Shown: positions 1 through 64,000 of the stretch, piece by piece
Numbering within the stretch: the stretch's first letter is position 1
Layout of the letters: each line of letters opens with the position of its first letter
Source: Akkermansia muciniphila
Lineage (GTDB): Bacteria > Verrucomicrobiota > Verrucomicrobiia > Verrucomicrobiales > DEV007
Assembly: GCA_945883495.1 (NCBI GenBank)
Contig: CAMCXS010000020.1
Coordinates: 1-64,000, forward strand
Reading direction: 5' to 3'
DNA length: 64,000 nt
Translations under genes and position numbers: made by a program
The notes under the pieces: model-generated
What the model saw: only the letters and a program-made list of their open reading frames with translations
Databases searched by the model: none
Told to the model about the DNA's origin: nothing

Positions 1-13
1 ATCCCTCTGTTTT

Positions 14-1345
14 TCAACCGTCTGATCGCAACCCCACCGTATTCACCGCAATGACCCGGTAGGTGTGCGTTTTGCCGGGTTCGGGCTGGGGATCGGTGTA
101 GTGCATTTTGACCAAAGGGGCGGCGGGGGTGTCGCTGTACTGCAGCCCTTGGAAGATGGGACGGCCAAAGGGATTTTTCGGCGCTTCGGGGACGGTGGCG
201 AGAGGTTGGCCATCGCGTTCGATCACAAAATGAGCGAGACCACTTTCAAGGTCGGCTTGAGCGGTCCAGGACAGCTCCGCGCCCTGCACCTTGAGATCGT
301 CCGGAGCGGGCGGAGGCGTGGTGTCGGGGACGTTGGTGTCATTGACATAGGCCGCCCATTTCGCGGCGATCTCTTGGTTGGGCATCCAGAGCGCGGTGTT
401 CGGACTTCCGGAAAACGAGGACGCAGGAGCCGCTTCGGTGCCCAGAAGAGGGGCCAGCCAGGCTCCGTCCACGGGCATTGGCTTGAGCGGAGCTCCTGGT
501 TCATCTGGGAGACGGGCGGTGAGACAGGCGTCGAGCCACGGAATGCTCAAATAGCGTTGATTGCCGCACTCGTGAGAGGTGAAGGGATCGATCGAGATCC
601 CAATGAGTCCGCCCTGGCCACGGACGGCCTTGAAAAAAATCTGATTGGCGGACCAGGCTCCGGCGAAGCGGCCTTCGGTGACAGTGACGCCTTCCTTGGT
701 GCCCAGATTGCAAAGAATGGGGACCTTGAGGGCAGCGGCCGGAATCGTGTGGATCTTGATCGTCGGTCGAGCGGGATTGGCTTCCACCAGCGGAACGCCG
801 GAGCGCAGGACCGCGGCGGCGATCCGGTCTGGGAAAAGCAGGGTCATGCCCCCGGCCCAATGTCCGCCGCCGCTGTGTCCCCAAAGCGCCCACGGCACGG
901 TGGCCAGTTCCGGGTGACCCGACTCCCTCCCGAGATCGACGAGTCCTCTCTGGAACGCGGTGGCGGAACCGTTGCGGGGATCGCACCACATTTGGCAGTC
1001 GGCTTTCTCCGGTTGCTCGTAGGACGGTGCGAGCAGGGCGCAGCCGTGCTTGCGCGCGAGCGCCTGCCAGTGAAGATCGAAGGCGCCGGTCTGCCCGGAT
1101 TTGCAGGAGCCTTCCCCGCAGCCGTGTTGATGGACGATGACACCGCGCAGCGATTTCACCCCGGGTGGGACCCAGACGGTGTAATTTACTGGAAAGATCA
1201 ACTCGCCGGGCTGAGTCGAGGCATCGTAACGGACTCGGTAATAGGGCGGCTGCACGGTCGGCGGTTGATCGTAGGGCGGGACCGCCGGTTCTCCAGTGGC
1301 GAGGAGCGGGAGCAGCGCAAAAAGAAAAAGGATGGGGGTTCGCAT
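14..1345 (-). CDS. Secreted alpha/beta hydrolase with C-terminal fibronectin-III-like domain
   Basis: Probable exported esterase or hydrolase of unknown substrate. From the chosen ATG the protein has 443 residues: a signal peptide (residues 1-19), then an alpha/beta-hydrolase core with an HQHGCG oxyanion-type motif near residue 73 and a GHSGGG nucleophile elbow (Ser158). The last ~100 residues, following a Pro-rich linker, resemble a fibronectin type III fold. An upstream in-frame start would add 27 residues before the signal peptide, so the internal ATG is preferred. Several Cys pairs fit an extracytoplasmic protein. Fold assignment is firm; the substrate is not known. It is transcribed away from the DUF350 operon. 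Confidence 0.75.
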
Positions 1346-1586
1346 GGAATCAGTGGGTGAAGACTTGGAGCATGGCGAGGGAACGGCTGGGATGCAACCA
1401 AATGGCGCGGGCTCCACGGGCGCCAACTACTGGGGACTTCGGGCCTGCGGTCTGAGGCAGAGTGGAGTATGCCGAAGCCAAAACGAAGATCGCACAGCGG
1501 CACCGATCGAAGCCGCGAGCAGCAGCTCCAAAATGGGACTGGAATTGGAATTGCCGTTCCTCTGGTATGGGATAGTTGGTAGGCAC

Positions 1587-1832
1587 ATGATGTCGCTGGC
1601 AATTATCCCTCTTTTCGCCCAACACAGTCTTGCGGAAGGTCTTGGCCTCTTCGTGGTTTACGGCTTGGCCGGCATCCTCCTCGCGGTCGCAGGGTACAAG
1701 CTTTTCGATAAGCTGACGCCCGGGGATCTGCATCGGGAGATTTTTGAACAGAAAAACATCGCCGCTGCCATTCTGGCTGGAAGCGTGATTCTCGGGGTCG
1801 CGATGATTCTGTCGGCGGCCATGAGCAGCTAA
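1587..1832 (+). CDS. DUF350 small membrane protein (YjfL-like)
   Basis: Small inner-membrane protein of 81 residues with two hydrophobic segments (about 14-36 and 55-78). Between them is the family-typical stretch around LTPGDLHREI followed by KNIAAAI, which matches the DUF350/UPF0719 pattern as I know it. The tandem ATG ATG at 1587/1590 is chosen because upstream in-frame codons encode non-membrane, low-quality sequence. It ends 5 bp before the next gene. E. coli YjfL, also DUF350, sits next to a lipoprotein and a glutathionylspermidine-synthase-like protein in the same order. Biochemical function is unknown. Confidence 0.8.
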   Translation: MMSLAIIPLFAQHSLAEGLGLFVVYGLAGILLAVAGYKLFDKLTPGDLHREIFEQKNIAAAILAGSVILGVAMILSAAMSS

Positions 1833-1837
1833 CCGGC

Positions 1838-2374
1838 ATGAAGCGTAGCCAAATCGTCGTGCTCACCTTAGCGGGGGTTGGGCTCGGGCTTACGGGATGC
1901 CGCCGTCAGACGTTGCACACCGCCGGACGGGGCATTCTCCCTCCTGATCAATTGCCTCCCGCGATGCGGGCCAGCCTGCCGAGCTACTATCCATCCGGTG
2001 GGGATCTCTCGAGCACCCAGCCTCCTCACAATGCCTACGACGCGCGTCTCGGTTACTTCCATGCGCCGTGCCACGCTTGGTTCCCGTATCCCTACAACCA
2101 TCACGACCCGCGCTGGGGCTATTACCGTTGTGGGCGCTGGTCTCGCGAATTCCGCCACTTTGCCTACACCCCTGGGCTAAGGCTTGGTTCCCCCGGTGCA
2201 CTGCCGATTCGAAGCCCGCTACCGGCTAGCGAAGACTTCGGTCCGCAGCCGCCCGGGGCCCCGATTCATTCCGGGGTCGCTCACGCTGACGCCACCAAAA
2301 CAGTAGCGGGCACGACGCATCGGGGCGGATTCGGCGGGACTGGCCATGCGAGCAGTTCGCACTCCTCCTCCTGA
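1838..2374 (+). CDS. Putative lipoprotein, middle gene of yjfLMC-like operon
   Basis: Hypothetical lipoprotein of 178 residues. The N-terminus has a short hydrophobic stretch ending in an LTGC lipobox (Cys21). The body is rich in Tyr, His, Pro and Trp (for example HDPRWGYYR). The C-terminus is Gly/Ser/His-rich (GGFGGTGHASSSHSSS), resembling the low-complexity tails of DUF1190 (YgiB/YjfM) proteins. Clear DUF1190 similarity could not be established by eye. It lies 5 bp after the DUF350 gene and just before the glutathionylspermidine-synthase-like gene, so the three are probably co-transcribed. Confidence 0.7.
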   Translation: MKRSQIVVLTLAGVGLGLTGCRRQTLHTAGRGILPPDQLPPAMRASLPSYYPSGGDLSSTQPPHNAYDARLGYFHAPCHAWFPYPYNHHDPRWGYYRCGRWSREFRHFAYTPGLRLGSPGALPIRSPLPASEDFGPQPPGAPIHSGVAHADATKTVAGTTHRGGFGGTGHASSSHSSS

Positions 2375-2391
2375 TCCATTTTTTGCTTTCC

Positions 2392-3510
2392 GTGCAACGC
2401 ATTGTCACCCAACCCCGGCCGGATTGGCGGGCTCAAGTTGAGTCGCTCGGTTTGAGCTATCACACGATTGATGGCGAACTCTACTGGGACGAGTCGGCTC
2501 ACTACCGCTTTTCCTACTCGGAGATTCTCCGTCTGGAGCGCGCCACGGAAGAATTGCAAACCCTCGCCATCACGGCGGCGGAGCGCGCCATCCGGGACGA
2601 CTGGCGGGGCCGACTCGGGATTACGGAGGCCGCTTGGCGCGAGATCATCGATTCCTGGGAACGGGATGATTTGTCGCTCTACGGGCGTTTTGATCTGATG
2701 TGGGACGGCAGTGGAGAACCCAAGTTGATGGAATACAACGCGGACACGCCGACCGGATTGTTGGAGGCCGCGGTTGTCCAGTGGCAATGGCTTCGTCAAG
2801 CGTACCCGCAGGACGATCAATTCAATTCGATCCACGAGAAGCTACTCGCCTCCTGGCCGGCTTGGCCGGTGGATCAGATGCATTTCTGCGCCCAGCGCGA
2901 TGCGGAAGAGGATTGGCGAACTCTGCTCTACCTCATGGACACTTGCCAGCAGTCCGGTAAGATCACGATGGACTTGGCGATCGAAGATCTCGGGTGGAAC
3001 GACGGGGCGCGATGCTTCGTGGATCACGCCGATCAACCGGTGGATTGGCTCTTCAAGCTCTATCCGTGGGAGTGGATGTGGAATGAGGACTTCGCGTGTC
3101 ATCTGCCTGGCCGATGCCAGAAGTTCATTGAGCCGGTTTGGAAAATGCTTTGGAGCAACAAAGCGTTTCTCGTGCTCCTGTGGGAGTGTTTTGAAGGGCA
3201 CCCCAATCTGCTCCGGGCCGGTTTCGCTCCAGATGGGTTTGGTGGCAGCTATGTGGAGAAACCGTTCTTTGGCCGGGAAGGAACGAACATCCGGTTGCTG
3301 GAGCGGGGCAGCTTGGTGGAACAAAGCGACGGACCTTGGGACTGGCAGCCCATGGTCTATCAAGCGCTCCATCCCGAAGTCAGCTTTGCCGGAAACCATC
3401 CTGTGATCGGGTCCTGGGTGATCGGTGGTGAGGTCGCTGGGATTGGGATCCGGGAGGACTCAAGCCGGATCACTAGCAACGGAAGCCGTTTCGTGCCTCA
3501 CCGGTTCTGA
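2392..3510 (+). CDS. Glutathionylspermidine synthase family protein (YgiC/YjfC-like)
   Basis: ATP-grasp-type C-N ligase of about 372 residues, matching the C-terminal synthetase half of glutathionylspermidine synthase. Seen motifs are MEYNADTPTGLLEA in the first third, an EKPFFGREGTNI segment (ATP-grasp lysine/glycine region) and a conserved end VIGSWVIGG followed by GIGIRED. The amidase domain of E. coli Gss is absent, as in YgiC/YjfC. The start is ambiguous: GTG at 2392 is used, TTG at 2383 is also in frame, and there is no clear ribosome-binding site. The physiological substrate of YgiC/YjfC proteins is not settled, so ligase activity is inferred from family only. Confidence 0.85.
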   Translation: MQRIVTQPRPDWRAQVESLGLSYHTIDGELYWDESAHYRFSYSEILRLERATEELQTLAITAAERAIRDDWRGRLGITEAAWREIIDSWERDDLSLYGRFDLMWDGSGEPKLMEYNADTPTGLLEAAVVQWQWLRQAYPQDDQFNSIHEKLLASWPAWPVDQMHFCAQRDAEEDWRTLLYLMDTCQQSGKITMDLAIEDLGWNDGARCFVDHADQPVDWLFKLYPWEWMWNEDFACHLPGRCQKFIEPVWKMLWSNKAFLVLLWECFEGHPNLLRAGFAPDGFGGSYVEKPFFGREGTNIRLLERGSLVEQSDGPWDWQPMVYQALHPEVSFAGNHPVIGSWVIGGEVAGIGIREDSSRITSNGSRFVPHRF

Positions 3511-3654
3511 AGGGAGCTTGGACCAGAAATGGAGAACGCTACGGCAAACCTTGATGGGGCGATTACCCTCCCGACTAACTCGATCCAGTTTACTGGGCGG
3601 GAGCGAGGGGACCGAGCTTGGTGGAGTGGGAGTTTTGATGAACCGATTCAAACT

Positions 3655-3757
3655 CGAGCACGAGCACGAGATTGAAAACGAACTTCGTCTCCTTCCATCG
3701 GCCCTTCGTATTTTCCCTCGTGCTCAGCGAACCGGTGCTCGTGCTCGTAATCGAAAC
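3655..3757. repeat. Palindromic intergenic repeat, family A copy 1
   Basis: The left arm CGAGCACGAGCAC (3655-3667) is the exact inverse complement of GTGCTCGTGCTCG (3735-3747). The right half (3717-3757) matches 47601-47641 at 40 of 41 positions. Two near-identical intergenic copies 44 kb apart indicate a dispersed palindromic element rather than chance. Confidence 0.8.
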
Positions 3758-3789
3758 ACCGTTGAACCTAAATCCGGAAGTGGAATCAT

Positions 3790-3929
3790 CTCACGCGGAG
3801 TCGCGGAGGCGAGGAGAATCAGAGAGGATATTGGTTTTGGTGAACTTGAGGCGCTCACTGACCAAGTGGGCGCCGGTGGACAAGCCTTCCAGCAGTCAAA
3901 ATCCCCAGTCCTCCGCGCCTCCGCGCGAG
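3790..3929. repeat. Palindromic intergenic repeat, family B copy 1
   Basis: CTCACGCGGAGTCGCGGAG (3790-3808) pairs with CTCCGCGCCTCCGCGCGAG (3911-3929) at 17 of 19 positions. The interior is about 100 bp. Related GAG/GTG-rich inverted repeats occur at 46415-46489 and 46571-46645. Confidence 0.65.
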
Positions 3930-4025
3930 CCAAGACCATTGCCGTTTTTCGGATTCCTTTCCTGGGCCGTTTTGCGCAGGACGAAAGACGAGAGGCGCTG
4001 AGGTCGATCTCGCCGTGGCGCCAAA

Positions 4026-5387
4026 TCACCAAAAACGGGTGATCACCTTCCCGAGAAAGCGCTTCTCTTTGGGTGCCTTGGGATCGACGGGAACGCTGAC
4101 GCGCTCTTTTTCGCCGTTGGATTCGATGACGGGGGATTCGCCCTGGGCAGCGGGGCGGGCCGGAGCGGGTGCGGGAGCTGAGGCGGGGGAGGTGGACGCA
4201 ACGGGCGCAGGTTTGGCCGGGGCTTTCGCGGTGGCGGGCGCTGGAACAGAAACAGGAGCTGGAGCAGGAGCAACGGGCATGACCGGCGCGGGAGCTGGGG
4301 GCCGAATGGCGGCGGTGGACGAAGTTGGGATCAGTTCCGCAGACGGAACCGGATCGCGGAACGCGGAGCCATCGGGCTTGCGGAATTTGGGCAAGGAAGG
4401 CAGTTTCAGCCGCTTTTCCTTTGCTTCACCTTCCGCCGGAACCTCCTCCAGGATGACTTCCTGGGATTGCATCGGAGGAGCCGGAGTCGCGGAGGCGCTG
4501 GGAGCGGCCGGAGGGGGGGGCGAGCCTGCGCCAGCTTGAGCCGTCGCGTCGGGGGCGGGCTCGGACCTTCCGCCGAGGAATGGGACCTTGGGAAGATCGA
4601 TTTTTGGAATCACTTTGTCCGCGTCTTTCACCACGGCACCAGCGGCGCGGACTCCCTGGGACGCCGCGGACATGGCGCCTTTGGTCAGAGATCCGGCGCC
4701 CTTGGTAAGCGTCTCCGCGCCATGAGCCAGGGCTTCCACGGGAGCGGACTTGGCCTCGCCCTCACCGATCAGCGCCGTGATTTTGATCCGGTTGACCGGC
4801 ATGTCGTTGGTATCGGTCGTCTGCTCGGAAATGAAGTCGAGGTGCTCAAGCCCGCGGACCACCTGGCCAAAAACGGTGTATTGGCCGTCGAGCTGCGACA
4901 TATCGGCCAGGGCGATGTAGAACTGGCTGCCGTTGGAAGCGCGGGAAGGATTGCGGCTATCGGGCAAACGTGCCATGGCGACGGCGCCGCGTTCGTGCTT
5001 CAGCTTGATTTCCGCTGGCACGGTGTAGCCCGGGCTTCCCGTTCCCCAGTTGCTCCGGGCGCTTTCGTCCTTGGTCAAGGGATCGCCCATCTGCACGAGA
5101 TAATGGTTGATGGCGCGATGCACGGCCAACCCGTTGTAGAAACCGTCCTGGACCAGCTTCTTGAAGTTCGCCACCGTTTGCGGGGCGGCCGAGGCGTTGA
5201 GTTCAATGACGACGCGCCGGACTTTGTCGCCCACCACGAAGTCGATACTGACCCGGTCGGGCTGGGGAGACTTCGGGGCCGCTTCTGGTTTGGGATCGGC
5301 CGCCGTGAGGGGCGAAGAGATCGCGAAAGCGAGAGCAAGGGCTAGGGAGCTCAGCGAGCCCGGGAATGCGGCGGAAGGGACGTTCAT
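4026..5387 (-). CDS. Peptidyl-prolyl cis-trans isomerase, cyclophilin type, with long Pro/Ala tail
   Basis: Exported cyclophilin of 453 residues. A signal peptide (about 1-30) precedes a cyclophilin domain (about 44-205) with recognisable FYNGLAVHRAI, QMGDP, GSQFYIAL and YTVFGQVV blocks. The active-site Phe/Arg-type positions are partly altered, as in many bacterial secreted cyclophilins. Residues about 215-440 form a low-complexity Ala/Pro/Lys-rich tail, far longer than the usual ~180-residue enzyme, perhaps spanning cell envelope or peptidoglycan. It is the last gene of a minus-strand run after the dehydrogenase and ygfZ (41 bp gap). The domain call is firm; the tail's role is unknown. Confidence 0.88.
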   Translation of the reverse strand: MNVPSAAFPGSLSSLALALAFAISSPLTAADPKPEAAPKSPQPDRVSIDFVVGDKVRRVVIELNASAAPQTVANFKKLVQDGFYNGLAVHRAINHYLVQMGDPLTKDESARSNWGTGSPGYTVPAEIKLKHERGAVAMARLPDSRNPSRASNGSQFYIALADMSQLDGQYTVFGQVVRGLEHLDFISEQTTDTNDMPVNRIKITALIGEGEAKSAPVEALAHGAETLTKGAGSLTKGAMSAASQGVRAAGAVVKDADKVIPKIDLPKVPFLGGRSEPAPDATAQAGAGSPPPPAAPSASATPAPPMQSQEVILEEVPAEGEAKEKRLKLPSLPKFRKPDGSAFRDPVPSAELIPTSSTAAIRPPAPAPVMPVAPAPAPVSVPAPATAKAPAKPAPVASTSPASAPAPAPARPAAQGESPVIESNGEKERVSVPVDPKAPKEKRFLGKVITRFW

Positions 5388-5428
5388 CCGAAGGTCAGGG
5401 TTCGTGAAATTCGCGGAATGTTAAGCGA

Positions 5429-6301
5429 TCAACAAAGTGGAGTTTCGCGGATTTCCAAGTGCGATGAAAGCGTTTTTTCTGATTTGCCCGCGCGGAGCCG
5501 GGTTCCGGGCGCGACGGCATCGCGTTTGACGTAACCCAGCGCCGTCATTCGAGCCAACTGCAAATTTTTCGCGACGCTCGTCACTTGGCCGACTTCACGA
5601 TCCTCGAAGAACAGCAGGTCCCCGGCTTCCGGAGTTTCATCCGCCTCCGCCACCATGGCGCAGAGCAGGCGATTGACGCGGCCGACGCTCTTGATCCGCG
5701 AAATCACTTCCTGGCCAATGTAGCAACCCTTGTGGAAATCGAGGCAACGATCCTCGAGCCGCGCTTCTTGGGGTAGGACGTCAGAACTCAATTCCGCACC
5801 CCAACGCGGCAATCCATGCGCAATGCGAATCGCTTCGAGTGCCTCGACCGGCAGTTCCGGTCCGGTGGTTTTGAAAGCAACGCCAGCCGGAATCACGAAG
5901 TCCCAGCCGGGAATTCCGAAGCGATTCGCGGCGCGCCGGGCGATTCCCCCCGCAGCGGCTGGTTCGGGACCGAGGACGTGGATCAGCCGGAACTCCCCGG
6001 TCACGTCGATCAGCTCGGCGTTGTCGGCGATGAGGTAACGATCGAGCCGGAGTTGCAATTCCATTTGCAGCTCTTCCGGGCCATCGATGAGAAACGCTGC
6101 CGAGCCGCGGCGGGAGATGTAGACGTCGGCCTCAATTTTGCCTTTGGCCGTGGTGACGAGGGAGGGCATCGCGGCATCCTCCACGGCACGGCGCACGTCG
6201 TTGGTGGTTTGGCCGTTGAGATAGCGCTCCGCGTCGGGGCCGCTCAGGAGAAACTTGGCGCGGCCGCTTAGATCGATCCAACCTTCAGCTCCCATGGCCA
6301 T
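5429..6301 (-). CDS. ygfZ: Folate-binding protein YgfZ (CAF17/GcvT family)
   Basis: Tetrahydrofolate-dependent iron-sulfur cluster assembly or repair factor, 290 residues. The family signature KGCYIGQEV is present at residues 191-199, with the conserved Cys193. The N-terminal LNGQTTNDV block (about 28-36) also matches. Length is typical. The gene's start overlaps the end of the upstream dehydrogenase by 17 bp, so translational coupling is likely. An alternative ATG two codons in is possible. YgfZ proteins support Fe-S enzymes such as MiaB; nothing in the neighbourhood points to a specific client. Confidence 0.9.
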   Translation of the reverse strand: MAMGAEGWIDLSGRAKFLLSGPDAERYLNGQTTNDVRRAVEDAAMPSLVTTAKGKIEADVYISRRGSAAFLIDGPEELQMELQLRLDRYLIADNAELIDVTGEFRLIHVLGPEPAAAGGIARRAANRFGIPGWDFVIPAGVAFKTTGPELPVEALEAIRIAHGLPRWGAELSSDVLPQEARLEDRCLDFHKGCYIGQEVISRIKSVGRVNRLLCAMVAEADETPEAGDLLFFEDREVGQVTSVAKNLQLARMTALGYVKRDAVAPGTRLRAGKSEKTLSSHLEIRETPLC

Positions 6302-7157
6302 CGTTTGGTTGCTTGCGGTAGTTCGCGGCGAGCACGGAGTAATCTTGGTCGCCGTGGCCTTGTTGGATCGCCTTGAACATGATGCTCGCCGTGGTCGACA
6401 GCGCGGGGGTCTCGATCTTCTTGGCGTTGGCGAGCGAAAGGGCGATCTGGGCGTCCTTGAACATGTTTTTCAGCGAGAAATGCGGCTCGTAGTTGTCCTG
6501 CAAAATCGAGGGCAACTTCATGCGGATCAAGTCGGAGCAACAGGCGTTGTGGCCCAGGGCTTCGAGTAGTTTTTCCCCGGCGACGCCGTGTGCTTCGGTC
6601 ACCGCCAACGCTTCGCTGAGGATCTGCACCGTGGCGCCGGAGATCATGTTCGTCGTGATCTTCAAGACGGTGGCATCGCCGATCCCGCCCACGTGGAGAA
6701 TGTGCTTTGAGGTGAGCGCAAGCAGGGGACGAACCTTGTCCAGCACCGCGAGCTCGCCTCCCACGTAATAGACCAGTTGGCCATTTTCCGCCGCCATTTT
6801 GCTACCGGTGAACGGGCAATCCAGGAACGAAGCGCCGTGGGCTTGGACGATTTGAGCCGCTTTCTTGGTCGTCGCCAGATCGACGGTGGCGTGGTTGATC
6901 ACGAGGTGGCCCCGGTTTAGGTTCGCCTCCATGGCCTCGATCACCTGGATCAAGGCTTCTCCGTTGGTCACGAAGATTTGGATGGCGTCCGCGTTGGCCG
7001 CGATTTCCGCCGGGGAGCCCATGTAGTTCGGCTCCGGTTTCGGCCGGCGGCTCCAGACATAGACGTGTTTTTGGGCCTTGCGCAGGTTCTCCGCAACCCG
7101 CGAGCCAACAATGCCCAGGCCGATCACGCCCACTTTCTCCAACCTGCCGGAAAACAT
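6285..7157 (-). CDS. NAD(P)-dependent beta-hydroxyacid dehydrogenase (3-hydroxyisobutyrate dehydrogenase family)
   Basis: Soluble oxidoreductase of 290 residues. It starts with a Rossmann glycine motif GLGIVGSRVAENL (about residues 12-24), followed by an Arg-rich VWSRRP segment after beta-2 that suggests NADP preference. A substrate-site block LDCPFTGSKMAAENGQL and a catalytic-lysine region KITTNMISG follow. The start at 7157 gives a family-typical length; the frame stays open upstream but that sequence is not protein-like. The substrate could be 3-hydroxyisobutyrate, tartronate semialdehyde, or a glyoxylate/succinic-semialdehyde-type aldehyde. It is transcribed with ygfZ and diverges from the ABC ATPase gene. 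Confidence 0.85.
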   Translation of the reverse strand: MFSGRLEKVGVIGLGIVGSRVAENLRKAQKHVYVWSRRPKPEPNYMGSPAEIAANADAIQIFVTNGEALIQVIEAMEANLNRGHLVINHATVDLATTKKAAQIVQAHGASFLDCPFTGSKMAAENGQLVYYVGGELAVLDKVRPLLALTSKHILHVGGIGDATVLKITTNMISGATVQILSEALAVTEAHGVAGEKLLEALGHNACCSDLIRMKLPSILQDNYEPHFSLKNMFKDAQIALSLANAKKIETPALSTTASIMFKAIQQGHGDQDYSVLAANYRKQPNDGHGS

Positions 7158-7251
7158 GGCGCTATCGATAGCCGGAGCAGCGGGGGGCGGCAAGTGAATG
7201 CTGTCCCGGTGATTGCTTGCGCCGCCGGGAATCGCGCCGCACACTGTCCCC

Positions 7252-8241
7252 GTGCCCGCCCCTATCCTTGACGTGCGCGATTTGAAAACCTCGTTCCACA
7301 CCCGGGAGGGCGTCGTGCGGGCGGTCGATGGCGTTTCCTTCAAATTGAAGCGTGGGCAGACGATCGGCATCGTCGGGGAGTCCGGGTCCGGGAAATCGGT
7401 GACCTGTCTCTCGCTTTTGGGGCTGATCCCTAAGCCGCCGGGCCGGATCGAGGGTGGGACGGCGCTGCTCGCCGGCAAGGACTTGCTCACCATGCGGGAT
7501 CCGGAACTGCGCCAAGTCCGCGGCAAACGCGCCTCGGTCATTTTCCAGGATCCGATGACTTCGCTCAATCCCTACCTGAAGATTTCGACTCAGGTGATGG
7601 AGCCGCTGTTGATTCACGAAAAGGTGACCAAGGCCGAGGCACGCGCCCGGGCCATCGCCGAACTCGCCGCCGTCGGCATCCCCGAGCCGGAAAAGCGGAT
7701 CGATAGCTATCCACACGAATTCTCCGGCGGGATGCGGCAACGCGTCATGATCGCCATGGCCCTGATCACCCGCCCGGAAGTCCTCATCGCTGATGAACCG
7801 ACCACGGCCCTCGACGTCACGGTGCAGCGTCAGGTGCTCGATTTGATTCGCGCCCGGCAGAAGGAACTCGGGACCGCCGTGATTTTTATTACGCACGATT
7901 TGGCGCTGGTTTCGGACCTCTGCGACGTCGTCTACGTCATGTATGCGGGCCGGGTCGTGGAATCCGCGCCGGTCGATGCTCTCTTTACCAAGCCGCGGCA
8001 TGCCTACACCCGGGCGTTGCAACGCTCCATTCCGTCATTGCAACCGAAAGGCCAGCCACTTTTGACGATACCCGGTCAACCGCCGAACTTGGCGCAGCCG
8101 ATTTCCGGATGCGCCTTCCGCGAACGCTGCCAGACGACGACCCGTGACCAATGCCTTGTGGATCGCCGCCCCGAGCTGATCCAGGTGGCTCCGGGGCATT
8201 GGGTGCAGAATTGTCCGGGCTGCCTGGGGTCCATGGAATGA
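7252..8241 (+). CDS. Oligopeptide/dipeptide ABC transporter ATP-binding protein (DppD/OppD-like)
   Basis: ATPase subunit of a peptide-type ABC importer, about 329 residues from GTG 7252 (an in-frame TTG lies 13 codons upstream). It has Walker A GESGSGKS (about 42-49), ABC signature FSGGMRQRV, Walker [13 protein letters not shown] and the switch histidine in FITHDLAL. The C-terminal oligopeptide-importer extension with GCAFRERC is present; its cysteines are those linked with an Fe-S site in some DppD proteins. No permease or binding-protein gene is adjacent, so its partners must be encoded elsewhere. The stop overlaps the next gene's start (ATGA), coupling it to an unrelated nucleotidyltransferase. 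Confidence 0.88.
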
Positions 8242-9023
8242 ATGCCGCCTTCTTTGAAGAGTTAGTCGATCAGGCGAAGGATGAGGGACTGGATTTCCTC
8301 TTGATCGGCGGAAACGCGGTAAATGCGTATGGTTACCAACGGACCACGTTGGACGCCGATCTTCTCATTCGCGCCGCGGACCTCGATCGCTGGCGCGCAT
8401 TTTGGGAGACGCGCGGCTATCGATGCATCCACCTGACCGACGCATTCTGCCAGTTCACCAGCGCAGGGCCCGAGGAGCGTTTCCCTGTCGATCTGATGAT
8501 GGTTTCCGATGGCACTTTCGAGAAACTCGCGGCCGAGCGCCAAACCAAATCCTTCGGAGGCGCCGACTTGGAGGTTCCCGCGCCGTTGCATTTGATCGCG
8601 TTGAAGCTTCACGCGCTCCGTAATGACGCCAGGGCGATCCTTGGCAAGGACTTGCTCGATATCGTCGGTCTGGTTCGCGCTTGTGGGCTTGATCCGACGA
8701 GTGTAGAGTTTCAGTCCGTTCTCGATCGTTATGCCACGGAAAGCGTCCGCCGCCAAGTCATCGAGCAACTTGAAGGCAAGGCCGACGGCGAATTCGGACT
8801 CGACGCCGAAACCCAAGGCGACGCCGAAACCCAAGGCGACGCCGAAACCCAAAGCGACGCCGAAACCCAAAGCGACGCCGAAACCCAAAGCGACGCCGAA
8901 ACCCAAAGCGACGCCGAAACCCAAAGCGACGCCGAAACTCAAGGCGACGCCGAAACTCAAGGCGACGCCGAAACTCAAGGCCACGGCGAAGCTCAAGGCC
9001 CAGCATCTGCTGAGCCGAGCTGA
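8238..9023 (+). CDS. Nucleotidyltransferase-fold protein (AbiEii/MNT-like) with acidic repeat tail
   Basis: The protein has 261 residues. Residues 1-190 look like a polymerase-beta-type nucleotidyltransferase: IGGNAVNAYG (23-32) gives the GG/N motif and TTLDADLL the catalytic Asp39-x-Asp41, followed by a helical LIALKLHAL block. Such folds occur in toxin-antitoxin and resistance proteins. From about residue 191 the sequence becomes ten DAETQ(G/S) hexapeptides plus one degenerate copy, coming from an 18-bp tandem repeat, and this tail is unusual for the family. ATG 8238 overlaps the preceding stop. A second frame with a protein-like C-terminus crosses the same repeat (8731-9198), so the acidic tail may be a by-product of repeat expansion. 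Confidence 0.7.
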   Translation: MNAAFFEELVDQAKDEGLDFLLIGGNAVNAYGYQRTTLDADLLIRAADLDRWRAFWETRGYRCIHLTDAFCQFTSAGPEERFPVDLMMVSDGTFEKLAAERQTKSFGGADLEVPAPLHLIALKLHALRNDARAILGKDLLDIVGLVRACGLDPTSVEFQSVLDRYATESVRRQVIEQLEGKADGEFGLDAETQGDAETQGDAETQSDAETQSDAETQSDAETQSDAETQSDAETQGDAETQGDAETQGHGEAQGPASAEPS

Positions 9024-9198
9024 TTGGCTGGACCTTGAGCTGCCCGAGGTCACCACGGCCAATGCCCCCTTGCCGCTCGCGGAGCCGTCGCCTCAGTTGG
9101 CGCATCTCCATGCCTGGGTGCTGCTCCGCTCGGTTCCGGCTGAGGTCTGGGAAGAACGGCGGCGCTGCATGAATCCAGTGCGATTCGAGTGGGTCTGA
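8731..9198 (+). CDS. Basic-repeat protein overlapping the nucleotidyltransferase gene in another frame
   Basis: A 155-residue frame starting at ATG 8731 inside the nucleotidyltransferase gene. Its N-terminal half is Lys/Pro/Ala-rich, with TPKPKA hexapeptides from the 18-bp tandem repeat, like histone-H1-type or AlgP-type tails. After the repeat it continues as non-repetitive, protein-like sequence (LLSRADWLDLELPE, then HAWVLLRSVPAEVWEERRR, ending NPVRFEWV) beyond the stop of the nucleotidyltransferase frame. This tail looks like a real small domain that could be the partner of the nucleotidyltransferase. Whether translation starts at 8731, at an internal TTG, or by frameshifting is unclear. 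Confidence 0.5.
   Translation: MPRKASAAKSSSNLKARPTANSDSTPKPKATPKPKATPKPKATPKPKATPKPKATPKPKATPKPKATPKLKATPKLKATPKLKATAKLKAQHLLSRADWLDLELPEVTTANAPLPLAEPSPQLAHLHAWVLLRSVPAEVWEERRRCMNPVRFEWV
8802..8999 (+). repeat. 18-bp tandem repeat (11 units)
   Basis: Eleven head-to-tail 18-bp units of type GACGCCGAAACCCAA(G/A)GC start at 8802, 8820, 8838 and so on; the last (8982-8999) is degenerate. Because the unit is a multiple of three and lacks stops in several frames, it encodes DAETQ(G/S) in one frame and TPKPKA in the next. The repeat makes overlapping frames hard to separate. Confidence 0.9.
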
Positions 9199-9237
9199 AC
9201 GATTGCCCGCGCGATCATTTTTCACGAGGCGGAGCCG

Positions 9238-11793
9238 GTGCTAGGTTCGCTTTCGCCAGCTTCCGTGACCCGCCTTCTTCATCCCGATGTCGCCGCCTGG
9301 TTCCTCCGTGAGCTCGGTGAGCCGACGCCAGCTCAGGACGCCTGCGTTCCGTTGATATTGGAACGGCGGAACGTCCTCCTCAGTTCGCCCACCGGAACTG
9401 GGAAAACACTGGCGGGCTTTCTTGCCGTGATCGACCGGCTTTATCGTGAACACGCGGCTGGCAGCCTTGCCCCGCTCGGCATCCGCGCGGTGTATGTATC
9501 GCCTTTGCGCGCCCTGACCTACGACATGCGCAAGAATCTTCACGCCCCGCTGGGGGGGCTGGGCGTGGCGGAGACGATCCGGATCGCTTCTCGCACCGGG
9601 GATTCCACCCCGGCCGAGCGGGCGCAACAACGCCGCAAACCGCCCCATATCTGGCTGACTACGCCGGAAAGTTTGGCGATTGTGCTTTGCCAAGCCGGAT
9701 TTCGCGAGGCCCTGGCCCGGTGCGAGTTCGTGATTGTCGATGAACTCCATGCTTTGGCGGAGACTAAACGCGGCGCCCATCTCTCCGTTTCCCTGGAGCG
9801 CCTAGAGCGTCTTACCGGACGTCCGGTTTGCCGGGTGGGGCTTTCCGCCACCATTTCGCCGTTGGAGACCGCCGCCCGTTTTCTAGTCGGCGAGGGCCGT
9901 CCTTGTGAAATCGTGGAACCGGATTTCACCCGCAAAAGCCTCGTCGAAGTCCTTACGCCGCTCAAGCGCACGGCTTACCCTCCGGCTGGTTATACCGGTT
10001 CCCGGGTGATCCAAGATGTCGCCAAAATCGTGGAGGGAAATCGCGCGACGCTGATCTTCACGAACACCCGGTCGAGCACGGAGAATATCAGTGTCCGGTT
10101 GAAGCATGCCCTGCCGGACTTGGCGCCGTATATTGAAGCGCATCACTCTTCCTTGGATCGCGATGTCCGGCTCGAAACCGAGGACCGTCTCAAGAATGGC
10201 GAGCTCCGCGCCGTGGTCTGTTCCACCAGCTTGGAATTGGGGATCGATATCGGTTCGGTCGACTCCGTCGTAATGATGTCGACTCCGAAAGGAATTTCTC
10301 GCGCGCTGCAACGGATCGGCCGTTCGGGCCATTCCGTGCGTGCGGTGAGCCATGGAGTCCTGGTCGCCACGAATATCAATGATCTTATCGAGTGCATCGT
10401 CTGCGCGGAAATGGTGAAGCGCCGATCGCTCGATCCGGTCCGGCCCATGAAGAACGCCGCCGATGTGGTGATCCAACATCTTGTCGGCTTGGCCATGGAA
10501 GGCGATGTCACACCGGACGAAGCCTTCTCTCTGGTGCGGCGCGCCCACGGCTTTCGTGATCTGCCGCGAGCGGAGTTCGATCGACTGATCCGGTATTTGG
10601 AAGGTGGGGGAGAGTCGCTGGAAGGGGCGTATAAAGAGACGTTCGGGAAAGTCACCATCCTTGATGAAAAACTCGCGACGACGGGCCGGAAAGTGGAGCG
10701 CGATTACCTGGTCAATATCGGAACCATCGCAGCGGATGGAACGGTGTCCGTGCGGCTCGGGCGCAAGCGGTTGGGGAGTGTCGAGGAGGCATTCGCCAAG
10801 CAGCTGAGGATTGGAGATTGTTTTGTGATTGGCGGGCAGATTGTCCGGCTCGATGAAGCTGGAGTGGGGGAACTGTATGTGTCTCCGGCGCGCAATCGCT
10901 TGCCCACGATTCCAGCCTGGAACTCGAACAAAATGCCGCTCGCCTCCGGGCTGGCGGCGGAAGTGACGCGGTTCCGGACCGAAATGTGGCAACGGCTCAA
11001 AGGAGACCGCGACGTTGTCCTCGAGTGGCTCGTGGAAGATTGGAACATCAGTACGCTAAATGCCGAAGCCGTCCTCGAACATTTCACGAACCAAGAGCGA
11101 TTCTCCACCATTCCGCGCCAGGGGCTGACCTTAATTGAGGTCTTTCAAGATGAAGAGCGTGATCCGGATCTGGTGCACTACTTTTTCCACACGCTCATCG
11201 GCCGCAGTGCCAATGACGCGTTATCCAGGATTGTTTCCTGGCGGTTGCAGGAGGCGGCGGGCGGAAATGCCTTGGTCACGATCGATGACTACGGCTTCTT
11301 GCTCAGTATCAAGAAGTTCCAGGCCCTGGAGCACGGAGATTGGCGGGAGTTGTTCCGTCCGGAAAACGCCATGGCGGATCTGCATCGCGCCTTGGATGGC
11401 TCCCAGCTCGTGAAATGGCAGTTCGGCGGGGTCGCCCAAACCGGCCTTATGGTGCCGCGCAATCTTCCCGGACAGGAACGCAAGGTGAAGCAATTGCGCT
11501 GGAGTTCCGAAATTCTCTTCCGCGTTCTCACTGAGCACGAGCCGGAGCATCCGCTATTGGTCCAGGCCTACCGGGAGGCCATGCACACCTTTCTCGATGT
11601 GAATCGCGCCATGCAGTTTATGGAAGTCGCCCAAACGCACGAGTGGCGGCTCATCGAAGTCCCCGTCGTCACCCCGTTTAGCTTCGGAATATACGTGAGC
11701 AAGATCAAAGAAGGGATGATGATGGAAGATCCCGAGGAAGCGATCGAACGCCTCTTTAATGAAATGGGCAGGCGCGTCGCGGAATATTCGTGA
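9238..11793 (+). CDS. Lhr-like superfamily 2 DEAD/DEAH helicase
   Basis: ATP-dependent DNA/RNA helicase of 851 residues. Motif I is SPTGTGKT (about 50-57), motif Ia YVSPLRAL, motif II DELH (about 167-170) and motif III SATIS. The C-terminal RecA domain has FTNTRSSTE, ELGIDIG and motif VI QRIGRSGH. The remaining ~400 residues fit the winged-helix and Lhr-core domains. Length matches the ligase-associated DExH/Lhr-core group, but no ligase or phosphoesterase gene is near. GTG 9238 is preceded by a purine-rich GAGGCGGAG. It is followed by a 276-bp gap before the lipoprotein gene. A role in DNA repair is likely from family knowledge. Confidence 0.9.
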   Translation: MLGSLSPASVTRLLHPDVAAWFLRELGEPTPAQDACVPLILERRNVLLSSPTGTGKTLAGFLAVIDRLYREHAAGSLAPLGIRAVYVSPLRALTYDMRKNLHAPLGGLGVAETIRIASRTGDSTPAERAQQRRKPPHIWLTTPESLAIVLCQAGFREALARCEFVIVDELHALAETKRGAHLSVSLERLERLTGRPVCRVGLSATISPLETAARFLVGEGRPCEIVEPDFTRKSLVEVLTPLKRTAYPPAGYTGSRVIQDVAKIVEGNRATLIFTNTRSSTENISVRLKHALPDLAPYIEAHHSSLDRDVRLETEDRLKNGELRAVVCSTSLELGIDIGSVDSVVMMSTPKGISRALQRIGRSGHSVRAVSHGVLVATNINDLIECIVCAEMVKRRSLDPVRPMKNAADVVIQHLVGLAMEGDVTPDEAFSLVRRAHGFRDLPRAEFDRLIRYLEGGGESLEGAYKETFGKVTILDEKLATTGRKVERDYLVNIGTIAADGTVSVRLGRKRLGSVEEAFAKQLRIGDCFVIGGQIVRLDEAGVGELYVSPARNRLPTIPAWNSNKMPLASGLAAEVTRFRTEMWQRLKGDRDVVLEWLVEDWNISTLNAEAVLEHFTNQERFSTIPRQGLTLIEVFQDEERDPDLVHYFFHTLIGRSANDALSRIVSWRLQEAAGGNALVTIDDYGFLLSIKKFQALEHGDWRELFRPENAMADLHRALDGSQLVKWQFGGVAQTGLMVPRNLPGQERKVKQLRWSSEILFRVLTEHEPEHPLLVQAYREAMHTFLDVNRAMQFMEVAQTHEWRLIEVPVVTPFSFGIYVSKIKEGMMMEDPEEAIERLFNEMGRRVAEYS

Positions 11794-12069
11794 ATCCACC
11801 CAAGCTGCTCCAGACCGCCGCCAGGGCGGGGACATGACCCAAGGCGACGGAGCCGAACGCTGCGCCACTACCTTCCAGATTCTCACCCTGGAACCGCACG
11901 GCCTCCCCCAGGCCAAAGCCGAGCACACCGCCCCGGCCGCGACTCGTCGCCGCTTTCCCGCCCCAAGGAGAGCTAATTTTACTCAACTTTCACTGCTTTT
12001 CGATTGCAATACAATCTCCGCTCTCTAGAGGTCAATTGTCTCTAACAATCAAGCCACGCAGAATCTCCG

Positions 12070-13068
12070 ATGAAACAAATCTCTTTGCCGTTTGGGGTTG
12101 CCCTTTTGGGTTTGGTCTCTTGCAGCGTCCCGCCTGCGGTGGGGCCGGGGACTTCTTCGAGCGTCCCCTTCTCGCCCGCCCAGCGCGCCGCTGCTTCGCG
12201 CTCTGGGGCCGCATCTTCCTCCTCGTCAGAGAAAGCATCGCAGTCGGCGCAGGGGGTGAGTCTGTCCCTTCCGTTCCATTTCGGCGTCGGCTACGCTTCG
12301 GCGGGCCGCTACCGGTTGACGCCCAGTGGGTCGAATGTGGTTTTGTCGGACGTCGGCGGGGCGCGGTTGGACACGCTGTCGCTCGGCGGAGAGCGACCGG
12401 TGCGGATCAAAGCGGGCCGGGGCGAGAGTTTCTTGGTGGCGACGTCCGGTGGCCGGATCATCAAAGCGTCGGTGACCAGCGGCAAGCTCCGGCAGGCGAA
12501 GCGGAGCCCGGTGCTCTCGGATGGGGCTCCGATGGATATGCTCGAAGGCAAGGACGGGGCGCTCTACGCCGTCTCGCGGTCCCAAGGCAAAATCCAGGTC
12601 AACTCGCTTCAGGGCAGCGAGTGGCGCACCAACAAAGCGGTGAGTGAAGGGCTTTCCGACTTCCAGACCATGAAGCTGGATCCGGCCACTGGGGAAGTCG
12701 CGTTCCTCGGCAAAGCGCCGGGAAGCAATCGCATGACAATCATCCGGTCCAACGCCTCTGGATCCCAAACCGAGGGATTTTTGCTTCCGGAAAACATGGG
12801 GATCGTAAACGACATCGCGGTGATCGACGGCGAAGTCTACGTGGCCAGCGGCTGGGGTCGCAACGGGACGCTCAGCGTTTTTGGGGCCGACGGAAAACTC
12901 AAGAGTTCCGTGGTGACCGGAGAGCTGGAATCCTTGAACGTCGCCTACCAAAATGGAGAGCCGGTGATCCAAGCATCCCGCGGGAATGGCGAGAGCATGG
13001 TCTTCGATGCCAGCAAGCCACTGGACGAGCAGTCCGATGTGGCAGGCGGCGATGGGGCTTCGTCTTGA
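12070..13068 (+). CDS. Putative lipoprotein, beta-propeller-like
   Basis: Unrecognised lipoprotein of 332 residues. A signal peptide ends in GLVSC (Cys18), followed by a ~50-residue Ser/Ala-rich linker. The body contains repeated beta-rich blocks with Gly-Asp turns (for example GKDGALYAVSRSQGKIQV, DGEVYVASGWGRNGTLSVFGADGKL), suggesting a propeller-like fold of NHL or Kelch type; no specific family could be named. It probably sits in the outer membrane or periplasm. Neighbours are helicase genes on the same strand, separated by 276 and 325 bp, so it is probably an independent unit. Confidence 0.7.
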   Translation: MKQISLPFGVALLGLVSCSVPPAVGPGTSSSVPFSPAQRAAASRSGAASSSSSEKASQSAQGVSLSLPFHFGVGYASAGRYRLTPSGSNVVLSDVGGARLDTLSLGGERPVRIKAGRGESFLVATSGGRIIKASVTSGKLRQAKRSPVLSDGAPMDMLEGKDGALYAVSRSQGKIQVNSLQGSEWRTNKAVSEGLSDFQTMKLDPATGEVAFLGKAPGSNRMTIIRSNASGSQTEGFLLPENMGIVNDIAVIDGEVYVASGWGRNGTLSVFGADGKLKSSVVTGELESLNVAYQNGEPVIQASRGNGESMVFDASKPLDEQSDVAGGDGASS

Positions 13069-13393
13069 GAGGGAATCTTGGAGACGCCCGGCGGGCCCGA
13101 ACGAAGCACCAAGGACTTTTGCTGGGGGTAGGGAGAGATGGTGGGCTCTTCGGATAGAGCCGGGAGGGAAGGGGAACGGGCAGCCGTTCCGCTACGGGAC
13201 GAAGGAGCGAGGGATGGGAAAAGCAAAACAGCCCGAGCCCACGATCGAGCGGCTCTCTCCAAGCCTTCCGAAACGTTCCGAACGCAAAAGAGCAGAGCGG
13301 CGGCGTGCTGGGGCGGGGCCTCCAACCGATCCTCGGTTGCCAGTCCCCAAACTCTAAGTTCCCAAACTCCTGCCCATGGGCTAGCTTCCCGCC
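13069..13393. other. Intergenic region with a small GC hairpin
   Basis: This 325-bp gap lies between the lipoprotein and the helicase pair. It contains a perfect 7-bp stem GGAACGG (13173-13179) / CCGTTCC (13184-13190) with a GCAG loop and no T-run, so it is not a standard terminator. No gene was recognised. Confidence 0.5.
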
Positions 13394-15160
13394 GTGCCCG
13401 GGTTCACGTTGGAGGCCTCGTTTGTCGTGGATGGCTTGCGCCGGTTTGTGCAGGACGAGTTTGCCTGCCAGCGCAAGAACTTCGGCCTGCAGATCTCCCA
13501 GCCGCGCGCGGAGCGGGTGGAACGGGGGACTTGTTTGGATGGCTTGACGTTTCGCGGGATTGAGGACGGCTTGGCGATGTTCCAACACCAGGGGAACGAC
13601 TCTCGCTTGCGGGAGAGCGATCTGGTTCTGCTGCGCCCTCAAGATGCAGGTGGCGACGCGGACGGGGAGCTGGCGTCGATTTACCGGGAGGAGCGCGACA
13701 CCATTTGGCTGGCGCGAGATAGCGGGTTCCGGCAAAACCTGACGGGCGGCGGGCTCTGGATGCTCGATGAGGCGTTTCTCGATTTGGAACGGCACTACTT
13801 GGAGGCCATGGAGCGGCTACCCGGAACGGAGATTGGCCAGGAGCGGATCTTGCCCTTGCTGATGGGGACGGCGGAACCGGCGCTGGATGAGGAGGATTAT
13901 GGCGGCACGCATGGCGAGTTGCTTGCTTCCGAAATGCCATGGGAAGACATGCAGCTTGAGGCGATCGCTGGGTGCGTCGCCGCCGATCATTGTTATTTGG
14001 TGCAAGGGCCACCGGGCACTGGCAAGACGCGGGTCTTGGCGCAAGTGGTGAAACGCTTGGTAGAGGAGGGGAGGCGGGTTTTGGTCACCTCGTTCACCCA
14101 TCGCGCCATCGATCACGCGCTCGGCGCCGTGGCGCGCGAAGTGGCGGACCGCGAGGCGATTGCCCGGATTGGACCGCCCGTGCATCGCCGGGATGAGCCG
14201 TTCGACCGGTTTGAGTATTTCAGCGAAAGCCCGTTGGGAAGGCGGGCCGGGCACCTGGGCTGGGTGGTGGCGGCGACGCCATTCGCGCTGCGCAAACGCC
14301 TGGCCGGGGTGGAATTCGACACGATCGTGTTTGATGAGGCGGGGCAGATCACGACTCCGCTGGCCATCATGGCGATGCTAACGGGGCGGATCTACCTCTT
14401 TTTCGGGGATCAGCAGCAGCTTGGGCCGGTGGTGGTGAGCCGTTCCCGGCGGGAAACGAAGGAGATTGGCATTTTTCAAGCGTTGCGGGCCAAGCAGATC
14501 CCCGGGACGATGCTCAATGTCACCTACCGGATGAACCAAACTCTGAGCCATTGGCCGAGCGAGTCGTTTTACGGGGGCGAACTCAGCTCCGCGCCGGGCG
14601 TGGCCGCGAGCCGGTTGCGTTGCGCGCCGCCCGCGGATCTGCCTGGGTGGCAAAGGGAGGCGCTCGATCCGGCCAATCCCTTGGTTTGGGTGCGCTTTGC
14701 CGGCCGGAAGAGCCGCACCACGAACGATGCGGAGAGCGGCGCGGCGGCGGAGCTGATCCTGCGGCTTGTCCAAGCTGGGATGGATCCGGAACAACTCGCG
14801 GTGGTGACACCGTATCGACGGCAGGCTCGCAAAGTGCGCCGCCGCTTGGAGACTCTCAGCCCGGGGCGATCGTGGTCTGGTTGCGTGATTGATACGGTGG
14901 AACGGATGCAGGGGCAGGAACGCGAGGTGATTTTGGTGACCTTTTGCGCCTCCCAGCCAGAGTTTGTGGAACAGCAGGCGGAATTCCTCGTTGATCCGCG
15001 GCGGCTCAACGTGTCGGCTACTCGGGCGCGAACCAAGCTGATTCTGCTGGCCAGTGAAAGTCTGCCAGCGTTTGATCCGGTGGACGCGGATCTGGAAGAG
15101 GAGGTGGTGCTGCTGCGCTCCCTGTTCGCGGCGGCGGTGGAGGTCTCGCATCCCGGATGA
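13394..15160 (+). CDS. Superfamily 1B helicase, DNA2/Upf1-like (AAA_11/AAA_12)
   Basis: DNA/RNA helicase of 588 residues. The first ~190 residues are a divergent accessory domain. Motif I is GPPGTGKT (about 204-211), Ia SFTHRAIDHAL, II FDEAGQ (about 313-318), III GDQQQLGP, IV TYRMN with SFYGG, V RMQGQE (about 504-509) and VI SATRARTKLILL. This order is diagnostic of the DNA2/NAM7/Upf1 group. There is no obvious nuclease domain. GTG 13394 is used; no good ribosome-binding site is seen. The stop overlaps the ATG of the next helicase (ATGA), a strong sign that the two products work together. Confidence 0.88.
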   Translation: MPGFTLEASFVVDGLRRFVQDEFACQRKNFGLQISQPRAERVERGTCLDGLTFRGIEDGLAMFQHQGNDSRLRESDLVLLRPQDAGGDADGELASIYREERDTIWLARDSGFRQNLTGGGLWMLDEAFLDLERHYLEAMERLPGTEIGQERILPLLMGTAEPALDEEDYGGTHGELLASEMPWEDMQLEAIAGCVAADHCYLVQGPPGTGKTRVLAQVVKRLVEEGRRVLVTSFTHRAIDHALGAVAREVADREAIARIGPPVHRRDEPFDRFEYFSESPLGRRAGHLGWVVAATPFALRKRLAGVEFDTIVFDEAGQITTPLAIMAMLTGRIYLFFGDQQQLGPVVVSRSRRETKEIGIFQALRAKQIPGTMLNVTYRMNQTLSHWPSESFYGGELSSAPGVAASRLRCAPPADLPGWQREALDPANPLVWVRFAGRKSRTTNDAESGAAAELILRLVQAGMDPEQLAVVTPYRRQARKVRRRLETLSPGRSWSGCVIDTVERMQGQEREVILVTFCASQPEFVEQQAEFLVDPRRLNVSATRARTKLILLASESLPAFDPVDADLEEEVVLLRSLFAAAVEVSHPG

Positions 15161-17076
15161 ACACGCCGGAGATTGTCATCAAGACCCGTAGCAAGCTCGG
15201 CCAGTTGGCGGCGCATGGCATTGCCGCCAGCCGGGCCACCGGAATATCCCATGGTCCAGACGCGGTCCTCTTTGCGGCCGATGGCCGGGTTTGGCTGGTG
15301 GCGATTTGGTCCGGCGAAGACATCCAGCCCTCGCTTCTGCCGGAGGGAACGGACTGCGAAGCGATGGTCGCCCGGCTCTTGGCGTGGCGGGAGCGCGTGG
15401 CCACGGAAGCTGAGGTGGAACAGCCCGCGCTATTGGTCGTGGCGCCGTTGCTGGCGGCCGGGGAGACGCTCCCTGGCGTCCGTTTGCTCGGCCGGAACGA
15501 GTGTGCCCGGACTGCGATGTTGGCTCAGGCGATTCTCGACAGTCCCACGCCCTCGTTTTCGGCGGAAGGACAAGCGATTTGGCGAGCGGCGGCGGTGCCC
15601 GAGGTGAAGATCGATGCCGCAAAGCGGCGCTCCCGGACGATTCGGGTGCCCGATGTGTTGGTGGCGCCGATGCTGCTCGACTTTAAGCAGGAACGTTGCG
15701 TGAGACTGGATGTGGAGGATGAAGCCCTCGCCCGGCCGTTGGCTTCGGATTTCCGCCTGCGGATCATCACGGGCGTGGCGGGCTGTGGCAAGACGTTGGT
15801 GTTGATGCATCGGGCGCGCTTGTTGGCGACGTTGTTTCCGGGCAAACGGATTGTTCTGGTGAGCTACAATCGTCCGCTGACGAATGATTTGAAGCGACGT
15901 CTGAGCCGTTACCCGGAAGCGGCGCGGGTGGAGTGCGTCACGTTCAATCAATGGTTGCACCAGATCAGGCCGCCCAGGGGGGACTTACTGGGCAACTTCG
16001 AATTGCGGCGTTGGGTGGAAGAAGAGAGGCGGTCGCTACCGGAGCTGGCCAAGCCATCGGTGGATTGGATCATCGAGGAGCTGCACTGGATGATGGATCA
16101 GGGGCTCGCTGGACCTGAGTATCTGACGGCGGCGCGCAAGGGCAGGCGAACCCGGATCACTCCGGGGCAGCGGGAAGGAATGTGGCAACTCTTGCGGAGC
16201 TTCCGGGCGTTTTTGCGGGCGAGCGGCCGTGCGGACTGGTCGGAATGGCCGTTATCAGTTCTGGAGGAAGCGCCGGAGACGATTCGGCGGCAACCGATGG
16301 ATCATCTCCTGATTGACGAAGCCCAGTTTTTCGCGCCAGTCTGGATTGAGCTACTCAAGATGGGCTTGCGGCCCGGTGGCCACGTCTTCCTCTGCGCGGA
16401 TCCGACCCAGGGCTTTCTGCGGCGGGGCACCTCGTGGAGCAGCCTGGGAATCGAGGCACGAAGCCGGTCGTTGCGGCTGGAGCAACCGTATCGAAGCACG
16501 AGGGCGATTCTTGAGTTTGCCCGGGAGTTTTACCGTAGCCGCTTGCCGGAAGATGATGAGCCGCTCAATCTTCCCGAACCGGCGGCGATGGAGCAGCTGG
16601 AGCCCGGCGTGCCGCCTCAGGTGCAGGCGGGCGGGTCTGGCCAAGAACAAATGGAACGGGTGGCCCGGGAGCTGGTGGATCTGCGCGGCCATGGCGTTTC
16701 TCTGGAGCACGTCTTGATTCTGGTCGCGGGACGGGCGGTGCCGGAGTCGGCCCTGGTGCAATACCTGGCCCAGCGGCTTGGGGCAGGTGCCGTGGTTTCC
16801 GTCAAGGATCGCGATGTGCCGGTGGGCGGCAACGGACCTGCTGGGGTCGCGCACTTGATGGCGGCGACCGGCTTGGAGCGGCCGATCGTCTTTTTGCTGA
16901 TGCTCGATGAGTTGGCGGAAGAGGAGAACAATCCGTTGCTCACGGCGGAGGAACGGGCGGAGAAGGTTCAGGCACACACCCGGCAGATGTACGTGGGAAT
17001 GACCCGGGCCATGGAGCGGCTCGTGATCTACGCTGGGCATCCCCGGTGGCGGGGGGCGTTTCCGGACGCCGGATAA
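15157..17076 (+). CDS. UvrD-like superfamily 1A helicase with uncharacterised N-terminal domain
   Basis: Helicase-like ATPase of 639 residues. Residues about 1-150 form a small alpha/beta domain (GPDAVLFAADGRVWLVAIW, QPALLVVAPLL) that may be a degenerate nuclease-related (NERD-like) fold; this is tentative. Motif I is GVAGCGKT (about 206-213), Ia SYNRPL, II IDEAQ (about 384-388), III CADPTQGFLRRG, IV EQPYRST, and VI QMYVGMTRAMERLVIY near residue 610. Such compact UvrD proteins act in repair, recombination or defence. Start ATG 15157 overlaps the stop of the DNA2-like helicase gene, forming a two-helicase operon. Confidence 0.85.
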   Translation: MNTPEIVIKTRSKLGQLAAHGIAASRATGISHGPDAVLFAADGRVWLVAIWSGEDIQPSLLPEGTDCEAMVARLLAWRERVATEAEVEQPALLVVAPLLAAGETLPGVRLLGRNECARTAMLAQAILDSPTPSFSAEGQAIWRAAAVPEVKIDAAKRRSRTIRVPDVLVAPMLLDFKQERCVRLDVEDEALARPLASDFRLRIITGVAGCGKTLVLMHRARLLATLFPGKRIVLVSYNRPLTNDLKRRLSRYPEAARVECVTFNQWLHQIRPPRGDLLGNFELRRWVEEERRSLPELAKPSVDWIIEELHWMMDQGLAGPEYLTAARKGRRTRITPGQREGMWQLLRSFRAFLRASGRADWSEWPLSVLEEAPETIRRQPMDHLLIDEAQFFAPVWIELLKMGLRPGGHVFLCADPTQGFLRRGTSWSSLGIEARSRSLRLEQPYRSTRAILEFAREFYRSRLPEDDEPLNLPEPAAMEQLEPGVPPQVQAGGSGQEQMERVARELVDLRGHGVSLEHVLILVAGRAVPESALVQYLAQRLGAGAVVSVKDRDVPVGGNGPAGVAHLMAATGLERPIVFLLMLDELAEEENNPLLTAEERAEKVQAHTRQMYVGMTRAMERLVIYAGHPRWRGAFPDAG

Positions 17077-17212
17077 GGGCAACCCGCAACGCGCCTGATG
17101 GCACTGTGCCCACTACCGCTCGCCAGGATCCTGCGAGCGGCGCGCCTCGTAACTTATAGGAAAGGGCGCAAACCGTGCGTCCCGGAAAAACAAACCCAAC
17201 GAGACAAACAAC

Positions 17213-17752
17213 ATGAAACACAAACTCAGCGCGATCGCCCTGGCGGGCTTGCTTGGACTGGCGGCGGTCCGGGCCCAGCAACAACAGCAAACGCAGCAAA
17301 CGCAGCAAACGCAACAACAGCAGAAAGATATCGTCGAGGTCGCGTCCGCGAACCAGGACTTCTCCACCTTGGTGACCGCGCTCAAGGCGGCGGATCTGGT
17401 GGAGACGTTGAAGGGAGACGGTCCGTTCACGGTCTTTGCCCCGACGAACGAGGCGTTTGCCGCGCTGCCTGCGGGAACCCTGGACCGGCTCCTGCAGGAG
17501 GAACACAAGGACACCTTGACGGCAATCCTGAAATATCACGTCGTTCCGTCCCGGATCATGGCGGCGGACGTGCAACCTGGTGAGGTCAAGACCGTTCAGG
17601 GCAAGAGCCTGAACGTCCAAAAACAGCAAGGCAAAGTCACCATCGGGAAAGCCAACGTCACGCAAACTGATCTGGCGGCCCAGAATGGCGTCATCCATGT
17701 CATCGACAAGGTCATGATCCCGGAAGGCGTTACCCTGCCGCGCGATAGTTGA
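17213..17752 (+). CDS. Secreted fasciclin-domain protein
   Basis: Exported 179-residue protein. A signal peptide ends near AVRAQ, followed by a Gln/Thr-rich stretch (about residues 22-38) encoded by CAG/CAA repeats, then one fasciclin (FAS1) domain. FAS1 blocks seen are [41 protein letters not shown] and the terminal [16 protein letters not shown]1 proteins mediate adhesion or matrix binding. The poly-Gln linker could vary in length by repeat slippage. It is transcribed in the same direction as the sulfatase but separated by a hairpin. Confidence 0.92.
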
Positions 17753-17787
17753 AAAGGTTTTGAGTACTTGGAGGCGGTGCGGGGTGT

Positions 17788-17820
17788 CAGGTAAGGCGAC
17801 GGGAAACGCCGTCTTACCTG
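17788..17820 (+). promoter_or_regulatory. Stem-loop abutting the sulfatase start codon
   Basis: CAGGTAAG (17788-17795) is the exact inverse complement of CTTACCTG (17813-17820), and the second arm ends on the base before ATG 17821. The interior contains a further GCG/CGC pairing. The hairpin would occlude the sulfatase ribosome-binding region and could also act on the end of the fasciclin transcript. There is no T-run, so it is not a classic terminator. Confidence 0.55.
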
Positions 17821-19167
17821 ATGAAACGGATCTTCGCACTCTTTCTGCCGTTGCTGACCTCCTTGGTCGCCGCAGCTGAGCCGCCCAACGTCATCGTCAT
17901 CGTGGCGGATGATCTTGGCTATGCCGACGTGCTCTTCAATCCGCGACACGCCAAGGAGGTCTCGACGCCCCATCTTGAGGCGTTGGCGAAGGCTTCGGTC
18001 GTTTGCCGGCAAGGTTACGTGAGCGGTCACGTCTGTTCACCGACCCGCGCGGGGCTGATGACGGGGCGCTATCAGCAACGGCTGGGCCTTTACACTGGTG
18101 GCGAAGCCGGAAGCGGGCTGCCCAAGAAGGAAGTCATTTTTCCGCAGCACCTCAAGGCGGCAGGGTATGTTACCGGCCAGTTCGGCAAGTGGCACCTTGG
18201 CCCGACCCCGGAGTGGAGCCCGGCGCTGCGTGGCTTTGACGAAGTATTCGGCTTTCTTGGACGCGGGGCGCATGACTACTTCAAGCTGGACGACCCCGAG
18301 GATCCAATCTACCGAGGCACGGTCATCGTCAAAGAGAACGGTTACCTCACAGACCGGCTCGGGGAAGAAACCTGCGCCTTCATCTCCAAGCACAAAGCAA
18401 AGCCGTTTTTCGCCTACCTGGCGTTCAATGCGGTGCATGCACCGTTGCAGGCTCCGGCTGACGAGATTGCGAAGTTTCAAACCGGGGACCCCGGAAGGAA
18501 CACGCTGTTGGCGATGGGAAAGCGTCTCGATGATGCCATGGGCAAGATCGTGGAAACGCTCAAGCGGGAAGGTCTCTGGGAGAACACGCTGCTTTTCTTC
18601 ATGAGCGACAACGGTGGGCCGCTGGCCCAGGGAGCGGACAACACGCCGCTGCGGGGCGGGAAACACACGGATTACGAAGGAGGGATTCGCGTCCCCTTCC
18701 TGATTTGTTGGCCGGCGCAGCTCCAGCCGGGCGAATTTGGGGCGCCGGTTAGCTCACTTGATGTCTTGCCCACCGTTTTGGCGGCGACTGGTGTGTCCGC
18801 TGCGGATGGGACAAAGCTCGACGGGCGGAATCTCTTGCCTTACTTGCGTAGGGAGATGGCGCCGGAGCCGCGGGATCTTTTCTGGTGCTCTGGGAGCGAC
18901 GAAGGCTGGTGGGCAATCCGCTCGGGCGACTGGAAGCTGGTCGCGGAAAAAGGCAAGCTGGGCCTCTTCGATCTCGCCAAAGATGAATCAGAAGCCAACG
19001 ATCTCGCCAGTGCGATGCCGGACAAAGTCGCGGAACTGACCCAGCGGCACGACGCCTGGCTCGCGGAAATGGCGCCCCCAGTCAAAGCGGGGGCGAAGCG
19101 ATTGGATCTGGCGTCAACGAGTCCGGAGAACCCGGCGAAGAAGCGGAAAAAGAAAAAGGCCAAATAA
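17821..19167 (+). CDS. Secreted sulfatase (arylsulfatase A-like, type I)
   Basis: Formylglycine-dependent sulfatase of 448 residues. The signal peptide (about 1-20) is followed by the metal-binding IVADDLGY. The modification motif is CSPTR (Cys about 71) in GHVCSPTRAGLMTGRY. KWHLG and the C-terminal FFMSDNGG metal site also match. The protein ends in a very basic PAKKRKKKKAK tail. It needs a formylglycine-generating enzyme, none of which is in the window. Cys-type sulfatases are abundant in Verrucomicrobiota that degrade sulfated polysaccharides. The exact substrate cannot be read from sequence. Confidence 0.93.
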   Translation: MKRIFALFLPLLTSLVAAAEPPNVIVIVADDLGYADVLFNPRHAKEVSTPHLEALAKASVVCRQGYVSGHVCSPTRAGLMTGRYQQRLGLYTGGEAGSGLPKKEVIFPQHLKAAGYVTGQFGKWHLGPTPEWSPALRGFDEVFGFLGRGAHDYFKLDDPEDPIYRGTVIVKENGYLTDRLGEETCAFISKHKAKPFFAYLAFNAVHAPLQAPADEIAKFQTGDPGRNTLLAMGKRLDDAMGKIVETLKREGLWENTLLFFMSDNGGPLAQGADNTPLRGGKHTDYEGGIRVPFLICWPAQLQPGEFGAPVSSLDVLPTVLAATGVSAADGTKLDGRNLLPYLRREMAPEPRDLFWCSGSDEGWWAIRSGDWKLVAEKGKLGLFDLAKDESEANDLASAMPDKVAELTQRHDAWLAEMAPPVKAGAKRLDLASTSPENPAKKRKKKKAK

Positions 19168-19230
19168 CAGGCACCGCCATCTCATCCGCGAATCCCGGCC
19201 GCCGGACGGCCAATCGGTGGTTTTCAGCGT

Positions 19231-20016
19231 ATGGTGACAGTGATGACTTGCTCGACCTCGCCGGCGCTGCAGGCCCTTTTGGCCGCTGTTGAGCCGGAGC
19301 GCAACGCTCTCTTGGCTCACCCTGTTTATGCCTCCCTCCGCACCATGGAGGATTTACGGCGCTTCATGGAAATCCATGCCTTCGCGGTTTGGGATTTCAT
19401 GTCGTTGCTCAAGGCATTGCAGGCCAAGCTTACCTGTGTCGCCGTTCCTTGGTTGCCCACGCCTGATCCGGAAGTTCGCGCCTTGGTCAATGCCATCGTG
19501 CTGGGGGAGGAGAGCGATGCCACGCCGGACGGATGTCACCGGAGTCACTTTGAGCTTTATCGTGAGGCGATGCTTTCCGCCGGGGCGAACACCGCGCCGA
19601 TCGATCAAATGCTCGACGCCGTTCGGCGGGGCGTGCCGTGGCGGGAAGCTTTAGCGGGCTGCTCCTTGCCAGGGGGCGTTAGGGACTTTGTCCGCTACAG
19701 CTTGGAAACGGCCGAGACCAGCCCGATCCATGTGGTGGCCGCCGTGTTCACCTTCGGACGCGAAGACGTGATCCCAGGCATGTTCACCCGCCTGATTGAG
19801 GATCTCCGGAGCCGCTTCCCTGGTCAGCTGGCCAGCTTCCAATACTACTTGCAACGCCACATCGAGCTGGATGGTGACGACCACGGCCCGATGTCGCTCC
19901 GCATGATGGAACACGTTTGCGGCGGCGATCCGCGAGCTTGGGCGGAGGCCACCGAGGCGGCGCTGAAGTCGTTGACGCTGCGCCGTGGACTCTGGGATGC
20001 CTTGCTCGTCCGGTGA
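19231..20016 (+). CDS. DUF3050 family protein
   Basis: Cytosolic protein of 261 residues that I recognise as DUF3050, a helical family related in fold to heme oxygenase/TenA. Characteristic stretches are HPVYASLRTMEDLRRFMEIH, FAVWDFMSLLKALQ and RHIELDGDDHGPM near the C-terminus, with several conserved His that could bind metal. There is no signal peptide. ATG 19231 or ATG 19246 could be the start. Function is not established. Its stop lies one base from the stop of the convergent SRPBCC gene. Confidence 0.8.
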   Translation: MVTVMTCSTSPALQALLAAVEPERNALLAHPVYASLRTMEDLRRFMEIHAFAVWDFMSLLKALQAKLTCVAVPWLPTPDPEVRALVNAIVLGEESDATPDGCHRSHFELYREAMLSAGANTAPIDQMLDAVRRGVPWREALAGCSLPGGVRDFVRYSLETAETSPIHVVAAVFTFGREDVIPGMFTRLIEDLRSRFPGQLASFQYYLQRHIELDGDDHGPMSLRMMEHVCGGDPRAWAEATEAALKSLTLRRGLWDALLVR

Positions 20017-20017
20017 C

Positions 20018-20470
20018 TTAGCCGTGGATTTCGCCACGCCACTTCCCGGTCGCGCTGCCGCGTGACTCCACGGACTCTTTGAATCGCTCCAAATCGCCCG
20101 TCACCCGGGCATCCACCGCGCCGATGGCGTCTCCAATGGTTTCAATCACGCCTTCGGGTTCATAATCGATTTCCAAGTGGACGTTGGTTTGCGACGGCGC
20201 TGAAGGTTGGAAGCTGACCCGCCCGGCATTCTTGGCTCCATCGGTGCTGCGCCAAGCGATGTGTTGATCGGGAGTTTGCTCGAAGATTTCCGCGTCCCAC
20301 TCCTCGACCTTGCCGGCGATCTTGGCCTTCCAGTGGAGGTGTTTGTCATCCAGCTGGCGGACTTCTTCGACGCCTTCCATGAATTGGGGAAATTCCTCAA
20401 ACTGGGTCCACTGGTCGTAGGCTTGCCTGACCGGGACGTTGACGGTGATGTCTTTTTCGATCGTCTTCAT
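20018..20470 (-). CDS. SRPBCC (START-like) family protein
   Basis: Small cytosolic ligand-binding protein of 150 residues. The N-terminal KTIEKDITVNVPVRQAYDQWTQFEEFPQFMEGV segment is typical of polyketide-cyclase/dehydrase-type SRPBCC domains, followed by a beta-rich core and a long C-terminal helix (VTGDLERFKESVESRG). The ATG at 20470 is preferred over an upstream in-frame start because the domain begins immediately. Such proteins often accompany stress-related loci; no catalytic residues can be assigned. Confidence 0.85.
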   Translation of the reverse strand: MKTIEKDITVNVPVRQAYDQWTQFEEFPQFMEGVEEVRQLDDKHLHWKAKIAGKVEEWDAEIFEQTPDQHIAWRSTDGAKNAGRVSFQPSAPSQTNVHLEIDYEPEGVIETIGDAIGAVDARVTGDLERFKESVESRGSATGKWRGEIHG

Positions 20471-20657
20471 GACGACACGATTGCCGAGCCAGCGCCGTGC
20501 CAGGCCGTTTCCGGGGGGGCTCGTGCTTGAGAGTTGCGACCTGCCCTCCGGAGCAGGCCGAAAGAGTGCAAAAGGCCCGATGCCCAAGCCACGGAGTTTG
20601 CTGCCTCCTCTCCGCCTCTCGCTTGACCAACTCGCCCGCCCGAGTCAAAGCTAGGCC

Positions 20658-21563
20658 ATGCCCCCGCTGTCTTGCTTGCTCCGCCGTTCGTTCGCCCTGT
20701 GGTTCCTTCTCTCCGGCATCTTGGTGGCCGCTGATCCCGCCGCGCCCGCTCCGAAATGGAAGAAGCTCACTCCACAAACCCCCGCCGGGTTCACCCTGAA
20801 AACCATCCTGGTCGAGGCGCATCCCGAGCACAATGTGGAGCTTTATGTGTATGTCCCCGATGCCGCCGGCTCATGGCCCTGTATCCTTGATATCCACGGG
20901 GGAGGCTGGCAGGCCCGGCAGATCGAGGTGGACAAGCCGATGATGGAACGCCTGGCCCAACGCGGCTACGTTACCGCGCTGGTCAGTTATCGACTCTCCA
21001 CGGAGGCGCCGTATCCCGCTGCCCTCCACGATTGCAAAGCCGCAATCCGTTGTCTCAAGGCCCATGCCGCGGAGCTGAAATTGGATCCCGCCCGCATTGG
21101 CATCATGGGTGGCTCCGCTGGCGGTCATCTCTCTGGTTTGACCGCAATGACCACTGGGAAAAAAGAGTTCGATGGACCGGGGCCATTCCCGGAGCAATCC
21201 ACGGATATCAAAGCCTGCATCGTCATGGCCGCGACACAGGATCTCGTGGCCGCGAACAAGGACAAAACCAACGACAATGCCCGTCTTTTCTTCGGCGCCA
21301 CCTGCCAGGAAAAGCCGGATCTGTTTGCTCAAGCCAGCCCCATCACCCACATCCGCCCCGGCGTGCCGCCTACGATCTATATTGAAGGGGAAAAAGATAC
21401 CCTGAAAGTTGGTCGCGCCGAAGCTATGGAAAAGTTCAAGGCGCTGAACATAGATACCGCTTTATATACCTTGAAATACGCCCCGCATCCGTTCTGGATG
21501 AGCGATCCCTGGTGCGCCGAAGTCGTGGAAATCGCGGATGTTTTTTTCCGGAAGCATCTTTGA
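20658..21563 (+). CDS. Secreted alpha/beta hydrolase (carboxylesterase/BD-FAE-like)
   Basis: Exported esterase of 301 residues. A signal peptide (about 1-22) precedes the hormone-sensitive-lipase-type HGGGW oxyanion motif (DIHGGGWQA) and a GGSAGG nucleophile elbow (IMGGSAGGHLS). A late Asp in EGEKDTLK and the His of YAPHPFW are candidates for the rest of the triad. Such esterases commonly remove acetyl or feruloyl groups from plant or algal polysaccharides, which would fit the nearby sulfatase, but the substrate is an inference. It is followed by 109 bp without recognisable features. Confidence 0.88.
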   Translation: MPPLSCLLRRSFALWFLLSGILVAADPAAPAPKWKKLTPQTPAGFTLKTILVEAHPEHNVELYVYVPDAAGSWPCILDIHGGGWQARQIEVDKPMMERLAQRGYVTALVSYRLSTEAPYPAALHDCKAAIRCLKAHAAELKLDPARIGIMGGSAGGHLSGLTAMTTGKKEFDGPGPFPEQSTDIKACIVMAATQDLVAANKDKTNDNARLFFGATCQEKPDLFAQASPITHIRPGVPPTIYIEGEKDTLKVGRAEAMEKFKALNIDTALYTLKYAPHPFWMSDPWCAEVVEIADVFFRKHL

Positions 21564-21672
21564 TCCGCAGGGGACGGCATGTGACGATATTTGAGATATG
21601 CATCACGGGCAAAATGCTTGCTTTGGAGTGGTCGCTGATCTGACTGCTCCTTCCTGTCGATAACCCGCCCAA

Positions 21673-23574
21673 TCAGCGCGTCGGCCCAAAGGCGTCAAGA
21701 GCGGCGATTCCTTCGGGGAACATGATCTTCTTTAAGAACGCCCGGTCCGTTCGGTAGAGATCGGTGATGATGAGGCCGTCGAGGCAGTTGGAGAAATCTT
21801 GGTCCACGTTGAAGCTGAGTAGGGTGGTGTGCATTTTGAAGTAGTGCTTCAGCAGCACTGGGATGCCTTTGCCGTCGGGCTCAATCGCGGAGATTAGGGC
21901 GGAGACGTCTTCCACGCCGTTGAGGAGATCGCTGACTTGATCGGGATCGACCCCGAAGATGCGTTGTTTGCGGAACGGGCGCCGCGGTCGGACTTGGGAG
22001 GCGAGGCGGAGGAGATCGCTTTCCCGTCCTTGCTGGAGGTATTGCGTCATCAGCCACTTGGAAGCCTGGGAGTAGGTGTTGCTGATGCTGACCGGGCCAA
22101 AGAGCCGGTGGTAACGGGGATCCCGTCCGGCGATGCCGGTGACGCCGCGCCAGAGGAGGAGCAGAGGCAACTGGGCCCGTTGGTAGCCCAGGGAGACGAA
22201 GGACCGTCCGCATTCAAGGCCGGGCGTCAGTTCTTGAAGAAAGCGATCGCTGAAGCGGAAGAGCGTGGAGGTGTAAAGTCCAGAGGGGCCGTGGTCCCGG
22301 AGAATGAGATCCGTCCGGGCCACTCGGTAGGCACCCGCGATGGCTTGCGCGTTGCGATCCCAAAGAAAAAGGTGCTCATAAATGGCATCGAACCGGTCGA
22401 TATCGCGTTCTTTGCCGGTGCCTTCGCCCTCTTTGCGGAAGCAGAGTTCGCGCAGGCGGCCGATCTCAAGGAGGACGTTGGGGATTTGGCTGGCTTTGGT
22501 GAGGTAGGCGTCGAACTGTTTGTGGGCGAAAAAAAGCGTTTCGGACGGGAGTCGCTGAATCTCCCGGGCCAAGGTTTCCCTGGTGATGGGTTCCGCGACC
22601 GGTTCCTGCGCGGTCGGCCGGGCTGGGAAATGAAAGAGCTTCGATTCGTTCCCCGGGGCAGTTCCCCGTTGGGACAGCAGCTCGGTGCGGAGGCGAACGT
22701 AACGGGTGCGGCGCTTGTCGTCCTCAATCCGGTCCAGATCCCGGGGCAAGATGGGCTGGCCGACGAGGATGGGGACGTGGTGTCCTTCCTTGTTCACCAA
22801 TTCCCGGGGGAGCATCAGGGTGCGGAAAAGCGGGTGAACGGCGCCCAAGGATTGGAAGACGAGGCTGTTGCGGCCTTGCATGAAGAAGGGGACGATCGCC
22901 GCGCCGGTGCGGCGGGCCAGCGAGACGGCGTGGTGGCTCCAGAGCGGATCGCGCACGGCTTGGTCGCGAAAGCGGAACCTGGAGACTTCTCCGGCGGGAA
23001 ACATGCCGAGCACTTTGCCATCCTTGAGCCAGGACAAGGCGGCGCGGAGGCCGCGGGCATTGCCGAGGGTGCCTTTGGCGCTGTCGAACGGGTTGACCTC
23101 GATGATCCACGGAGAGACTGGTTTGATCCGGCTGAGGACGAGGTTGCCAAGGATGCGGAAGTCAGGGCGAATGTCCTCCAAGATGGCACCGAGAATCAGG
23201 CCATCCAGGGCGCCGAAGGGATGATTGCAGACCACGACGACGGGGCCGTCCTGGGGAAAACGCTGCAAGTCCGGGGCGGAGACTTCATACGTTGCGCTGA
23301 GGCGGCGCAGGCAGCCCTTGAAGAAACTGCCTTCTTCCGCCGAGAGGGCCATGACCTCGTCGTAAGCGGCGTTGATCCGGTCGAGCGAGAGGAGATGGCT
23401 GATCGGCCCTGCCATCGGCGCCAAGTGCCTGGTCGTCTCGCTCCCGGAAAGGGCGGCGGCGACATCGAAGAACAGGGGGCGAGGGGCTTTGCCTGGTGCA
23501 GGAGAGTTGTTCATCAATCCGGTGGGCCCGGGCGCAATCGGCCTCATCATGAATGCGATCCAACCGCCTGACAA
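21673..23574 (-). CDS. Bifunctional acyltransferase (PlsC-like plus GNAT-like), OlsF-type candidate
   Basis: Two-domain protein of 633 residues. The N-terminal half resembles a lysophospholipid acyltransferase: VVVVCNHPFGALDG (about 112-125) supplies the NH...D catalytic motif and GMFPAGEVSR the second motif. The C-terminal half (about 340-570) resembles the GNAT-like hemolysin/OlsB family, with RVARTDLIL, ELGRSFV-like ECGRSFVSLGYQ, and LFGPVSISNTY. The domain order is that of OlsF, which makes ornithine lipids without phosphorus in one polypeptide. The start is uncertain: ATGs at 23574, 23550, 23547 and 23514 are in frame. The ornithine-lipid role is inferred from architecture. Confidence 0.75.
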   Translation of the reverse strand: MSGGWIAFMMRPIAPGPTGLMNNSPAPGKAPRPLFFDVAAALSGSETTRHLAPMAGPISHLLSLDRINAAYDEVMALSAEEGSFFKGCLRRLSATYEVSAPDLQRFPQDGPVVVVCNHPFGALDGLILGAILEDIRPDFRILGNLVLSRIKPVSPWIIEVNPFDSAKGTLGNARGLRAALSWLKDGKVLGMFPAGEVSRFRFRDQAVRDPLWSHHAVSLARRTGAAIVPFFMQGRNSLVFQSLGAVHPLFRTLMLPRELVNKEGHHVPILVGQPILPRDLDRIEDDKRRTRYVRLRTELLSQRGTAPGNESKLFHFPARPTAQEPVAEPITRETLAREIQRLPSETLFFAHKQFDAYLTKASQIPNVLLEIGRLRELCFRKEGEGTGKERDIDRFDAIYEHLFLWDRNAQAIAGAYRVARTDLILRDHGPSGLYTSTLFRFSDRFLQELTPGLECGRSFVSLGYQRAQLPLLLLWRGVTGIAGRDPRYHRLFGPVSISNTYSQASKWLMTQYLQQGRESDLLRLASQVRPRRPFRKQRIFGVDPDQVSDLLNGVEDVSALISAIEPDGKGIPVLLKHYFKMHTTLLSFNVDQDFSNCLDGLIITDLYRTDRAFLKKIMFPEGIAALDAFGPTR

Positions 23575-23649
23575 CCCCGCGATTTCGGTGGGAATTCTCG
23601 CAAGGAAGATGGCGCGGGAGCGACTGAGTGAGCAAATTCCTTGACGATA

Positions 23650-24072
23650 ATGAAACGAATCCTTGCGTGTGCCTCGTTGTTATTTCCCTGCTTCGCCCTA
23701 GGCGGCGATTTTCCGGAGGGCAGTCCGCACTTTTTCACCAGCTTCGACGCGGCGACGAAGGCTGCCAAGATTTCGGGGAAGCCGGTGGTGGTGGTTTTCT
23801 CCGCGTCCTGGTGTCCGCCGTGTCAGGCGATGAAAACAGAGGTTTACCCCAGCGCGGAAGTGAAGCCGCTGCACGACCGGTTTGAGTGGGCCTACCTGGA
23901 CGTCGATGACGCCGCGAATGAGGCGCTCGCCGACAAGTTCGGGGTTAGTGGGATCCCTCACATCGAGTTTCTGAACAAAGACGGGAAGACAGTCGGTCAG
24001 CAAGTAGGCGGCATGGAGCCGGCGGACTTTGCGAAGCGGCTGGAGAAAGCCGCCAAGAAGGCGGGGGCCTGA
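23650..24072 (+). CDS. Secreted thioredoxin-family protein
   Basis: Periplasmic thiol-disulfide protein of 140 residues. The signal peptide ends near residue 19. The thioredoxin fold carries SASWCPPC (Cys55, Cys58) and the cis-Pro block GVSGIPHIEFLNKDG. CPPC and the FDAATKAAKISGKPVVV region resemble the thioredoxin_7/DsbD-gamma type. ATG 23650 is used; a TTG three codons upstream is unlikely. It runs convergent with pstB, leaving 16 bp between stops. Confidence 0.9.
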   Translation: MKRILACASLLFPCFALGGDFPEGSPHFFTSFDAATKAAKISGKPVVVVFSASWCPPCQAMKTEVYPSAEVKPLHDRFEWAYLDVDDAANEALADKFGVSGIPHIEFLNKDGKTVGQQVGGMEPADFAKRLEKAAKKAGA

Positions 24073-24088
24073 GGAGCTCGGAAGAGGG

Positions 24089-24928
24089 TCAACCGTAGCG
24101 ACCGCTGATGTAATCTTGGGTAGCGGCCTCGCGAGGGTTGGAGAAGAGTTGCATCGTGGGGCCGTACTCGATGAGGCGGCCCAGATAGAAATAGGCGGTT
24201 TGGTCGGAGACGCGAGTGGCCTGCTGCATGTTGTGCGTCACGATCACGATGGTGAATTCCTCCTTGAGCTCGGACATCAAGGTCTCAATTTTCAGGGTGG
24301 CTACGGGATCGAGAGCGGCGCAGGGCTCGTCCATGAGGAGAATCTGCGGGCGGTTGGCGATGGCGCGGGCGATGCAGAGGCGTTGTTGCTGACCGCCGGA
24401 AAGCCCGTAGGCGCTCTCGTGCAGCTTGTCCTTTACCTCATCCCAAAGGGCAGCTCCCCGGAGACTGCGTTCCACGACCTCGTCGAGTTCACTTTTGGCA
24501 TTACGGCCCGCCACCCTTAGGCTAAAAACGACGTTTTCGTAGATGGTCTTGGGAAAGGGGTTGTATTTTTGGAACACCATGCCGACCCGCTTGCGCAACG
24601 AGATCACTTCGACGGACGGGTCGTAGAGGCTTTGTCCATCAATGCGGATATCACCCTCGTGGCGGATGTTATCGACGAGATCGTTGAGACGGTTGAGGTT
24701 GCGTAGCAACGTGGTCTTGCCACAACCGGAGGGGCCGATGAAGGCGGTGATCTGCCGCTCCGGGATGTCCATGGAGATATCCTGGATGGCGTGCTTGGCG
24801 CCGTACCAGAAGTTGAAATGATCCACTTCGATAAACGCGGGATCGAGCTCGGGTTCGCGCGAGGGCGCCGGGGCGTGAGCTTGAGCTTGAGTGGAGGGAA
24901 GCTCGGGAGATTCGGGCTCGGAGTGCAT
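24089..24928 (-). CDS. pstB: Phosphate ABC transporter ATP-binding protein PstB (copy 1)
   Basis: ATPase of the high-affinity phosphate importer, 279 residues. Walker A is GPSGCGKT, signature [14 protein letters not shown], Walker [14 protein letters not shown] and switch His [10 protein letters not shown], all PstB-specific in detail. An N-terminal extension of ~30 residues is Pro/Glu-rich. It is the last gene of the minus-strand run pstS-pstC-pstA-pstB, 25 bp after pstA. A second PstB is encoded at 30401-31225. Confidence 0.96.
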
Positions 24929-24953
24929 GGCTTAGTTCCGGCTCAAGTTCAGA

Positions 24954-26810
24954 TCAGAACGCGCTGGCCTGGTATTTCCGGCGAAGGTGGGCGCGCAGGG
25001 AGATGGCCGCCAGATTGAGGACGACGACGAGAAGGATGAGCAGCAACGTGGTGGCGAAAACCATCGGCTTGGCGGCTTCGGAATCGGGTGACTGGAAGCC
25101 GAGGTCGTAGATGTGGAAGCCGAGGTGCATGAACTTACGCTCCGCATGGATGAAGGGGGCGTCCAAGTCCAGGGGCAGGGAGGGCGCGAGCTTCACAACC
25201 CCGGTGATCATGAGCGGGGCCACTTCTCCGGCGCCGCGAGCCATGGCGAGGATGACACCAGTCATCACGCCTGGGAGCGCGCTGGGAAGGACGACGCGCT
25301 GGATGGTTTGCCACTTGGAGGCTCCGCAGGCGAGCGCGGCTTCGCGGACGCCCCGAGGCACCGCAGCTAGCGCTTCCTCCGTGGCGACGATGACGACGGG
25401 GAGGGTCATCAGCGCCAAGGTAAGGGACGCCCACAGAATCCCACCGGTTCCGAACGTAGGTGTGGGGAGGCTGGAGTTGAAGAAGCCGTGGAAGTAGGGG
25501 CACTGAAAAAAGGTGAGCACGCCGAGGAGCACGGCGGAGGTGGCGACGACCGGTTTGAGCCGGGCGGCCAAGCTGCGCGGGCGGTTTGCTTCGCTGCTGG
25601 CGGACGGGGACTGCACGGCAAAAATCAGGGAGACCGTGAGGCAGAGGACAAAGGCGGTGGCCACCAAGGCCCACCACATGGGAGGAAGGGGCACTTTGGC
25701 GCCGCCATCGATGAAGGAGCCCATGCCGTAAACGAAAAAGCCCAAACCGAAGACGCCAAAAACGATGGAGGGGACGCCCGCCAAGTTGTTCACGCAGATG
25801 CGCACGATGCGGACGAGCAGACCTTGGGCTGCATACTCGCGAAGATAAATGGCGGCGATGACGCCGAAGGGGGTGACCAGCAATGCCAGTAAGATGGTCA
25901 TCACGAAGGTGCCAAAGATGGCCGGAAAGATACCACCTTCGGTGTTTGCCTCACGCGGCTCGGCGGTCACGAACTCTTTGACGTGGTGGAGAAACACACC
26001 GGCTTTTTGGCCGAAGCTGAGCCGGTTGGGCTCGTAGAAGAAGACGATGTTTCCGGTTTTTAAGCTCCGTTCTTCCCCGGACGAAAGCCGGTAGGTGAGT
26101 TGGTTCCCGTCGAGCTGCGCGCGGAGTTCGCGGGCCTCAGCGATCAAGCCTTCGAAGCTCTTTTGTTCCTCGGCAATCCGCGCGCGTAGGCTGACGATGC
26201 GGGACTCAGCCGCGGGGCCGGAGGATTGCAGTTCTTTGATGCGAAGTTCCGTGGCTTTGATGCGGGCGTTGATCTTGCCGATGCGGACTTTCTCGACATT
26301 GAGGATACGGGCGCGGAGTTTGTTGCCATCCCGGACGATGTCCTGCAAGGCTTTCTGAAACTGGGAATCCGAAGCGGCGAGAGTGGAGCCGTCTTTGCGC
26401 TTCAAGGCGACGGGGTAGAAAATGGCGTCGCCGTATTCCATCCGCTCGGCGATGATCAAATCGGCGGGCAGGGTTTCGCCAACGATGGCTTCCCGATCGA
26501 TGAAGCGGAAACCGAGGCCGTAGGCGTCTTTGTTTCCGGTGAAGAGCTGGATTTCGGCCTTGGTCTGGCCGTCGGCGGTCCGGCGAAGCTGGGTCTTGAT
26601 GAGCTCGCCGCTGACCTTTTTCTCGGAGCCATCTGGGGCGCGGACGGTGTATTCGGTGATTGGCTTGGGCCAGAAGACGGTGGCGCCGTTGGAAAGAATG
26701 AGGAGGAGCAGCCCGCCGATCATGAGCAAACCGCAGGCCAAACCGGCGGCCGTCAGCCAGACTTGGATTTCCCCTCGCGTGCGTTGGTTCTGTTTGGGCG
26801 AAGCAGTCAT
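24954..26810 (-). CDS. pstA: Phosphate ABC transporter permease PstA, enlarged
   Basis: Inner-membrane permease of 618 residues, about twice the length of E. coli PstA. After a first transmembrane helix (about 20-45) comes a ~250-residue extracytoplasmic insert with a predicted coiled coil (KVRIGKINARIKATELRIKEL region), before the usual permease core. The ABC contact loop is EEALAAVPRGVREAALACGASKWQTI. The start at 26810 is two bases from the pstC stop, so the genes are tightly coupled. The insert's role is unknown; enlarged PstA/PstC pairs also occur in some other bacteria. Confidence 0.92.
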   Translation of the reverse strand: MTASPKQNQRTRGEIQVWLTAAGLACGLLMIGGLLLLILSNGATVFWPKPITEYTVRAPDGSEKKVSGELIKTQLRRTADGQTKAEIQLFTGNKDAYGLGFRFIDREAIVGETLPADLIIAERMEYGDAIFYPVALKRKDGSTLAASDSQFQKALQDIVRDGNKLRARILNVEKVRIGKINARIKATELRIKELQSSGPAAESRIVSLRARIAEEQKSFEGLIAEARELRAQLDGNQLTYRLSSGEERSLKTGNIVFFYEPNRLSFGQKAGVFLHHVKEFVTAEPREANTEGGIFPAIFGTFVMTILLALLVTPFGVIAAIYLREYAAQGLLVRIVRICVNNLAGVPSIVFGVFGLGFFVYGMGSFIDGGAKVPLPPMWWALVATAFVLCLTVSLIFAVQSPSASSEANRPRSLAARLKPVVATSAVLLGVLTFFQCPYFHGFFNSSLPTPTFGTGGILWASLTLALMTLPVVIVATEEALAAVPRGVREAALACGASKWQTIQRVVLPSALPGVMTGVILAMARGAGEVAPLMITGVVKLAPSLPLDLDAPFIHAERKFMHLGFHIYDLGFQSPDSEAAKPMVFATTLLLILLVVVLNLAAISLRAHLRRKYQASAF

Positions 26811-26811
26811 G

Positions 26812-29187
26812 TCAACCGATCCGGAACTTCTCACGGAGCCGCTGGCGAAGGAGTTCGGCGGCGGTATTTAGGGAAAACGTCATCAGGAAGAGCACCATGG
26901 CACCCAGGAAAAGCGAGCGGTAATGGGTGGAATGAACGGCCGCCTCTGGAAGTTCCACGGCGATGTTCGCGGAAAGAGTCCGCATCCCATTGAAGATGTT
27001 CCAGTGATCCGCGAGCGGGAACTTGCCATCGCCGATTCCAAACTCGCCGAAGAGAAGCTGCCCGCTGGAATCCATGATGGCGGTGTTCCCGGTGGCCATG
27101 ACGACGATCATGGTTTCCCCAACCGCCCGGCCGAAGCCGATCATGAGAGCGGAGAAGATCCCGGCGGAGGCCACTGGAAGGACGACGGTGCGGACCACCT
27201 GCCAACGGCTCGCGCCAAGGGCTTCCGAGGCGGAGATGATGGAAGGAGGGACGTTCGAGAGCGAATCCTCCGAGATCGTGAAGATGATGGGAATCACGGC
27301 AAACCCCATCATGAAGCCGACGACCAAGCAGTTGCGTTGATCGTAGGGCGTTCCGGTGAATTGCGGCCACCAAAGGCGGAAATCCGCGACCTTTCCGCCA
27401 TCCGGAGCGGTGGCGACGAACAAGGTTTTCTCAAGAATGGGCCCGAGACTCCAGCCGACCCAAGCCACCAAGAGCACAATTGGAATTAGCACGAGGTATT
27501 CGGAACCTTTGGGCAACAAGTTCCGGTAGCGCACGGGGAGAATGCTCCAGACGAAGCCGATCAGAGCGGAGGTCAGGGGAATCAGAATGACGATGGCTAT
27601 CACGGACGGCACTCGCGTTTCGATCACCGGGGCGAGCCAAAGCGCGGCGAGGAATCCAAGCACTACGGAAGGCAAGGAGGCCATGATCTCCATGATCGGT
27701 TTGACCACTTTCTTGACGTCGGGGTGCATGAACTGCGCGACGAAAATGGCGGCCAACAGGGCGATCGGCACCGCGAAGAGCAGCGCGTACAAAGTTCCCT
27801 TGAGCGAACCGATGATCAGCGGGGTCAGAGAGAGTTTCGGTTCAAAGTCGTCCGTACCGGACGTGGACTGCCACTCGTACTTGGGCTTTGCGGCGCCCTC
27901 GTACCAAATTTGGGTGAAAAAGGCGCGGAAACCGGCTTCGGGGTGCGGGTCGTGCACTTCGTAGAGGTGCAGCGTCCCTGAAGCATCCAGGAGGGCGAGG
28001 TGCTCGCTTTTCGCGTCCATGCCGAGATCGACCGGTTGGAACGGCAGCTTCACCTCCGCCCGGACGGTGGCGGTGGTGGCGTGACAGATGCGGAAGAGTT
28101 GGTCATTGGCCACCGCAAAGGATTTGTTCCGCTGGCTCGGGAGGTAGTGGCGGATGCCACCAGGCAGCGAGGGAAACGATTTGGTTTCGCCAAAAAGCCG
28201 GGTTTTCCCGCCTTCGGGGACGTAGAGGCTGAAGATCCGCAAGTCCCCAGGCACGCTCCAGGTCACCAAGGAAACATCGCCGAAGAGGAGATCGATGCCG
28301 GCCAGCTTCGGGCCGCTCTGGCCAAAGGGGGCGAAACGTTGCCGCAGTTCCCAATCCGTACCCTTGAGGAAGAGGTAGAAGACCTCGTGCCGGTCCGTTT
28401 GGACAATAAGGCTATCGGCTGTCCCGGGGATAATGACGCGGACCGGGTGTTGGCCATCGAGTTTGGCAGTCAGGTCGATGCGTTCCCCGACCTTGACCTG
28501 GCCGGCCCCGAGCAGGGAACGAGTTTGCCGGAGAGTTGCCACGAAGAGTTTGGCATCGGCTCCTTCGCCTTGAACGGCGGCTACGAGCTTGCGGTCGCCA
28601 GCGTCCCGGTAATCGACGGCTTGGAGCGGTTGGCCGGGAACGATCGGGAGGAGCCGTTCTTGGGAGACGCTGCCTTTGACCACCGTCTTGCCGTCGGGAC
28701 CGGAGGACGAGGCATACTTGATTTGGTAGAGCGCGACTTGGCCGTCACTCAAGCCGAGGACGAGGCGATTGTGCTGGGGATGAAAGCGATGCGAAACGAC
28801 GGTGGCCGTTCCTGGCAGCGACAAGGTGGCTTCGCTTGGCTGATTGACGGTGGGATCAACCGGTTGGAAGCGAACGGTGCGGTCCCCATCGTAGTGAAAC
28901 GGAAGCTGAGACCACTCGTCCAGTCCAATGGCGCCGGCTTTCGCGGCGGACAACTTGACCTTGGCGGCTTCGTGGACCTTTGCTTTGCCGAAGAGTGGCA
29001 GCACCTCCGCCAGGATAAAGGCGAAGATGCCAAACACCGCGACCACGATGCAGACGCCGCCGAACGCGATCATCGAGGTCATGAACCGGTCCAGCCGCAA
29101 CGTCTGCTTGGACACCAGAAAGCGCTCCGGAACGGGCCGGGGCGTTTTCGGAGTTTTGGTCGAGACGCTGGAATCGGTCGGCGGCAT
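26812..29187 (-). CDS. pstC: Phosphate ABC transporter permease PstC, enlarged
   Basis: Inner-membrane permease of 791 residues. A first transmembrane segment (about 35-65) is followed by a ~350-residue extracytoplasmic domain rich in beta-strand blocks such as LVLGLSDGQVALYQI and HLALLDASGTLHLYEV, resembling WD/propeller repeats. The permease core has the coupling loop EALGASRWQVVRTVVLPVASAG and GRAVGETM. Standard PstC is ~320 residues. It lies 22 bp after pstS. The large insert may contact PstS or sense ligand; that is inference. Confidence 0.92.
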   Translation of the reverse strand: MPPTDSSVSTKTPKTPRPVPERFLVSKQTLRLDRFMTSMIAFGGVCIVVAVFGIFAFILAEVLPLFGKAKVHEAAKVKLSAAKAGAIGLDEWSQLPFHYDGDRTVRFQPVDPTVNQPSEATLSLPGTATVVSHRFHPQHNRLVLGLSDGQVALYQIKYASSSGPDGKTVVKGSVSQERLLPIVPGQPLQAVDYRDAGDRKLVAAVQGEGADAKLFVATLRQTRSLLGAGQVKVGERIDLTAKLDGQHPVRVIIPGTADSLIVQTDRHEVFYLFLKGTDWELRQRFAPFGQSGPKLAGIDLLFGDVSLVTWSVPGDLRIFSLYVPEGGKTRLFGETKSFPSLPGGIRHYLPSQRNKSFAVANDQLFRICHATTATVRAEVKLPFQPVDLGMDAKSEHLALLDASGTLHLYEVHDPHPEAGFRAFFTQIWYEGAAKPKYEWQSTSGTDDFEPKLSLTPLIIGSLKGTLYALLFAVPIALLAAIFVAQFMHPDVKKVVKPIMEIMASLPSVVLGFLAALWLAPVIETRVPSVIAIVILIPLTSALIGFVWSILPVRYRNLLPKGSEYLVLIPIVLLVAWVGWSLGPILEKTLFVATAPDGGKVADFRLWWPQFTGTPYDQRNCLVVGFMMGFAVIPIIFTISEDSLSNVPPSIISASEALGASRWQVVRTVVLPVASAGIFSALMIGFGRAVGETMIVVMATGNTAIMDSSGQLLFGEFGIGDGKFPLADHWNIFNGMRTLSANIAVELPEAAVHSTHYRSLFLGAMVLFLMTFSLNTAAELLRQRLREKFRIG

Positions 29188-29209
29188 GGCGAGGCCTAGG
29201 AAGTGGCCG

Positions 29210-30172
29210 TCAGTCGAAGGCGGCGGTGATTTCGCTGGCGATACTGGCGGGCAGTGGGAAGTAATGGTCCTTGATCACAATTTCCTGACCTTCCTTGGAG
29301 AGGACGAACTTGAGGAACTCGTAGGTCAGCTTGTCCATGGGGGCGTTGGGATCCTTGTTGACGTAGACGTAGAGGAAGCGGGCTAGTGGGTAACTGCCAT
29401 CGAGACAGTTCTCGTAGGTGGCCTCGGCCATGGCGTCGGCGGCTTCTCCCAAGGCGAGCGCTTTGACCCCGGACGTGGCATAGCCAATCCCGGCGTAACC
29501 GATGGCGTAGAGGTCAGCGGAAACGCCCTGGATCACGGCGGAGGAGCCAGGCTGCTCCTTGACGGAGGACTTGAAGTCGCCTTTGGCCAACGCATGCTCT
29601 TTAAAGAAGCCGTAGGTGCCGGAGGCGCTGTTGCGGCCGTAGAGGGAAACGGCGCGGCCCTTCCAGGCGTCGAGCCCTGCTTGGCCCCACTCGGTGACGT
29701 CGGTCCCGCCCCGAGTGAAGGTGCTGGAAAACATGCCATCCACCTTGTCGAGGGTCAGACCTTGCAGGGGATTGTCCTTGTGAACGAACACGGCCAGAGC
29801 ATCGATGGCCACTTGAACTTCGAGCGGCTTGTAGCCGAATTTCTTCTCAAAGGCGTCGATTTCCTCACCCTTCATCGGCCGGCTCATGGGGGCGAGCTGG
29901 GCGGTGGCTTCGATTAGGGCCGGCGGCGCGGTGGCCGAGCCTTTGCCCTCGACCTGAATGTTGACGTTGGGGTATTTGGCCTTGAATCCCTCTGCCCAGA
30001 GCGTCATGAGGTTGTTGAGGGTATCGGAACCAATGGAATTGAGGTTCCCAGAGATGCCGCTGACCACCTGATATTGAGGCAGATCGGGGTCAATCTCGAT
30101 GTTCTGGGCGGCGGCACTGCCGGTGAGCAGGGCGCAGAGGGCGATGGCGGCGGGGGAACAGGGAAATCGCAT
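29210..30172 (-). CDS. pstS: Phosphate-binding periplasmic protein PstS
   Basis: Periplasmic phosphate receptor of 320 residues. The start at 30172 gives a clean signal peptide ending near AAAQ. Typical PstS blocks are GSDTLNNLM, EGKGSATAPPALIEATAQLAPMSR and the phosphate-contact GRNSASGTYGFFKE. It is the first gene of the pst operon, with the longest divergent upstream region of the cluster (228 bp), so the main promoter should lie there. Confidence 0.93.
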   Translation of the reverse strand: MRFPCSPAAIALCALLTGSAAAQNIEIDPDLPQYQVVSGISGNLNSIGSDTLNNLMTLWAEGFKAKYPNVNIQVEGKGSATAPPALIEATAQLAPMSRPMKGEEIDAFEKKFGYKPLEVQVAIDALAVFVHKDNPLQGLTLDKVDGMFSSTFTRGGTDVTEWGQAGLDAWKGRAVSLYGRNSASGTYGFFKEHALAKGDFKSSVKEQPGSSAVIQGVSADLYAIGYAGIGYATSGVKALALGEAADAMAEATYENCLDGSYPLARFLYVYVNKDPNAPMDKLTYEFLKFVLSKEGQEIVIKDHYFPLPASIASEITAAFD

Positions 30173-30269
30173 GGATAGGATACGGCGAGTTAGCTTTGGA
30201 GCTCCGGAAGAAGATTGGGCAGCAGCTCCTAATAGTGCAGTGGGGGTGCAAGGGGGAAATTGGGACATG

Positions 30270-30285
30270 GTGACGAAAACGTCAC
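30270..30285. promoter_or_regulatory. Perfect palindrome in the pstS/pstB divergent promoter region
   Basis: GTGACG (30270-30275), AAAA, CGTCAC (30280-30285) is a 16-bp perfect palindrome between divergent pst operons. Its TGACG/CGTCA half-sites recur at 30313-30325 and 31299-31312. It is a candidate binding site for a phosphate-responsive regulator. It differs from the direct-repeat Pho box of enterobacteria. Confidence 0.5.
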
Positions 30286-30312
30286 ACATTCCACGTCCAG
30301 GGCGAGACTCAA

Positions 30313-30325
30313 CGTCAATGTGACG
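30313..30325. promoter_or_regulatory. Second TGACG/CGTCA palindrome before pstB copy 2
   Basis: CGTCA (30313-30317), ATG, TGACG (30321-30325) repeats the half-site of the 30270 palindrome 43 bp further on, about 75 bp before the pstB start. Two such sites in one 228-bp region suggest a regulator site. Confidence 0.45.
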
Positions 30326-30400
30326 ATCTCTTCACCTTGGCGCAACGCTTTGGATCGATTGCTAGCTTGAATTCCCCCAACCCTCAGGGATGATGGAAGG

Positions 30401-31225
30401 ATGGACGCGCTGTCCCTGCCCGTTTCCCCCACGGCCTCTCCGCTCACTCCGCTTCCTGCTGGCGCTGCTACGCCCGCGATCGAAGTCCAGGAGGTCGATT
30501 TCTACTACGGGCAGAAGCAGGTTCTCTTAGGGATCAACATGCGGATCCCTCGACGTGAGGTGACGGCTTTCATTGGTCCTTCGGGATGTGGCAAATCGAC
30601 GCTGTTGCGTTGTTTCAACCGGATGAACGATCGGGTCGATGGATCGGCGGTGCGGCGTGGGAGCATCCTGGTGGAAGGGCAGAATGTGCATTCCACGGAC
30701 ACGGATCCCGTGCGGTTGCGCCGGGAGGTGGGGATGGTCTTCCAGAAGTCCAATCCCTTTCCGCGAAGCATTTACGAAAACGTGGCCTATGGCCTACGGA
30801 TCTCTGGAGAGCGAGACAAAGACGTTCTAGATCAACGCGTTGAGGAGAGCTTGCGGGGCGCGGCGCTTTGGGACGAGGTCAAGGACCGGTTGCACGACAA
30901 CGCCTTTGGGCTGTCCGGCGGTCAGCAGCAGCGGCTTTGCATCGCACGGGCGATTGCGGTGAAGCCAAGCGTTCTGCTGATGGATGAACCGTGTTCTGCG
31001 TTGGACCCGGTGGCGACGTTCAAGGTCGAGGACCTCATCACCCAACTGAAGCAGGATTTCACGGTGGTCATCGTGACGCATAGCATGCAGCAGGCGACGC
31101 GGGTCTCCGAGTGGACGGCGTTTTTCTACATGGGCAAGCTCGTCGAGTTTGGACGGACCACGGATATCTTTGGACGTCCAAGAGAGAAGCTCACGGCGGA
31201 CTACGTCACGGGGCGGTTTAGTTGA
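30401..31225 (+). CDS. pstB: Phosphate ABC transporter ATP-binding protein PstB (copy 2)
   Basis: Second PstB, 274 residues. It has Walker [10 protein letters not shown], signature [14 protein letters not shown], Walker [14 protein letters not shown] and [10 protein letters not shown]. It is closely similar to copy 1 along its length but not a recent duplicate, since linker and N-terminal sequences differ. ATG 30401 follows a purine-rich GGAAGG. It opens the plus-strand arm pstB - glycosyltransferase - metallophosphoesterase - phoU. Why two ATPases serve one permease pair is unknown. Confidence 0.95.
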
Positions 31226-31298
31226 GACCGCGGCAGCCGATGAGTGTTTTTTCTGCAAGGCGAGCGCTTCGTGCTACTTTTTGGATTGGGCCGGATCA

Positions 31299-31312
31299 CC
31301 GTCAGGTGACGG
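31299..31312. promoter_or_regulatory. Palindrome before the glycosyltransferase gene
   Basis: CCGTCA (31299-31304), GG, TGACGG (31307-31312) lies in the 173-bp gap after pstB copy 2, 87 bp before the glycosyltransferase ATG. It shares the TGACG/CGTCA half-site with the two palindromes in the pst divergent region, hinting at common control. It could also form an RNA hairpin. Confidence 0.4.
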
Positions 31313-31398
31313 AATTGGAACAAATCCAACATTGCCGAATTTTCCGCATCTCTTAGGTAAGAGGAGCGGAATGTGTTGGGGATAACCTCCCTAATAAA

Positions 31399-32547
31399 AT
31401 GAAACTGACCATTGTCACCGATACCTATGCTCCCCAGCTGAACGGCGTTGCCCGGACACTGGAGCGCTTGGTTACGGGTTTGCGCGAGCGCGGACACCGC
31501 GTCGATGTCGTGCGTCCGGCGGTGTTGGGCGCGCAAGAAGAAGGGATGGAAGTGATGTCCTTTCCATTGCCGGGGTATGAGGGGATCCACGTTGGCTTTC
31601 CCACGATCGCCCGCTTGCTCTCCCGCTGGCACAAGGAGCGCCCGGACGTGGTTTACGTGGCGACCGAAACGCTTCTTGGTTTCGCGGCGATCCATTCCGC
31701 GCGGACCTTGGGCATCCCCGTGGTCACGGGCTATCACACGAATTTTCAGCAGTATCTCTCGTATTATCACATGCCGCGGCTGGAGCCGATCGCGATGGCC
31801 TATCTGCGCTATCTGCACAACCTGTCGGCCCGCACCTACGTCCCTTGTGAAGACGTGCGGGAAGCGCTGCGCGGTGAAGGCTTTGATAATTTGGCTTTGT
31901 TGCCGAAAGGGGTGGACACAGAGCTTTTCCATCCCGGCAAGCGGGACGAGTCTTTGCGCCGGGAGTGGGGCGCCGGCCCCGAGGATCCCGTGGCGATCTA
32001 TGTGGGACGAATCGCCGCCGAGAAGAACCTGCCTTTGGTGATTCGGGCGATGGAGTCGATGGGGAGCTTGCACCCTGGTTTCAAGGGAGTGTTGGTCGGC
32101 GATGGCCCCAAGCGCGCGGATCTGGCTTCAGCCTATCCGGCGGGAATTTTCGTGGGGCCGAAGTTTGGAGAAGACGTGGCGCGCTATTATGCGTCCGCCG
32201 ACATCTTCATCTTCGCGAGCGAGACGGAAACGTTCGGCAACGTCGTTTTGGAAGCGATGGCGAGCGGTCTGGCTGTGGTGGCCTACAACTATGCGGCGGC
32301 GCGTCAGCACGTCTCGCACGGCGTGAATGGATTTACGGCGCCGTTCTCCAATGAGGAAGCGTTTCTGGAATGCTGTGCCCAGGCTCTCGACATTCGCCGT
32401 TGGGCGGACCTTCGCGTGGCGGCACGGGAGGTAGCGGTTGGAGTGTGTTGGGACCGGGTGATTGACGATTTCCAGGCGAGTCTCCTGGAGTTGGTGACCG
32501 CTGAACCGGTGGACGAAACGGAACTGAGTACGCTGCCCCGCGAATAA
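31399..32547 (+). CDS. Glycosyltransferase family 4 protein, probable glycolipid synthase
   Basis: GT-B fold glycosyltransferase of 382 residues. The N-terminal TDTYAPQLNGVARTLERLV is typical of diacylglycerol- or phosphatidylinositol-type mannosyl/glucosyl transferases. The C-terminal donor site carries YVGRIAAEKN and an EX7E motif, ETFGNVVLEAMASG (about 275-288). It sits between pstB and a PlcP-like gene. In other bacteria such GTs (Agt-type) glycosylate the diacylglycerol released by PlcP under phosphate starvation. That role here is inferred from family plus context. The sugar donor cannot be read. Confidence 0.85.
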   Translation: MKLTIVTDTYAPQLNGVARTLERLVTGLRERGHRVDVVRPAVLGAQEEGMEVMSFPLPGYEGIHVGFPTIARLLSRWHKERPDVVYVATETLLGFAAIHSARTLGIPVVTGYHTNFQQYLSYYHMPRLEPIAMAYLRYLHNLSARTYVPCEDVREALRGEGFDNLALLPKGVDTELFHPGKRDESLRREWGAGPEDPVAIYVGRIAAEKNLPLVIRAMESMGSLHPGFKGVLVGDGPKRADLASAYPAGIFVGPKFGEDVARYYASADIFIFASETETFGNVVLEAMASGLAVVAYNYAAARQHVSHGVNGFTAPFSNEEAFLECCAQALDIRRWADLRVAAREVAVGVCWDRVIDDFQASLLELVTAEPVDETELSTLPRE

Positions 32548-32579
32548 ACCGGAGAGACCGCAACCAAGGACCAAACGTC

Positions 32580-33407
32580 ATGGAGCTTCCTCACTACGAA
32601 ACGGTGATCCTTTCCGACCTGCACCTCGGCACGCCCGACGCAAAGGCGAAAGACGCCACGGCGTTTTTGGAGAGCTTGACTTGCCGCCGGTTGATTCTGA
32701 ATGGCGACATCATCGACGGCTGGGCTTTGCGGCGGGGCGGGACGTGGAAGGATTCGCACACCCGGTTCATCCGCTGCGTGCTCCGCAAGATGGAGAAAGA
32801 GGGCACCGAGGTGATTTATCTACGGGGAAATCACGACGACATCCTCGAGCGATTCTTACCGATGTCCTTTGGCGGACTGCGAATCGTTCAGGAATACCTT
32901 CACGAGACTCCCGCCGGAAATTACCTCGTGGTGCATGGCGATGGGTTCGATTCCGTCACCACAAGGCACAAGTGGATCGCGATTGCGGGCTCGGTGGCCT
33001 ACGAATTGCTGCTGCGCATCAACCGGGTTTACAACTGCTGGCGGAAGTTCCGCGGGCAGGAGTATTTCTCACTCAGCAAAGCCATCAAAACCAAGGTCAA
33101 GTCCGCCGTGAACCATGTTGGCCGTTACGAAGATCAGCTGCGCGCGCTGGCGCTGACTCGGGACTGCCGCGGGATCATCTGTGGGCACGTCCATACTGCA
33201 GCCGACAAAGATCTTGATGGCATACACTACCTAAACTCCGGCGACTGGGTGGAATCCCGTACGGCCATTCTCGAAGAGATTCCCGGAGCATTTCGTTTGA
33301 TTTCGTTTGATGAATACCCCCTAAATCGTGCGCGCATCACCCAACCCTCCGGGGCCTTTTCCGATCCGCTTTCACCGGAAGCGGAAGGTCTGGTCACCGC
33401 AAGGTAA
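32580..33407 (+). CDS. Calcineurin-like metallophosphoesterase, PlcP/LpxH-like
   Basis: Dinuclear-metal phosphoesterase of 275 residues. Metal motifs in order are SDLHLG (Asp13, His15), GDIIDG (about 42), GNHDD (about 83), VVHGDG and GHVHTA (about 200). The GNHD form, rather than the GNRD expected of LpxH, and the length fit the PlcP group, phosphate-starvation phospholipases C that cut phospholipids to diacylglycerol. Annotation pipelines often label this group UDP-2,3-diacylglucosamine diphosphatase. It lies 32 bp after the glycosyltransferase gene and 26 bp before phoU. Lipid remodelling is the most economical reading. Confidence 0.82.
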   Translation: MELPHYETVILSDLHLGTPDAKAKDATAFLESLTCRRLILNGDIIDGWALRRGGTWKDSHTRFIRCVLRKMEKEGTEVIYLRGNHDDILERFLPMSFGGLRIVQEYLHETPAGNYLVVHGDGFDSVTTRHKWIAIAGSVAYELLLRINRVYNCWRKFRGQEYFSLSKAIKTKVKSAVNHVGRYEDQLRALALTRDCRGIICGHVHTAADKDLDGIHYLNSGDWVESRTAILEEIPGAFRLISFDEYPLNRARITQPSGAFSDPLSPEAEGLVTAR

Positions 33408-33433
33408 TCGGGGCGCGTGTTTGTGTCTGAACC

Positions 33434-34156
33434 ATGAATGTAAATAGCCACTCCCTTGCTTTTTTTGACACCGCCCTGCGGGAACTGCGCAACTCTTTGC
33501 TGACGATGTCGAGCATTGCTCAACGCAACTTGGAGAGCGCAGGCCGCGGCTTGCTTGACCGCAACACCACCCTTTGCAGCTTGGTCATTGGTGACGATGA
33601 TGAAGTCGATGACTTAGAACGGCTCATCGACCGGGAGGCGATGGAAATCCTTCTCCGATTTTCGCCTGTTGCTCAAGATCTCCGGGTGGTGTTGGCCTCG
33701 ATGCGGATCGCTTCCAACTTGGAGCGGGTTTCCGATCAAGCCGTGACGATCGCCCGTCGCGCCCGCAAGATGAACAAGCATCCCGAAGCCGCGCTTTGTA
33801 AAACCATTGAACCGGTGTTGCAGATGTCCAAAGAGCTGATTCGAGACACCATGAAGGCATTTGCTGAGGGCAATGTTCCGCTTGCCTTGACGGTCATTTC
33901 GCGAGATCGGGACCTCGATCGCCGCTATCGCTCCCTGACGAAGGAGTTCACCCGCGCCATGGAAACCGATCACGCGAACATCCGCACGCACCTTCACCTG
34001 ACGTTCATCGTCCGGGCCCTCGAGCGGGTCGGCGATCACGCGGTGAACATCGCGGAAGACGTGGTCTTTATTGAGCAAGGCGAAGACATCCGCCACGCTC
34101 ACGATTCCGGGGAAACCAAGCGGAAGACGTCGATCACGATTGCGCCAGTGAATTGA
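33434..34156 (+). CDS. phoU: Phosphate signalling regulator PhoU
   Basis: Negative regulator of Pst transport and Pho signalling, 240 residues. It shows the two-fold helical repeat with metal-binding motifs [17 protein letters not shown] and [17 protein letters not shown]. Length is standard. It is the last gene of the plus-strand Pho arm. No phoB/phoR genes lie in the window. Its 3' end overlaps trmD's end by 23 bp in convergent orientation. Confidence 0.95.
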
Positions 34157-34838
34157 CCTGAGCGGCGAGCAAGTCGGGTCGATTGCGGCGAGTCCGTTCA
34201 ATCGCTTGCTCGCGGCGCCATCGGGCGATTTCTCCGTGGTGGCCGGAAAGCAGGACGTCGGGGACTTTCATTCCCTGGTAGTCGGCAGGCCTCGTGTAAT
34301 GCGGGGCTTCCAACAGCCCCGGCTCACCGAAGGACTCTTCCACCGGGGAGCGTTCGTCTCCGAGGACCCCGGGGATGAGCCGGACCACGGCATCGGTGAC
34401 GACCGCTGCGGCAATGGCGCCGTTGGTCAACACGTAGTCGCCGATGGAGATCTCTTCATCCACCAACGCCTCGACGACACGATGATCCACGCCTTCGTAG
34501 TGTCCGCAGAGCAGGATGAGATGGGATTGGTTCTGGGCCCAATCCCGGGCAATGGATTGGTGAAACACCTTGCCTTGCGGAGTGAGCAGAATCACCCGGC
34601 TGGCTGGTTTGCGCAGGGCCCCCACGGCACGGAAGAACGGGTCCGCCTTCATGAGCATGCCCGCGCCTCCGCCGTAGGGCTCGTCATCGACCGTCCGGTG
34701 CCGGTCCGTGGTCCAATTCCGCAGGTCGTGAATGCGAATCGCAGCCAGCCCAGCCTCCTGAGCCCGCTTCATCATGCTTTCCGACAGCGGGGCACGGCAG
34801 ATCTCCGGGAAGATGGTGAGGATTTCGATTTCGATCAC
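34134..34838 (-). CDS. trmD: tRNA (guanine-37-N1)-methyltransferase TrmD
   Basis: Essential SPOUT-class enzyme forming m1G37 in tRNAs, 234 residues. Characteristic blocks are ILTIFPE at the N-terminus, [11 protein letters not shown], and the knot [12 protein letters not shown] with [18 protein letters not shown] 34838 is chosen because the conserved domain begins immediately after; longer in-frame starts would add low-quality sequence. It lies 25 bp downstream of prfB, which is not the usual rimM-trmD-rplS arrangement. Confidence 0.95.
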
Positions 34839-34863
34839 GGAACCGGGAAGCGGACGATGCGGA

Positions 34864-36004
34864 TTACTCGTCGGGATCGTCGTCGCCGCGTTTTTGGCCG
34901 CGAAGCTTGGCTTCGATGAACCCGTCGAGGTTGCCGTCCATGACATCACGGACATCGCCCACGGTGTAACCGGTGCGGAGGTCCTTGACCATTTGGTAAG
35001 GCTGGAAGACGTAAGAACGGATCTGGTTGCCCCAGCCGATATCGCCCTTTTCTCCGTAAATGCGTTCCATTTCGGAGCGCTTCCGGTCTTCCTCGAGCTG
35101 GATCAGTTTGGAGCGCAAGATGCGCAGGGCTCCTTCGCGGTTTTTGCCCTGGGTCCGTTGCTCGGTACAGCGGATGCGGATGCCGGTGGGGATGTGGTGC
35201 AGGTGAACGGCGGTTTCCACCTTGTTCACGTTCTGCCCGCCCTTGCCACCAGCTCGCGCCGTCGTGATCTCCAAATCCTTTTCGAGAATTTGGATGTTCG
35301 AATCGTCGTCCTCGATATCCGCCGTAACATCGACGCTCGCGAACGAGGTGTGACGCTTTTTGGCGGCATCAAACGGGGAGATCCGCACCAGCCGGTGCAC
35401 GCCGCGTTCCGGATTAAGGTTGCCGAAGGCGTATTCCCCGGAAATGCGCAGGGTGGCCGATTTCGTGCCCACCTCGTCCCCGGGTTGATGCTCAAGCACC
35501 TCGACGCCGAATTCGTGCCGTTCCGCCCAGCGCTGGTACATGCGCAGGAGCATGTCCGCCCAATCGCAGGCTTCGGTGCCACCGGCGCCCGCGTTGATCG
35601 TGAGGTAGCAGTCGTTCCGGTCGTGCGGCCCGCTCATGAGGAGAACCAGCTCCAGGGCATCGAGCTTTTTGCTCACCTGCGGGAACGTCTCCACGAGTTC
35701 AGTGACGGAATCGGCGTCGCCCTCCAACGCCATCTCGCGCAAGACCTCAAGATCCCCGACGAGCTTTTCGAGCTCCTTCATCGGGTTGATCTTGGCCCGC
35801 ATCGCGGAGACGGCGGAGATCACGGCTTGAGCGGCTTCCTGGTTGTCCCAGAAACTCGGTTCGGCCATTTTGGCCTCTTCAGCGGCCAACGATTGGGTCA
35901 GCGCAGCGTAGTCAAAGATACCTCCGGAGGGCGCCGAGGCGGCCCTTCAACTCGTCGGTGTCGAGTGCCAGGAGGTTGACCGTTTGAACTTTTGCGTCTG
36001 CCAT
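34864..36004 (-). CDS. prfB: Peptide chain release factor 2, with programmed +1 frameshift
   Basis: RF2 releases peptides at UGA and UAA. ATG 36004 opens a 31-codon leader ([20 protein letters not shown] at its start) ending CTT TGA, with the TGA at 35914-35912. Shifting +1 at CTT gives GAC TAC and continues through the rest of the protein, 379 residues in total. A GGAGG Shine-Dalgarno-like element (35926-35921) precedes the slip site, as in the autoregulatory frameshift known from E. coli. Downstream, the SPF tripeptide and the GGQ motif ([11 protein letters not shown]) identify RF2. Annotation from TTG 35889 alone would miss the N-terminus. Confidence 0.95.
35912..35926 (-). promoter_or_regulatory. 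prfB: RF2 recoding site
   Basis: On the minus strand the sequence reads CGGAGG TAT CTT TGA C: an internal Shine-Dalgarno-like stimulator, the CTT slip codon and the in-frame UGA. This is the established RF2 autoregulation signal; low RF2 lets ribosomes slip +1 and make more RF2. Confidence 0.93.
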
Positions 36005-36099
36005 AATGACGTTGGAAGGTATCCCCGGAGACTGAAATCTGTGGGGAAAACAAAATAGAGCGGAAGCTCCCTCAGTCAAACAACAGACTCCTCCATCCG

Positions 36100-36633
36100 G
36101 TGGAAAAGACCATGGCGACCTTGATTCGCACCTCCCCGCTCACTGAGACCAGCCTGATTGTGTATTGGTGCAGCGACCAGAAAGGCCTCATTAAAACGGC
36201 GGCCAAAGGTGCGTTGCGTCCGGCCAGTCCGTTCGCGGGCAAGCTGGATCTCTTCTTTGAGGCGGAACTCGTCTACGTCCCGAGCCGGGGGGGCGATCTG
36301 CACACTCTTAAGGAGGTCAACGTGCTGCAACCCCGGGAAGGGATTCGCTCCGCGTACCTGAATACTTTGGCGGCTGCATGCTTCGTGCGTTGGGTCGAAT
36401 TGGTCGCCGAACGGGAGACGCCGATTCCCGACATTGCGGATCTCCTGCGCCGTGGTCTCGATTTCCTGGACCGCAAACCCGCGGATTGGCGGGCGGTGCT
36501 CCACTTTGAAAAGCAGCTCACCGAGCTGACGGGCATTTACGAGCCCGGCGCGGTCCCGGCAGACCTGCTCACGGCGACCTTCGGCGGCCGTCCCAAGCAA
36601 CGGGATGAACTGGCCCGTACCTTCGCCCCGTGA
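36100..36633 (+). CDS. recO: Short RecO-like DNA repair protein
   Basis: RecO-type recombination mediator of 177 residues, shorter than the usual ~240. The N-terminal OB fold is clear: TLIRTSPLTETSLIV, then GLIKTAAKGALRP and FAGKLDLFFEAEL. The C-terminal helical part is truncated and lacks the four-cysteine zinc site of many RecO proteins. ATG 36100 or ATG 36112 may be used. It is followed after 106 bp by a TPR protein gene. RecO works with RecF and RecR to load RecA; neither is in the window. Confidence 0.85.
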   Translation: MEKTMATLIRTSPLTETSLIVYWCSDQKGLIKTAAKGALRPASPFAGKLDLFFEAELVYVPSRGGDLHTLKEVNVLQPREGIRSAYLNTLAAACFVRWVELVAERETPIPDIADLLRRGLDFLDRKPADWRAVLHFEKQLTELTGIYEPGAVPADLLTATFGGRPKQRDELARTFAP

Positions 36634-36739
36634 ATCGTACAGCCGACGTGGTTGGGCAAATTACGTGCTCGTGGGAGAGATCGCCTGTTCCCTTGTCCGG
36701 CGGCGTCTGAATCTATACAACAGGGTGCCTCTAAACCTC

Positions 36740-37648
36740 ATGACGAAGTCGCCTCCAGGGTCCAAATTGTTGGACGTTCTACGCAAGCGCGTCTCCTCGC
36801 TGATTGCGGAAGGCAGGATGGAGGAGGCGTTGCGGGTCGCGCAAACGGCTGCGGACGCCGCCCGTCGGCAGGTGAGCGGCGGGGATGCTCCGGCGCGCAC
36901 CCTGGTGTCATTTCTCCTGACGCTGGCGGATCTTCAGCGCGCCTTGGACGATCACGCCGGGGCGGAGCGATCCTACCTGGAAGGGTTGCGGTGGTCCGAG
37001 GATGCCGGAGAACCGGCAGTCTTCGAAGTTGCCCGTCTTCAGGCCGGATTGGCTTCGCTCTACGACTTTACCGGGCGCGAAAGCGAGGCGGCCCCACTCT
37101 ATGCCGCCGCGATCCATGCGCTGGATGCCCTGGGAGCCGACGGGCAACTGGAGGCCGCGTATCTCCACAACAATCTCGCGATGATCCTCAAAGGAGAAGG
37201 CGATTTTGTGCTGGCGGAGCAACACTATCGCGCTGCGCTCAAGGCTTTCCAGGTGGGCTTGGGATTGACCAGCACCACGGTGGCGACGGTTTTGAACAAC
37301 CTCGGAGGGCTTTACACGTTCATGTCGCGACCCGAGGAAGCGGCGGAGATGCATCAAAAAGCCTTGGAAATCCGGCAAGACAGTGATGGCCGGAACACGC
37401 CGGACCAAGCGCAGTCCCTCAGCAATCTCGCCGCCGTGTTTCACCGGGAAGGCGACTTCGCTCGGGCTCAACGGTACTACGAACAGGCGCGTCACCTCTT
37501 TGAACGGGATGTGCGAGGCGTGGAAGCGGATTACGCCATCGCGATGCGGAATTTCGCGGCGTTGTATCGGGAGCAAGGCGACGAAGCCCAGGCCTCCGCG
37601 ACGGAGGACGCAGCTCGCGCCCGGCTAGGGGATCGTTGGCAGGAATGA
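36740..37648 (+). CDS. Tetratricopeptide repeat protein
   Basis: Protein of 302 residues made almost entirely of TPR units of the kinesin-light-chain/NPHP3 type, for example AYLHNNLAMILKGEGDFVLAEQHYRAAL, TVLNNLGGLYTF, QSLSNLAAVFHREGDFARAQRYYEQA and the last NFAALYREQGDEAQA. There is no signal peptide, so it is probably a cytosolic scaffold. It lies between recO and the Tol-Pal genes, with a 151-bp gap to the latter. Although Tol-Pal operons often contain a TPR protein (YbgF/CpoB), this one lacks a signal peptide and precedes rather than follows pal. Confidence 0.85.
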   Translation: MTKSPPGSKLLDVLRKRVSSLIAEGRMEEALRVAQTAADAARRQVSGGDAPARTLVSFLLTLADLQRALDDHAGAERSYLEGLRWSEDAGEPAVFEVARLQAGLASLYDFTGRESEAAPLYAAAIHALDALGADGQLEAAYLHNNLAMILKGEGDFVLAEQHYRAALKAFQVGLGLTSTTVATVLNNLGGLYTFMSRPEEAAEMHQKALEIRQDSDGRNTPDQAQSLSNLAAVFHREGDFARAQRYYEQARHLFERDVRGVEADYAIAMRNFAALYREQGDEAQASATEDAARARLGDRWQE

Positions 37649-37799
37649 AAGTCGAGCAAATTCGCGCCGCCCTTGCGTCTCGCATTGAGCCTCTTCTGAA
37701 TACGCTTCTCTGAGCTTCAGTCAGAAGCAGGTTGAAACCCGGGCACGGTGGGATGAATGGTCGTGCCGGGATGCGTCCTCGTCCGGCGCCTTTGTCGTC

Positions 37800-38828
37800 A
37801 TGCTCTCGCCTGTTGCCATGCCCTCGCCTCTTTTCGCCATCGATCTCAACAACTTGAATTGGGGGATGAAGGGTTTCTCCTACGCCCTCAACGAGTCGCA
37901 CTTACCGGGGCTCATCATCACCGGGAGCCTGCTGTTGCTTTCGGTGATCAGTTGGTCCGTGATGTTCAGCAAGCTGGCCATGGTCAGCGGAGCCGCCCAG
38001 AAGAACTACCGGTTCATGTTTGGGTTCCGTAAAGCCCGGACCGTGATGGAGCCTTACGAAGCGAATTTCTCGGTGCCGGGTTCCCCACTTTATGGCGTTT
38101 ACCGCACGGGAAGCCGCGAGCTGGCGATTCACCTCACAGGCACGCTCGATCCCGAGGAAGCGCGTCGCGCGCGGCTGCCAGAGGAAGGCATGATCACCCC
38201 GGATCAAATGAACGCGGTGCGCAACGCCATGGACCGGGCCATCGGCGAAGCCGTGGTCAGCTTGGAATCCAAGATGACCTTCCTGGCCACCGCCGTGAGT
38301 GGGGCTCCATTCCTCGGCTTGCTCGGGACGGTCTGGGGCGTCATGGAAACGTTTAGCGGCGTGGCCTCGGCTGGTAGTTCCGCCAGCATCCAAAGCATGG
38401 CCCCCGGCGTCGCCGCCGCGCTTGTCACCACCGTGGTCGGTCTGCTCGTCGCCATCCCGGCCATGTTCGGCTACAACTTTCTGGTGAGCCAGATCCGCAC
38501 CCATGTTCTGGAAATGCACAACTTCGCGGCGGAGCTCACCTCTCTCTTCGAGCGCGAGTTCGTGAACTTTGGACAACCGGCCGCCGCCGCGCTCCCGCAC
38601 GCTAGGGAGACCTACGACGCCTACCGGCCGGCTCCCGTTCCTGCTCCGGTCCTGCCGCCTTACACCGAACCGGTGCCACTCGTGCCTGCACATTCCGGCC
38701 ACGGCGGGGCGGCTCCTCCGCTCGACTCGTTCCTCCCTTCCCGGGTCGTGCCCCGGCCAGAAGGACCTCCGATCAATCCGATCGCGCAGCAGGCGGCAGC
38801 GCATCGCCGCCAACAATCCGGCCAATAG
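37800..38828 (+). CDS. TolQ/ExbB-family proton channel
   Basis: Inner-membrane proton channel subunit of 342 residues. There are three hydrophobic helices (about 38-58, 165-190, 205-230). The family core is LATAVSGAPFLGLLGTVWGVMETF followed by GVAAALVTTVVGLLVAIPAMFGYN. A ~100-residue Pro-rich cytoplasmic tail follows, longer than typical. It is the first gene of a Tol-Pal-type run: channel, TolR-like, TolA/TonB-like, TolB, Pal. ATG 37800 or 37818 may be the start. The set energises the outer membrane during division. Confidence 0.9.
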   Translation: MLSPVAMPSPLFAIDLNNLNWGMKGFSYALNESHLPGLIITGSLLLLSVISWSVMFSKLAMVSGAAQKNYRFMFGFRKARTVMEPYEANFSVPGSPLYGVYRTGSRELAIHLTGTLDPEEARRARLPEEGMITPDQMNAVRNAMDRAIGEAVVSLESKMTFLATAVSGAPFLGLLGTVWGVMETFSGVASAGSSASIQSMAPGVAAALVTTVVGLLVAIPAMFGYNFLVSQIRTHVLEMHNFAAELTSLFEREFVNFGQPAAAALPHARETYDAYRPAPVPAPVLPPYTEPVPLVPAHSGHGGAAPPLDSFLPSRVVPRPEGPPINPIAQQAAAHRRQQSGQ

Positions 38829-38846
38829 TTCACCGGGGAGAACGAC

Positions 38847-39269
38847 ATGTCGCGCAAGTCAAACAATGTGCTGGACGCGTCCCTCGGGAACTTGGCGGAA
38901 CTCAACGTCACTCCGTTGCTGGACCTCGCCTTCGTGCTCCTCATCATTTTCATGATGACCGCTCCCTTCATGACCGAGAGCGCGGATTTGGTCATTCCCA
39001 CCAGCAAAGCTTCCCGGGAAGCGGTCGATCCCAGCCAAGTCCATGTCGTGTCCGTGAATCGCGACCGGCAAATTTTCCTCGGTGAAGAAGAGATGACCCC
39101 AGAGGTGTTGCGCGATGCCTTGGCCGGGTTGCACACCAAGGACCCGGAAACGGCGCTCGTCATTCGGGCGGATCGTCAACTCCTGGTTGAGGATCTGGTG
39201 GCCGTGATGGACATCGCCAAAAGCGTCCATATCACCAAAGTAGGCGTGGTCACCAAGCCGGTAGAGTGA
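38847..39269 (+). CDS. TolR/ExbD-family protein
   Basis: Single-span inner-membrane protein of 140 residues. The helix PLLDLAFVLLIIFMMTAPFM carries the channel-facing Asp of the NVTPLLDLAFV motif, and the periplasmic domain ends in VHITKVGVVTK, typical of ExbD/TolR. It lies 18 bp after the TolQ-like gene. The stop overlaps the next gene's GTG start. Confidence 0.93.
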   Translation: MSRKSNNVLDASLGNLAELNVTPLLDLAFVLLIIFMMTAPFMTESADLVIPTSKASREAVDPSQVHVVSVNRDRQIFLGEEEMTPEVLRDALAGLHTKDPETALVIRADRQLLVEDLVAVMDIAKSVHITKVGVVTKPVE

Positions 39270-40396
39270 GTCTCGTGAGCGACTCTTCCGCCAGTTCCGC
39301 CGCCCGGATGGAGCGCTTTGGCATTTTGCCAGCGGATGGCTTCGCTTGGCGATTCATCCTCGTTTTTGCCCTTCACGCCGGTGCTCTCTATTTCCTCGTC
39401 ACCAGGATGCAGCAACCGGTGTCGATCATCCTGGCGGGGGAACCGGCCGGCGGTGGAGGCGGTGCTGTGGTCGACTCCGTCCCCCTTGATGAAGTGAATT
39501 GGGTGGATGCTTCGATGACCGCTCCAGAGATCCGGTTGCCCAAGCCACCCCCGATCGCCGCGAACGAGCCGGAGTCGGACCTTCCGCTGCTGCCGCAAGC
39601 CAAGGAACCCCTCCCGCCTCCGCTCCAGCCCGCGCTGGAGCCGGAAACGAAGCCGGAACCAATGCCAGAGCCGCCGAAGGAGGTGGCTCTAAGACCAATT
39701 CCCAAGCCGGAGCCGCCCAAGGAAGCGGTCCTCAAACCGGTTCCCAAACCCGAGCCGCCGAAAACTGTGGTCCTCAAACCCGCGCCGGTACCCTTGCCTC
39801 AGCCTCAGCCGGCGCCCGAGTCCGTGCCTCCGAAGCCGAAACCAAAGCCCGTGGTGCTAAAACCGGCATTACCTCCCGCCCCCAAACCGGCAGTGGTGGC
39901 CGCAAAGCCGGTCGTCCCGAAGCCGATTCCCACGCCGACGTCGGCGCCCACCCCTAAGCTTCCCCCGACTCCAGCGAACTCCCCTGCGCCGGTTCGCGCC
40001 GTTCCGGTGGCGGGGCCGGTCACGTCCACCCCTGGGGCCGGAACGGGCATGGGGAATTTGGCTGCCGGCGCGGGCGGCTTTGGCTCGGGGCCCGGGGGGG
40101 ACGGAGGGCCGACGAGTGACATTTCCGCCTTCCACCTCCGCGTCAAAGACGCCTACATCTCGCAGTGGCAGCAGCCGTATCAGCTCGTCGAGTCTGGATC
40201 TAAATACCGGGTCCGGGTCGAAATTGTCATCGGCCGCACCGGGAATGTCGTTTCCGCCAGGGTCGTTGCCCGGTCCGGAAACGCGGAGATGGACCGGTCG
40301 GTCCAAGAGGCGGTGAGCCGCGTGAGTCAGGTGGACCCGTTGCCAGCTGGCATCGGGGGAGGCACTTACGCGATTTTATTGAATTTCGACATCTAA
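39266..40396 (+). CDS. TolA/TonB-like energy transducer
   Basis: Protein of 376 residues. One N-terminal membrane helix (about 28-48), a long Pro/Lys/Glu-rich rigid region (about 90-270), a Gly-rich hinge, and a C-terminal TonB-type domain (about 290-376; YRVRVEIVIGRTGNVVSARVVARSGN). GTG 39266 overlaps the preceding TGA. The domain is of TonB_C type, but the position before tolB and pal says TolA function. Three near-tandem Pro-Lys-Pro-Glu-Pro units suggest repeat expansion in the rod. Confidence 0.88.
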   Translation: MSLVSDSSASSAARMERFGILPADGFAWRFILVFALHAGALYFLVTRMQQPVSIILAGEPAGGGGGAVVDSVPLDEVNWVDASMTAPEIRLPKPPPIAANEPESDLPLLPQAKEPLPPPLQPALEPETKPEPMPEPPKEVALRPIPKPEPPKEAVLKPVPKPEPPKTVVLKPAPVPLPQPQPAPESVPPKPKPKPVVLKPALPPAPKPAVVAAKPVVPKPIPTPTSAPTPKLPPTPANSPAPVRAVPVAGPVTSTPGAGTGMGNLAAGAGGFGSGPGGDGGPTSDISAFHLRVKDAYISQWQQPYQLVESGSKYRVRVEIVIGRTGNVVSARVVARSGNAEMDRSVQEAVSRVSQVDPLPAGIGGGTYAILLNFDI

Positions 40397-40416
40397 ACTC
40401 CGCGCGCCGGAGTTTT
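40395..40416 (+). terminator. Hairpin after the TolA-like gene
   Basis: AAACTCCG (40395-40402) pairs with CGGAGTTT (40408-40415) around a CGCGC loop, followed by one more T and then non-T sequence. It overlaps the stop codon. The short T-run makes it a weak terminator or attenuator between tolA and tolB. Confidence 0.5.
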
Positions 40417-40562
40417 GCCATCGCAAGCCACGGGGCAGGCACCGTCTAGGGCGAGGGCTGGGGCGCGGTCAGGAAACTCTGGCGCGAAATCCATAAAGAG
40501 AAACTCAACTTCAAGGAGTTTCTTACCTTTGACATTTTAAAAACTTCGCCGAATATTAAGGA

Positions 40563-41735
40563 ATGCGCTTTGAGTTTTTCAATGTTCTCCTGGTGATCGG
40601 GATGGCGGGCGCCGGGTTCGTCAGCATCTTGATCGGACAACCGGTGGAAATCACCATCACCGGCCAGCGCGGCTTCCCGGTGGCGATGCGGAGCTTTCAG
40701 GGCGCTTCCGGAGCCGAAGCGGCGGAAGCCGTGAGCAGTGATCTGCGCCGTTCTGGCCGGATTCGTTTCCAGCCGACGCCCGCCGGTGCCTTCACCGTGG
40801 AAGGGAGCGCGCAGGCTGGAGGTCTTCAAGGCCGGGTCACCAGTCCCGACGGCAAGATCATCCTGGAGCGCAAGTACAACGGAGGATCCGCTGCGGTCCT
40901 GGCGCATCGCTTCGCCGATGACGCGGTGGCGGTGATCACCGGCGTGCCCGGGATTTCCCAATCCAAGCTGGCCTTCTCCGTGAAGAAGTCCGGACGCAAA
41001 GAGCTTTACGTATGCGATTACGACGGCGCGAACCTCCAGCAAGTCACGCGGGACAACTCCATCAGCGTCAGCCCAGCGTTGAGCGCGGATCGCAACCGTT
41101 TGGCTTACACCGGATACCTGAATGGCTACGCGGATATCTATCTGATCGATTTGGCAACCGGTCGCCGGGACAAGATCGTGGCCGAGCCGGGCACAAACAC
41201 AGGTGCCTCGTTTTCCCCGGCGGGTGACCGCATCGCTTGCACCATCAGCGCGAGCGGGAATCCGGAACTGTTCGTCGTCCCAGTCCGTGGCGGCCGCGGC
41301 AAGCGCCTCACCCAATCGCGCTTCGTGGAATCCTCCCCCTGCTGGGCGCCGGACGGCCGGAGCATCCTCTTCGTTTCCGACGCCACGGGTGCGCCGCAAC
41401 TGTACGTGATCCCGGCGGAAGGCGGACGTCCCCAACGGATCGATACGGGTCATGGCTACTGCGTGGAGCCGGACTGGGCGCCCAACGGGAACTTGATTGC
41501 CTTCAACGTCCGCGAAGGCGGCCGCAACCACGTGGCCGTGTATGATTTCCGGACCCGGACCACCCGCGTCGTCACCAGCGGCGCCAATGCCGAGACCCCG
41601 GTTTGGGGCGCGGATTCCCAACACCTCGCCTATGTTCAGTCCGGCACGCTCTACGTGCATGACGTGGAAACCGGCACCCGCAATCCGGTGGTCAGCGGGT
41701 TTGGTGAAGTGTCTGAGCCAGCTTGGTCTCGTTGA
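40563..41735 (+). CDS. tolB: TolB-like protein
   Basis: Periplasmic beta-propeller protein of 390 residues. A signal-anchor-like hydrophobic N-terminus is followed by a TolB N-terminal domain (about 25-130) and PD40-type propeller repeats, such as ISVSPALSADRNRLAYTG, GASFSPAGDRIACTIS, SSPCWAPDGRSILFVS and EPDWAPNGNLIAFN. Position between the TolA-like gene and pal makes the call firm. It links the inner-membrane Tol complex to Pal. Confidence 0.93.
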   Translation: MRFEFFNVLLVIGMAGAGFVSILIGQPVEITITGQRGFPVAMRSFQGASGAEAAEAVSSDLRRSGRIRFQPTPAGAFTVEGSAQAGGLQGRVTSPDGKIILERKYNGGSAAVLAHRFADDAVAVITGVPGISQSKLAFSVKKSGRKELYVCDYDGANLQQVTRDNSISVSPALSADRNRLAYTGYLNGYADIYLIDLATGRRDKIVAEPGTNTGASFSPAGDRIACTISASGNPELFVVPVRGGRGKRLTQSRFVESSPCWAPDGRSILFVSDATGAPQLYVIPAEGGRPQRIDTGHGYCVEPDWAPNGNLIAFNVREGGRNHVAVYDFRTRTTRVVTSGANAETPVWGADSQHLAYVQSGTLYVHDVETGTRNPVVSGFGEVSEPAWSR

Positions 41736-41761
41736 ATTCAGCCCATTTACCCGTCCCAATC

Positions 41762-42364
41762 ATGAAATCCACTCGCACCCGCAATCGCACTCGTTTCGTG
41801 CTCCTCGCGCTGCTCAACGCGGCGCCGCTTTTGGCTGCCTTCTCCCTAGGTCTCACTGGTTGCGCCAACCGCAAAGGAAGTCCTTCCCTCGGTGGCCCTG
41901 AATACGGTTCCGAAGGTTCCGCCAGCCCCTACGGCGATGTCTACGACAGTTCGGCCGAAGGCGGTTACGGCGGCGATATGCCGCTCGCGGGCCGCACCAA
42001 CGGCGTCAATTTCTTCAGCTCCAACGTGCAACGGGATCTCTTCCCGCCGGTCTACTTCGGTTTCGATCAATACGAAATCGCCAACACCGAATTCAGCAAG
42101 GTCCAACAGGTCGCCGATTATCTGCGCGGCAATCCTTCCAAGCTCATCATCGCCGGCCACACCGATTCCGTGGGCACTCCCGATTACAACCGCAACCTCG
42201 GTGAACTGCGGTCGCAAGCGGTCCGGGCCGCCCTTGTGCAGCTCGGAGTCGATCCCAGCCGGGTGCAAACCGTCAGTTTCGGAGAAGATTATCCGTCCGA
42301 CCCGAGCGAAACTGAAAGCGCCCACGTCGCGAACCGTCGCGCCGAGTTTGGGTTCCACCGTTGA
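41762..42364 (+). CDS. pal: Peptidoglycan-associated lipoprotein Pal (OmpA family)
   Basis: Outer-membrane lipoprotein of 200 residues. The signal peptide ends in an LTGC lipobox (Cys about 34). The C-terminal OmpA-type domain has VYFGFDQYEI, IIAGHTDSVGTPDYNRNLGELRS-like peptidoglycan-binding sequence and ANRRAEF at the end. ATG 41762 gives a typical lipoprotein leader. It lies 26 bp after tolB and completes the Tol-Pal system. No YbgF/CpoB follows. Confidence 0.95.
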   Translation: MKSTRTRNRTRFVLLALLNAAPLLAAFSLGLTGCANRKGSPSLGGPEYGSEGSASPYGDVYDSSAEGGYGGDMPLAGRTNGVNFFSSNVQRDLFPPVYFGFDQYEIANTEFSKVQQVADYLRGNPSKLIIAGHTDSVGTPDYNRNLGELRSQAVRAALVQLGVDPSRVQTVSFGEDYPSDPSETESAHVANRRAEFGFHR

Positions 42365-42411
42365 GGCGACTTGACCGTTGACCGGGAGGCTCCGCGCGAG
42401 TTGGTTGCGAC

Positions 42412-43080
42412 ATGACCGCCCCGGCGACTCCCGCCACAAACCCTCCATCGGGCCCCGAACCTTCTTGGGGCGGTTGCATCGTCCCCTTGGTGGTGGGTTT
42501 GTTTTTCCTGAGCCTGGGCACTTGCGTGGTCATGACCGGCGTGGTCCAGAACAGGGCCCTGGCGGAATTCGTGGATGACAAGCCGCTGTCGCTGGAGCCG
42601 TTGCAACCGGACGCCGCGGCGATCGGGCGGGCGAGGGCGGCCGCGGAACAGATTCGCCAAGCCGCCTTAAATGGGACGGCCGCTGACGTCCCGATCACCG
42701 CGGAGATCCTCAACACCTGGATCGCCACTTCGCCCTGGCTCGATGCTTACCGGAGCACGGCGCGCGTCCGCTCCATCACGCCGCGGGGGATCGTCGCGGA
42801 GATGAGTCAGGAACTGCGGGGCAAACGATTTCTCAACGGCACCTTCCGCTTCACGGTGGCCCAGTCCGCCACGAACACCTGGCAGCTGATGCTGGAAGAT
42901 ATCGAGGTCCCCGGCCGCACCGTGCCGCCTCCGTTTATTCAGAGCTACCGGAATCTCCACATGTTCCGGTTCGATGCCGGCATCCCGGAGTTGCAAGCCG
43001 TCCTCAAGCGAATCTCCGCGATCCGCTTGGAAGAGGGGCAGATCGTAGTCTCGATTCCGGCCCAACCGGCGACTCCGTGA
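42412..43080 (+). CDS. Hypothetical membrane-anchored protein
   Basis: Unrecognised protein of 222 residues. A Pro-rich cytosolic N-terminus precedes one transmembrane helix (about 22-45). The extracytoplasmic part includes AEILNTWIATSPWLDAYRS, a form seen in proteins with a polymer- or lipid-binding beta-layer, but no family is claimed. Its stop overlaps the GTG start of the next gene, which in turn overlaps an HTTM gene, so the three form one translation-coupled unit after pal. Confidence 0.7.
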   Translation: MTAPATPATNPPSGPEPSWGGCIVPLVVGLFFLSLGTCVVMTGVVQNRALAEFVDDKPLSLEPLQPDAAAIGRARAAAEQIRQAALNGTAADVPITAEILNTWIATSPWLDAYRSTARVRSITPRGIVAEMSQELRGKRFLNGTFRFTVAQSATNTWQLMLEDIEVPGRTVPPPFIQSYRNLHMFRFDAGIPELQAVLKRISAIRLEEGQIVVSIPAQPATP

Positions 43081-43739
43081 ACGCGAACGCGAAGGTAATC
43101 CCGCACCTCCGGGGAACCCTCGTGGCGGTCCACCTCGTAGCGATCACCGCCGGTTCGCTCCCGGTGCTGGTCGATGAGCGGATTCTCACGCCAGAAACCT
43201 GGAAAGACCCGGTCGCGTTGCAGGAGTTCGGGCGTTGGTCGAACGGGCTGGCCCAAATCGGGATCGAGCGGAGCGTCGATGAGGTGGGAGCCATGTTGTG
43301 GGACGTGGCCAGTTCCGTGCTCCGATTCCAGCGGACCGTGCAGGCGCCGTTTCAAGGGTATTACCAGGAGGCCGGGACGCGGCAACGCTGGCGCATGTTT
43401 CCCGCCTCAGTGGAGGAAACGCTTCGGTTCCGGATCGATGTAGAGCGCAACGGCGGCTGGGAAACGATTTACCGGATGGGCGATCCCGAGCGACCCTGGG
43501 GGAGGGAACACTTCGACCGGGACCGGGTTCGGGCCGCGCTCAATCTCTATGCGTGGGGGCTTTACCCGGAGAGCTACGAGCAGCTGGTCGATTGGATTGC
43601 GGCCCGGGCGCCGGGCGAGGGCAAGGTCCGCATCGGGTTCGAGGCATTGCCGGCGATCGCTCCGGGCGAAGCGGGGCGGCATCGGGAGGCGAGCGATTGG
43701 CCCGAGCAACGTTTGGTTCGTGAGCGGGAGCGTCGATGA
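43077..43739 (+). CDS. Hypothetical protein upstream of HTTM gene
   Basis: Protein of 220 residues with one hydrophobic N-terminal segment (about 12-32) and a soluble C-terminal part rich in Trp/Arg (RQRWRMFPASVEETLRFRIDV, PWGREHFDRDRVRAALNLYAW). Small proteins of this kind often precede HTTM genes; I do not know their function. GTG 43077 overlaps the preceding stop and the gene's own stop overlaps ATG 43736. Confidence 0.7.
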   Translation: MNANAKVIPHLRGTLVAVHLVAITAGSLPVLVDERILTPETWKDPVALQEFGRWSNGLAQIGIERSVDEVGAMLWDVASSVLRFQRTVQAPFQGYYQEAGTRQRWRMFPASVEETLRFRIDVERNGGWETIYRMGDPERPWGREHFDRDRVRAALNLYAWGLYPESYEQLVDWIAARAPGEGKVRIGFEALPAIAPGEAGRHREASDWPEQRLVRERERR

Positions 43740-44698
43740 AGCAGCTCTGGTTTCGCTGGGTGCGCCTTCTGGAAACGGTGGAGCCGGCGGAGTCGTTGGC
43801 GCTTTGCCGGATCATGGCCGGGATCGGGTTGATGGCCTCGGTGAGCTTTGCCTGGCATCACGAGACTTGGCGATTGCTGTGGTTGGACGCCGCGGAGGGC
43901 GGATACCGAACGTTGGCGGAATTGCCTTGGCTGATCCGCTTGGCTGGCGGCGCGAGACCGGGAGTGGTGCCGCCGATGATGGTTCTCGCAGGGCTCTGTG
44001 GCTTGGCGTTGCTGCTGGGGTGGCGCGCCCGGTGGAGCGCCGCGGTCGGTCTGGTGCTCTTCAATTCCTTGATCCGCATCAATCCGCATGACGGCAGCGC
44101 CTACGATTCCTTGCTGACCAATCAGCTTTTCCTCCTGGCGTGGGCGCATTCCGCCGGCACGTGGTCCCTGGAGGCTCGGCTGCGGCACGGTTCGTGGGGC
44201 CCGCTGACGTTGGTGCCCGCTTGGCCGCGCTGGGTGATGATCGTCCAGCTTGTCCTCTGTTATGCCTCCACCGGGATGCAAAAGCTCGGGGCTACGTGGC
44301 TGCCGGGAGGCGAGCTCAGCGCCGTGCATTACATTCTCCAGGATCCGTTCTGGCGCCGGTTTGACCTTGATCTTTGGCTCCCCGGATGTCTTTGGCTGAC
44401 CCGTTTGGCGACGGCGGCGACTTGGTGGTTTGAAGTGCTCGCTCCGCTGCTCCTGGTGGCGCTTTGGTTGCGGGCCACGCCCAAGCGGCCCGGTTTCTGG
44501 CGGGCGTTGTGCCACCGGTTCGATCCCCGCGTCGCCTTCGCCGTCTTTGGGATTCTTTTTCACCTCGGCTTGCATCTGCTGATGCGGATCGGGCCCTTCT
44601 CTTGGATCATCGTCTCATATTACCCGGCCTTGTGGGCTGGGAGCGAGATCCGGGGCTTTTGTGAGCTCTTGGAAAGGAATCCGAAACGATCGCCGTGA
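43736..44698 (+). CDS. HTTM domain membrane protein
   Basis: Polytopic membrane protein of 320 residues with about seven hydrophobic segments. It resembles HTTM proteins, which are related to the membrane domain of vitamin K-dependent gamma-carboxylase. Typical cues are the early LCRIMAGIGLM helix, DGSAYDSLLTNQLFLLAWA, YASTGMQKLGATWLPGGE and WFEVLAPLLLV. The conserved Lys of the QKLG motif is present. The soluble carboxylase-like part is absent. Enzymatic activity of stand-alone bacterial HTTM proteins is not established. Confidence 0.82.
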   Translation: MKQLWFRWVRLLETVEPAESLALCRIMAGIGLMASVSFAWHHETWRLLWLDAAEGGYRTLAELPWLIRLAGGARPGVVPPMMVLAGLCGLALLLGWRARWSAAVGLVLFNSLIRINPHDGSAYDSLLTNQLFLLAWAHSAGTWSLEARLRHGSWGPLTLVPAWPRWVMIVQLVLCYASTGMQKLGATWLPGGELSAVHYILQDPFWRRFDLDLWLPGCLWLTRLATAATWWFEVLAPLLLVALWLRATPKRPGFWRALCHRFDPRVAFAVFGILFHLGLHLLMRIGPFSWIIVSYYPALWAGSEIRGFCELLERNPKRSP

Positions 44699-44746
44699 GA
44701 AAGTCCCGGTTGCCCTTTTCTGATTTCTCGAATAGATCCTTAACAG

Positions 44747-46294
44747 ATGAAGAAAATCCTCATTGCCGTAGCTTCCCTGCTTGTGGGGAGCGGCTTCGCT
44801 TTGGCCGAAGTGAAGTTGCCCGCGATCTTCACCGATCACATGGTCCTGCAGCGGAACCGCCCCGTCAACGTCTGGGGTTGGGACAAACCCGGTCAGGATG
44901 TCACTGTCCAGTTCGCCGGTCAATCCGTGGTCACGAAAGCGGCTGCCGATGGCAAATGGATGGCCAAGCTCCAACCGTTGGAGACCTCCGCCGTGTCCCG
45001 TCAACTCAAGGTCGATGGCTCCAGCTCCGTCGTGATCCAGGACGTCCTCGTCGGTGAGGTTTGGCTCTGCTCCGGGCAGTCGAACATGGAGTGGACCGTG
45101 ACCAGCGCGGATGATCCGGATCTGGAAACGCTCACTGCCAAATACCCGCTCATCCGGCACGTCACCGTGCCCAAAGTCGGCATTCAAGAGCCGCAAAACG
45201 ATTTTGTCGGCAAGTGGGACATCTGCACGCCGGAGACCATTGGGCAGTTCTCCGCCGTCGGCTATTTCTATGGCCGGACTCTCCATCAAGCGCTCGGAGT
45301 GCCGATCGGTTTGATCGACAACGCCTGGGGCGGTTCCGCCGCGGAAGCTTGGGTGCCGCGGAATGTCTTGGCCGCGGATCCCGATTTCAAGAGCTACTTG
45401 GATGACTGGTCCGCTCGCGAAAAAAACCTGGAAGCCAACACCGAGGCTTGGCTCAAAGCGCTGGAGAAATGGCGCGAAGCCGGCGCTCAAGGCCGCGCTC
45501 CGCAGAGCCCGGTGGAGCAAATGAAAGGAAACGCCCGCCCGGGGAACCTTTACAACGGCTGTTTGCACCCCATCATCGGCTACACGCTCCAAGGCGCCAT
45601 TTGGTACCAGGGGGAAAGCAATGCCTCCCGTGCCTACAACTACCGCAAGCTCTTCCCGCTCATGATTAGCCAATGGCGCAAGGAGTGGGCGCAAGGGGAC
45701 TTCCCGTTCTTCTGGGTCCAATTGGCCGACTATAAAGACGAACAACCCCAGCCCATGGATAGCGCTTGGGCGGAGCTGCAAGAAGCCCAGACCATGACCC
45801 TCAAGCTGCCCAACACCGGCCAAGCGGTCATCAACGATCTCGGCGAAGCCCACGACATCCACCCCAAGGACAAGCAAAACGTCGCCAAACGCCTCGCGCG
45901 CCATGCTCTGTCGAAGGTCTACGGGGTGAAAATCGTCGCCGAAAGCCCCCGCTACCTTTCTCACGCCGTGCAAGGCGCCAAAATCGTCGTCAGCGTGCAA
46001 CACCCAGGCGGCGGTCTCGATACCTTCGACGTCCGCGAGCCCAAGGGTTTCGCCATCGCCGGGGCCGATCAGAAGTTCGTTTGGGCCCAGGCCAAAATCA
46101 TCGCGCCGGATAAGGTGGAAGTGTGGAGCAGCTCCGTTCCGCAACCCGTGGCGGTGCGCTATGCTTGGGCGGACAATCCGGTCTGCAACATGCAGAACAC
46201 CGAAGGCCTTCCGCTGACGCCGTTCCGCACGGACGACTGGAACACCACCACGAAGCCCGTACCGCCCGCGACCGCCACCACGGCGGCCCGCTGA
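44747..46294 (+). CDS. Sialate O-acetylesterase (SGNH-type, DUF303)
   Basis: Secreted esterase of 515 residues. A signal peptide (about 1-20) is followed by a beta-rich domain and an SGNH-like catalytic domain with the nucleophile in CSGQSNMEW (Ser about 111) and WYQGESNA further on. The late DIHPKDK gives the Asp-x-x-His pair. Length and motif order match the family, which removes 9-O-acetyl groups from sialic acid or acetyl groups from polysaccharides. It is followed by a strong terminator, so it is probably monocistronic. Confidence 0.92.
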
Positions 46295-46320
46295 GGATTT
46301 CAGACTTTTGTTGTTTGCTC

Positions 46321-46361
46321 AACCGGAACCCGACGGGACGACCCGAGGGTTCCGGTTTTTT
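46321..46361 (+). terminator. Rho-independent terminator after the sialate O-acetylesterase gene
   Basis: AACCGGAACCC (46321-46331) pairs perfectly with GGGTTCCGGTT (46347-46357) around a 15-nt loop and is followed by a run of T. It lies 26 bp after the stop. This is the clearest intrinsic terminator in the window. Confidence 0.9.
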
Positions 46362-46414
46362 GTTGTCAAAAGGATGAGCATGCCTGCCTGTCCAGATACC
46401 CAAATCTGTCCCCA

Positions 46415-46489
46415 CTCTCTCCGCGTCTCTGTGCCCGCGGTGGTGAACCGGATCTCCTCACCACAGAGGACACCGAGAGCACAGAGAGC
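46415..46489. repeat. Palindromic intergenic repeat, family B copy 2
   Basis: CTCTCTCCGCGTCTCTGTG (46415-46433) through GGTGGTGAACC is imperfectly inverted in CCTCACCACAGAGG and GAGAGCACAGAGAG (46456-46488). The sequence is of the CACAGAG/GAGACAC type seen in intergenic repeats of related genomes. It lies in the 469-bp gap between 46295 and 46763, which otherwise holds only the terminator and a second palindrome. Confidence 0.65.
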
Positions 46490-46570
46490 AACCATCCCAT
46501 CTGCGCCCATTTGCGAAATCTGCTGTTTCCAGATCGCATCGCTCCATCCACGGCATCGGTCACTACCCGT

Positions 46571-46645
46571 CCTTCGTGTTCTTCGGGTCCTTCGTGGTGA
46601 ACCGAAATTCCCCTTGCACCACGAAGCGGCACAAGAGCACGAAGG
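46571..46645. repeat. Palindromic intergenic repeat, family B-like copy 3
   Basis: The left arm (46571-46599, beginning CCTTCGTGTTCTT and ending CTTCGTGGTG) pairs with the right arm (46617-46645) at 23 of 29 positions around a 17-nt loop. It would form a long imperfect hairpin in RNA or DNA. It resembles copy 2 in layout but has a different core. Confidence 0.7.
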
Positions 46646-46763
46646 GGTGTTGGCGAATAGCGGAACAGATCTGGACCGCTATCAGCCTCACCCTCACCCC
46701 TGTCATCAAACCGTACGCCCTGATTCTCCAACTCCCCACGCGACAATATTTCAGAAAGCGAGA

Positions 46764-47549
46764 ATGTCTATCCCAGTGGTCGCTTGCCCCCGTGCTTTGT
46801 TGGCAGTCGTCGTGGCGCTTGCGACGCTCGCCTGTGGTGGAGATTTCCCCAGTCCCACCCAGGCGAGCCGGAGCGCGGCCCTCCGTGAGCTCTCGGCCGA
46901 CCGGCCCGACGTCACGGAAAGCCCGATTTCGGTCGATGCCGGACACGTCCAAATCGAATCCAGTCTGCTGGAATGGACGCGCGACGGCGGGAGCGACGGA
47001 GTCTCCCTGCTGCCCACGAATTTGAAGCTGGGCCTCTCCGCCCGGTCGGATGTGCAGTTCCTCTTCGCTCCGCAAGCCTGGGAAAACCGGGACGGGCCAG
47101 ATGGCTTCAGCGATCCCGTGGTGCGTTACAAGCGGAACCTCTGGGGGAATGACGGTGGGAAAACGGCGTTGGGGATCATGCCGTTCGTGAAAATCCCCGG
47201 TGGCTCGGATCTCTCCACGGGGGATCCCGACGCCGGGATCATCGTTCCCTTCTGCGTTGATCTGACGGACCGTGCCGCTCTCGGTCTCATGGCGGAGGTC
47301 GATTGGATCGATGCGGAGGGACTCGAATTTCTCCACACCGCCTCGGTAGCGATCGACCTCGGCGCGGACTGGGGAATGTATCTGGAATATGCCGGCATTC
47401 TCCTTGAGGGCGGCTACCTCGCGATGGCGTCCACAGGACTCACCTATCTTGTAAATCCCGACCTCCAGCTCGACGCCGGACTGCGGGCCGGACTGACCGG
47501 GGAAGCGGACGATAGTACGTTGTTTACCGGATTTACGATCCGCTTCTGA
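46764..47549 (+). CDS. Outer-membrane transporter-like protein (phenol MetA-degradation-type barrel)
   Basis: Exported protein of 261 residues. A signal peptide ends with LACGGDF, possibly a lipoprotein (Cys24). ADRPDVTESPISVDAGHVQIE is the hallmark start of the transporter/Phenol_MetA_deg barrel family, followed by alternating beta strands and a C-terminal aromatic FTIRF end typical of outer-membrane barrels. ATG 46764 is used; the frame stays open far upstream through the intergenic repeats, but that part is not protein-like. Transport substrate is unknown. Confidence 0.8.
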   Translation: MSIPVVACPRALLAVVVALATLACGGDFPSPTQASRSAALRELSADRPDVTESPISVDAGHVQIESSLLEWTRDGGSDGVSLLPTNLKLGLSARSDVQFLFAPQAWENRDGPDGFSDPVVRYKRNLWGNDGGKTALGIMPFVKIPGGSDLSTGDPDAGIIVPFCVDLTDRAALGLMAEVDWIDAEGLEFLHTASVAIDLGADWGMYLEYAGILLEGGYLAMASTGLTYLVNPDLQLDAGLRAGLTGEADDSTLFTGFTIRF

Positions 47550-48022
47550 CTCGGAGATCTGAGGAACCTGACCCGAACGGGCGGCAACCTACGAATCGTG
47601 CTCGTGCTCAGCGAAGCGGTGCTCGTGCTCGTAATCGAAACCATCATTTCTCCAGATCGGCTACGATGCGAATTCGAGCAAGGGCACGGAAAAGACATCG
47701 GGCATTCCCCATCGATCATCTGGGTTCGTTTCAATTGGAATCAGCGAAGGCCATCGAGCATCACCGGGCACTGAACAGATCGTTTCCAAAGGCAATGAGC
47801 GTCGCCGGGCTTTGAAGAGATCCGTTGCGGAGTCCATTACGGCAAAACAGAGCCGGAAGGTCGCATCGGTGCCCGTGAATTCCCTAGGACGGGGCGAAGT
47901 CGCCGGAAGCGGTCCCTCAGCGAATGGAAGCGGTGCCGCTCATGTGGCGTTGCCGCGCTGAGCGGCAAAGAAGACGAGTCGAGTTGTGAACGATGCGGAA
48001 GGCGCCCCCCCCCCCTCAACCC
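47550..48022. other. Gene-free convergent intergenic region
   Basis: This 473-bp gap lies between two convergent genes. It contains family A repeat copy 2 (47601-47641) and a run of eleven C residues (48005-48015) close to the end of the PL14 gene. No gene, promoter or terminator was recognised in the rest. Confidence 0.6.
47601..47641. repeat. Palindromic intergenic repeat, family A copy 2
   Basis: This segment matches 3717-3757 at 40 of 41 positions (single C/G difference). It contains two GTGCTCGTGCTC-type units. A weaker inverted partner (TTCGAGCAAGGGCACGG) follows about 30 bp downstream. Confidence 0.8.
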
Positions 48023-48850
48023 TCAACGGGCGCGATCAGCCCCAACCCGCCACTGGAACGCAGTGAACCGAGCGTGGCAGTCGCGGGTGGGAGCCCATTC
48101 GGGACCGTTGCCGCCGTGAAAGGTGTTGAAGAGGAGGCTGTCGACTCCGATCTCCGGGACGGCTCGCCATTCCATGTCGTGGCGATCGACGAGGAGGTCG
48201 TTGTTGACCCAGATGGAGAGGGTGCCGTCGCGTTGGCCGGAGGTGTTCATGGCGACGCGGAAGCGGATGGTCGCGGGGACGCCGGGCTGGAAGCGGAAGT
48301 TCTTTTCTTTGGGGAAATCGAACTCGTCGCCGTATTTTTCCGGCTGATTCATGTGGTAGACGTAGGCTTGGCCGCGGCCGTCTTTGCGCCACATGACGCG
48401 GGCGGACCAGCCTTCCTTGCCATTGACGTGATCGCCGCCGGTGATGGTTTTGGGGCCGCCGCAGAGGCCGGGGAGTTTGCCGCCTTTGACGAAGTCGAAC
48501 CCTTCCTCGAAGACGACGGTGTATTGGAGCTCGGCGACGGGGTTGTCCGCCGGGACGCCGGGGAGGGGATAGCGCCAGCCGCCACCGCCTTTTTCGGGGC
48601 CGACGGAGCCCTCCGGGTAGATGGCGCGGAGCCAGGGTGCGCCGTCAGCTTCGACGATGCTGAAGCGGCCCTCGGCGACGCCGTCTTCGTACTTGCACCC
48701 GGGCCAGTCGGCTTTCCAGGCTTTGGTGGAGTAGGGTCCGGGATCCTTGCCCAAAGAGACCGTGGTCCAATCCTTGCCTTGGTCCTCAGCACTGGACGTG
48801 GCGGTGCCGAGGAGGGCGAGAAATCCGAACAAAGCGACCGCTGGTTTCAT
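48023..48850 (-). CDS. Polysaccharide lyase family 14-like protein
   Basis: Secreted protein of 275 residues. A signal peptide (about 1-20) is followed by a beta-jelly-roll sequence matching PL14 alginate/glucuronan lyases: LRAIYPEGSVGPEKGGGG, the central FDFVKGGKLPGLCGG and GWSARVMWRKDG, then AYVYHMN. The Lys in KGGKLPG and Tyr residues in the YVYH region are likely functional. ATG 48850 overlaps the stop of the large dehydrogenase/cytochrome gene (ATGA), so the two are translationally coupled. Substrate is probably a uronic-acid polymer, inferred from family. Confidence 0.85.
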   Translation of the reverse strand: MKPAVALFGFLALLGTATSSAEDQGKDWTTVSLGKDPGPYSTKAWKADWPGCKYEDGVAEGRFSIVEADGAPWLRAIYPEGSVGPEKGGGGWRYPLPGVPADNPVAELQYTVVFEEGFDFVKGGKLPGLCGGPKTITGGDHVNGKEGWSARVMWRKDGRGQAYVYHMNQPEKYGDEFDFPKEKNFRFQPGVPATIRFRVAMNTSGQRDGTLSIWVNNDLLVDRHDMEWRAVPEIGVDSLLFNTFHGGNGPEWAPTRDCHARFTAFQWRVGADRAR

Positions 48851-51800
48851 GGTTGTTTGAGGAAGGCGACGATGTCCGCGATCGATTGGGCGTTGAGGCC
48901 GAGGATGGCTGGGGAATACATGAGGGAACGTGTCAGCTTGGTGACGCTGGCGATGCGCTCTCGGGGCACGGTTTGGACGGTGCCGCCCATGCATTTGATG
49001 ATGAGGGGATCACCGCTGGAGAGGACCATGCCGGTGATGGTGAGGCCGTCCTTGGTTTTGACCTCGCTGCCTTCAAAACCGTGGGAGATGTCCGCTGACG
49101 GGTGGGCAATAGCCGCCGCAATGACTTCCGTGGGCTGTTGCTGGCCGAAGGTGGTGAGTTCCGGCCCGAAATCGACGCCGGTGGCGCCGATCACGTGGCA
49201 CGAGAAGCAGACCCCGATGGCGGCTTGGCCGCGCTTGACATCCCCGGTGAGTTTGGCGATCTCCGCGCCGGAGGGGAGTATTGGGGCGCCGACCGGTTCC
49301 GGGGGGAGTTCCATGGCGATGAGTTTGACCTTGGCGGGATCGTAGAGGCCGAGGGCTTTCATGCCACTCTCAACATCGAAGGCTTGCCAATCGTTTCCCT
49401 TGCGATTGAAGAGCCACCACTTGGCGAGATCTTTCAGCGGGAAATCGGCGTTGTTCGCCAGTTCAATCATGGCGCCAGCGGCTTCGCGGGTGGGGACGAA
49501 GGCCAGGGCGGTGAGCATGAGTTTGCGCTGGTCCAGGGAAAGGTTCGCCGAAAGGGTGCGGGCCTTGAAATCCGCCACGGCGGCAGCGGGGTGGAGGCGC
49601 CAGGAGATCCAGGCAAAGGCATCGCTCCAGTTTTCCACCGGGGCGCCAAGTTTTTGGCTGACGGCCGCATAGACGGCGGCTTCCTTGCCTTCGCAACCGA
49701 GCCCGAAGGCTTCGAGGTAGGCGCGGTCGCGGCCGTCGAAGCGTTCAGCGATTTGGACGAGGATGGGCAGGCTTTGCTCCGCCGGGACATCGCGCAGGGT
49801 AACGGCGACTTCGCGGCGGATGGCCGGGGAAGGATCCGAGGCCATGGCGGATGCCGTCTTGAGGACGTCGTGATCGATGAGCCGCAGGGCGCGGTAGGCG
49901 ACGAGGCGCTTCGCGTCATCGGCGGAGGCGAGGAGCGGTTTGACCTTGGCGATGCCGCTTTCGCCAAGTTGGGCCAAGAGCCAGATGGCGCGGGCTGCGA
50001 GGTAAGGATTGGGATCATCGAGGAGGGCGGCAACGGCGGGGACGGCTTTTTCTCCTTGGGTTTTAAGGCGGGTGAAGCCGAGGTTGCGGACATTCACGGC
50101 GGGGCTGCGGAGGGCGGCGATTTGGCCTTCCGTGGTGGCCAGGTCGAAGTCGGGGATGACGGATTTGAAGCCCTTGGGTGCGATGCGGTAGATGGTGCCA
50201 GATAACCCATCGTCGAGCGTGCCGTGACCGCCGACGCGGGCATCGAACCAATCCGCGACGTAGATGGCGCCATCGGGGCCGACGCAGACATCGGCGGGGC
50301 GGAACATGGTTTTGATTTCGCCGGAGGCTTTGCCGCCAAGGAAGTCAGAGCCGGCCCATTCCTGCTCCTTGTTCGAGGTGAGGAAATCAAAGCGTTCCAG
50401 CTTCCATCCGGCGCCATCGGGTTTGGGGTAGTAGCCGAAGACGACGTTTTTGCCAGCTTCGCAGGCGAGGAGCAGGCCTTGCATGGAATCGGGGAGCGCG
50501 CCGTTTTCGTAGAAGGCGACGCCGGTGGGGGAGCCGCCGCCGTAGACATCCCCAGCGGGCATGGTGCCGGGATCTTCTTGGCGCCACTCAGCCACGGGCG
50601 TTTCTTGGCCCGGACGTTTGTCCGCGCCCCAGGACCGTTGACCATCGGCGGAGGCGAACCCGGCGTTTCCGCCCTCAAGGATGGCGGAGACACGGCAGGC
50701 CGGGGGATCGTCGTTATCGCTTTGGAACAGGTCGCCGAACGAGGTGACCGCTTGTTCGTAGCTGTTGCGGTAATTGTGTCCGAGGATCTTAACGTTCGTG
50801 CCATCGGGATTCATGCGGACGGTGAAGCCGCCGATCCAGACGTGGCCGTCGTCGCTGCGTTTGCCGGCGATCTCCTTGAGCATGTAGGGGCTGCCCATGT
50901 AGAAGGTCTTGCCGGAACGGTCAGTAAATTGGGCGCCGGTGTTGCCTTGGTTAAAATACCATTGGCCGTCAGGTCCGGCGGTAAGGCTGTGCAGGCTGTG
51001 GTCGTGCTGGCGGCCGTTGAAGCCGGTGAGCAGGACTTCGCGTTGGTCCGTGGCGGGATCAAAGACTCGGTCGCCATTTGTGTCGGTATAGACGAGGAGA
51101 TCGGGCGGTTGGGAGACGACAACCTTTTGATCGAGCACGGCGACGCCGAGCGGGGAGGCGAGGCCGGATTCTTGGACGAAGAGGCTGGATTTGTCGGCCT
51201 GGCCATTGCCGTCGGTGTCTTCGAGGATGACGATGCGATCCCCCTCGGGCCGGCGTCCGCCTTTGCTCCGGTAATTGACGCCTTCAGCGACGTAGAGGCG
51301 GCCGGCGGCATCGAAGTCAATGTTCACCGGATTGGAAAACAAGGGCGAGGTGGCCCAGACGGTGACTTCCAAGCCTTCCGGCACGGTGAAGAGATCGGTG
51401 GGGACGACCTTCGGGGCGTTCGGGTCGTAGGCGGCGGGAGCGGGCGGGGTTTCGGTGTAGAGGGCGAACTGGATCTTGGCGTCGCTGGGTTGGCCGTTGC
51501 GGATCATGCCGCCGTCGTCGATGGCGACTTGCGCCTGGAACCGGGCCGCTCCGGCGGGGAGATCGTATTGGATGACCGAGTAAGCGTGGGTGCCGATGCC
51601 TTTAGCGAAGGTTTGGCCTCCGACGGTGAGCGGGGCGTTGCTATAACCTTTGTTGAGCTGCGCCGAGCCGGAGCCGGACTTGGCGCTTTTCCAAGGGAGC
51701 GCGGTGAGATCCACCGTAGTGCCGTCCTGGAGAATGAGCTTGGGCTCGATCCAGCTCGCCCAATCGCAACTGATGCTGCCGAGATCCTCGACGACGAGGA

Positions 51801-51975
51801 ATAGCTCCTTGGCTGCGGGGAGCGGGGCATCGATGGAGATCAGGCGGTCTTTGGATTTGCTGGTGAGCGTGGGGCTCTCGTAGACCGCCTTTGGCTTAGG
51901 GGCGGCGAGCGCGGCCGAGGCGAGGACCAGGGAGGAAATCAGGACGACAGGGAAGGCGCGGAGGATCGACGGCAT
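48847..51975 (-). CDS. PVC-type NPCBM / sorbosone-dehydrogenase-like / HEAT / cytochrome c protein
   Basis: Large exported protein of 1042 residues. Signal peptide about 1-24. An NPCBM-type carbohydrate-binding domain (about 30-165; SAQLNKGYSNAPLTVGGQTFAKGIGTHA region) comes first. It is followed by a membrane-bound dehydrogenase beta-propeller domain (about 190-570; VPEGLEVTVWATSP, NIDFDAAGRLYVAE, ADVCVGPDGAIYVADW), HEAT-like repeats (about 590-850) and a cytochrome c domain with CFSCH (about residue 920). Such proteins are characteristic of Verrucomicrobiota and Planctomycetota. Sugar oxidation with electron transfer to the heme is a reasonable guess. It is coupled to the PL14 gene. Confidence 0.9.
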   Translation of the reverse strand: MPSILRAFPVVLISSLVLASAALAAPKPKAVYESPTLTSKSKDRLISIDAPLPAAKELFLVVEDLGSISCDWASWIEPKLILQDGTTVDLTALPWKSAKSGSGSAQLNKGYSNAPLTVGGQTFAKGIGTHAYSVIQYDLPAGAARFQAQVAIDDGGMIRNGQPSDAKIQFALYTETPPAPAAYDPNAPKVVPTDLFTVPEGLEVTVWATSPLFSNPVNIDFDAAGRLYVAEGVNYRSKGGRRPEGDRIVILEDTDGNGQADKSSLFVQESGLASPLGVAVLDQKVVVSQPPDLLVYTDTNGDRVFDPATDQREVLLTGFNGRQHDHSLHSLTAGPDGQWYFNQGNTGAQFTDRSGKTFYMGSPYMLKEIAGKRSDDGHVWIGGFTVRMNPDGTNVKILGHNYRNSYEQAVTSFGDLFQSDNDDPPACRVSAILEGGNAGFASADGQRSWGADKRPGQETPVAEWRQEDPGTMPAGDVYGGGSPTGVAFYENGALPDSMQGLLLACEAGKNVVFGYYPKPDGAGWKLERFDFLTSNKEQEWAGSDFLGGKASGEIKTMFRPADVCVGPDGAIYVADWFDARVGGHGTLDDGLSGTIYRIAPKGFKSVIPDFDLATTEGQIAALRSPAVNVRNLGFTRLKTQGEKAVPAVAALLDDPNPYLAARAIWLLAQLGESGIAKVKPLLASADDAKRLVAYRALRLIDHDVLKTASAMASDPSPAIRREVAVTLRDVPAEQSLPILVQIAERFDGRDRAYLEAFGLGCEGKEAAVYAAVSQKLGAPVENWSDAFAWISWRLHPAAAVADFKARTLSANLSLDQRKLMLTALAFVPTREAAGAMIELANNADFPLKDLAKWWLFNRKGNDWQAFDVESGMKALGLYDPAKVKLIAMELPPEPVGAPILPSGAEIAKLTGDVKRGQAAIGVCFSCHVIGATGVDFGPELTTFGQQQPTEVIAAAIAHPSADISHGFEGSEVKTKDGLTITGMVLSSGDPLIIKCMGGTVQTVPRERIASVTKLTRSLMYSPAILGLNAQSIADIVAFLKQP

Positions 51976-52016
51976 AGGAATGGGACCGTTATGGACCGGT
52001 TCAGGGTGAGGATCGT

Positions 52017-52886
52017 TCAATTCAGAGCGGGTTGGCGGATGGTGCCGGGGGGGAAGCCGAAGGTTTGGCGGACTTCGGTCATGGCGGTTGTGAGTTCACC
52101 GGAGGCAACGCGGACGGTGAGCGGCATGTCCTCGACGGGCTCGGATTTCGCTTGGGCTGGGTGGCGGCAGGCGAAGAGGGTGAATAGCGGAGCCAGGGTT
52201 TCCCGCGGGATAACATCGCGCCAACGAACCAGCTTGAGTCCGGCGTTGGCAATGCCATCCAGGGCGCGGCGAGTTTGCGGCGTTGGGAAGCAAAAGACGA
52301 ACCAGCCGGCGGGATCGAGATGGGAAGCGGCGACTCGGGCGTAATCGCTGACATCGCCGCGCAGTTCAAAGCGGGCGTGCGCCTTTTGCGAGTCTTGGGG
52401 CATGACGCCGGTGCCGGGCGGAAAGTACGGTGGGCTTCCGGTGATGAGCGGGAAGGTGCGGTTCAAGGCCAAGTCCCGGAGATCGCCATGGAACGACTGG
52501 ACGCGATCCCGCAAACCGTTGGCCTCGATGTTTGTTTGGAGGAGGCGATAACTGATCGATTGGGCCTCGATGCAGGTGAGTTTGGCCTGTGCGCCCAAGC
52601 CCCAGAGCGTGAGGAGGCCGACGGTGCCAATGCCGGTGCCGAGATCGAGGTGTTCGGTGACCGGTGGGGAAACTTGGAGGGCGTACCAGGCTGTGAGGAC
52701 GTCGTCGATGGAATGGCGGTGGCCTGCTTTGCGTTGGGCGATCAACCAGGAGGCTGGGGCGCCGGCGTCGTCGAGGCGTGGCGGGACGGAAGAATTGCCC
52801 GCCGGGCCGGTCAGGGCGTCGAGGCTGATCGGTTCGGCGAACTCGCGTTCCAGATCGAGCCGGGCTTGGTGCCAAGGGTCAGTCAT
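52017..52886 (-). CDS. TrmN6-like tRNA/rRNA adenine-N6 methyltransferase
   Basis: SAM-dependent methyltransferase of 289 residues. The Rossmann motif I is LDLGTGIGTVGLL and the catalytic motif IV is TGSPPYF (N/D-P-P-Y type), as in tRNA1(Val)-A37 N6-methyltransferases (TrmN6/YfiC). The N-terminal RKAGHRHSIDDVLTAWYA block also matches the family (RAGHRFSLDAVLLA-like). ATG 52886 overlaps the end of the M20 peptidase gene by 8 bp, indicating a shared transcript. The exact modified base is inferred. Confidence 0.85.
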   Translation of the reverse strand: MTDPWHQARLDLEREFAEPISLDALTGPAGNSSVPPRLDDAGAPASWLIAQRKAGHRHSIDDVLTAWYALQVSPPVTEHLDLGTGIGTVGLLTLWGLGAQAKLTCIEAQSISYRLLQTNIEANGLRDRVQSFHGDLRDLALNRTFPLITGSPPYFPPGTGVMPQDSQKAHARFELRGDVSDYARVAASHLDPAGWFVFCFPTPQTRRALDGIANAGLKLVRWRDVIPRETLAPLFTLFACRHPAQAKSEPVEDMPLTVRVASGELTTAMTEVRQTFGFPPGTIRQPALN

Positions 52887-54150
52887 TAGGGAAGTCGGAA
52901 TTCTTGGGAATTCCGCTACTGGATTCCGAGAGAAGTTCAAGGAGTGCGAGGATGTTCACGGCGGCTTTGGGGACGAAGGTGCCGGGTTCGACGTATTCGG
53001 GGAGTTTGGTGCGGTCGGCGCTGCGTTCCGAGCAGTGCGCATTGCCGCCGGAGGGGCCGAGGCCATCGAGCGTGGGGCCGAGATGGCAGAGGTAATTGGC
53101 ATCGCTGAGGCCGCCGCGAGGGCCGGGGACGAGCGTCAGCCCCAAGGAAGCGGCGGCGTTGACCCAATAGCCAGCGAGGGCGGCATTGTCCGGGGTGGCG
53201 GGCCAAGCGGGGGAGCGGCCCAGGCTCGTGACGCGGATTTCGGCTTGGTGCGGGGCGGCCATGGGGCGTTCCAGGTCGCGGAGCGCTTTGGCGACGCGGT
53301 CGAGGAGGGTGGGATTGTAGGCGCGGACTTCGAGTTCAGCCGAGGCTTCGTGGGGGACGCGGTTGACGACGGTGCCGCCTTGGATGCAGCCGACATTGAC
53401 GGTGAGATCGGCGGCATGGTCGGTGAGTTGGGCGGCTTGTTGGACGGCGGCGGCCAGGGAGACGATGGCGTTGATGCCCTCCGCGTGGGCGCTTCCGGCG
53501 TGGGCAGCGCGGCCGCGGGCGGAGATGCGGAAGAGCTCGCGGCCTTTGCGGGAGCTGACGATTTGCCAGGTGCCGTCTACGAGTGGACCGCCTTCGAAGA
53601 CGAGGACGGCGGTGGCACCGGAGGGGCACCTTTCGGCGGTGCGATCCGCGAAATCGTGGGACATCACCTCTTCCGAAGCATCGAAGGCGAGGAGCCACGA
53701 GTGGGCGTCGAACACCTCGGGGGCAAACCGGCGGAGACCCTCGAGCGTGAGCAGGAGGAGGGTGGTGCCGCCCTTGATATCGACGGTGCCGGGGCCATAG
53801 ATTCGGCCTTCTTCCGGGGCGGGTTCCCAACGGAAGTTCTGGGCGAGCTCTTCCTCGGGCGGGTAGACGGTATCGAGATGGCTGACGAGGACGATCGGGC
53901 GGGAATGACTCGTTCCGGGGCGCGAGAGGAAGAGGTGATGGCCATACCCGGCGTGCTCGGAGGGGATGAATTCGGCGGTGAATCCGAGATCCGCGAAGAG
54001 GTCCGCCGTCATCCGGCCTTGAGCATCGATGCCGGGGGCGTTGGCGGTGAAGCTGTTCTCCGCCACGAGACGCCGGAGGGCTTCGAGATTGGGTTCGAGC
54101 CGGGAGTCGAGCCAGTCGAGGAGGGCTTGCGGTTGGAGGTCGAGGTTCAT
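52879..54150 (-). CDS. M20 family metallopeptidase (carboxypeptidase G2-like)
   Basis: Zinc peptidase of 423 residues without a clear signal peptide. Metal and catalytic motifs in order: SHLDTVY (His, Asp), GTVDIKGG (bridging Asp), ASEEV (catalytic Glu pair), the dimerisation-domain His in GRAAHAGS, and a terminal His in GGNAHCSE-type sequence. Carboxypeptidase G2/glutamate carboxypeptidase type is the closest match. ATG 54150 overlaps the CPBP gene's stop (ATGA), so the minus-strand genes CPBP, M20 and TrmN6 form one overlapping run. Confidence 0.88.
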   Translation of the reverse strand: MNLDLQPQALLDWLDSRLEPNLEALRRLVAENSFTANAPGIDAQGRMTADLFADLGFTAEFIPSEHAGYGHHLFLSRPGTSHSRPIVLVSHLDTVYPPEEELAQNFRWEPAPEEGRIYGPGTVDIKGGTTLLLLTLEGLRRFAPEVFDAHSWLLAFDASEEVMSHDFADRTAERCPSGATAVLVFEGGPLVDGTWQIVSSRKGRELFRISARGRAAHAGSAHAEGINAIVSLAAAVQQAAQLTDHAADLTVNVGCIQGGTVVNRVPHEASAELEVRAYNPTLLDRVAKALRDLERPMAAPHQAEIRVTSLGRSPAWPATPDNAALAGYWVNAAASLGLTLVPGPRGGLSDANYLCHLGPTLDGLGPSGGNAHCSERSADRTKLPEYVEPGTFVPKAAVNILALLELLSESSSGIPKNSDFPND

Positions 54151-55322
54151 GCGGGCGAGGGGAACTCGGAATACGCGTACCAAGTGCCGAGGGTGATGAC
54201 GAAGTTTGAGAGGGCGTGGAGGAGAATGCCGGGCCAGAGCGAGCCGGTGCGGACGAAAACCCAGCAGGCGAGCATGCCGAAGAGGGCGATCGTGGCCATC
54301 CCGAACCAGGAATAATAGTGCAGCCCGCCGAAAATCAGGCTGGAGACAATGGCGGCGCCCCAAACTCCCATCCGGGCGCGGAGGCCGTTGAAGAGAAAGC
54401 CGCGGAAGAGGATTTCTTCGCAGACCGGAGCGACGACGGCGGCGGTGAAAAGCTCGGAGACGAGCCCGGGCCAGCGGGCGTCGATCAAGGTGACGCTGAG
54501 GAAGTCCCGGGTATCGATCTGGCCGCCCAGTTTTTCGATTTCGTAGAGAGCGATGTTGGAGAGGCTATCGAGGGCGAAGAGGCCGAAGCCGACGGCGAAC
54601 GTGGCGGGGCGGAAGAGGAGACCGGAGCTCAGACCGAGCACCCGGGTGAAGTGGCGGGTTTTGGGGAGGAACGCGGCGGCGCACCAGAGAACGGGACCGC
54701 CTTGGAGGATGAGGTAGGTAATGGAATCGACGAGGGCGGACCAGGGACTTTCGGCGAACTGCGGAGCGGCGAACTCGATGGCGACGTAGGCGAGCCCGGC
54801 AATCAACTGGGAGACGAGGAGCGACCAGCAGATGACGGCGAGGACGGGGCCGGGGCGCCATCGGGACCAGACGCGTGGGCGTTCGTCGATGCGCCCTGAG
54901 ATCAAGGTGCTCACGGCAAAGGCGGCACACGAGAGAGCGAGCGCGAGGAGGGTGAGATGGATCAGGCCGACGCGTAGAAGCCGGTCGACGCTGGGATGAC
55001 GCTGGTGAGATTCGGGGACGTTGGAACGGCCGACGGGGAGGTTTCCGGCTTCCTTGGGGAGAAATCCGCCCGCCTCGGCTCCGCGGTAAGCCAATTCCTT
55101 TTCCTTGAGGACCTCGCCCGGGTTTGGATAGCCGAGGACCCAGGACCACCAGCGCGGAGTGTCCGGATGCTCGGTGAGGACGTGGTGGATCTCGTCGAGC
55201 TGATCCACGTAGCGGAGGAAGAGCGCTTGATCAGTGGGCGACGACTGCTGTTTCCAGCCGATGTGATCCGTGGCGGCGACGGCGATCAACAGGACCGTGC
55301 CGATGAGCCAAGCGGCGGTCAT
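54147..55322 (-). CDS. CPBP family intramembrane metalloprotease
   Basis: Polytopic membrane protein of about 391 residues with 7-8 hydrophobic segments. The CPBP/Rce1-like active-site motifs are VCEEILFRGFLFNGLR (Glu-Glu and Arg) and FGGLHYYSW (His), with a later LLHALSNF containing His and Asn. Between the first helix and the core is a ~90-residue charged loop. An in-frame upstream ATG (55439) would add 39 residues; 55322 is preferred because it precedes the first helix. CPBP proteases act on prenylated or membrane substrates, often in bacteriocin immunity; no such partner is visible. Confidence 0.85.
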   Translation of the reverse strand: MTAAWLIGTVLLIAVAATDHIGWKQQSSPTDQALFLRYVDQLDEIHHVLTEHPDTPRWWSWVLGYPNPGEVLKEKELAYRGAEAGGFLPKEAGNLPVGRSNVPESHQRHPSVDRLLRVGLIHLTLLALALSCAAFAVSTLISGRIDERPRVWSRWRPGPVLAVICWSLLVSQLIAGLAYVAIEFAAPQFAESPWSALVDSITYLILQGGPVLWCAAAFLPKTRHFTRVLGLSSGLLFRPATFAVGFGLFALDSLSNIALYEIEKLGGQIDTRDFLSVTLIDARWPGLVSELFTAAVVAPVCEEILFRGFLFNGLRARMGVWGAAIVSSLIFGGLHYYSWFGMATIALFGMLACWVFVRTGSLWPGILLHALSNFVITLGTWYAYSEFPSPA

Positions 55323-55556
55323 CCTTGGCTTGCGAGCCTGGCTGGAATCGAGGCGTGGAATCCGCAACGGCGTGGAGGAGTCGGGTTTTGGTTTGTCCCG
55401 AGCCAGAAAAGTGATCCCCGATCTTCGTCGTGAATTCAAGCTTTGGAATCACTTGCGCAAAACGCTGGAGTATTCGACAGACTGGACCGAGGCGGAGATG
55501 GTCCGTCCTCACGAATTTCCTTGAACAGACCGCCTCGGCGTCGCGATTCTTCCCCA

Positions 55557-56072
55557 ATGTCCCTCCGGATCTCCCGCTTCGTGTTCCTGGCCGCCCTGCT
55601 TGGCGCCGGTTGTTCGACTGTCTCCGCGCCGTCGTCGTATTCGATGCGGCTGGACCCCAACGACCCGCGGTTGCTAGAGCGCCGGGCCCAGATCGCGGCG
55701 GAAGCCCCGGGGAATTACTACATTGGGCGCCGCTACTGGCTGAAGGGAACGAACTTTTGGGGCTTCGTGCGCAAGCCGGGCCAACAGTGGGACGAGGCCA
55801 AGCTGGTGATGCTCAGTGAAAAAGTGAAGCGCGCTCCCGATCGTCTGCCCGAGGATGGTCCGGATGGCAGCCGACATGGCTACGACCACAATTACGAGTA
55901 CAAGCTCTACGGCGAATTCTCGGGACAACGGGTTTACGACCCAAACAGCAACCAGATCCTTCCGGAATTCGTGCTCCGGGATTACGAGCTCATTTCGACG
56001 CGCCCGGGCTTTTTGTTTCACCCGAATCAGCGATTTGAGCCGCTCCGGGTTCCGGCGATCCCGAAGCTGTGA
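55557..56072 (+). CDS. Small hypothetical lipoprotein
   Basis: Unrecognised protein of 171 residues. The signal peptide ends in LLGAGC, a lipobox (Cys19). The mature part is Tyr-rich with NYYIGRRYWLKGTNFWGFVRKP and a C-terminal block about GFLFHPNQRFEPLRVP. No family could be named. It may be outer-membrane-anchored. Its 3' end overlaps the convergent rhomboid gene by 83 bp, which is unusual and suggests one of the two ends is in a relaxed region; both frames look protein-like. Confidence 0.65.
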   Translation: MSLRISRFVFLAALLGAGCSTVSAPSSYSMRLDPNDPRLLERRAQIAAEAPGNYYIGRRYWLKGTNFWGFVRKPGQQWDEAKLVMLSEKVKRAPDRLPEDGPDGSRHGYDHNYEYKLYGEFSGQRVYDPNSNQILPEFVLRDYELISTRPGFLFHPNQRFEPLRVPAIPKL

Positions 56073-56646
56073 TCCCCGCCGCGAGGCTTCCGAAAAGGAC
56101 ACCGAACAGGTGGCCCTCCCAGGAAATCTCCGCACCGCCTTTGGGGAGCAAGCCGGTGACGAGGGTTCCGTAGACGATGGCGACGCCCGCCGAGAGGATG
56201 AGCCATGGGAGCGAGCGTTTGAGGACCCCGTGCAGAATCAGGTAGCCGAGGTATCCGAAGCAAAGTCCGCTGCAACCGAGGTGGGTCGTTCCTTCACGCG
56301 CCGTCAACCAAATGGCCACTCCGCCGCCCCATCCGGCCAGGGCGGTGACGATCCAAAACGGATGCCAACCGGTGAGCAGGGTGAGCCAAGCCAGGGCGAT
56401 GAGTGTCACGGAGTTCACGGCCAGGTGATCGAACCCCGCGTGCAGAAACGGAGCCACGAGCACTCCGGTCAAGCCGCGCCACGTGTGCGGTTGGATTCCC
56501 CACTGATCCAGATTGCTAGCGGTGACGGAGTCGAACCACTCCAAGCCCCAAAGCACGGCGAGCCAGCCGGCGAGAAACGCGGCGTGGCGGGAGAGGCGAT
56601 CTTCCGCCGTCTCCAAAAAGTCGATGAGACGGTTCCGCCACGACAT
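55990..56646 (-). CDS. Rhomboid family intramembrane serine protease
   Basis: Membrane protease of 218 residues. It has HxxxN (His74...Asn78) in transmembrane helix 2, the catalytic Ser126 in HLGCSGLCFGYLG, and His179 in SWEGHLFGVLFGSLAAG. Six hydrophobic segments are visible. The start at 56646 gives a short cytosolic N-terminus; 56688 is also in frame. Rhomboids cut membrane-anchored substrates. The 3' end overlaps the convergent lipoprotein gene. Confidence 0.88.
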   Translation of the reverse strand: MSWRNRLIDFLETAEDRLSRHAAFLAGWLAVLWGLEWFDSVTASNLDQWGIQPHTWRGLTGVLVAPFLHAGFDHLAVNSVTLIALAWLTLLTGWHPFWIVTALAGWGGGVAIWLTAREGTTHLGCSGLCFGYLGYLILHGVLKRSLPWLILSAGVAIVYGTLVTGLLPKGGAEISWEGHLFGVLFGSLAAGITASGSPEPGAAQIADSGETKSPGASK

Positions 56647-56675
56647 AGTTTCCGACCATAGCATTTCCCACGACC

Positions 56676-57506
56676 GTGACACCGGCAATCACCCGCTTTG
56701 CGCCAAGCCCCACGGGGCGCCTTCACCTGGGCCATGCCGCTTCCGCGTGGTTCGCGGCGGAGCGCGGCCGGCTTTTGTTGCGGATTGAGGACATCGATTC
56801 TTCTCGATGCCGCCCCGAGTGGACGGAAGGCATCTTGGAGGATTTAGCGTGGCTCGGCTTGACTTGGCCGGAACCGGTGCGTCGGCAGTCGGAGCATTTG
56901 GAAGATTACCGGTCGGCGCTGCGGCGGCTCGATGTCTTGGGCGTCCTTTATCCGTGTTTTTGCACACGGAAGGAAATCGAAGACGAAGTGCGACGCGCCG
57001 GGGTGGCGCCTCATGGCATGGAAGGGCCGGTGTATCCAGGGACCTGTCGCCGGTTGGATCCGGCGGAGCGGGAGGACCGCTTGGCGGCGGGACACGAGGC
57101 TTCGTGGCGGTTGGATGCGGCGGAGGCCTTGCGAGTGACGGGGCCGCTCACGTGGTGGGACGGCCGGCAGGGAAGGGTAGCGGTGCGGATGGACTGCTTG
57201 GGAGACGTGGTGGTGTCGCGCAAGGACATCGGCACCAGTTATCATCTAGCGGTCACGGTGGACGATGCGTTGCAAGGGGTGACTCTGGTGACCCGGGGCG
57301 AGGATCTTTTCGATTCGACGCACGTGCATCGACTGCTTCAGGCGTTGCTGGGATTTCCGGAACCGGCTTACCATCACCACCGGCTTTTGCTTGATGAAAA
57401 CGGCAAGCGATTCGCCAAGCGAGACAAGAGTTGCACGTTACAGAGCCTTCGGGAGGCGGGGGTGACGCCCCAGGAAGTCCGGGAGCGGGTTCGCCTCGCC
57501 GAGTGA
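56676..57506 (+). CDS. gluQ: Glutamyl-Q tRNA(Asp) synthetase
   Basis: Truncated glutamyl-tRNA synthetase paralogue of 276 residues, which attaches Glu to queuosine at position 34 of tRNA(Asp). The class I HIGH-type motif is APSPTGRLHLGHA and the KMSKS-type motif KRFAKRDKS. A zinc site is suggested by CFCTRKE with YPGTC. There is no anticodon-binding domain, which distinguishes it from GltX. GTG 56676 is used, giving the conserved TRFAPSPTG start. It diverges from the rhomboid gene. Confidence 0.93.
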   Translation: MTPAITRFAPSPTGRLHLGHAASAWFAAERGRLLLRIEDIDSSRCRPEWTEGILEDLAWLGLTWPEPVRRQSEHLEDYRSALRRLDVLGVLYPCFCTRKEIEDEVRRAGVAPHGMEGPVYPGTCRRLDPAEREDRLAAGHEASWRLDAAEALRVTGPLTWWDGRQGRVAVRMDCLGDVVVSRKDIGTSYHLAVTVDDALQGVTLVTRGEDLFDSTHVHRLLQALLGFPEPAYHHHRLLLDENGKRFAKRDKSCTLQSLREAGVTPQEVRERVRLAE

Positions 57507-57512
57507 CTGGCT

Positions 57513-58220
57513 TTAGAACAATGCGATCGCGGGGCGGGGGCCTTCGAGCGCGGATTCCCAAATCGTCTCCAGCTGGCTGCGTAGCGAGCGCTTGGCGCGG
57601 TGGATGAGCACCCAGAGGTGGTTCGGGGTGATGTTGAGGCGATCGGCGATATCGGTCGTCGATAAGCCTTGAAGCTCCCTCATGCGGAAGGCGCTGGCGG
57701 CTTGTTCCGGGACGTTGTCGAGGCACTTTTCGAGCAGATCCAAGAACTCGGCTCGCTCGGCGGCGGCGGAGGGCTCAGCTTCGCGGGTGTTCGATGTGCC
57801 GGGGCGGGACTGGTAGAGGGCGTCGAACAAATCGGTATCGGATTGATCTGGGCCCGAGAGCTGGCTGACGGCAATCGAAGGTTTGCGGCTGGCGGAGCGG
57901 TAGCTGTCGGCGATCTTGTTGAGCAGGATGCGGGTCAGCCAGGTGCGCTCGGAGGACTTGCCTTCGAAGTGGTTCCGGGCCTTCCAGGCGGCGAGGAAGG
58001 TTTCCTGGACGAGATCCTCGGCGGCGGTGGGATTGCGAACCTTCCCGAGCGCGACGTTGAGGAGGTATTCGCGGTGATTGGTGTGCCAACCGGAGGGGTT
58101 GAGCGTGGTGGGCGTGTTCATGGCCGAGTCGGAGAGAGGTTCGGCTGACGGGATGGATTGGTTCACGAAAAACGTGGGAGAGGTGGCGGCAGCCGTGTTC
58201 ATGATGAGTTGGTTGTTCAT
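57513..58220 (-). CDS. ECF-type RNA polymerase sigma factor
   Basis: Sigma-70 family protein of up to 235 residues. Region 2 is PTAAEDLVQETFLAAWKARNHFEG with RTWLTRILLNKIADSYR; region 4 is LQGLSTTDIADRLNITPNHLWVLIHRAKRSLR. The N-terminal 33 residues are Thr/Ser/Pro-rich, and an internal ATG at 58121 could be the real start, which would put 105 bp between an ACAGAC-CA-GTCTGT palindrome and the start codon. It lies downstream of a TetR gene on the same strand. No anti-sigma factor gene is adjacent. Confidence 0.88.
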   Translation of the reverse strand: MNNQLIMNTAAATSPTFFVNQSIPSAEPLSDSAMNTPTTLNPSGWHTNHREYLLNVALGKVRNPTAAEDLVQETFLAAWKARNHFEGKSSERTWLTRILLNKIADSYRSASRKPSIAVSQLSGPDQSDTDLFDALYQSRPGTSNTREAEPSAAAERAEFLDLLEKCLDNVPEQAASAFRMRELQGLSTTDIADRLNITPNHLWVLIHRAKRSLRSQLETIWESALEGPRPAIALF

Positions 58221-58225
58221 GTATT

Positions 58226-58239
58226 ACAGACCAGTCTGT
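58226..58239. promoter_or_regulatory. Palindromic operator between tetR and the sigma gene
   Basis: ACAGAC (58226-58231), CA, GTCTGT (58234-58239) is a perfect palindrome with a further GTCTGT-like extension. Palindromes of the type AGACCnGTCT are known targets of TetR-family repressors. It lies in the 39-bp gap between the TetR gene's stop and the first sigma start, making it the likely binding site of the adjacent regulator. Confidence 0.7.
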
Positions 58240-58259
58240 CTGTTTTGCAACCAAAAAAA

Positions 58260-58835
58260 TTACACCGTGTGTTGACGGCAGATTTCGACGGCGGTCGTCG
58301 TGGCGACTTCGACGGGCCAGAGCGTGCGGAGGTTTTGCGCCTCCGTGGTGGCGCCGGAGTGCAAGAGGAAGAGCGTGTCCCCGAGCTTCGCGACCTGCTC
58401 TGGGGTTGCGGAGGGGCGGACTTGGGTGGCAAGGGCGCGGAAAAATGCGCGCAGACTGCATTTGTGGATTTCAACGGCCTTCGCGAGGCACGTCTCTTGT
58501 TCGGACACGACGGCGGCCGTGTTGGTGTAGGGGCAGCCGCGGAAATTGCTCTTGGTCATCAGGTCGCCAAGGTTCCGGAAAAACTGCTCCACCTTGACGA
58601 CGGGATCGCCGGGAGCGTCGAGAATCTCACGTTGGCATTCCTCCCAGCGGTCGTGAACGTTCTCGAGCCAGGCTTTGCAAAGGCTCTGCTTGGAGGGGAA
58701 GTGATGGTAGAAGGTCGCCTTGGCGGTTTCCGACGAATCGATAATCTCGTTGATCCCGACTTCGGAGTAGCCGCGCTCAAAGAAGAGCCGGGAGGCTGTT
58801 GCCAAGATTCGATCGCGGGCTCCGTCCTTCGCCAT
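58260..58835 (-). CDS. TetR/AcrR family transcriptional regulator
   Basis: Regulator of 191 residues. The N-terminal DNA-binding domain is complete: ILATASRLFFERGYSEVGINEII, then AKATFYHHFPSKQSLC (helix-turn-helix about 28-47). The C-terminal ligand domain contains GCPYTNTAAVVSEQ, a feature of the TetR_C group with a Cys that may sense electrophiles. It is transcribed toward the sigma gene with the palindromic operator in between. Confidence 0.92.
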   Translation of the reverse strand: MAKDGARDRILATASRLFFERGYSEVGINEIIDSSETAKATFYHHFPSKQSLCKAWLENVHDRWEECQREILDAPGDPVVKVEQFFRNLGDLMTKSNFRGCPYTNTAAVVSEQETCLAKAVEIHKCSLRAFFRALATQVRPSATPEQVAKLGDTLFLLHSGATTEAQNLRTLWPVEVATTTAVEICRQHTV

Positions 58836-58949
58836 TCGACATCGTCCGCCGGGATATGAATTTCCTTACGCGAGACTGGAATTTTTTCGTCCGAAAGCAG
58901 CGTGTGCTGGGGGAAGCAGGTTGTCTCTAAAATAAAAAAAGAAAAGACC

Positions 58950-58977
58950 TTGACGTATGAGCGGCTCCTGTCATTAT
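58950..58977 (+). promoter_or_regulatory. Candidate sigma-70 promoter before the cytochrome/LRR gene
   Basis: TTGACG (58950-58955) and CATTAT (58972-58977) are separated by 16 bp, in an unusually AT-rich 190-bp intergenic region, about 50 bp before ATG 59026. Similarity to the -35 and -10 consensus is 5 of 6 and 4 of 6. Confidence 0.5.
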
Positions 58978-59025
58978 GGAATGTATAGCAAAGCTTAGAA
59001 ATTAAGCCTTCTTAACTGTTCACAA

Positions 59026-60759
59026 ATGAACCTCCTGAAAAACTCCGGGTATCGCGGTCTCTCCGCCATCGGCCTACTCGCGGCCTCCTTCACCGGGCTC
59101 TCTTCCGCTGCGGAAGATCCGGCTGTCTACTCCCACGTGATCGCTCCCATCTTCGAAGCCAAGTGCGTTGGCTGCCACGGAGCGGACAAACAAAAGGGCA
59201 AGCTTCGGATGGACACGTATGCCGCGCTGATCAAAGGCGGCGGAGAGGGTGCTTCCTTGGTTCCAGGGAATCTTGCAGAAAGTCTTCTCGTCACCCGAAT
59301 CTGCCTTCCGGCGGACAACGACGAGCACATGCCGCCGGAGGACAAGACGCAACTGACTCCGGCTGAGATCAAGCTGATCCGCCTGTGGGTAGAGAAAGGT
59401 GGCACCGAGGCCATCAAGGTCAGCCAGTTGGCGCTTCCCGCTGATCTTCAATCCGCCGTGGTCGCGATTTCTTCCTCCGCGAAAACTCCGGCGGCCGCAC
59501 CCGCGAAGCCCGCCGCGCCCAAAGTCGATCCGGCTGTGGCCGCTGCCCGCAAAAAGCTGGCGGAAGACGTTATGAAGAAGGTCAATGCGACCGGAGCATC
59601 GCTGGTTCCGATTGCCCAAGACACTCCGGAATTGCGCTTCACCGCGCTCAATGTTTCCGAAGCCTTCGGGGATCAGCAACTCGCCGATTTGGCTCCCGTC
59701 GCGGACCAAATTGCCTGGCTCGACATCGCTCGCACCAAGGTAACCGACAACGGCCTTGCGATGGTCGCGAAGATGACGGGGCTGACCAAGCTGCACCTGG
59801 AGAACACCAGCATCGGTGATGCCGGAATGGCGCACTTGGCCGAACTCAAGAATTTGGAATATCTGAATCTCTATAAAACGCAGGTCGGGGATGCCGGACT
59901 GGAGAAATTGAAGGGTTTGACCTCGCTTTCCAAGCTCTACCTCTGGCAGTCGAAGGCGACTCCCGCAGGTGCGGAGCGCCTCCGTTCTTCCGTTCCGAAG
60001 TTGGTCGTCAATCTCGGTTGGGAATACGAGGCCGCTAAGATCGCTGCAGTCCCCGCCGTCGCGACCGCGAAGGCTCCGGCTGCTGTTCCCGCCGCCATAC
60101 CGGCTCCTCCGAAGCCCGCCGCACCCAAGCCAGCCGCGACTCCGGCCCCCGCTCCCTCTCCAACTCCGGCTCCCAAGCCTGCCGCAAGCACACCCGCTCC
60201 TGCTCCTTCGGCCTCCCCGGCTCCCAAGCCTGTGGCCACTACGCCCGCTCCTGCTCCCACGGATGAGTATGCTGGCGTGCGCCAGCGCCTGACCTCCGCC
60301 CACCAAGAAGCAGTTGCCCTGGTAACCAAAGCCAAGGAAGCCGTGAGCCGCGCGGAAAACGAAGTTCGCGTCGCCTCCAACGAGTTGAACATGGCCCGTC
60401 ACCACGTCGAAGCCACCGTGAAAGGCACCGCCGAGGCAACCAAGAAGGTGGCGCAATCCGAGGCTGCCGTAGTGGCCATCCAGAAGGCTCTCGATTCCGT
60501 GAAGCCGCACGCCAGCCTGGCCGACGTGCAGAAGACCCTGACAGAAGATCTTGGGAAAGCGAACAAGCTGTTCGAAGATGCGAAAGCCAAGCTGGCCGCC
60601 GCGCGCCAAGTTGAGCAAGCGGCTCCGGCCAAGGCGACCCAAGCGGAAGCGAATCAAGTGGCCAAACAGAAGGCTCTTGATGACGCCCGTCAACGCGTCC
60701 CGGGCTATCAAGCGGTGGCCAATGCTATCAAACAGGCGCTGGACATGGTCCGGCTCTGA
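59026..60759 (+). CDS. PSCyt1 cytochrome c / leucine-rich repeat / coiled-coil protein
   Basis: Exported 577-residue protein. Signal peptide about 1-29. A planctomycete-type cytochrome c domain (about 30-130) has CVGCH (Cys47, Cys50, His51) and HMPPEDK. LRR units follow (about 235-320): LTKLHLENTSIGDAGMAHL, LEYLNLYKTQVGDAGLEKL. Then comes a Pro/Ala-rich linker (about 340-420) and a C-terminal coiled coil (about 420-577; AKEAVSRAENEVRVASNELN). It is the usual upstream neighbour type of PSD1 genes in PVC bacteria. Redox partner and ligand are unknown. Confidence 0.87.
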   Translation: MNLLKNSGYRGLSAIGLLAASFTGLSSAAEDPAVYSHVIAPIFEAKCVGCHGADKQKGKLRMDTYAALIKGGGEGASLVPGNLAESLLVTRICLPADNDEHMPPEDKTQLTPAEIKLIRLWVEKGGTEAIKVSQLALPADLQSAVVAISSSAKTPAAAPAKPAAPKVDPAVAAARKKLAEDVMKKVNATGASLVPIAQDTPELRFTALNVSEAFGDQQLADLAPVADQIAWLDIARTKVTDNGLAMVAKMTGLTKLHLENTSIGDAGMAHLAELKNLEYLNLYKTQVGDAGLEKLKGLTSLSKLYLWQSKATPAGAERLRSSVPKLVVNLGWEYEAAKIAAVPAVATAKAPAAVPAAIPAPPKPAAPKPAATPAPAPSPTPAPKPAASTPAPAPSASPAPKPVATTPAPAPTDEYAGVRQRLTSAHQEAVALVTKAKEAVSRAENEVRVASNELNMARHHVEATVKGTAEATKKVAQSEAAVVAIQKALDSVKPHASLADVQKTLTEDLGKANKLFEDAKAKLAAARQVEQAAPAKATQAEANQVAKQKALDDARQRVPGYQAVANAIKQALDMVRL

Positions 60760-60801
60760 ATCGGCTGGATTACGGTTTTTTGTGAATACATAGTGAGTGA
60801 G

Positions 60802-60836
60802 AGCCAATGGGCGCCCCGTCGCGTCCATTGGCTTTG
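60802..60836 (+). terminator. Possible terminator hairpin after the cytochrome/LRR gene
   Basis: AGCCAATGG (60802-60810) pairs perfectly with CCATTGGCT (60825-60833) around a 14-nt loop, followed by only two T and a G. It lies 43 bp after the stop and just before the PSD1-protein gene. The weak T-run leaves it as a pause or processing site as an alternative. Confidence 0.5.
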
Positions 60837-60884
60837 CGAGTGTACTTCTGGAAAGAGCAGGTGTCCGTTTCCGGTGACGGTACT

Positions 60885-63800
60885 GTGAGTCTGCGTTTGC
60901 TCCCCCTCTTTCTTGGTCTGTGGGCCGGTTCCCTGGCGGCAGCTGTGGCCATCACACCGGATCAGGTCGCGTTTTTCGAATCGCGCATCCGGCCGGTGCT
61001 GGCTCAGGATTGCTACGAGTGTCACAACTCAAAAGGTAGAGCCAAGGGCGGTTTGATTCTCGATCACCGGGAAGCGCTCCGCAAAGGTGGTTCCTCGGGC
61101 CCCGCGATCGTGCCGGGGGACGCCGATGCCAGTTTGCTCATCCAGGCCATCCGCCACGAGGATGAGGACCTGCAAATGCCCAAAGCCGGCGTCCTGCTCG
61201 ACGCGCCGATTATCGCTGATTTCGTCGCTTGGGTGAACGACGGCGCTCCGGATCCGCGGGACGCGCCGCCGGCGGAAGCCGATTTGGCGGCCGACACCGC
61301 TTGGCCGGCAGTGATGGTGCGTCGCAAAGCGTGGTGGAGTTTTCAAACCGTAACCGATCCATCGGTGCCTCCTGGAGCGGCTGTTCGAAGCGAGATCGAC
61401 CGATTCATCGATGCGAAATTGGCGGAAAAAGGATTGCCGGCCAGTCCGCTTGCGGATCCGTTGACGTTGGTGCGGCGGCTCTATTTTGCGCTGACCGGTT
61501 TGCCACCTTCTCCGGAACAGATCGACGCGTTTCTAGCTTCGGGAGCCAAGGTGGAGGCTCTGGTGGATGAGCTCCTCGCCAGCCCGGCGTTCGGAGAAAA
61601 GTGGGCGCGGCATTGGCTGGACTGGATTCGCTACGCGGAATCGCACGGTTCCGAGGGCGATCCCAAGCTAGTAAACGCGCATTTTTACCGGGATTACGTG
61701 ATCAGGGCGCTCAATGCTGATGTGCCCTACGACCAATTGGTTCGTGAGCAAATCGCCGGGGATCTCTTGGAACGGCCTCGGCTCAACGCGGGCCTGGGGC
61801 TCAACGAATCTCTGATCGGCACCGCGCATTGGCGGATGGTGTTCCACGGCTTTTCGCCGACCGACGCCCTCGACGAGCGGGTGCGGTTCATCGACGACCA
61901 AGTCAACGTGTTCTCCCAAGCGTTTCTCGGGCTGACGGTCTCGTGCGCCCGGTGCCACAATCACAAGTTTGATGCGATCAGCCAAGCGGACTACTATGCG
62001 CTGTTTGGCATCTTCGGCTCCACCCGTCCGGGAAGGAGCGCGGCGGATCTCCCGGAAAAGCTGACGGCGGAGTTTCCCGATCTCGCGGCGCGCAAGCTGG
62101 CGATTCGTGAGGCGCTCGTCAACGACTGGACAGCGGCGTTGTCGCGATTGCCTCGGCGGTTTTTGGACGACAAAGGCAAGGCTGCCAATCCCGGCGTTTT
62201 GGCGGAATGGCGGGCGATGCGTGACGCGCCGGATCTGGCGGCGGCATGGGAGCGACGTCGAGCGGAATGGACGGCGGAGCAGGGGGCGACGGGCTCGTTG
62301 CGGAGGTGGAATCTGGCGGAGCCGGAAGCTGCCGCCGAGTGGTTCGGGTATGGCTCGGGTTGGCAGGGCAAGCCTTCGCCGGCTGGTGAGATTGCGATCG
62401 CTGCGGAAGGAGAGCTCGCCCTGATTGGGATTTACCCACGTTCGGTGCTCTCCCATGCCTTGACTGAGAAGCAGGGGGCGCGCTTTGAATCCCCGGACTT
62501 CCGCCTCGATGGCGAGCATGATCTCTGGGTGCTGTTGCGGGGGAATGGCGGCGCGGCGGCCCGTTACGTGGTCCAGGATTACCCCCGTAGCGGCACGATT
62601 TACCCGGTGACCGAATTGAAGCCGAACGGTTGGCAGTGGCAAAAGTTCGACCTCAGCTATTGGAAAGGCGATCAAGTTCACGTCGAGCTGACGACCGCGA
62701 TGGATGCTCCCCTCCTCGTGAAGGACAATCCCCGTTCCTGGTTCGGCGTGCGCGACGTCCGCCTCGTCGCTAAAGGGCAAGACGCGCCTCGGGCGAATCG
62801 CGAGTTTGCCGGTCCGTTGTTTGCCGCCATTTCGAAACCGGACAGCTTGGAAGCGCTCGCCGATGGGTTCGTCGCCGCGATCCGGCAAGCCGTCGATGCC
62901 TGGGCGGCTGGAACGTTGAGCGACGCCCAAGCGCTGCTGCTGGATGACTGCCTTAGTGACGGGTTGCTTCCGAACAAGCTCGACCGCCTCGAAGCGGCGC
63001 GGCCCTTGATCTTGGCGTATCGCGAAGTCGAGGCTCAGGTGCCAGTCGCCAAGCGTGTCCCCACCTTGGCGGAGTGGAGAGGGAGCGATCAGGCGCTCTT
63101 TACTCGCGGGGATCACAAGAAACCCGCCGAAGTCATGCCGCGTCGCTTTTTGGAGGCCATCGATGCACAGCCGTATGAAACGAAACTAAGCGGCCGCCGC
63201 GAACTTGCCGAGGATCTGTTGCGTCCCGACAATCCATTTACCCGCCGGGTCATCGTGAACCGGATCTGGCATCATCTTTTTGATCGCGGCTTGGTGGCAT
63301 CGCCCGACAACTTTGGCCGTTTGGGCGAGGGGCCGACGCATCCGGAATTGCTCGATCATTTGGCGAGCCGGTTCGTCACCGAAGATGGCTGGTCTCTGAA
63401 AAAGCTCATCCGGCGTATCGTGCTGACGGAGGCGTGGCAGCGTTCGAGTGTTCCGGAAGCGGTGGCGGCGGAGCGGGACCCGCAAAATCTCTGGTTGGCG
63501 CGGCGCAGCGTTCACCGGCTGGAAGCCGAGGCGCTGCGGGACTCGTTGCTTTTCGTCTCCGGCCGGCTCCGTCCCGACCGCTTCGTGGCGCCGACGGGAG
63601 GCAGGTCCGATGTCCGCTCGATCTACGTCGAAGTGATCCGAAACCGGCTCGATCCTTTCCTTGCTACCTTCGATGCCCCGGTGCCGTTTGGGGCCAAGGG
63701 GCGTCGCGATGTCACCAACGTGCCGGCGCAATCGTTGGCCTTGATGAACGATCCCTTCGTGCTGGAAGCGGCGCGCGGGCTGAGCCAGCGTTTTGGAGGC

Positions 63801-64000
63801 GGCGAGCGAGAGCGAATCACGGCGATGTGGCGTTGCGCGTTGGGCAGGTCCCCCGGAGCGGACGAGGTGGCGCTCGCGCTGGAATTTCTCACCGGGGCGC
63901 AACAGCGCGCTGCGGAGTTGGAGAAGCGGCGAGCGGAATTGACCGGCCAAATCGCGGCTTTGGAAGCGGCGGTGGAAGGGAAGCTAGCTCCGGCGCGCGA
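60885..64000 (+). CDS. PSCyt1-DUF1549-DUF1553 (PSD1) protein, 3' end beyond window
   Basis: Partial gene running off the window end without a stop. GTG 60885 gives a signal peptide; an in-frame GTG at 60861 is an alternative. The N-terminus has a PSCyt1 heme site CYECH (Cys43, Cys46, His47). A DUF1549/PSCyt2 domain follows (about 165-390; LYFALTGLPPSPEQIDAFL, LDWIRYAESHGSEGD) with a second CARCH near residue 353. A ~300-residue linker with a beta-sandwich-like part and the DUF1553/PSD1 domain (about 750-1000; NPFTRRVIVNRIWHHLFDRGLV, NDPFVLEAARGLS) come next. The visible end is a coiled coil. Function of this abundant PVC family is not known; redox or polymer degradation is suspected. Confidence 0.9.
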   Translation, partial: MSLRLLPLFLGLWAGSLAAAVAITPDQVAFFESRIRPVLAQDCYECHNSKGRAKGGLILDHREALRKGGSSGPAIVPGDADASLLIQAIRHEDEDLQMPKAGVLLDAPIIADFVAWVNDGAPDPRDAPPAEADLAADTAWPAVMVRRKAWWSFQTVTDPSVPPGAAVRSEIDRFIDAKLAEKGLPASPLADPLTLVRRLYFALTGLPPSPEQIDAFLASGAKVEALVDELLASPAFGEKWARHWLDWIRYAESHGSEGDPKLVNAHFYRDYVIRALNADVPYDQLVREQIAGDLLERPRLNAGLGLNESLIGTAHWRMVFHGFSPTDALDERVRFIDDQVNVFSQAFLGLTVSCARCHNHKFDAISQADYYALFGIFGSTRPGRSAADLPEKLTAEFPDLAARKLAIREALVNDWTAALSRLPRRFLDDKGKAANPGVLAEWRAMRDAPDLAAAWERRRAEWTAEQGATGSLRRWNLAEPEAAAEWFGYGSGWQGKPSPAGEIAIAAEGELALIGIYPRSVLSHALTEKQGARFESPDFRLDGEHDLWVLLRGNGGAAARYVVQDYPRSGTIYPVTELKPNGWQWQKFDLSYWKGDQVHVELTTAMDAPLLVKDNPRSWFGVRDVRLVAKGQDAPRANREFAGPLFAAISKPDSLEALADGFVAAIRQAVDAWAAGTLSDAQALLLDDCLSDGLLPNKLDRLEAARPLILAYREVEAQVPVAKRVPTLAEWRGSDQALFTRGDHKKPAEVMPRRFLEAIDAQPYETKLSGRRELAEDLLRPDNPFTRRVIVNRIWHHLFDRGLVASPDNFGRLGEGPTHPELLDHLASRFVTEDGWSLKKLIRRIVLTEAWQRSSVPEAVAAERDPQNLWLARRSVHRLEAEALRDSLLFVSGRLRPDRFVAPTGGRSDVRSIYVEVIRNRLDPFLATFDAPVPFGAKGRRDVTNVPAQSLALMNDPFVLEAARGLSQRFGGGERERITAMWRCALGRSPGADEVALALEFLTGAQQRAAELEKRRAELTGQIAALEAAVEGKLAPAR

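What the first reader, a model, noticed from the sequence alone, without database searches (positions are those of the whole stretch)
13394..17076. Translation-coupled DNA2-like and UvrD-like helicase pair
Two SF1 helicases of different clades overlap by ATGA, and the second has an uncharacterised N-terminal domain that may be a degenerate nuclease fold. Helicase pairs occur in DNA repair and in antiphage systems; this arrangement does not match a system I can name. An Lhr-like helicase and a nucleotidyltransferase lie just upstream.
Basis: partly seen in the sequence, partly recalled or inferred. Interest (0 to 1): 0.58.

Follow-up and report, generated by a model that had tools for sequence, protein, structure and literature searches.

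The report
Mobile twin-helicase pair with dead nuclease
Two neighbouring genes encode two different DNA-motor proteins that have travelled and evolved together across several groups of bacteria, the second carrying a nuclease part that has lost its cutting residues; it may be a new kind of bacterial genome-defence or repair machine, but its role is unproven.

Summary
In detail: helA (13394-15160) and helB (15157-17076) overlap by ATGA. HelA is a nuclease-less Dna2/UPF1-type SF1 helicase; its first ~180 residues are the stalk and beta-barrel of Dna2, not a nuclease. HelB is a UvrD-type SF1 helicase whose first ~150 residues are related to the NERD (PD-(D/E)XK) nuclease domain, with the catalytic E-x-K lost in 21 of 21 paired copies but present in 5 of 5 unpaired NERD-UvrD relatives. 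Motor residues are kept. The pair is patchy (7 of 288 genomes of the phylum; the same 7 hold strong copies of both genes, adjacent), co-diversifies (tree-distance r = 0.85), occurs in three phyla and on Vibrio plasmids, and no flanking gene is shared across its loci: a mobile two-gene module, not a core operon. The Lhr neighbour is incidental. Defence link: striking at a few sites (between Gabija and Septu; beside a type I R-M locus), absent at most chromosomal sites and not above a small control. Best reading: a nuclease-free two-motor helicase machine, probably of opposite polarity, somewhat more likely for genome defence than for repair. I found no description of the pair.

The parts
13394..15160 (+). 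helA: Dna2/UPF1-type SF1 helicase, 588 aa, GTG start, no nuclease domain
   Evidence: AlphaFold pLDDT 89.7; Foldseek best 5ean/5eaw Dna2, E 8e-37 and 3e-34, TMq 0.74-0.76; motor motifs intact in 20 of 20 paired copies
13394..13945 (+). HelA residues ~1-184: stalk helix (2-35), beta-barrel (47-126) and further stalk helices as in Dna2/IGHMBP2; no nuclease
15157..17076 (+). helB: UvrD-type SF1 helicase, 639 aa, ATG start overlapping the helA stop (ATGA)
   Evidence: UvrD fold Z 26.5 over residues 185-639, 425 aligned, rmsd 4.7; motor motifs intact in 20 of 20, except motif VI missing from one truncated copy
15157..15606 (+). HelB residues ~1-150: degenerate NERD-type PD-(D/E)XK nuclease domain
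15157..15160 (+). ATGA overlap (translational coupling inferred)
   Evidence: distance -13 to +24 nt in 20 loci

Best explanation
HelA and HelB are the two subunits of one mobile, nuclease-free helicase machine. Shown: they are adjacent, co-inherited, co-diversifying genes of probably one origin; both motors keep their ATPase motifs; HelA lacks the Dna2 nuclease; HelB keeps a NERD-type nuclease domain whose catalytic residues are gone. Inferred: they bind each other; HelA moves 5'->3' (as Dna2/UPF1-type SF1B enzymes do) and HelB 3'->5' (as UvrD-type SF1A enzymes do), so that a HelA-HelB complex can pull on both strands of one duplex in the same direction, as RecD and RecB do; the dead NERD domain serves as scaffold or as DNA-end and fork sensor instead of a cutter. 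Inferred role, less certain: an accessory defence function that loads on exposed ends or forks of incoming or replicating foreign DNA and unwinds or strips replication intermediates, leaving any cutting to other enzymes.
For: Co-occurrence: 7 of 7 phylum genomes with a strong HelA hold a strong HelB next to it; no other of the 288 is better than E 5e-76 (HelA) or 1e-54 (HelB). Mirror trees: r = 0.853 over 20 pairs, 0 of 5000 permutations reach it. All paired HelAs form one clade (support 0.958) that holds one unpaired member, G023. HelB groups with intact NERD-UvrD helicases (support 0.997 and 0.999). Nuclease residues lost in 21 of 21, motors kept in 20 of 20. HelA fold: Dna2 without its nuclease. 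Defence islands: between Gabija (GajA 4e-217, GajB 1.5e-266) and Septu (PtuA 1.5e-148, PtuB 1e-93) on pOCN014; type I R-M, HNH and YhcG-type nuclease in G206; SoFic in G237; relaxase and zeta toxin in G273. Precedents for opposite-polarity machines: human DNA2 with BLM/WRN, and RecB with RecD (PMC5030094, abstract and passages).
Against: No complex, polarity or unwinding was shown. Most chromosomal loci have ordinary neighbours, and PADLOC hits (E <= 1e-30) near 11 chromosomal pairs came from 2 loci (40 of 42 families assigned), against one R-M locus among 9 control regions: no enrichment. The Vibrio contexts come from a plasmid collection, where mobile and defence genes are expected. Monophyly of paired HelBs is weak on the motor alone (0.323; 0.918 with all columns). 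One HelA (G023) has no HelB at its locus.
Confidence: 0.42

Rival explanations
1. The same two-motor machine, but for DNA repair or replication restart of the host: it processes ends, flaps or stalled forks and is simply an optional repair gene pair that moves horizontally.
For: HelA is closest in fold to Dna2. Most chromosomal neighbours are housekeeping genes. The unpaired HelA of G023 lies next to a PriA-like C-terminus, and a SWIM/SNF2-type protein follows the pair in L078 (both my reading of the sequences). The control shows no defence enrichment.
Against: Patchy (7 of 288) and on plasmids; flanks not conserved; SOS-type boxes (CTG-N10-CAG) upstream in only 2 of 15 loci examined, one with an AT-rich core 258 bases upstream.
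Confidence: 0.3
2. The pair works on RNA or on RNA-DNA hybrids.
For: IGHMBP2 and UPF1 rank just below Dna2 for HelA; SLFN11/14 and HelD are among the fold matches of HelB's motor.
Against: The best matches are DNA enzymes (Dna2, UvrD), and HelB's closest sequence relatives carry NERD nuclease domains.
Confidence: 0.13
3. The machine recruits a separate nuclease in place of the lost NERD activity, so that the net effect is DNA degradation.
For: A distant HelA relative overlaps a Cas4-like nuclease ORF (L067, Cas_Cas4 1.8e-6); in Gabija the helicase GajB promotes the activity of the nuclease GajA (PMC10952713, passage).
Against: No third gene is shared across the pair loci.
Confidence: 0.1
4. 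A chance neighbourhood of two independent helicases.
For: One unpaired HelA inside the paired clade (G023).
Against: Distance, co-occurrence and mirror trees.
Confidence: 0.03

Closest known systems
NERD-UvrD helicases (PADLOC C3a187 'NERD+UvrD'; Pfam NERD PF08378)
   Same: HelB's motor and N-terminal domain are homologous; best PADLOC hit 8.3e-29; same clade, support 0.997 and 0.999
   Different: HelB has lost the E-x-K and the GE of NERD, has a longer stretch between motifs Ia and II (alignment A3), and is encoded with HelA
Dna2 nuclease-helicase
   Same: HelA: stalk, beta-barrel and motor
   Different: no nuclease domain; the gene partner is a UvrD-type motor
human DNA2 with BLM or WRN; RecBCD
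   Same: a 5'->3' motor (Dna2, RecD) works with a 3'->5' motor (PMC5030094, passages)
   Different: here neither protein has an active nuclease and there is no RecC-like third gene; BLM and WRN are SF2 helicases (recalled)
Gabija (GajAB)
   Same: a UvrD-type helicase as one of two coupled genes; a Gabija locus lies beside the pair on pOCN014
   Different: no GajA; HelB hits GajB models only at 9e-9, against 1.5e-266 for a true GajB
Mokosh (MkoA/MkoB)
   Same: HelA's motor matches the helicase part of MkoA (2.4e-54)
   Different: no MkoA N-terminal part (588 aa against a model of 1112 positions) and no PLD partner

Membership tests
Gabija | GajA (OLD-type ATPase-nuclease) encoded with the helicase | tested here: not met
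   HelB's partner is an SF1 helicase; no GajA model among the listed PADLOC hits of the four window proteins scanned
Gabija | the helicase belongs to GajB | tested here: not met
   best GajB model 9.3e-9, far behind C3a187 8.3e-29
Mokosh | MkoA-length protein with extra N-terminal part | tested here: not met
   HelA has 588 aa; its best stretch matches MkoA positions 773-1073 of 1112
Mokosh | PLD-like MkoB partner (type I) | tested here: not met
   no PLD domain in the window neighbours scanned; no gene other than HelA and HelB is shared across pair loci
Dna2 | stalk, beta-barrel and SF1B motor | tested here: met
Dna2 | RecB-like nuclease domain in the same chain | tested here: not met
   residues 1-184 are stalk helices and barrel
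NERD-UvrD helicase | UvrD motor with homologous N-terminal domain | tested here: met
NERD-UvrD helicase | catalytic PD-(D/E)XK residues of NERD | tested here: not met
   0 of 21 paired, 5 of 5 unpaired; Pfam NERD matched 4 of 20 members of A3, the window's HelB not among them
RecBCD-type dual-motor enzyme | two SF1 motors of opposite polarity on one duplex | not testable with these tools
   inferred from family only
RecBCD-type dual-motor enzyme | active nuclease | tested here: not met
antiphage defence system | location in defence islands above background | tested here: inconclusive
   clear islands at a few sites; 2 of 11 chromosomal loci against one R-M locus in 9 controls
antiphage defence system | protection against phage | not testable with these tools
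   needs an experiment

The most novel reading that the evidence does not exclude
HelAB is an undescribed antiphage or anti-plasmid system that works without any nuclease: two opposed SF1 motors of one complex, guided by a dead NERD domain, seize foreign replication forks or ends and destroy them by unwinding and protein stripping alone. Pairing with HelA and loss of the nuclease happened once, and the module has since spread over at least three phyla.
Probability: 0.27. Interest if true: 0.78.

Novelty: new variant of a known kind. Interest (0 to 1): 0.5.

Why it matters
Many helicase-bearing defence systems act through a nuclease. A conserved, mobile pair in which the nuclease was lost while two motors were kept would show that unwinding itself can be the weapon or the signal, and would give a small two-protein model of a dual-motor enzyme. 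If it is a repair module instead, it shows a Dna2-type and a UvrD-type motor being exchanged together between phyla. Either way the plasmid copies are now annotated only as 'AAA domain', 'DEAD/DEAH box' or 'UvrD-helicase domain' proteins.

Tried and rejected
Rejected: nuclease in HelA 1-190. Rejected: a functional link with the upstream Lhr, which is on another contig in G002; the nucleotidyltransferase is weak and was not followed. Rejected: membership of Gabija or Mokosh. Not supported: a phage-borne module; scans of viral contigs with the HelA alignment gave 12 loci, none with a helB, and scans with the HelB alignment and with a Vibrio HelA confirmed none; 3 of 50,697 phage records had a partial HelA match. 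SOS-type boxes upstream: 2 of 15 loci, no shared one; no promoter signal above chance on the + strand of the pair. An empty site in the genus could not be shown: G001 (81% complete) lacks the DUF3050 gene and Lhr too.

A first mirror-tree run (r = 0.362) used a wrong frame for HelA of L078; corrected (r = 0.853). The 20-pair set leaves out L039, L069, L070, L084 (cut by contig ends or split) and L210 (HelA with two in-frame stops). The unpaired NERD set (5; four from the same family, one from the same order) leaves out one fragment, L076, which also shows VIEVK, and L020/L028, which lack the N-terminus. The control for defence genes left out two regions (L215, L217), because they had been drawn from contigs with a helicase hit, and one (L224) gave no genes; genes were called by a simple script of my own, and 2 of 42 matched families could not be assigned to a locus. 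Literature: searches found no description of this pair; only open-licence PMC papers are held.
Full report
WHAT IS THERE. The window holds helA at 13394-15160 (GTG start, 588 aa) and helB at 15157-17076 (ATG start, 639 aa) on the + strand, overlapping by ATGA. HelA carries AAA_11 and AAA_12 and its best solved relative by sequence is DNA2. HelB carries weak UvrD domains. The window is contig C20 of an unnamed 6.46 Mb draft genome; the named relatives L078 (Verrucomicrobiaceae, HelA 60% identical) and L080 (Persicirhabdus) point to Verrucomicrobiota (inference).

HELA. The AlphaFold model (mean pLDDT 89.7) shows a stalk helix (2-35), a beta-barrel (47-126), further stalk helices and the two motor domains. 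Foldseek ranks Dna2 first (5ean, E 8e-37; TM-score by query length 0.74-0.76 for 5ean and 5eaw), then IGHMBP2 and UPF1. There is no nuclease in residues 1-190. A distant relative lies next to a nuclease: on a Persicobacter plasmid an overlapping upstream ORF has a Cas4 domain (1.8e-6). HelA thus looks like Dna2 without its nuclease.

HELB. The motor (185-639) has the UvrD fold (2is4_A: Z 26.5, 425 aligned, rmsd 4.7). The first ~150 residues form helix-strand-strand-strand-helix-strand elements in the order of PD-(D/E)XK nucleases (order recalled; model, pLDDT of blocks 69-92). Profile-profile comparison of 21 paired HelB N-termini with 5 unpaired NERD-UvrD helicases of related genomes gives probability 96.1% and E 3e-9 over 62 columns. 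In the unpaired ones the catalytic motif reads PDF...GxLxIE(V/D)K or PDF...GLLxLEVK; the E-x-K is present in 5 of 5 of these and in register in 0 of 21 paired ones (a regular-expression hit in L073 is out of register). In the window the stretch reads PDAVLFAADGRVWLVAIW. In a separate alignment of 20 full-length pairs the E position and the K position never hold E and K, and the D position varies between D, H, E and P. By contrast the motor residues checked are kept: HelB motifs I-VI in 20 of 20 (motif VI in 19; the pOCN014 copy is truncated), HelA motifs I-VI in 20 of 20, with R or K at one motif VI position.

ONE MODULE. Among 57 relatives 10 have a strong HelA (E <= 3e-93) and 9 of these have HelB directly downstream (one cut by a contig end); the tenth, G023, has HelA alone at its locus. 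Among 288 genomes of the phylum 7 have a strong HelA (E <= 5e-113) and exactly the same 7 have a strong HelB (E <= 9e-140), adjacent; the next-best values are 5e-76 and 1e-54 (G000 is in both surveys). In the species collection 7 of the 9 best HelA loci have HelB next to it: two Verrucomicrobiota, an Anaerolineales MAG, three Massilia, one Comamonadaceae; the two without (L083, L086) are a Chloroflexi and a Prolixibacteraceae MAG. Four plasmid records of three distinct Vibrio plasmids carry both genes. Gene-to-gene distances run from -13 to +24 nt. Distances in the HelA and HelB trees correlate at r = 0.853 (20 pairs; 0 of 5000 permutations). All paired HelAs form one clade (support 0.958) with only the G023 copy unpaired inside it, which reads as loss of HelB. 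Paired HelBs group with intact NERD-UvrD helicases (0.997 and 0.999) and form their own clade with support 0.918 on all columns but only 0.323 on the motor alone. The simplest history is one pairing event and one loss of nuclease activity, followed by joint spread.

MOBILE AND ACCESSORY. In an all-against-all comparison of genes around 14 pair loci HelA and HelB were the only ones shared across the set; other matches were between near relatives (for example Massilia L082 and L085, or the DUF3050 gene in the window and L068) or within broad families such as sulfatases. The Lhr helicase upstream in the window lies on another contig in G002. Some copies look broken: two stops in HelA of G284 and two in HelB of G025, a truncated HelB on pOCN014.

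DEFENCE LINK. On pOCN014 the pair sits between a complete Gabija and a complete Septu system. On pVPTW011 it follows an HNH protein like type IV restriction enzymes (2e-22), with an AbiP-like gene downstream (2e-7), on a record that begins with an integrase and a VapE gene. In G206 it lies beside a type I R-M locus, an HNH nuclease, a Schlafen AlbA_2 protein and a YhcG-type nuclease; in G237 beside SoFic; in G273 between a TrwC relaxase and a zeta toxin. A HipA gene is near it in G022. But most other loci, the window among them, have ordinary neighbours. A small control was run: 100 genes around 11 chromosomal pairs against 105 genes of 9 control regions of the same genomes. PADLOC families at E <= 1e-30 came from two of the 11 loci (40 of 42 families assignable to G206 and G237), and in the controls only from R-M genes (one methylase and one restriction subunit). 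So there is no enrichment on chromosomes at this sample size, and the plasmid cases are a biased sample. I treat defence as a good lead, not as a result.

MECHANISM. By family rules (recalled) HelA should move 5'->3' and HelB 3'->5'. Two such motors in one complex can drive along one duplex on opposite strands, as RecD and RecB do; human DNA2 with BLM or WRN is described as a heterodimeric machine, and nuclease-deficient DNA2 as a processive helicase (PMC5030094, abstract and passages). A sensor role of a helicase in a defence complex is described for Hachiman (PMC12278908, summary and passages), and inactivated nuclease domains are reported in other defence helicases (PMC12458937, passages). 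From this I infer a nuclease-free two-motor machine with the dead NERD domain as scaffold or sensor. Whether it attacks foreign DNA or tends the host's own is open; I give the first a modest edge because the pair is rare, mobile, sometimes broken and sits in clear islands at several sites.

NOVELTY. No PADLOC, NCBIfam or Pfam model describes the pair, and seven literature searches found no description (open-licence PMC only). Both parts belong to known superfamilies, so I rate it a new variant of a known kind.

Noticed in passing
window 8801-8999: An 18-base tandem repeat (11 copies, 96% match) lies inside the nucleotidyltransferase-like ORF; two frames stay open through it (DAETQG-like and PKATPK-like repeats).
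   Followed up: no
L012, L013, L014, L016 and L197-L201, L203, L204, L206, L207: UvrD-type helicases with an N-terminal domain that looks RelE-like (my reading) are common in relatives and form a clade of their own beside HelB; [quoted passage not shown]
   Followed up: partly
L067:6719-9791: On a Persicobacter plasmid a Cas4-like nuclease ORF overlaps a HelA-like helicase ORF, like a Dna2 split in two.
   Followed up: partly
L072:2438-5155: G023 keeps HelA without HelB, next to the C-terminal part of a PriA-like gene; its intact NERD-UvrD fragment is elsewhere (L076), near a relaxase-like ORF.
   Followed up: partly
L064:16716-18506: HelB on pOCN014 is truncated (596 aa, motif VI missing) although it sits between Gabija and Septu loci.
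   Followed up: no
L158:7638-11830: A viral contig carries a distant solo HelA relative (602 aa) near an ORF that reads like a YqaJ-type nuclease (my reading).
   Followed up: no
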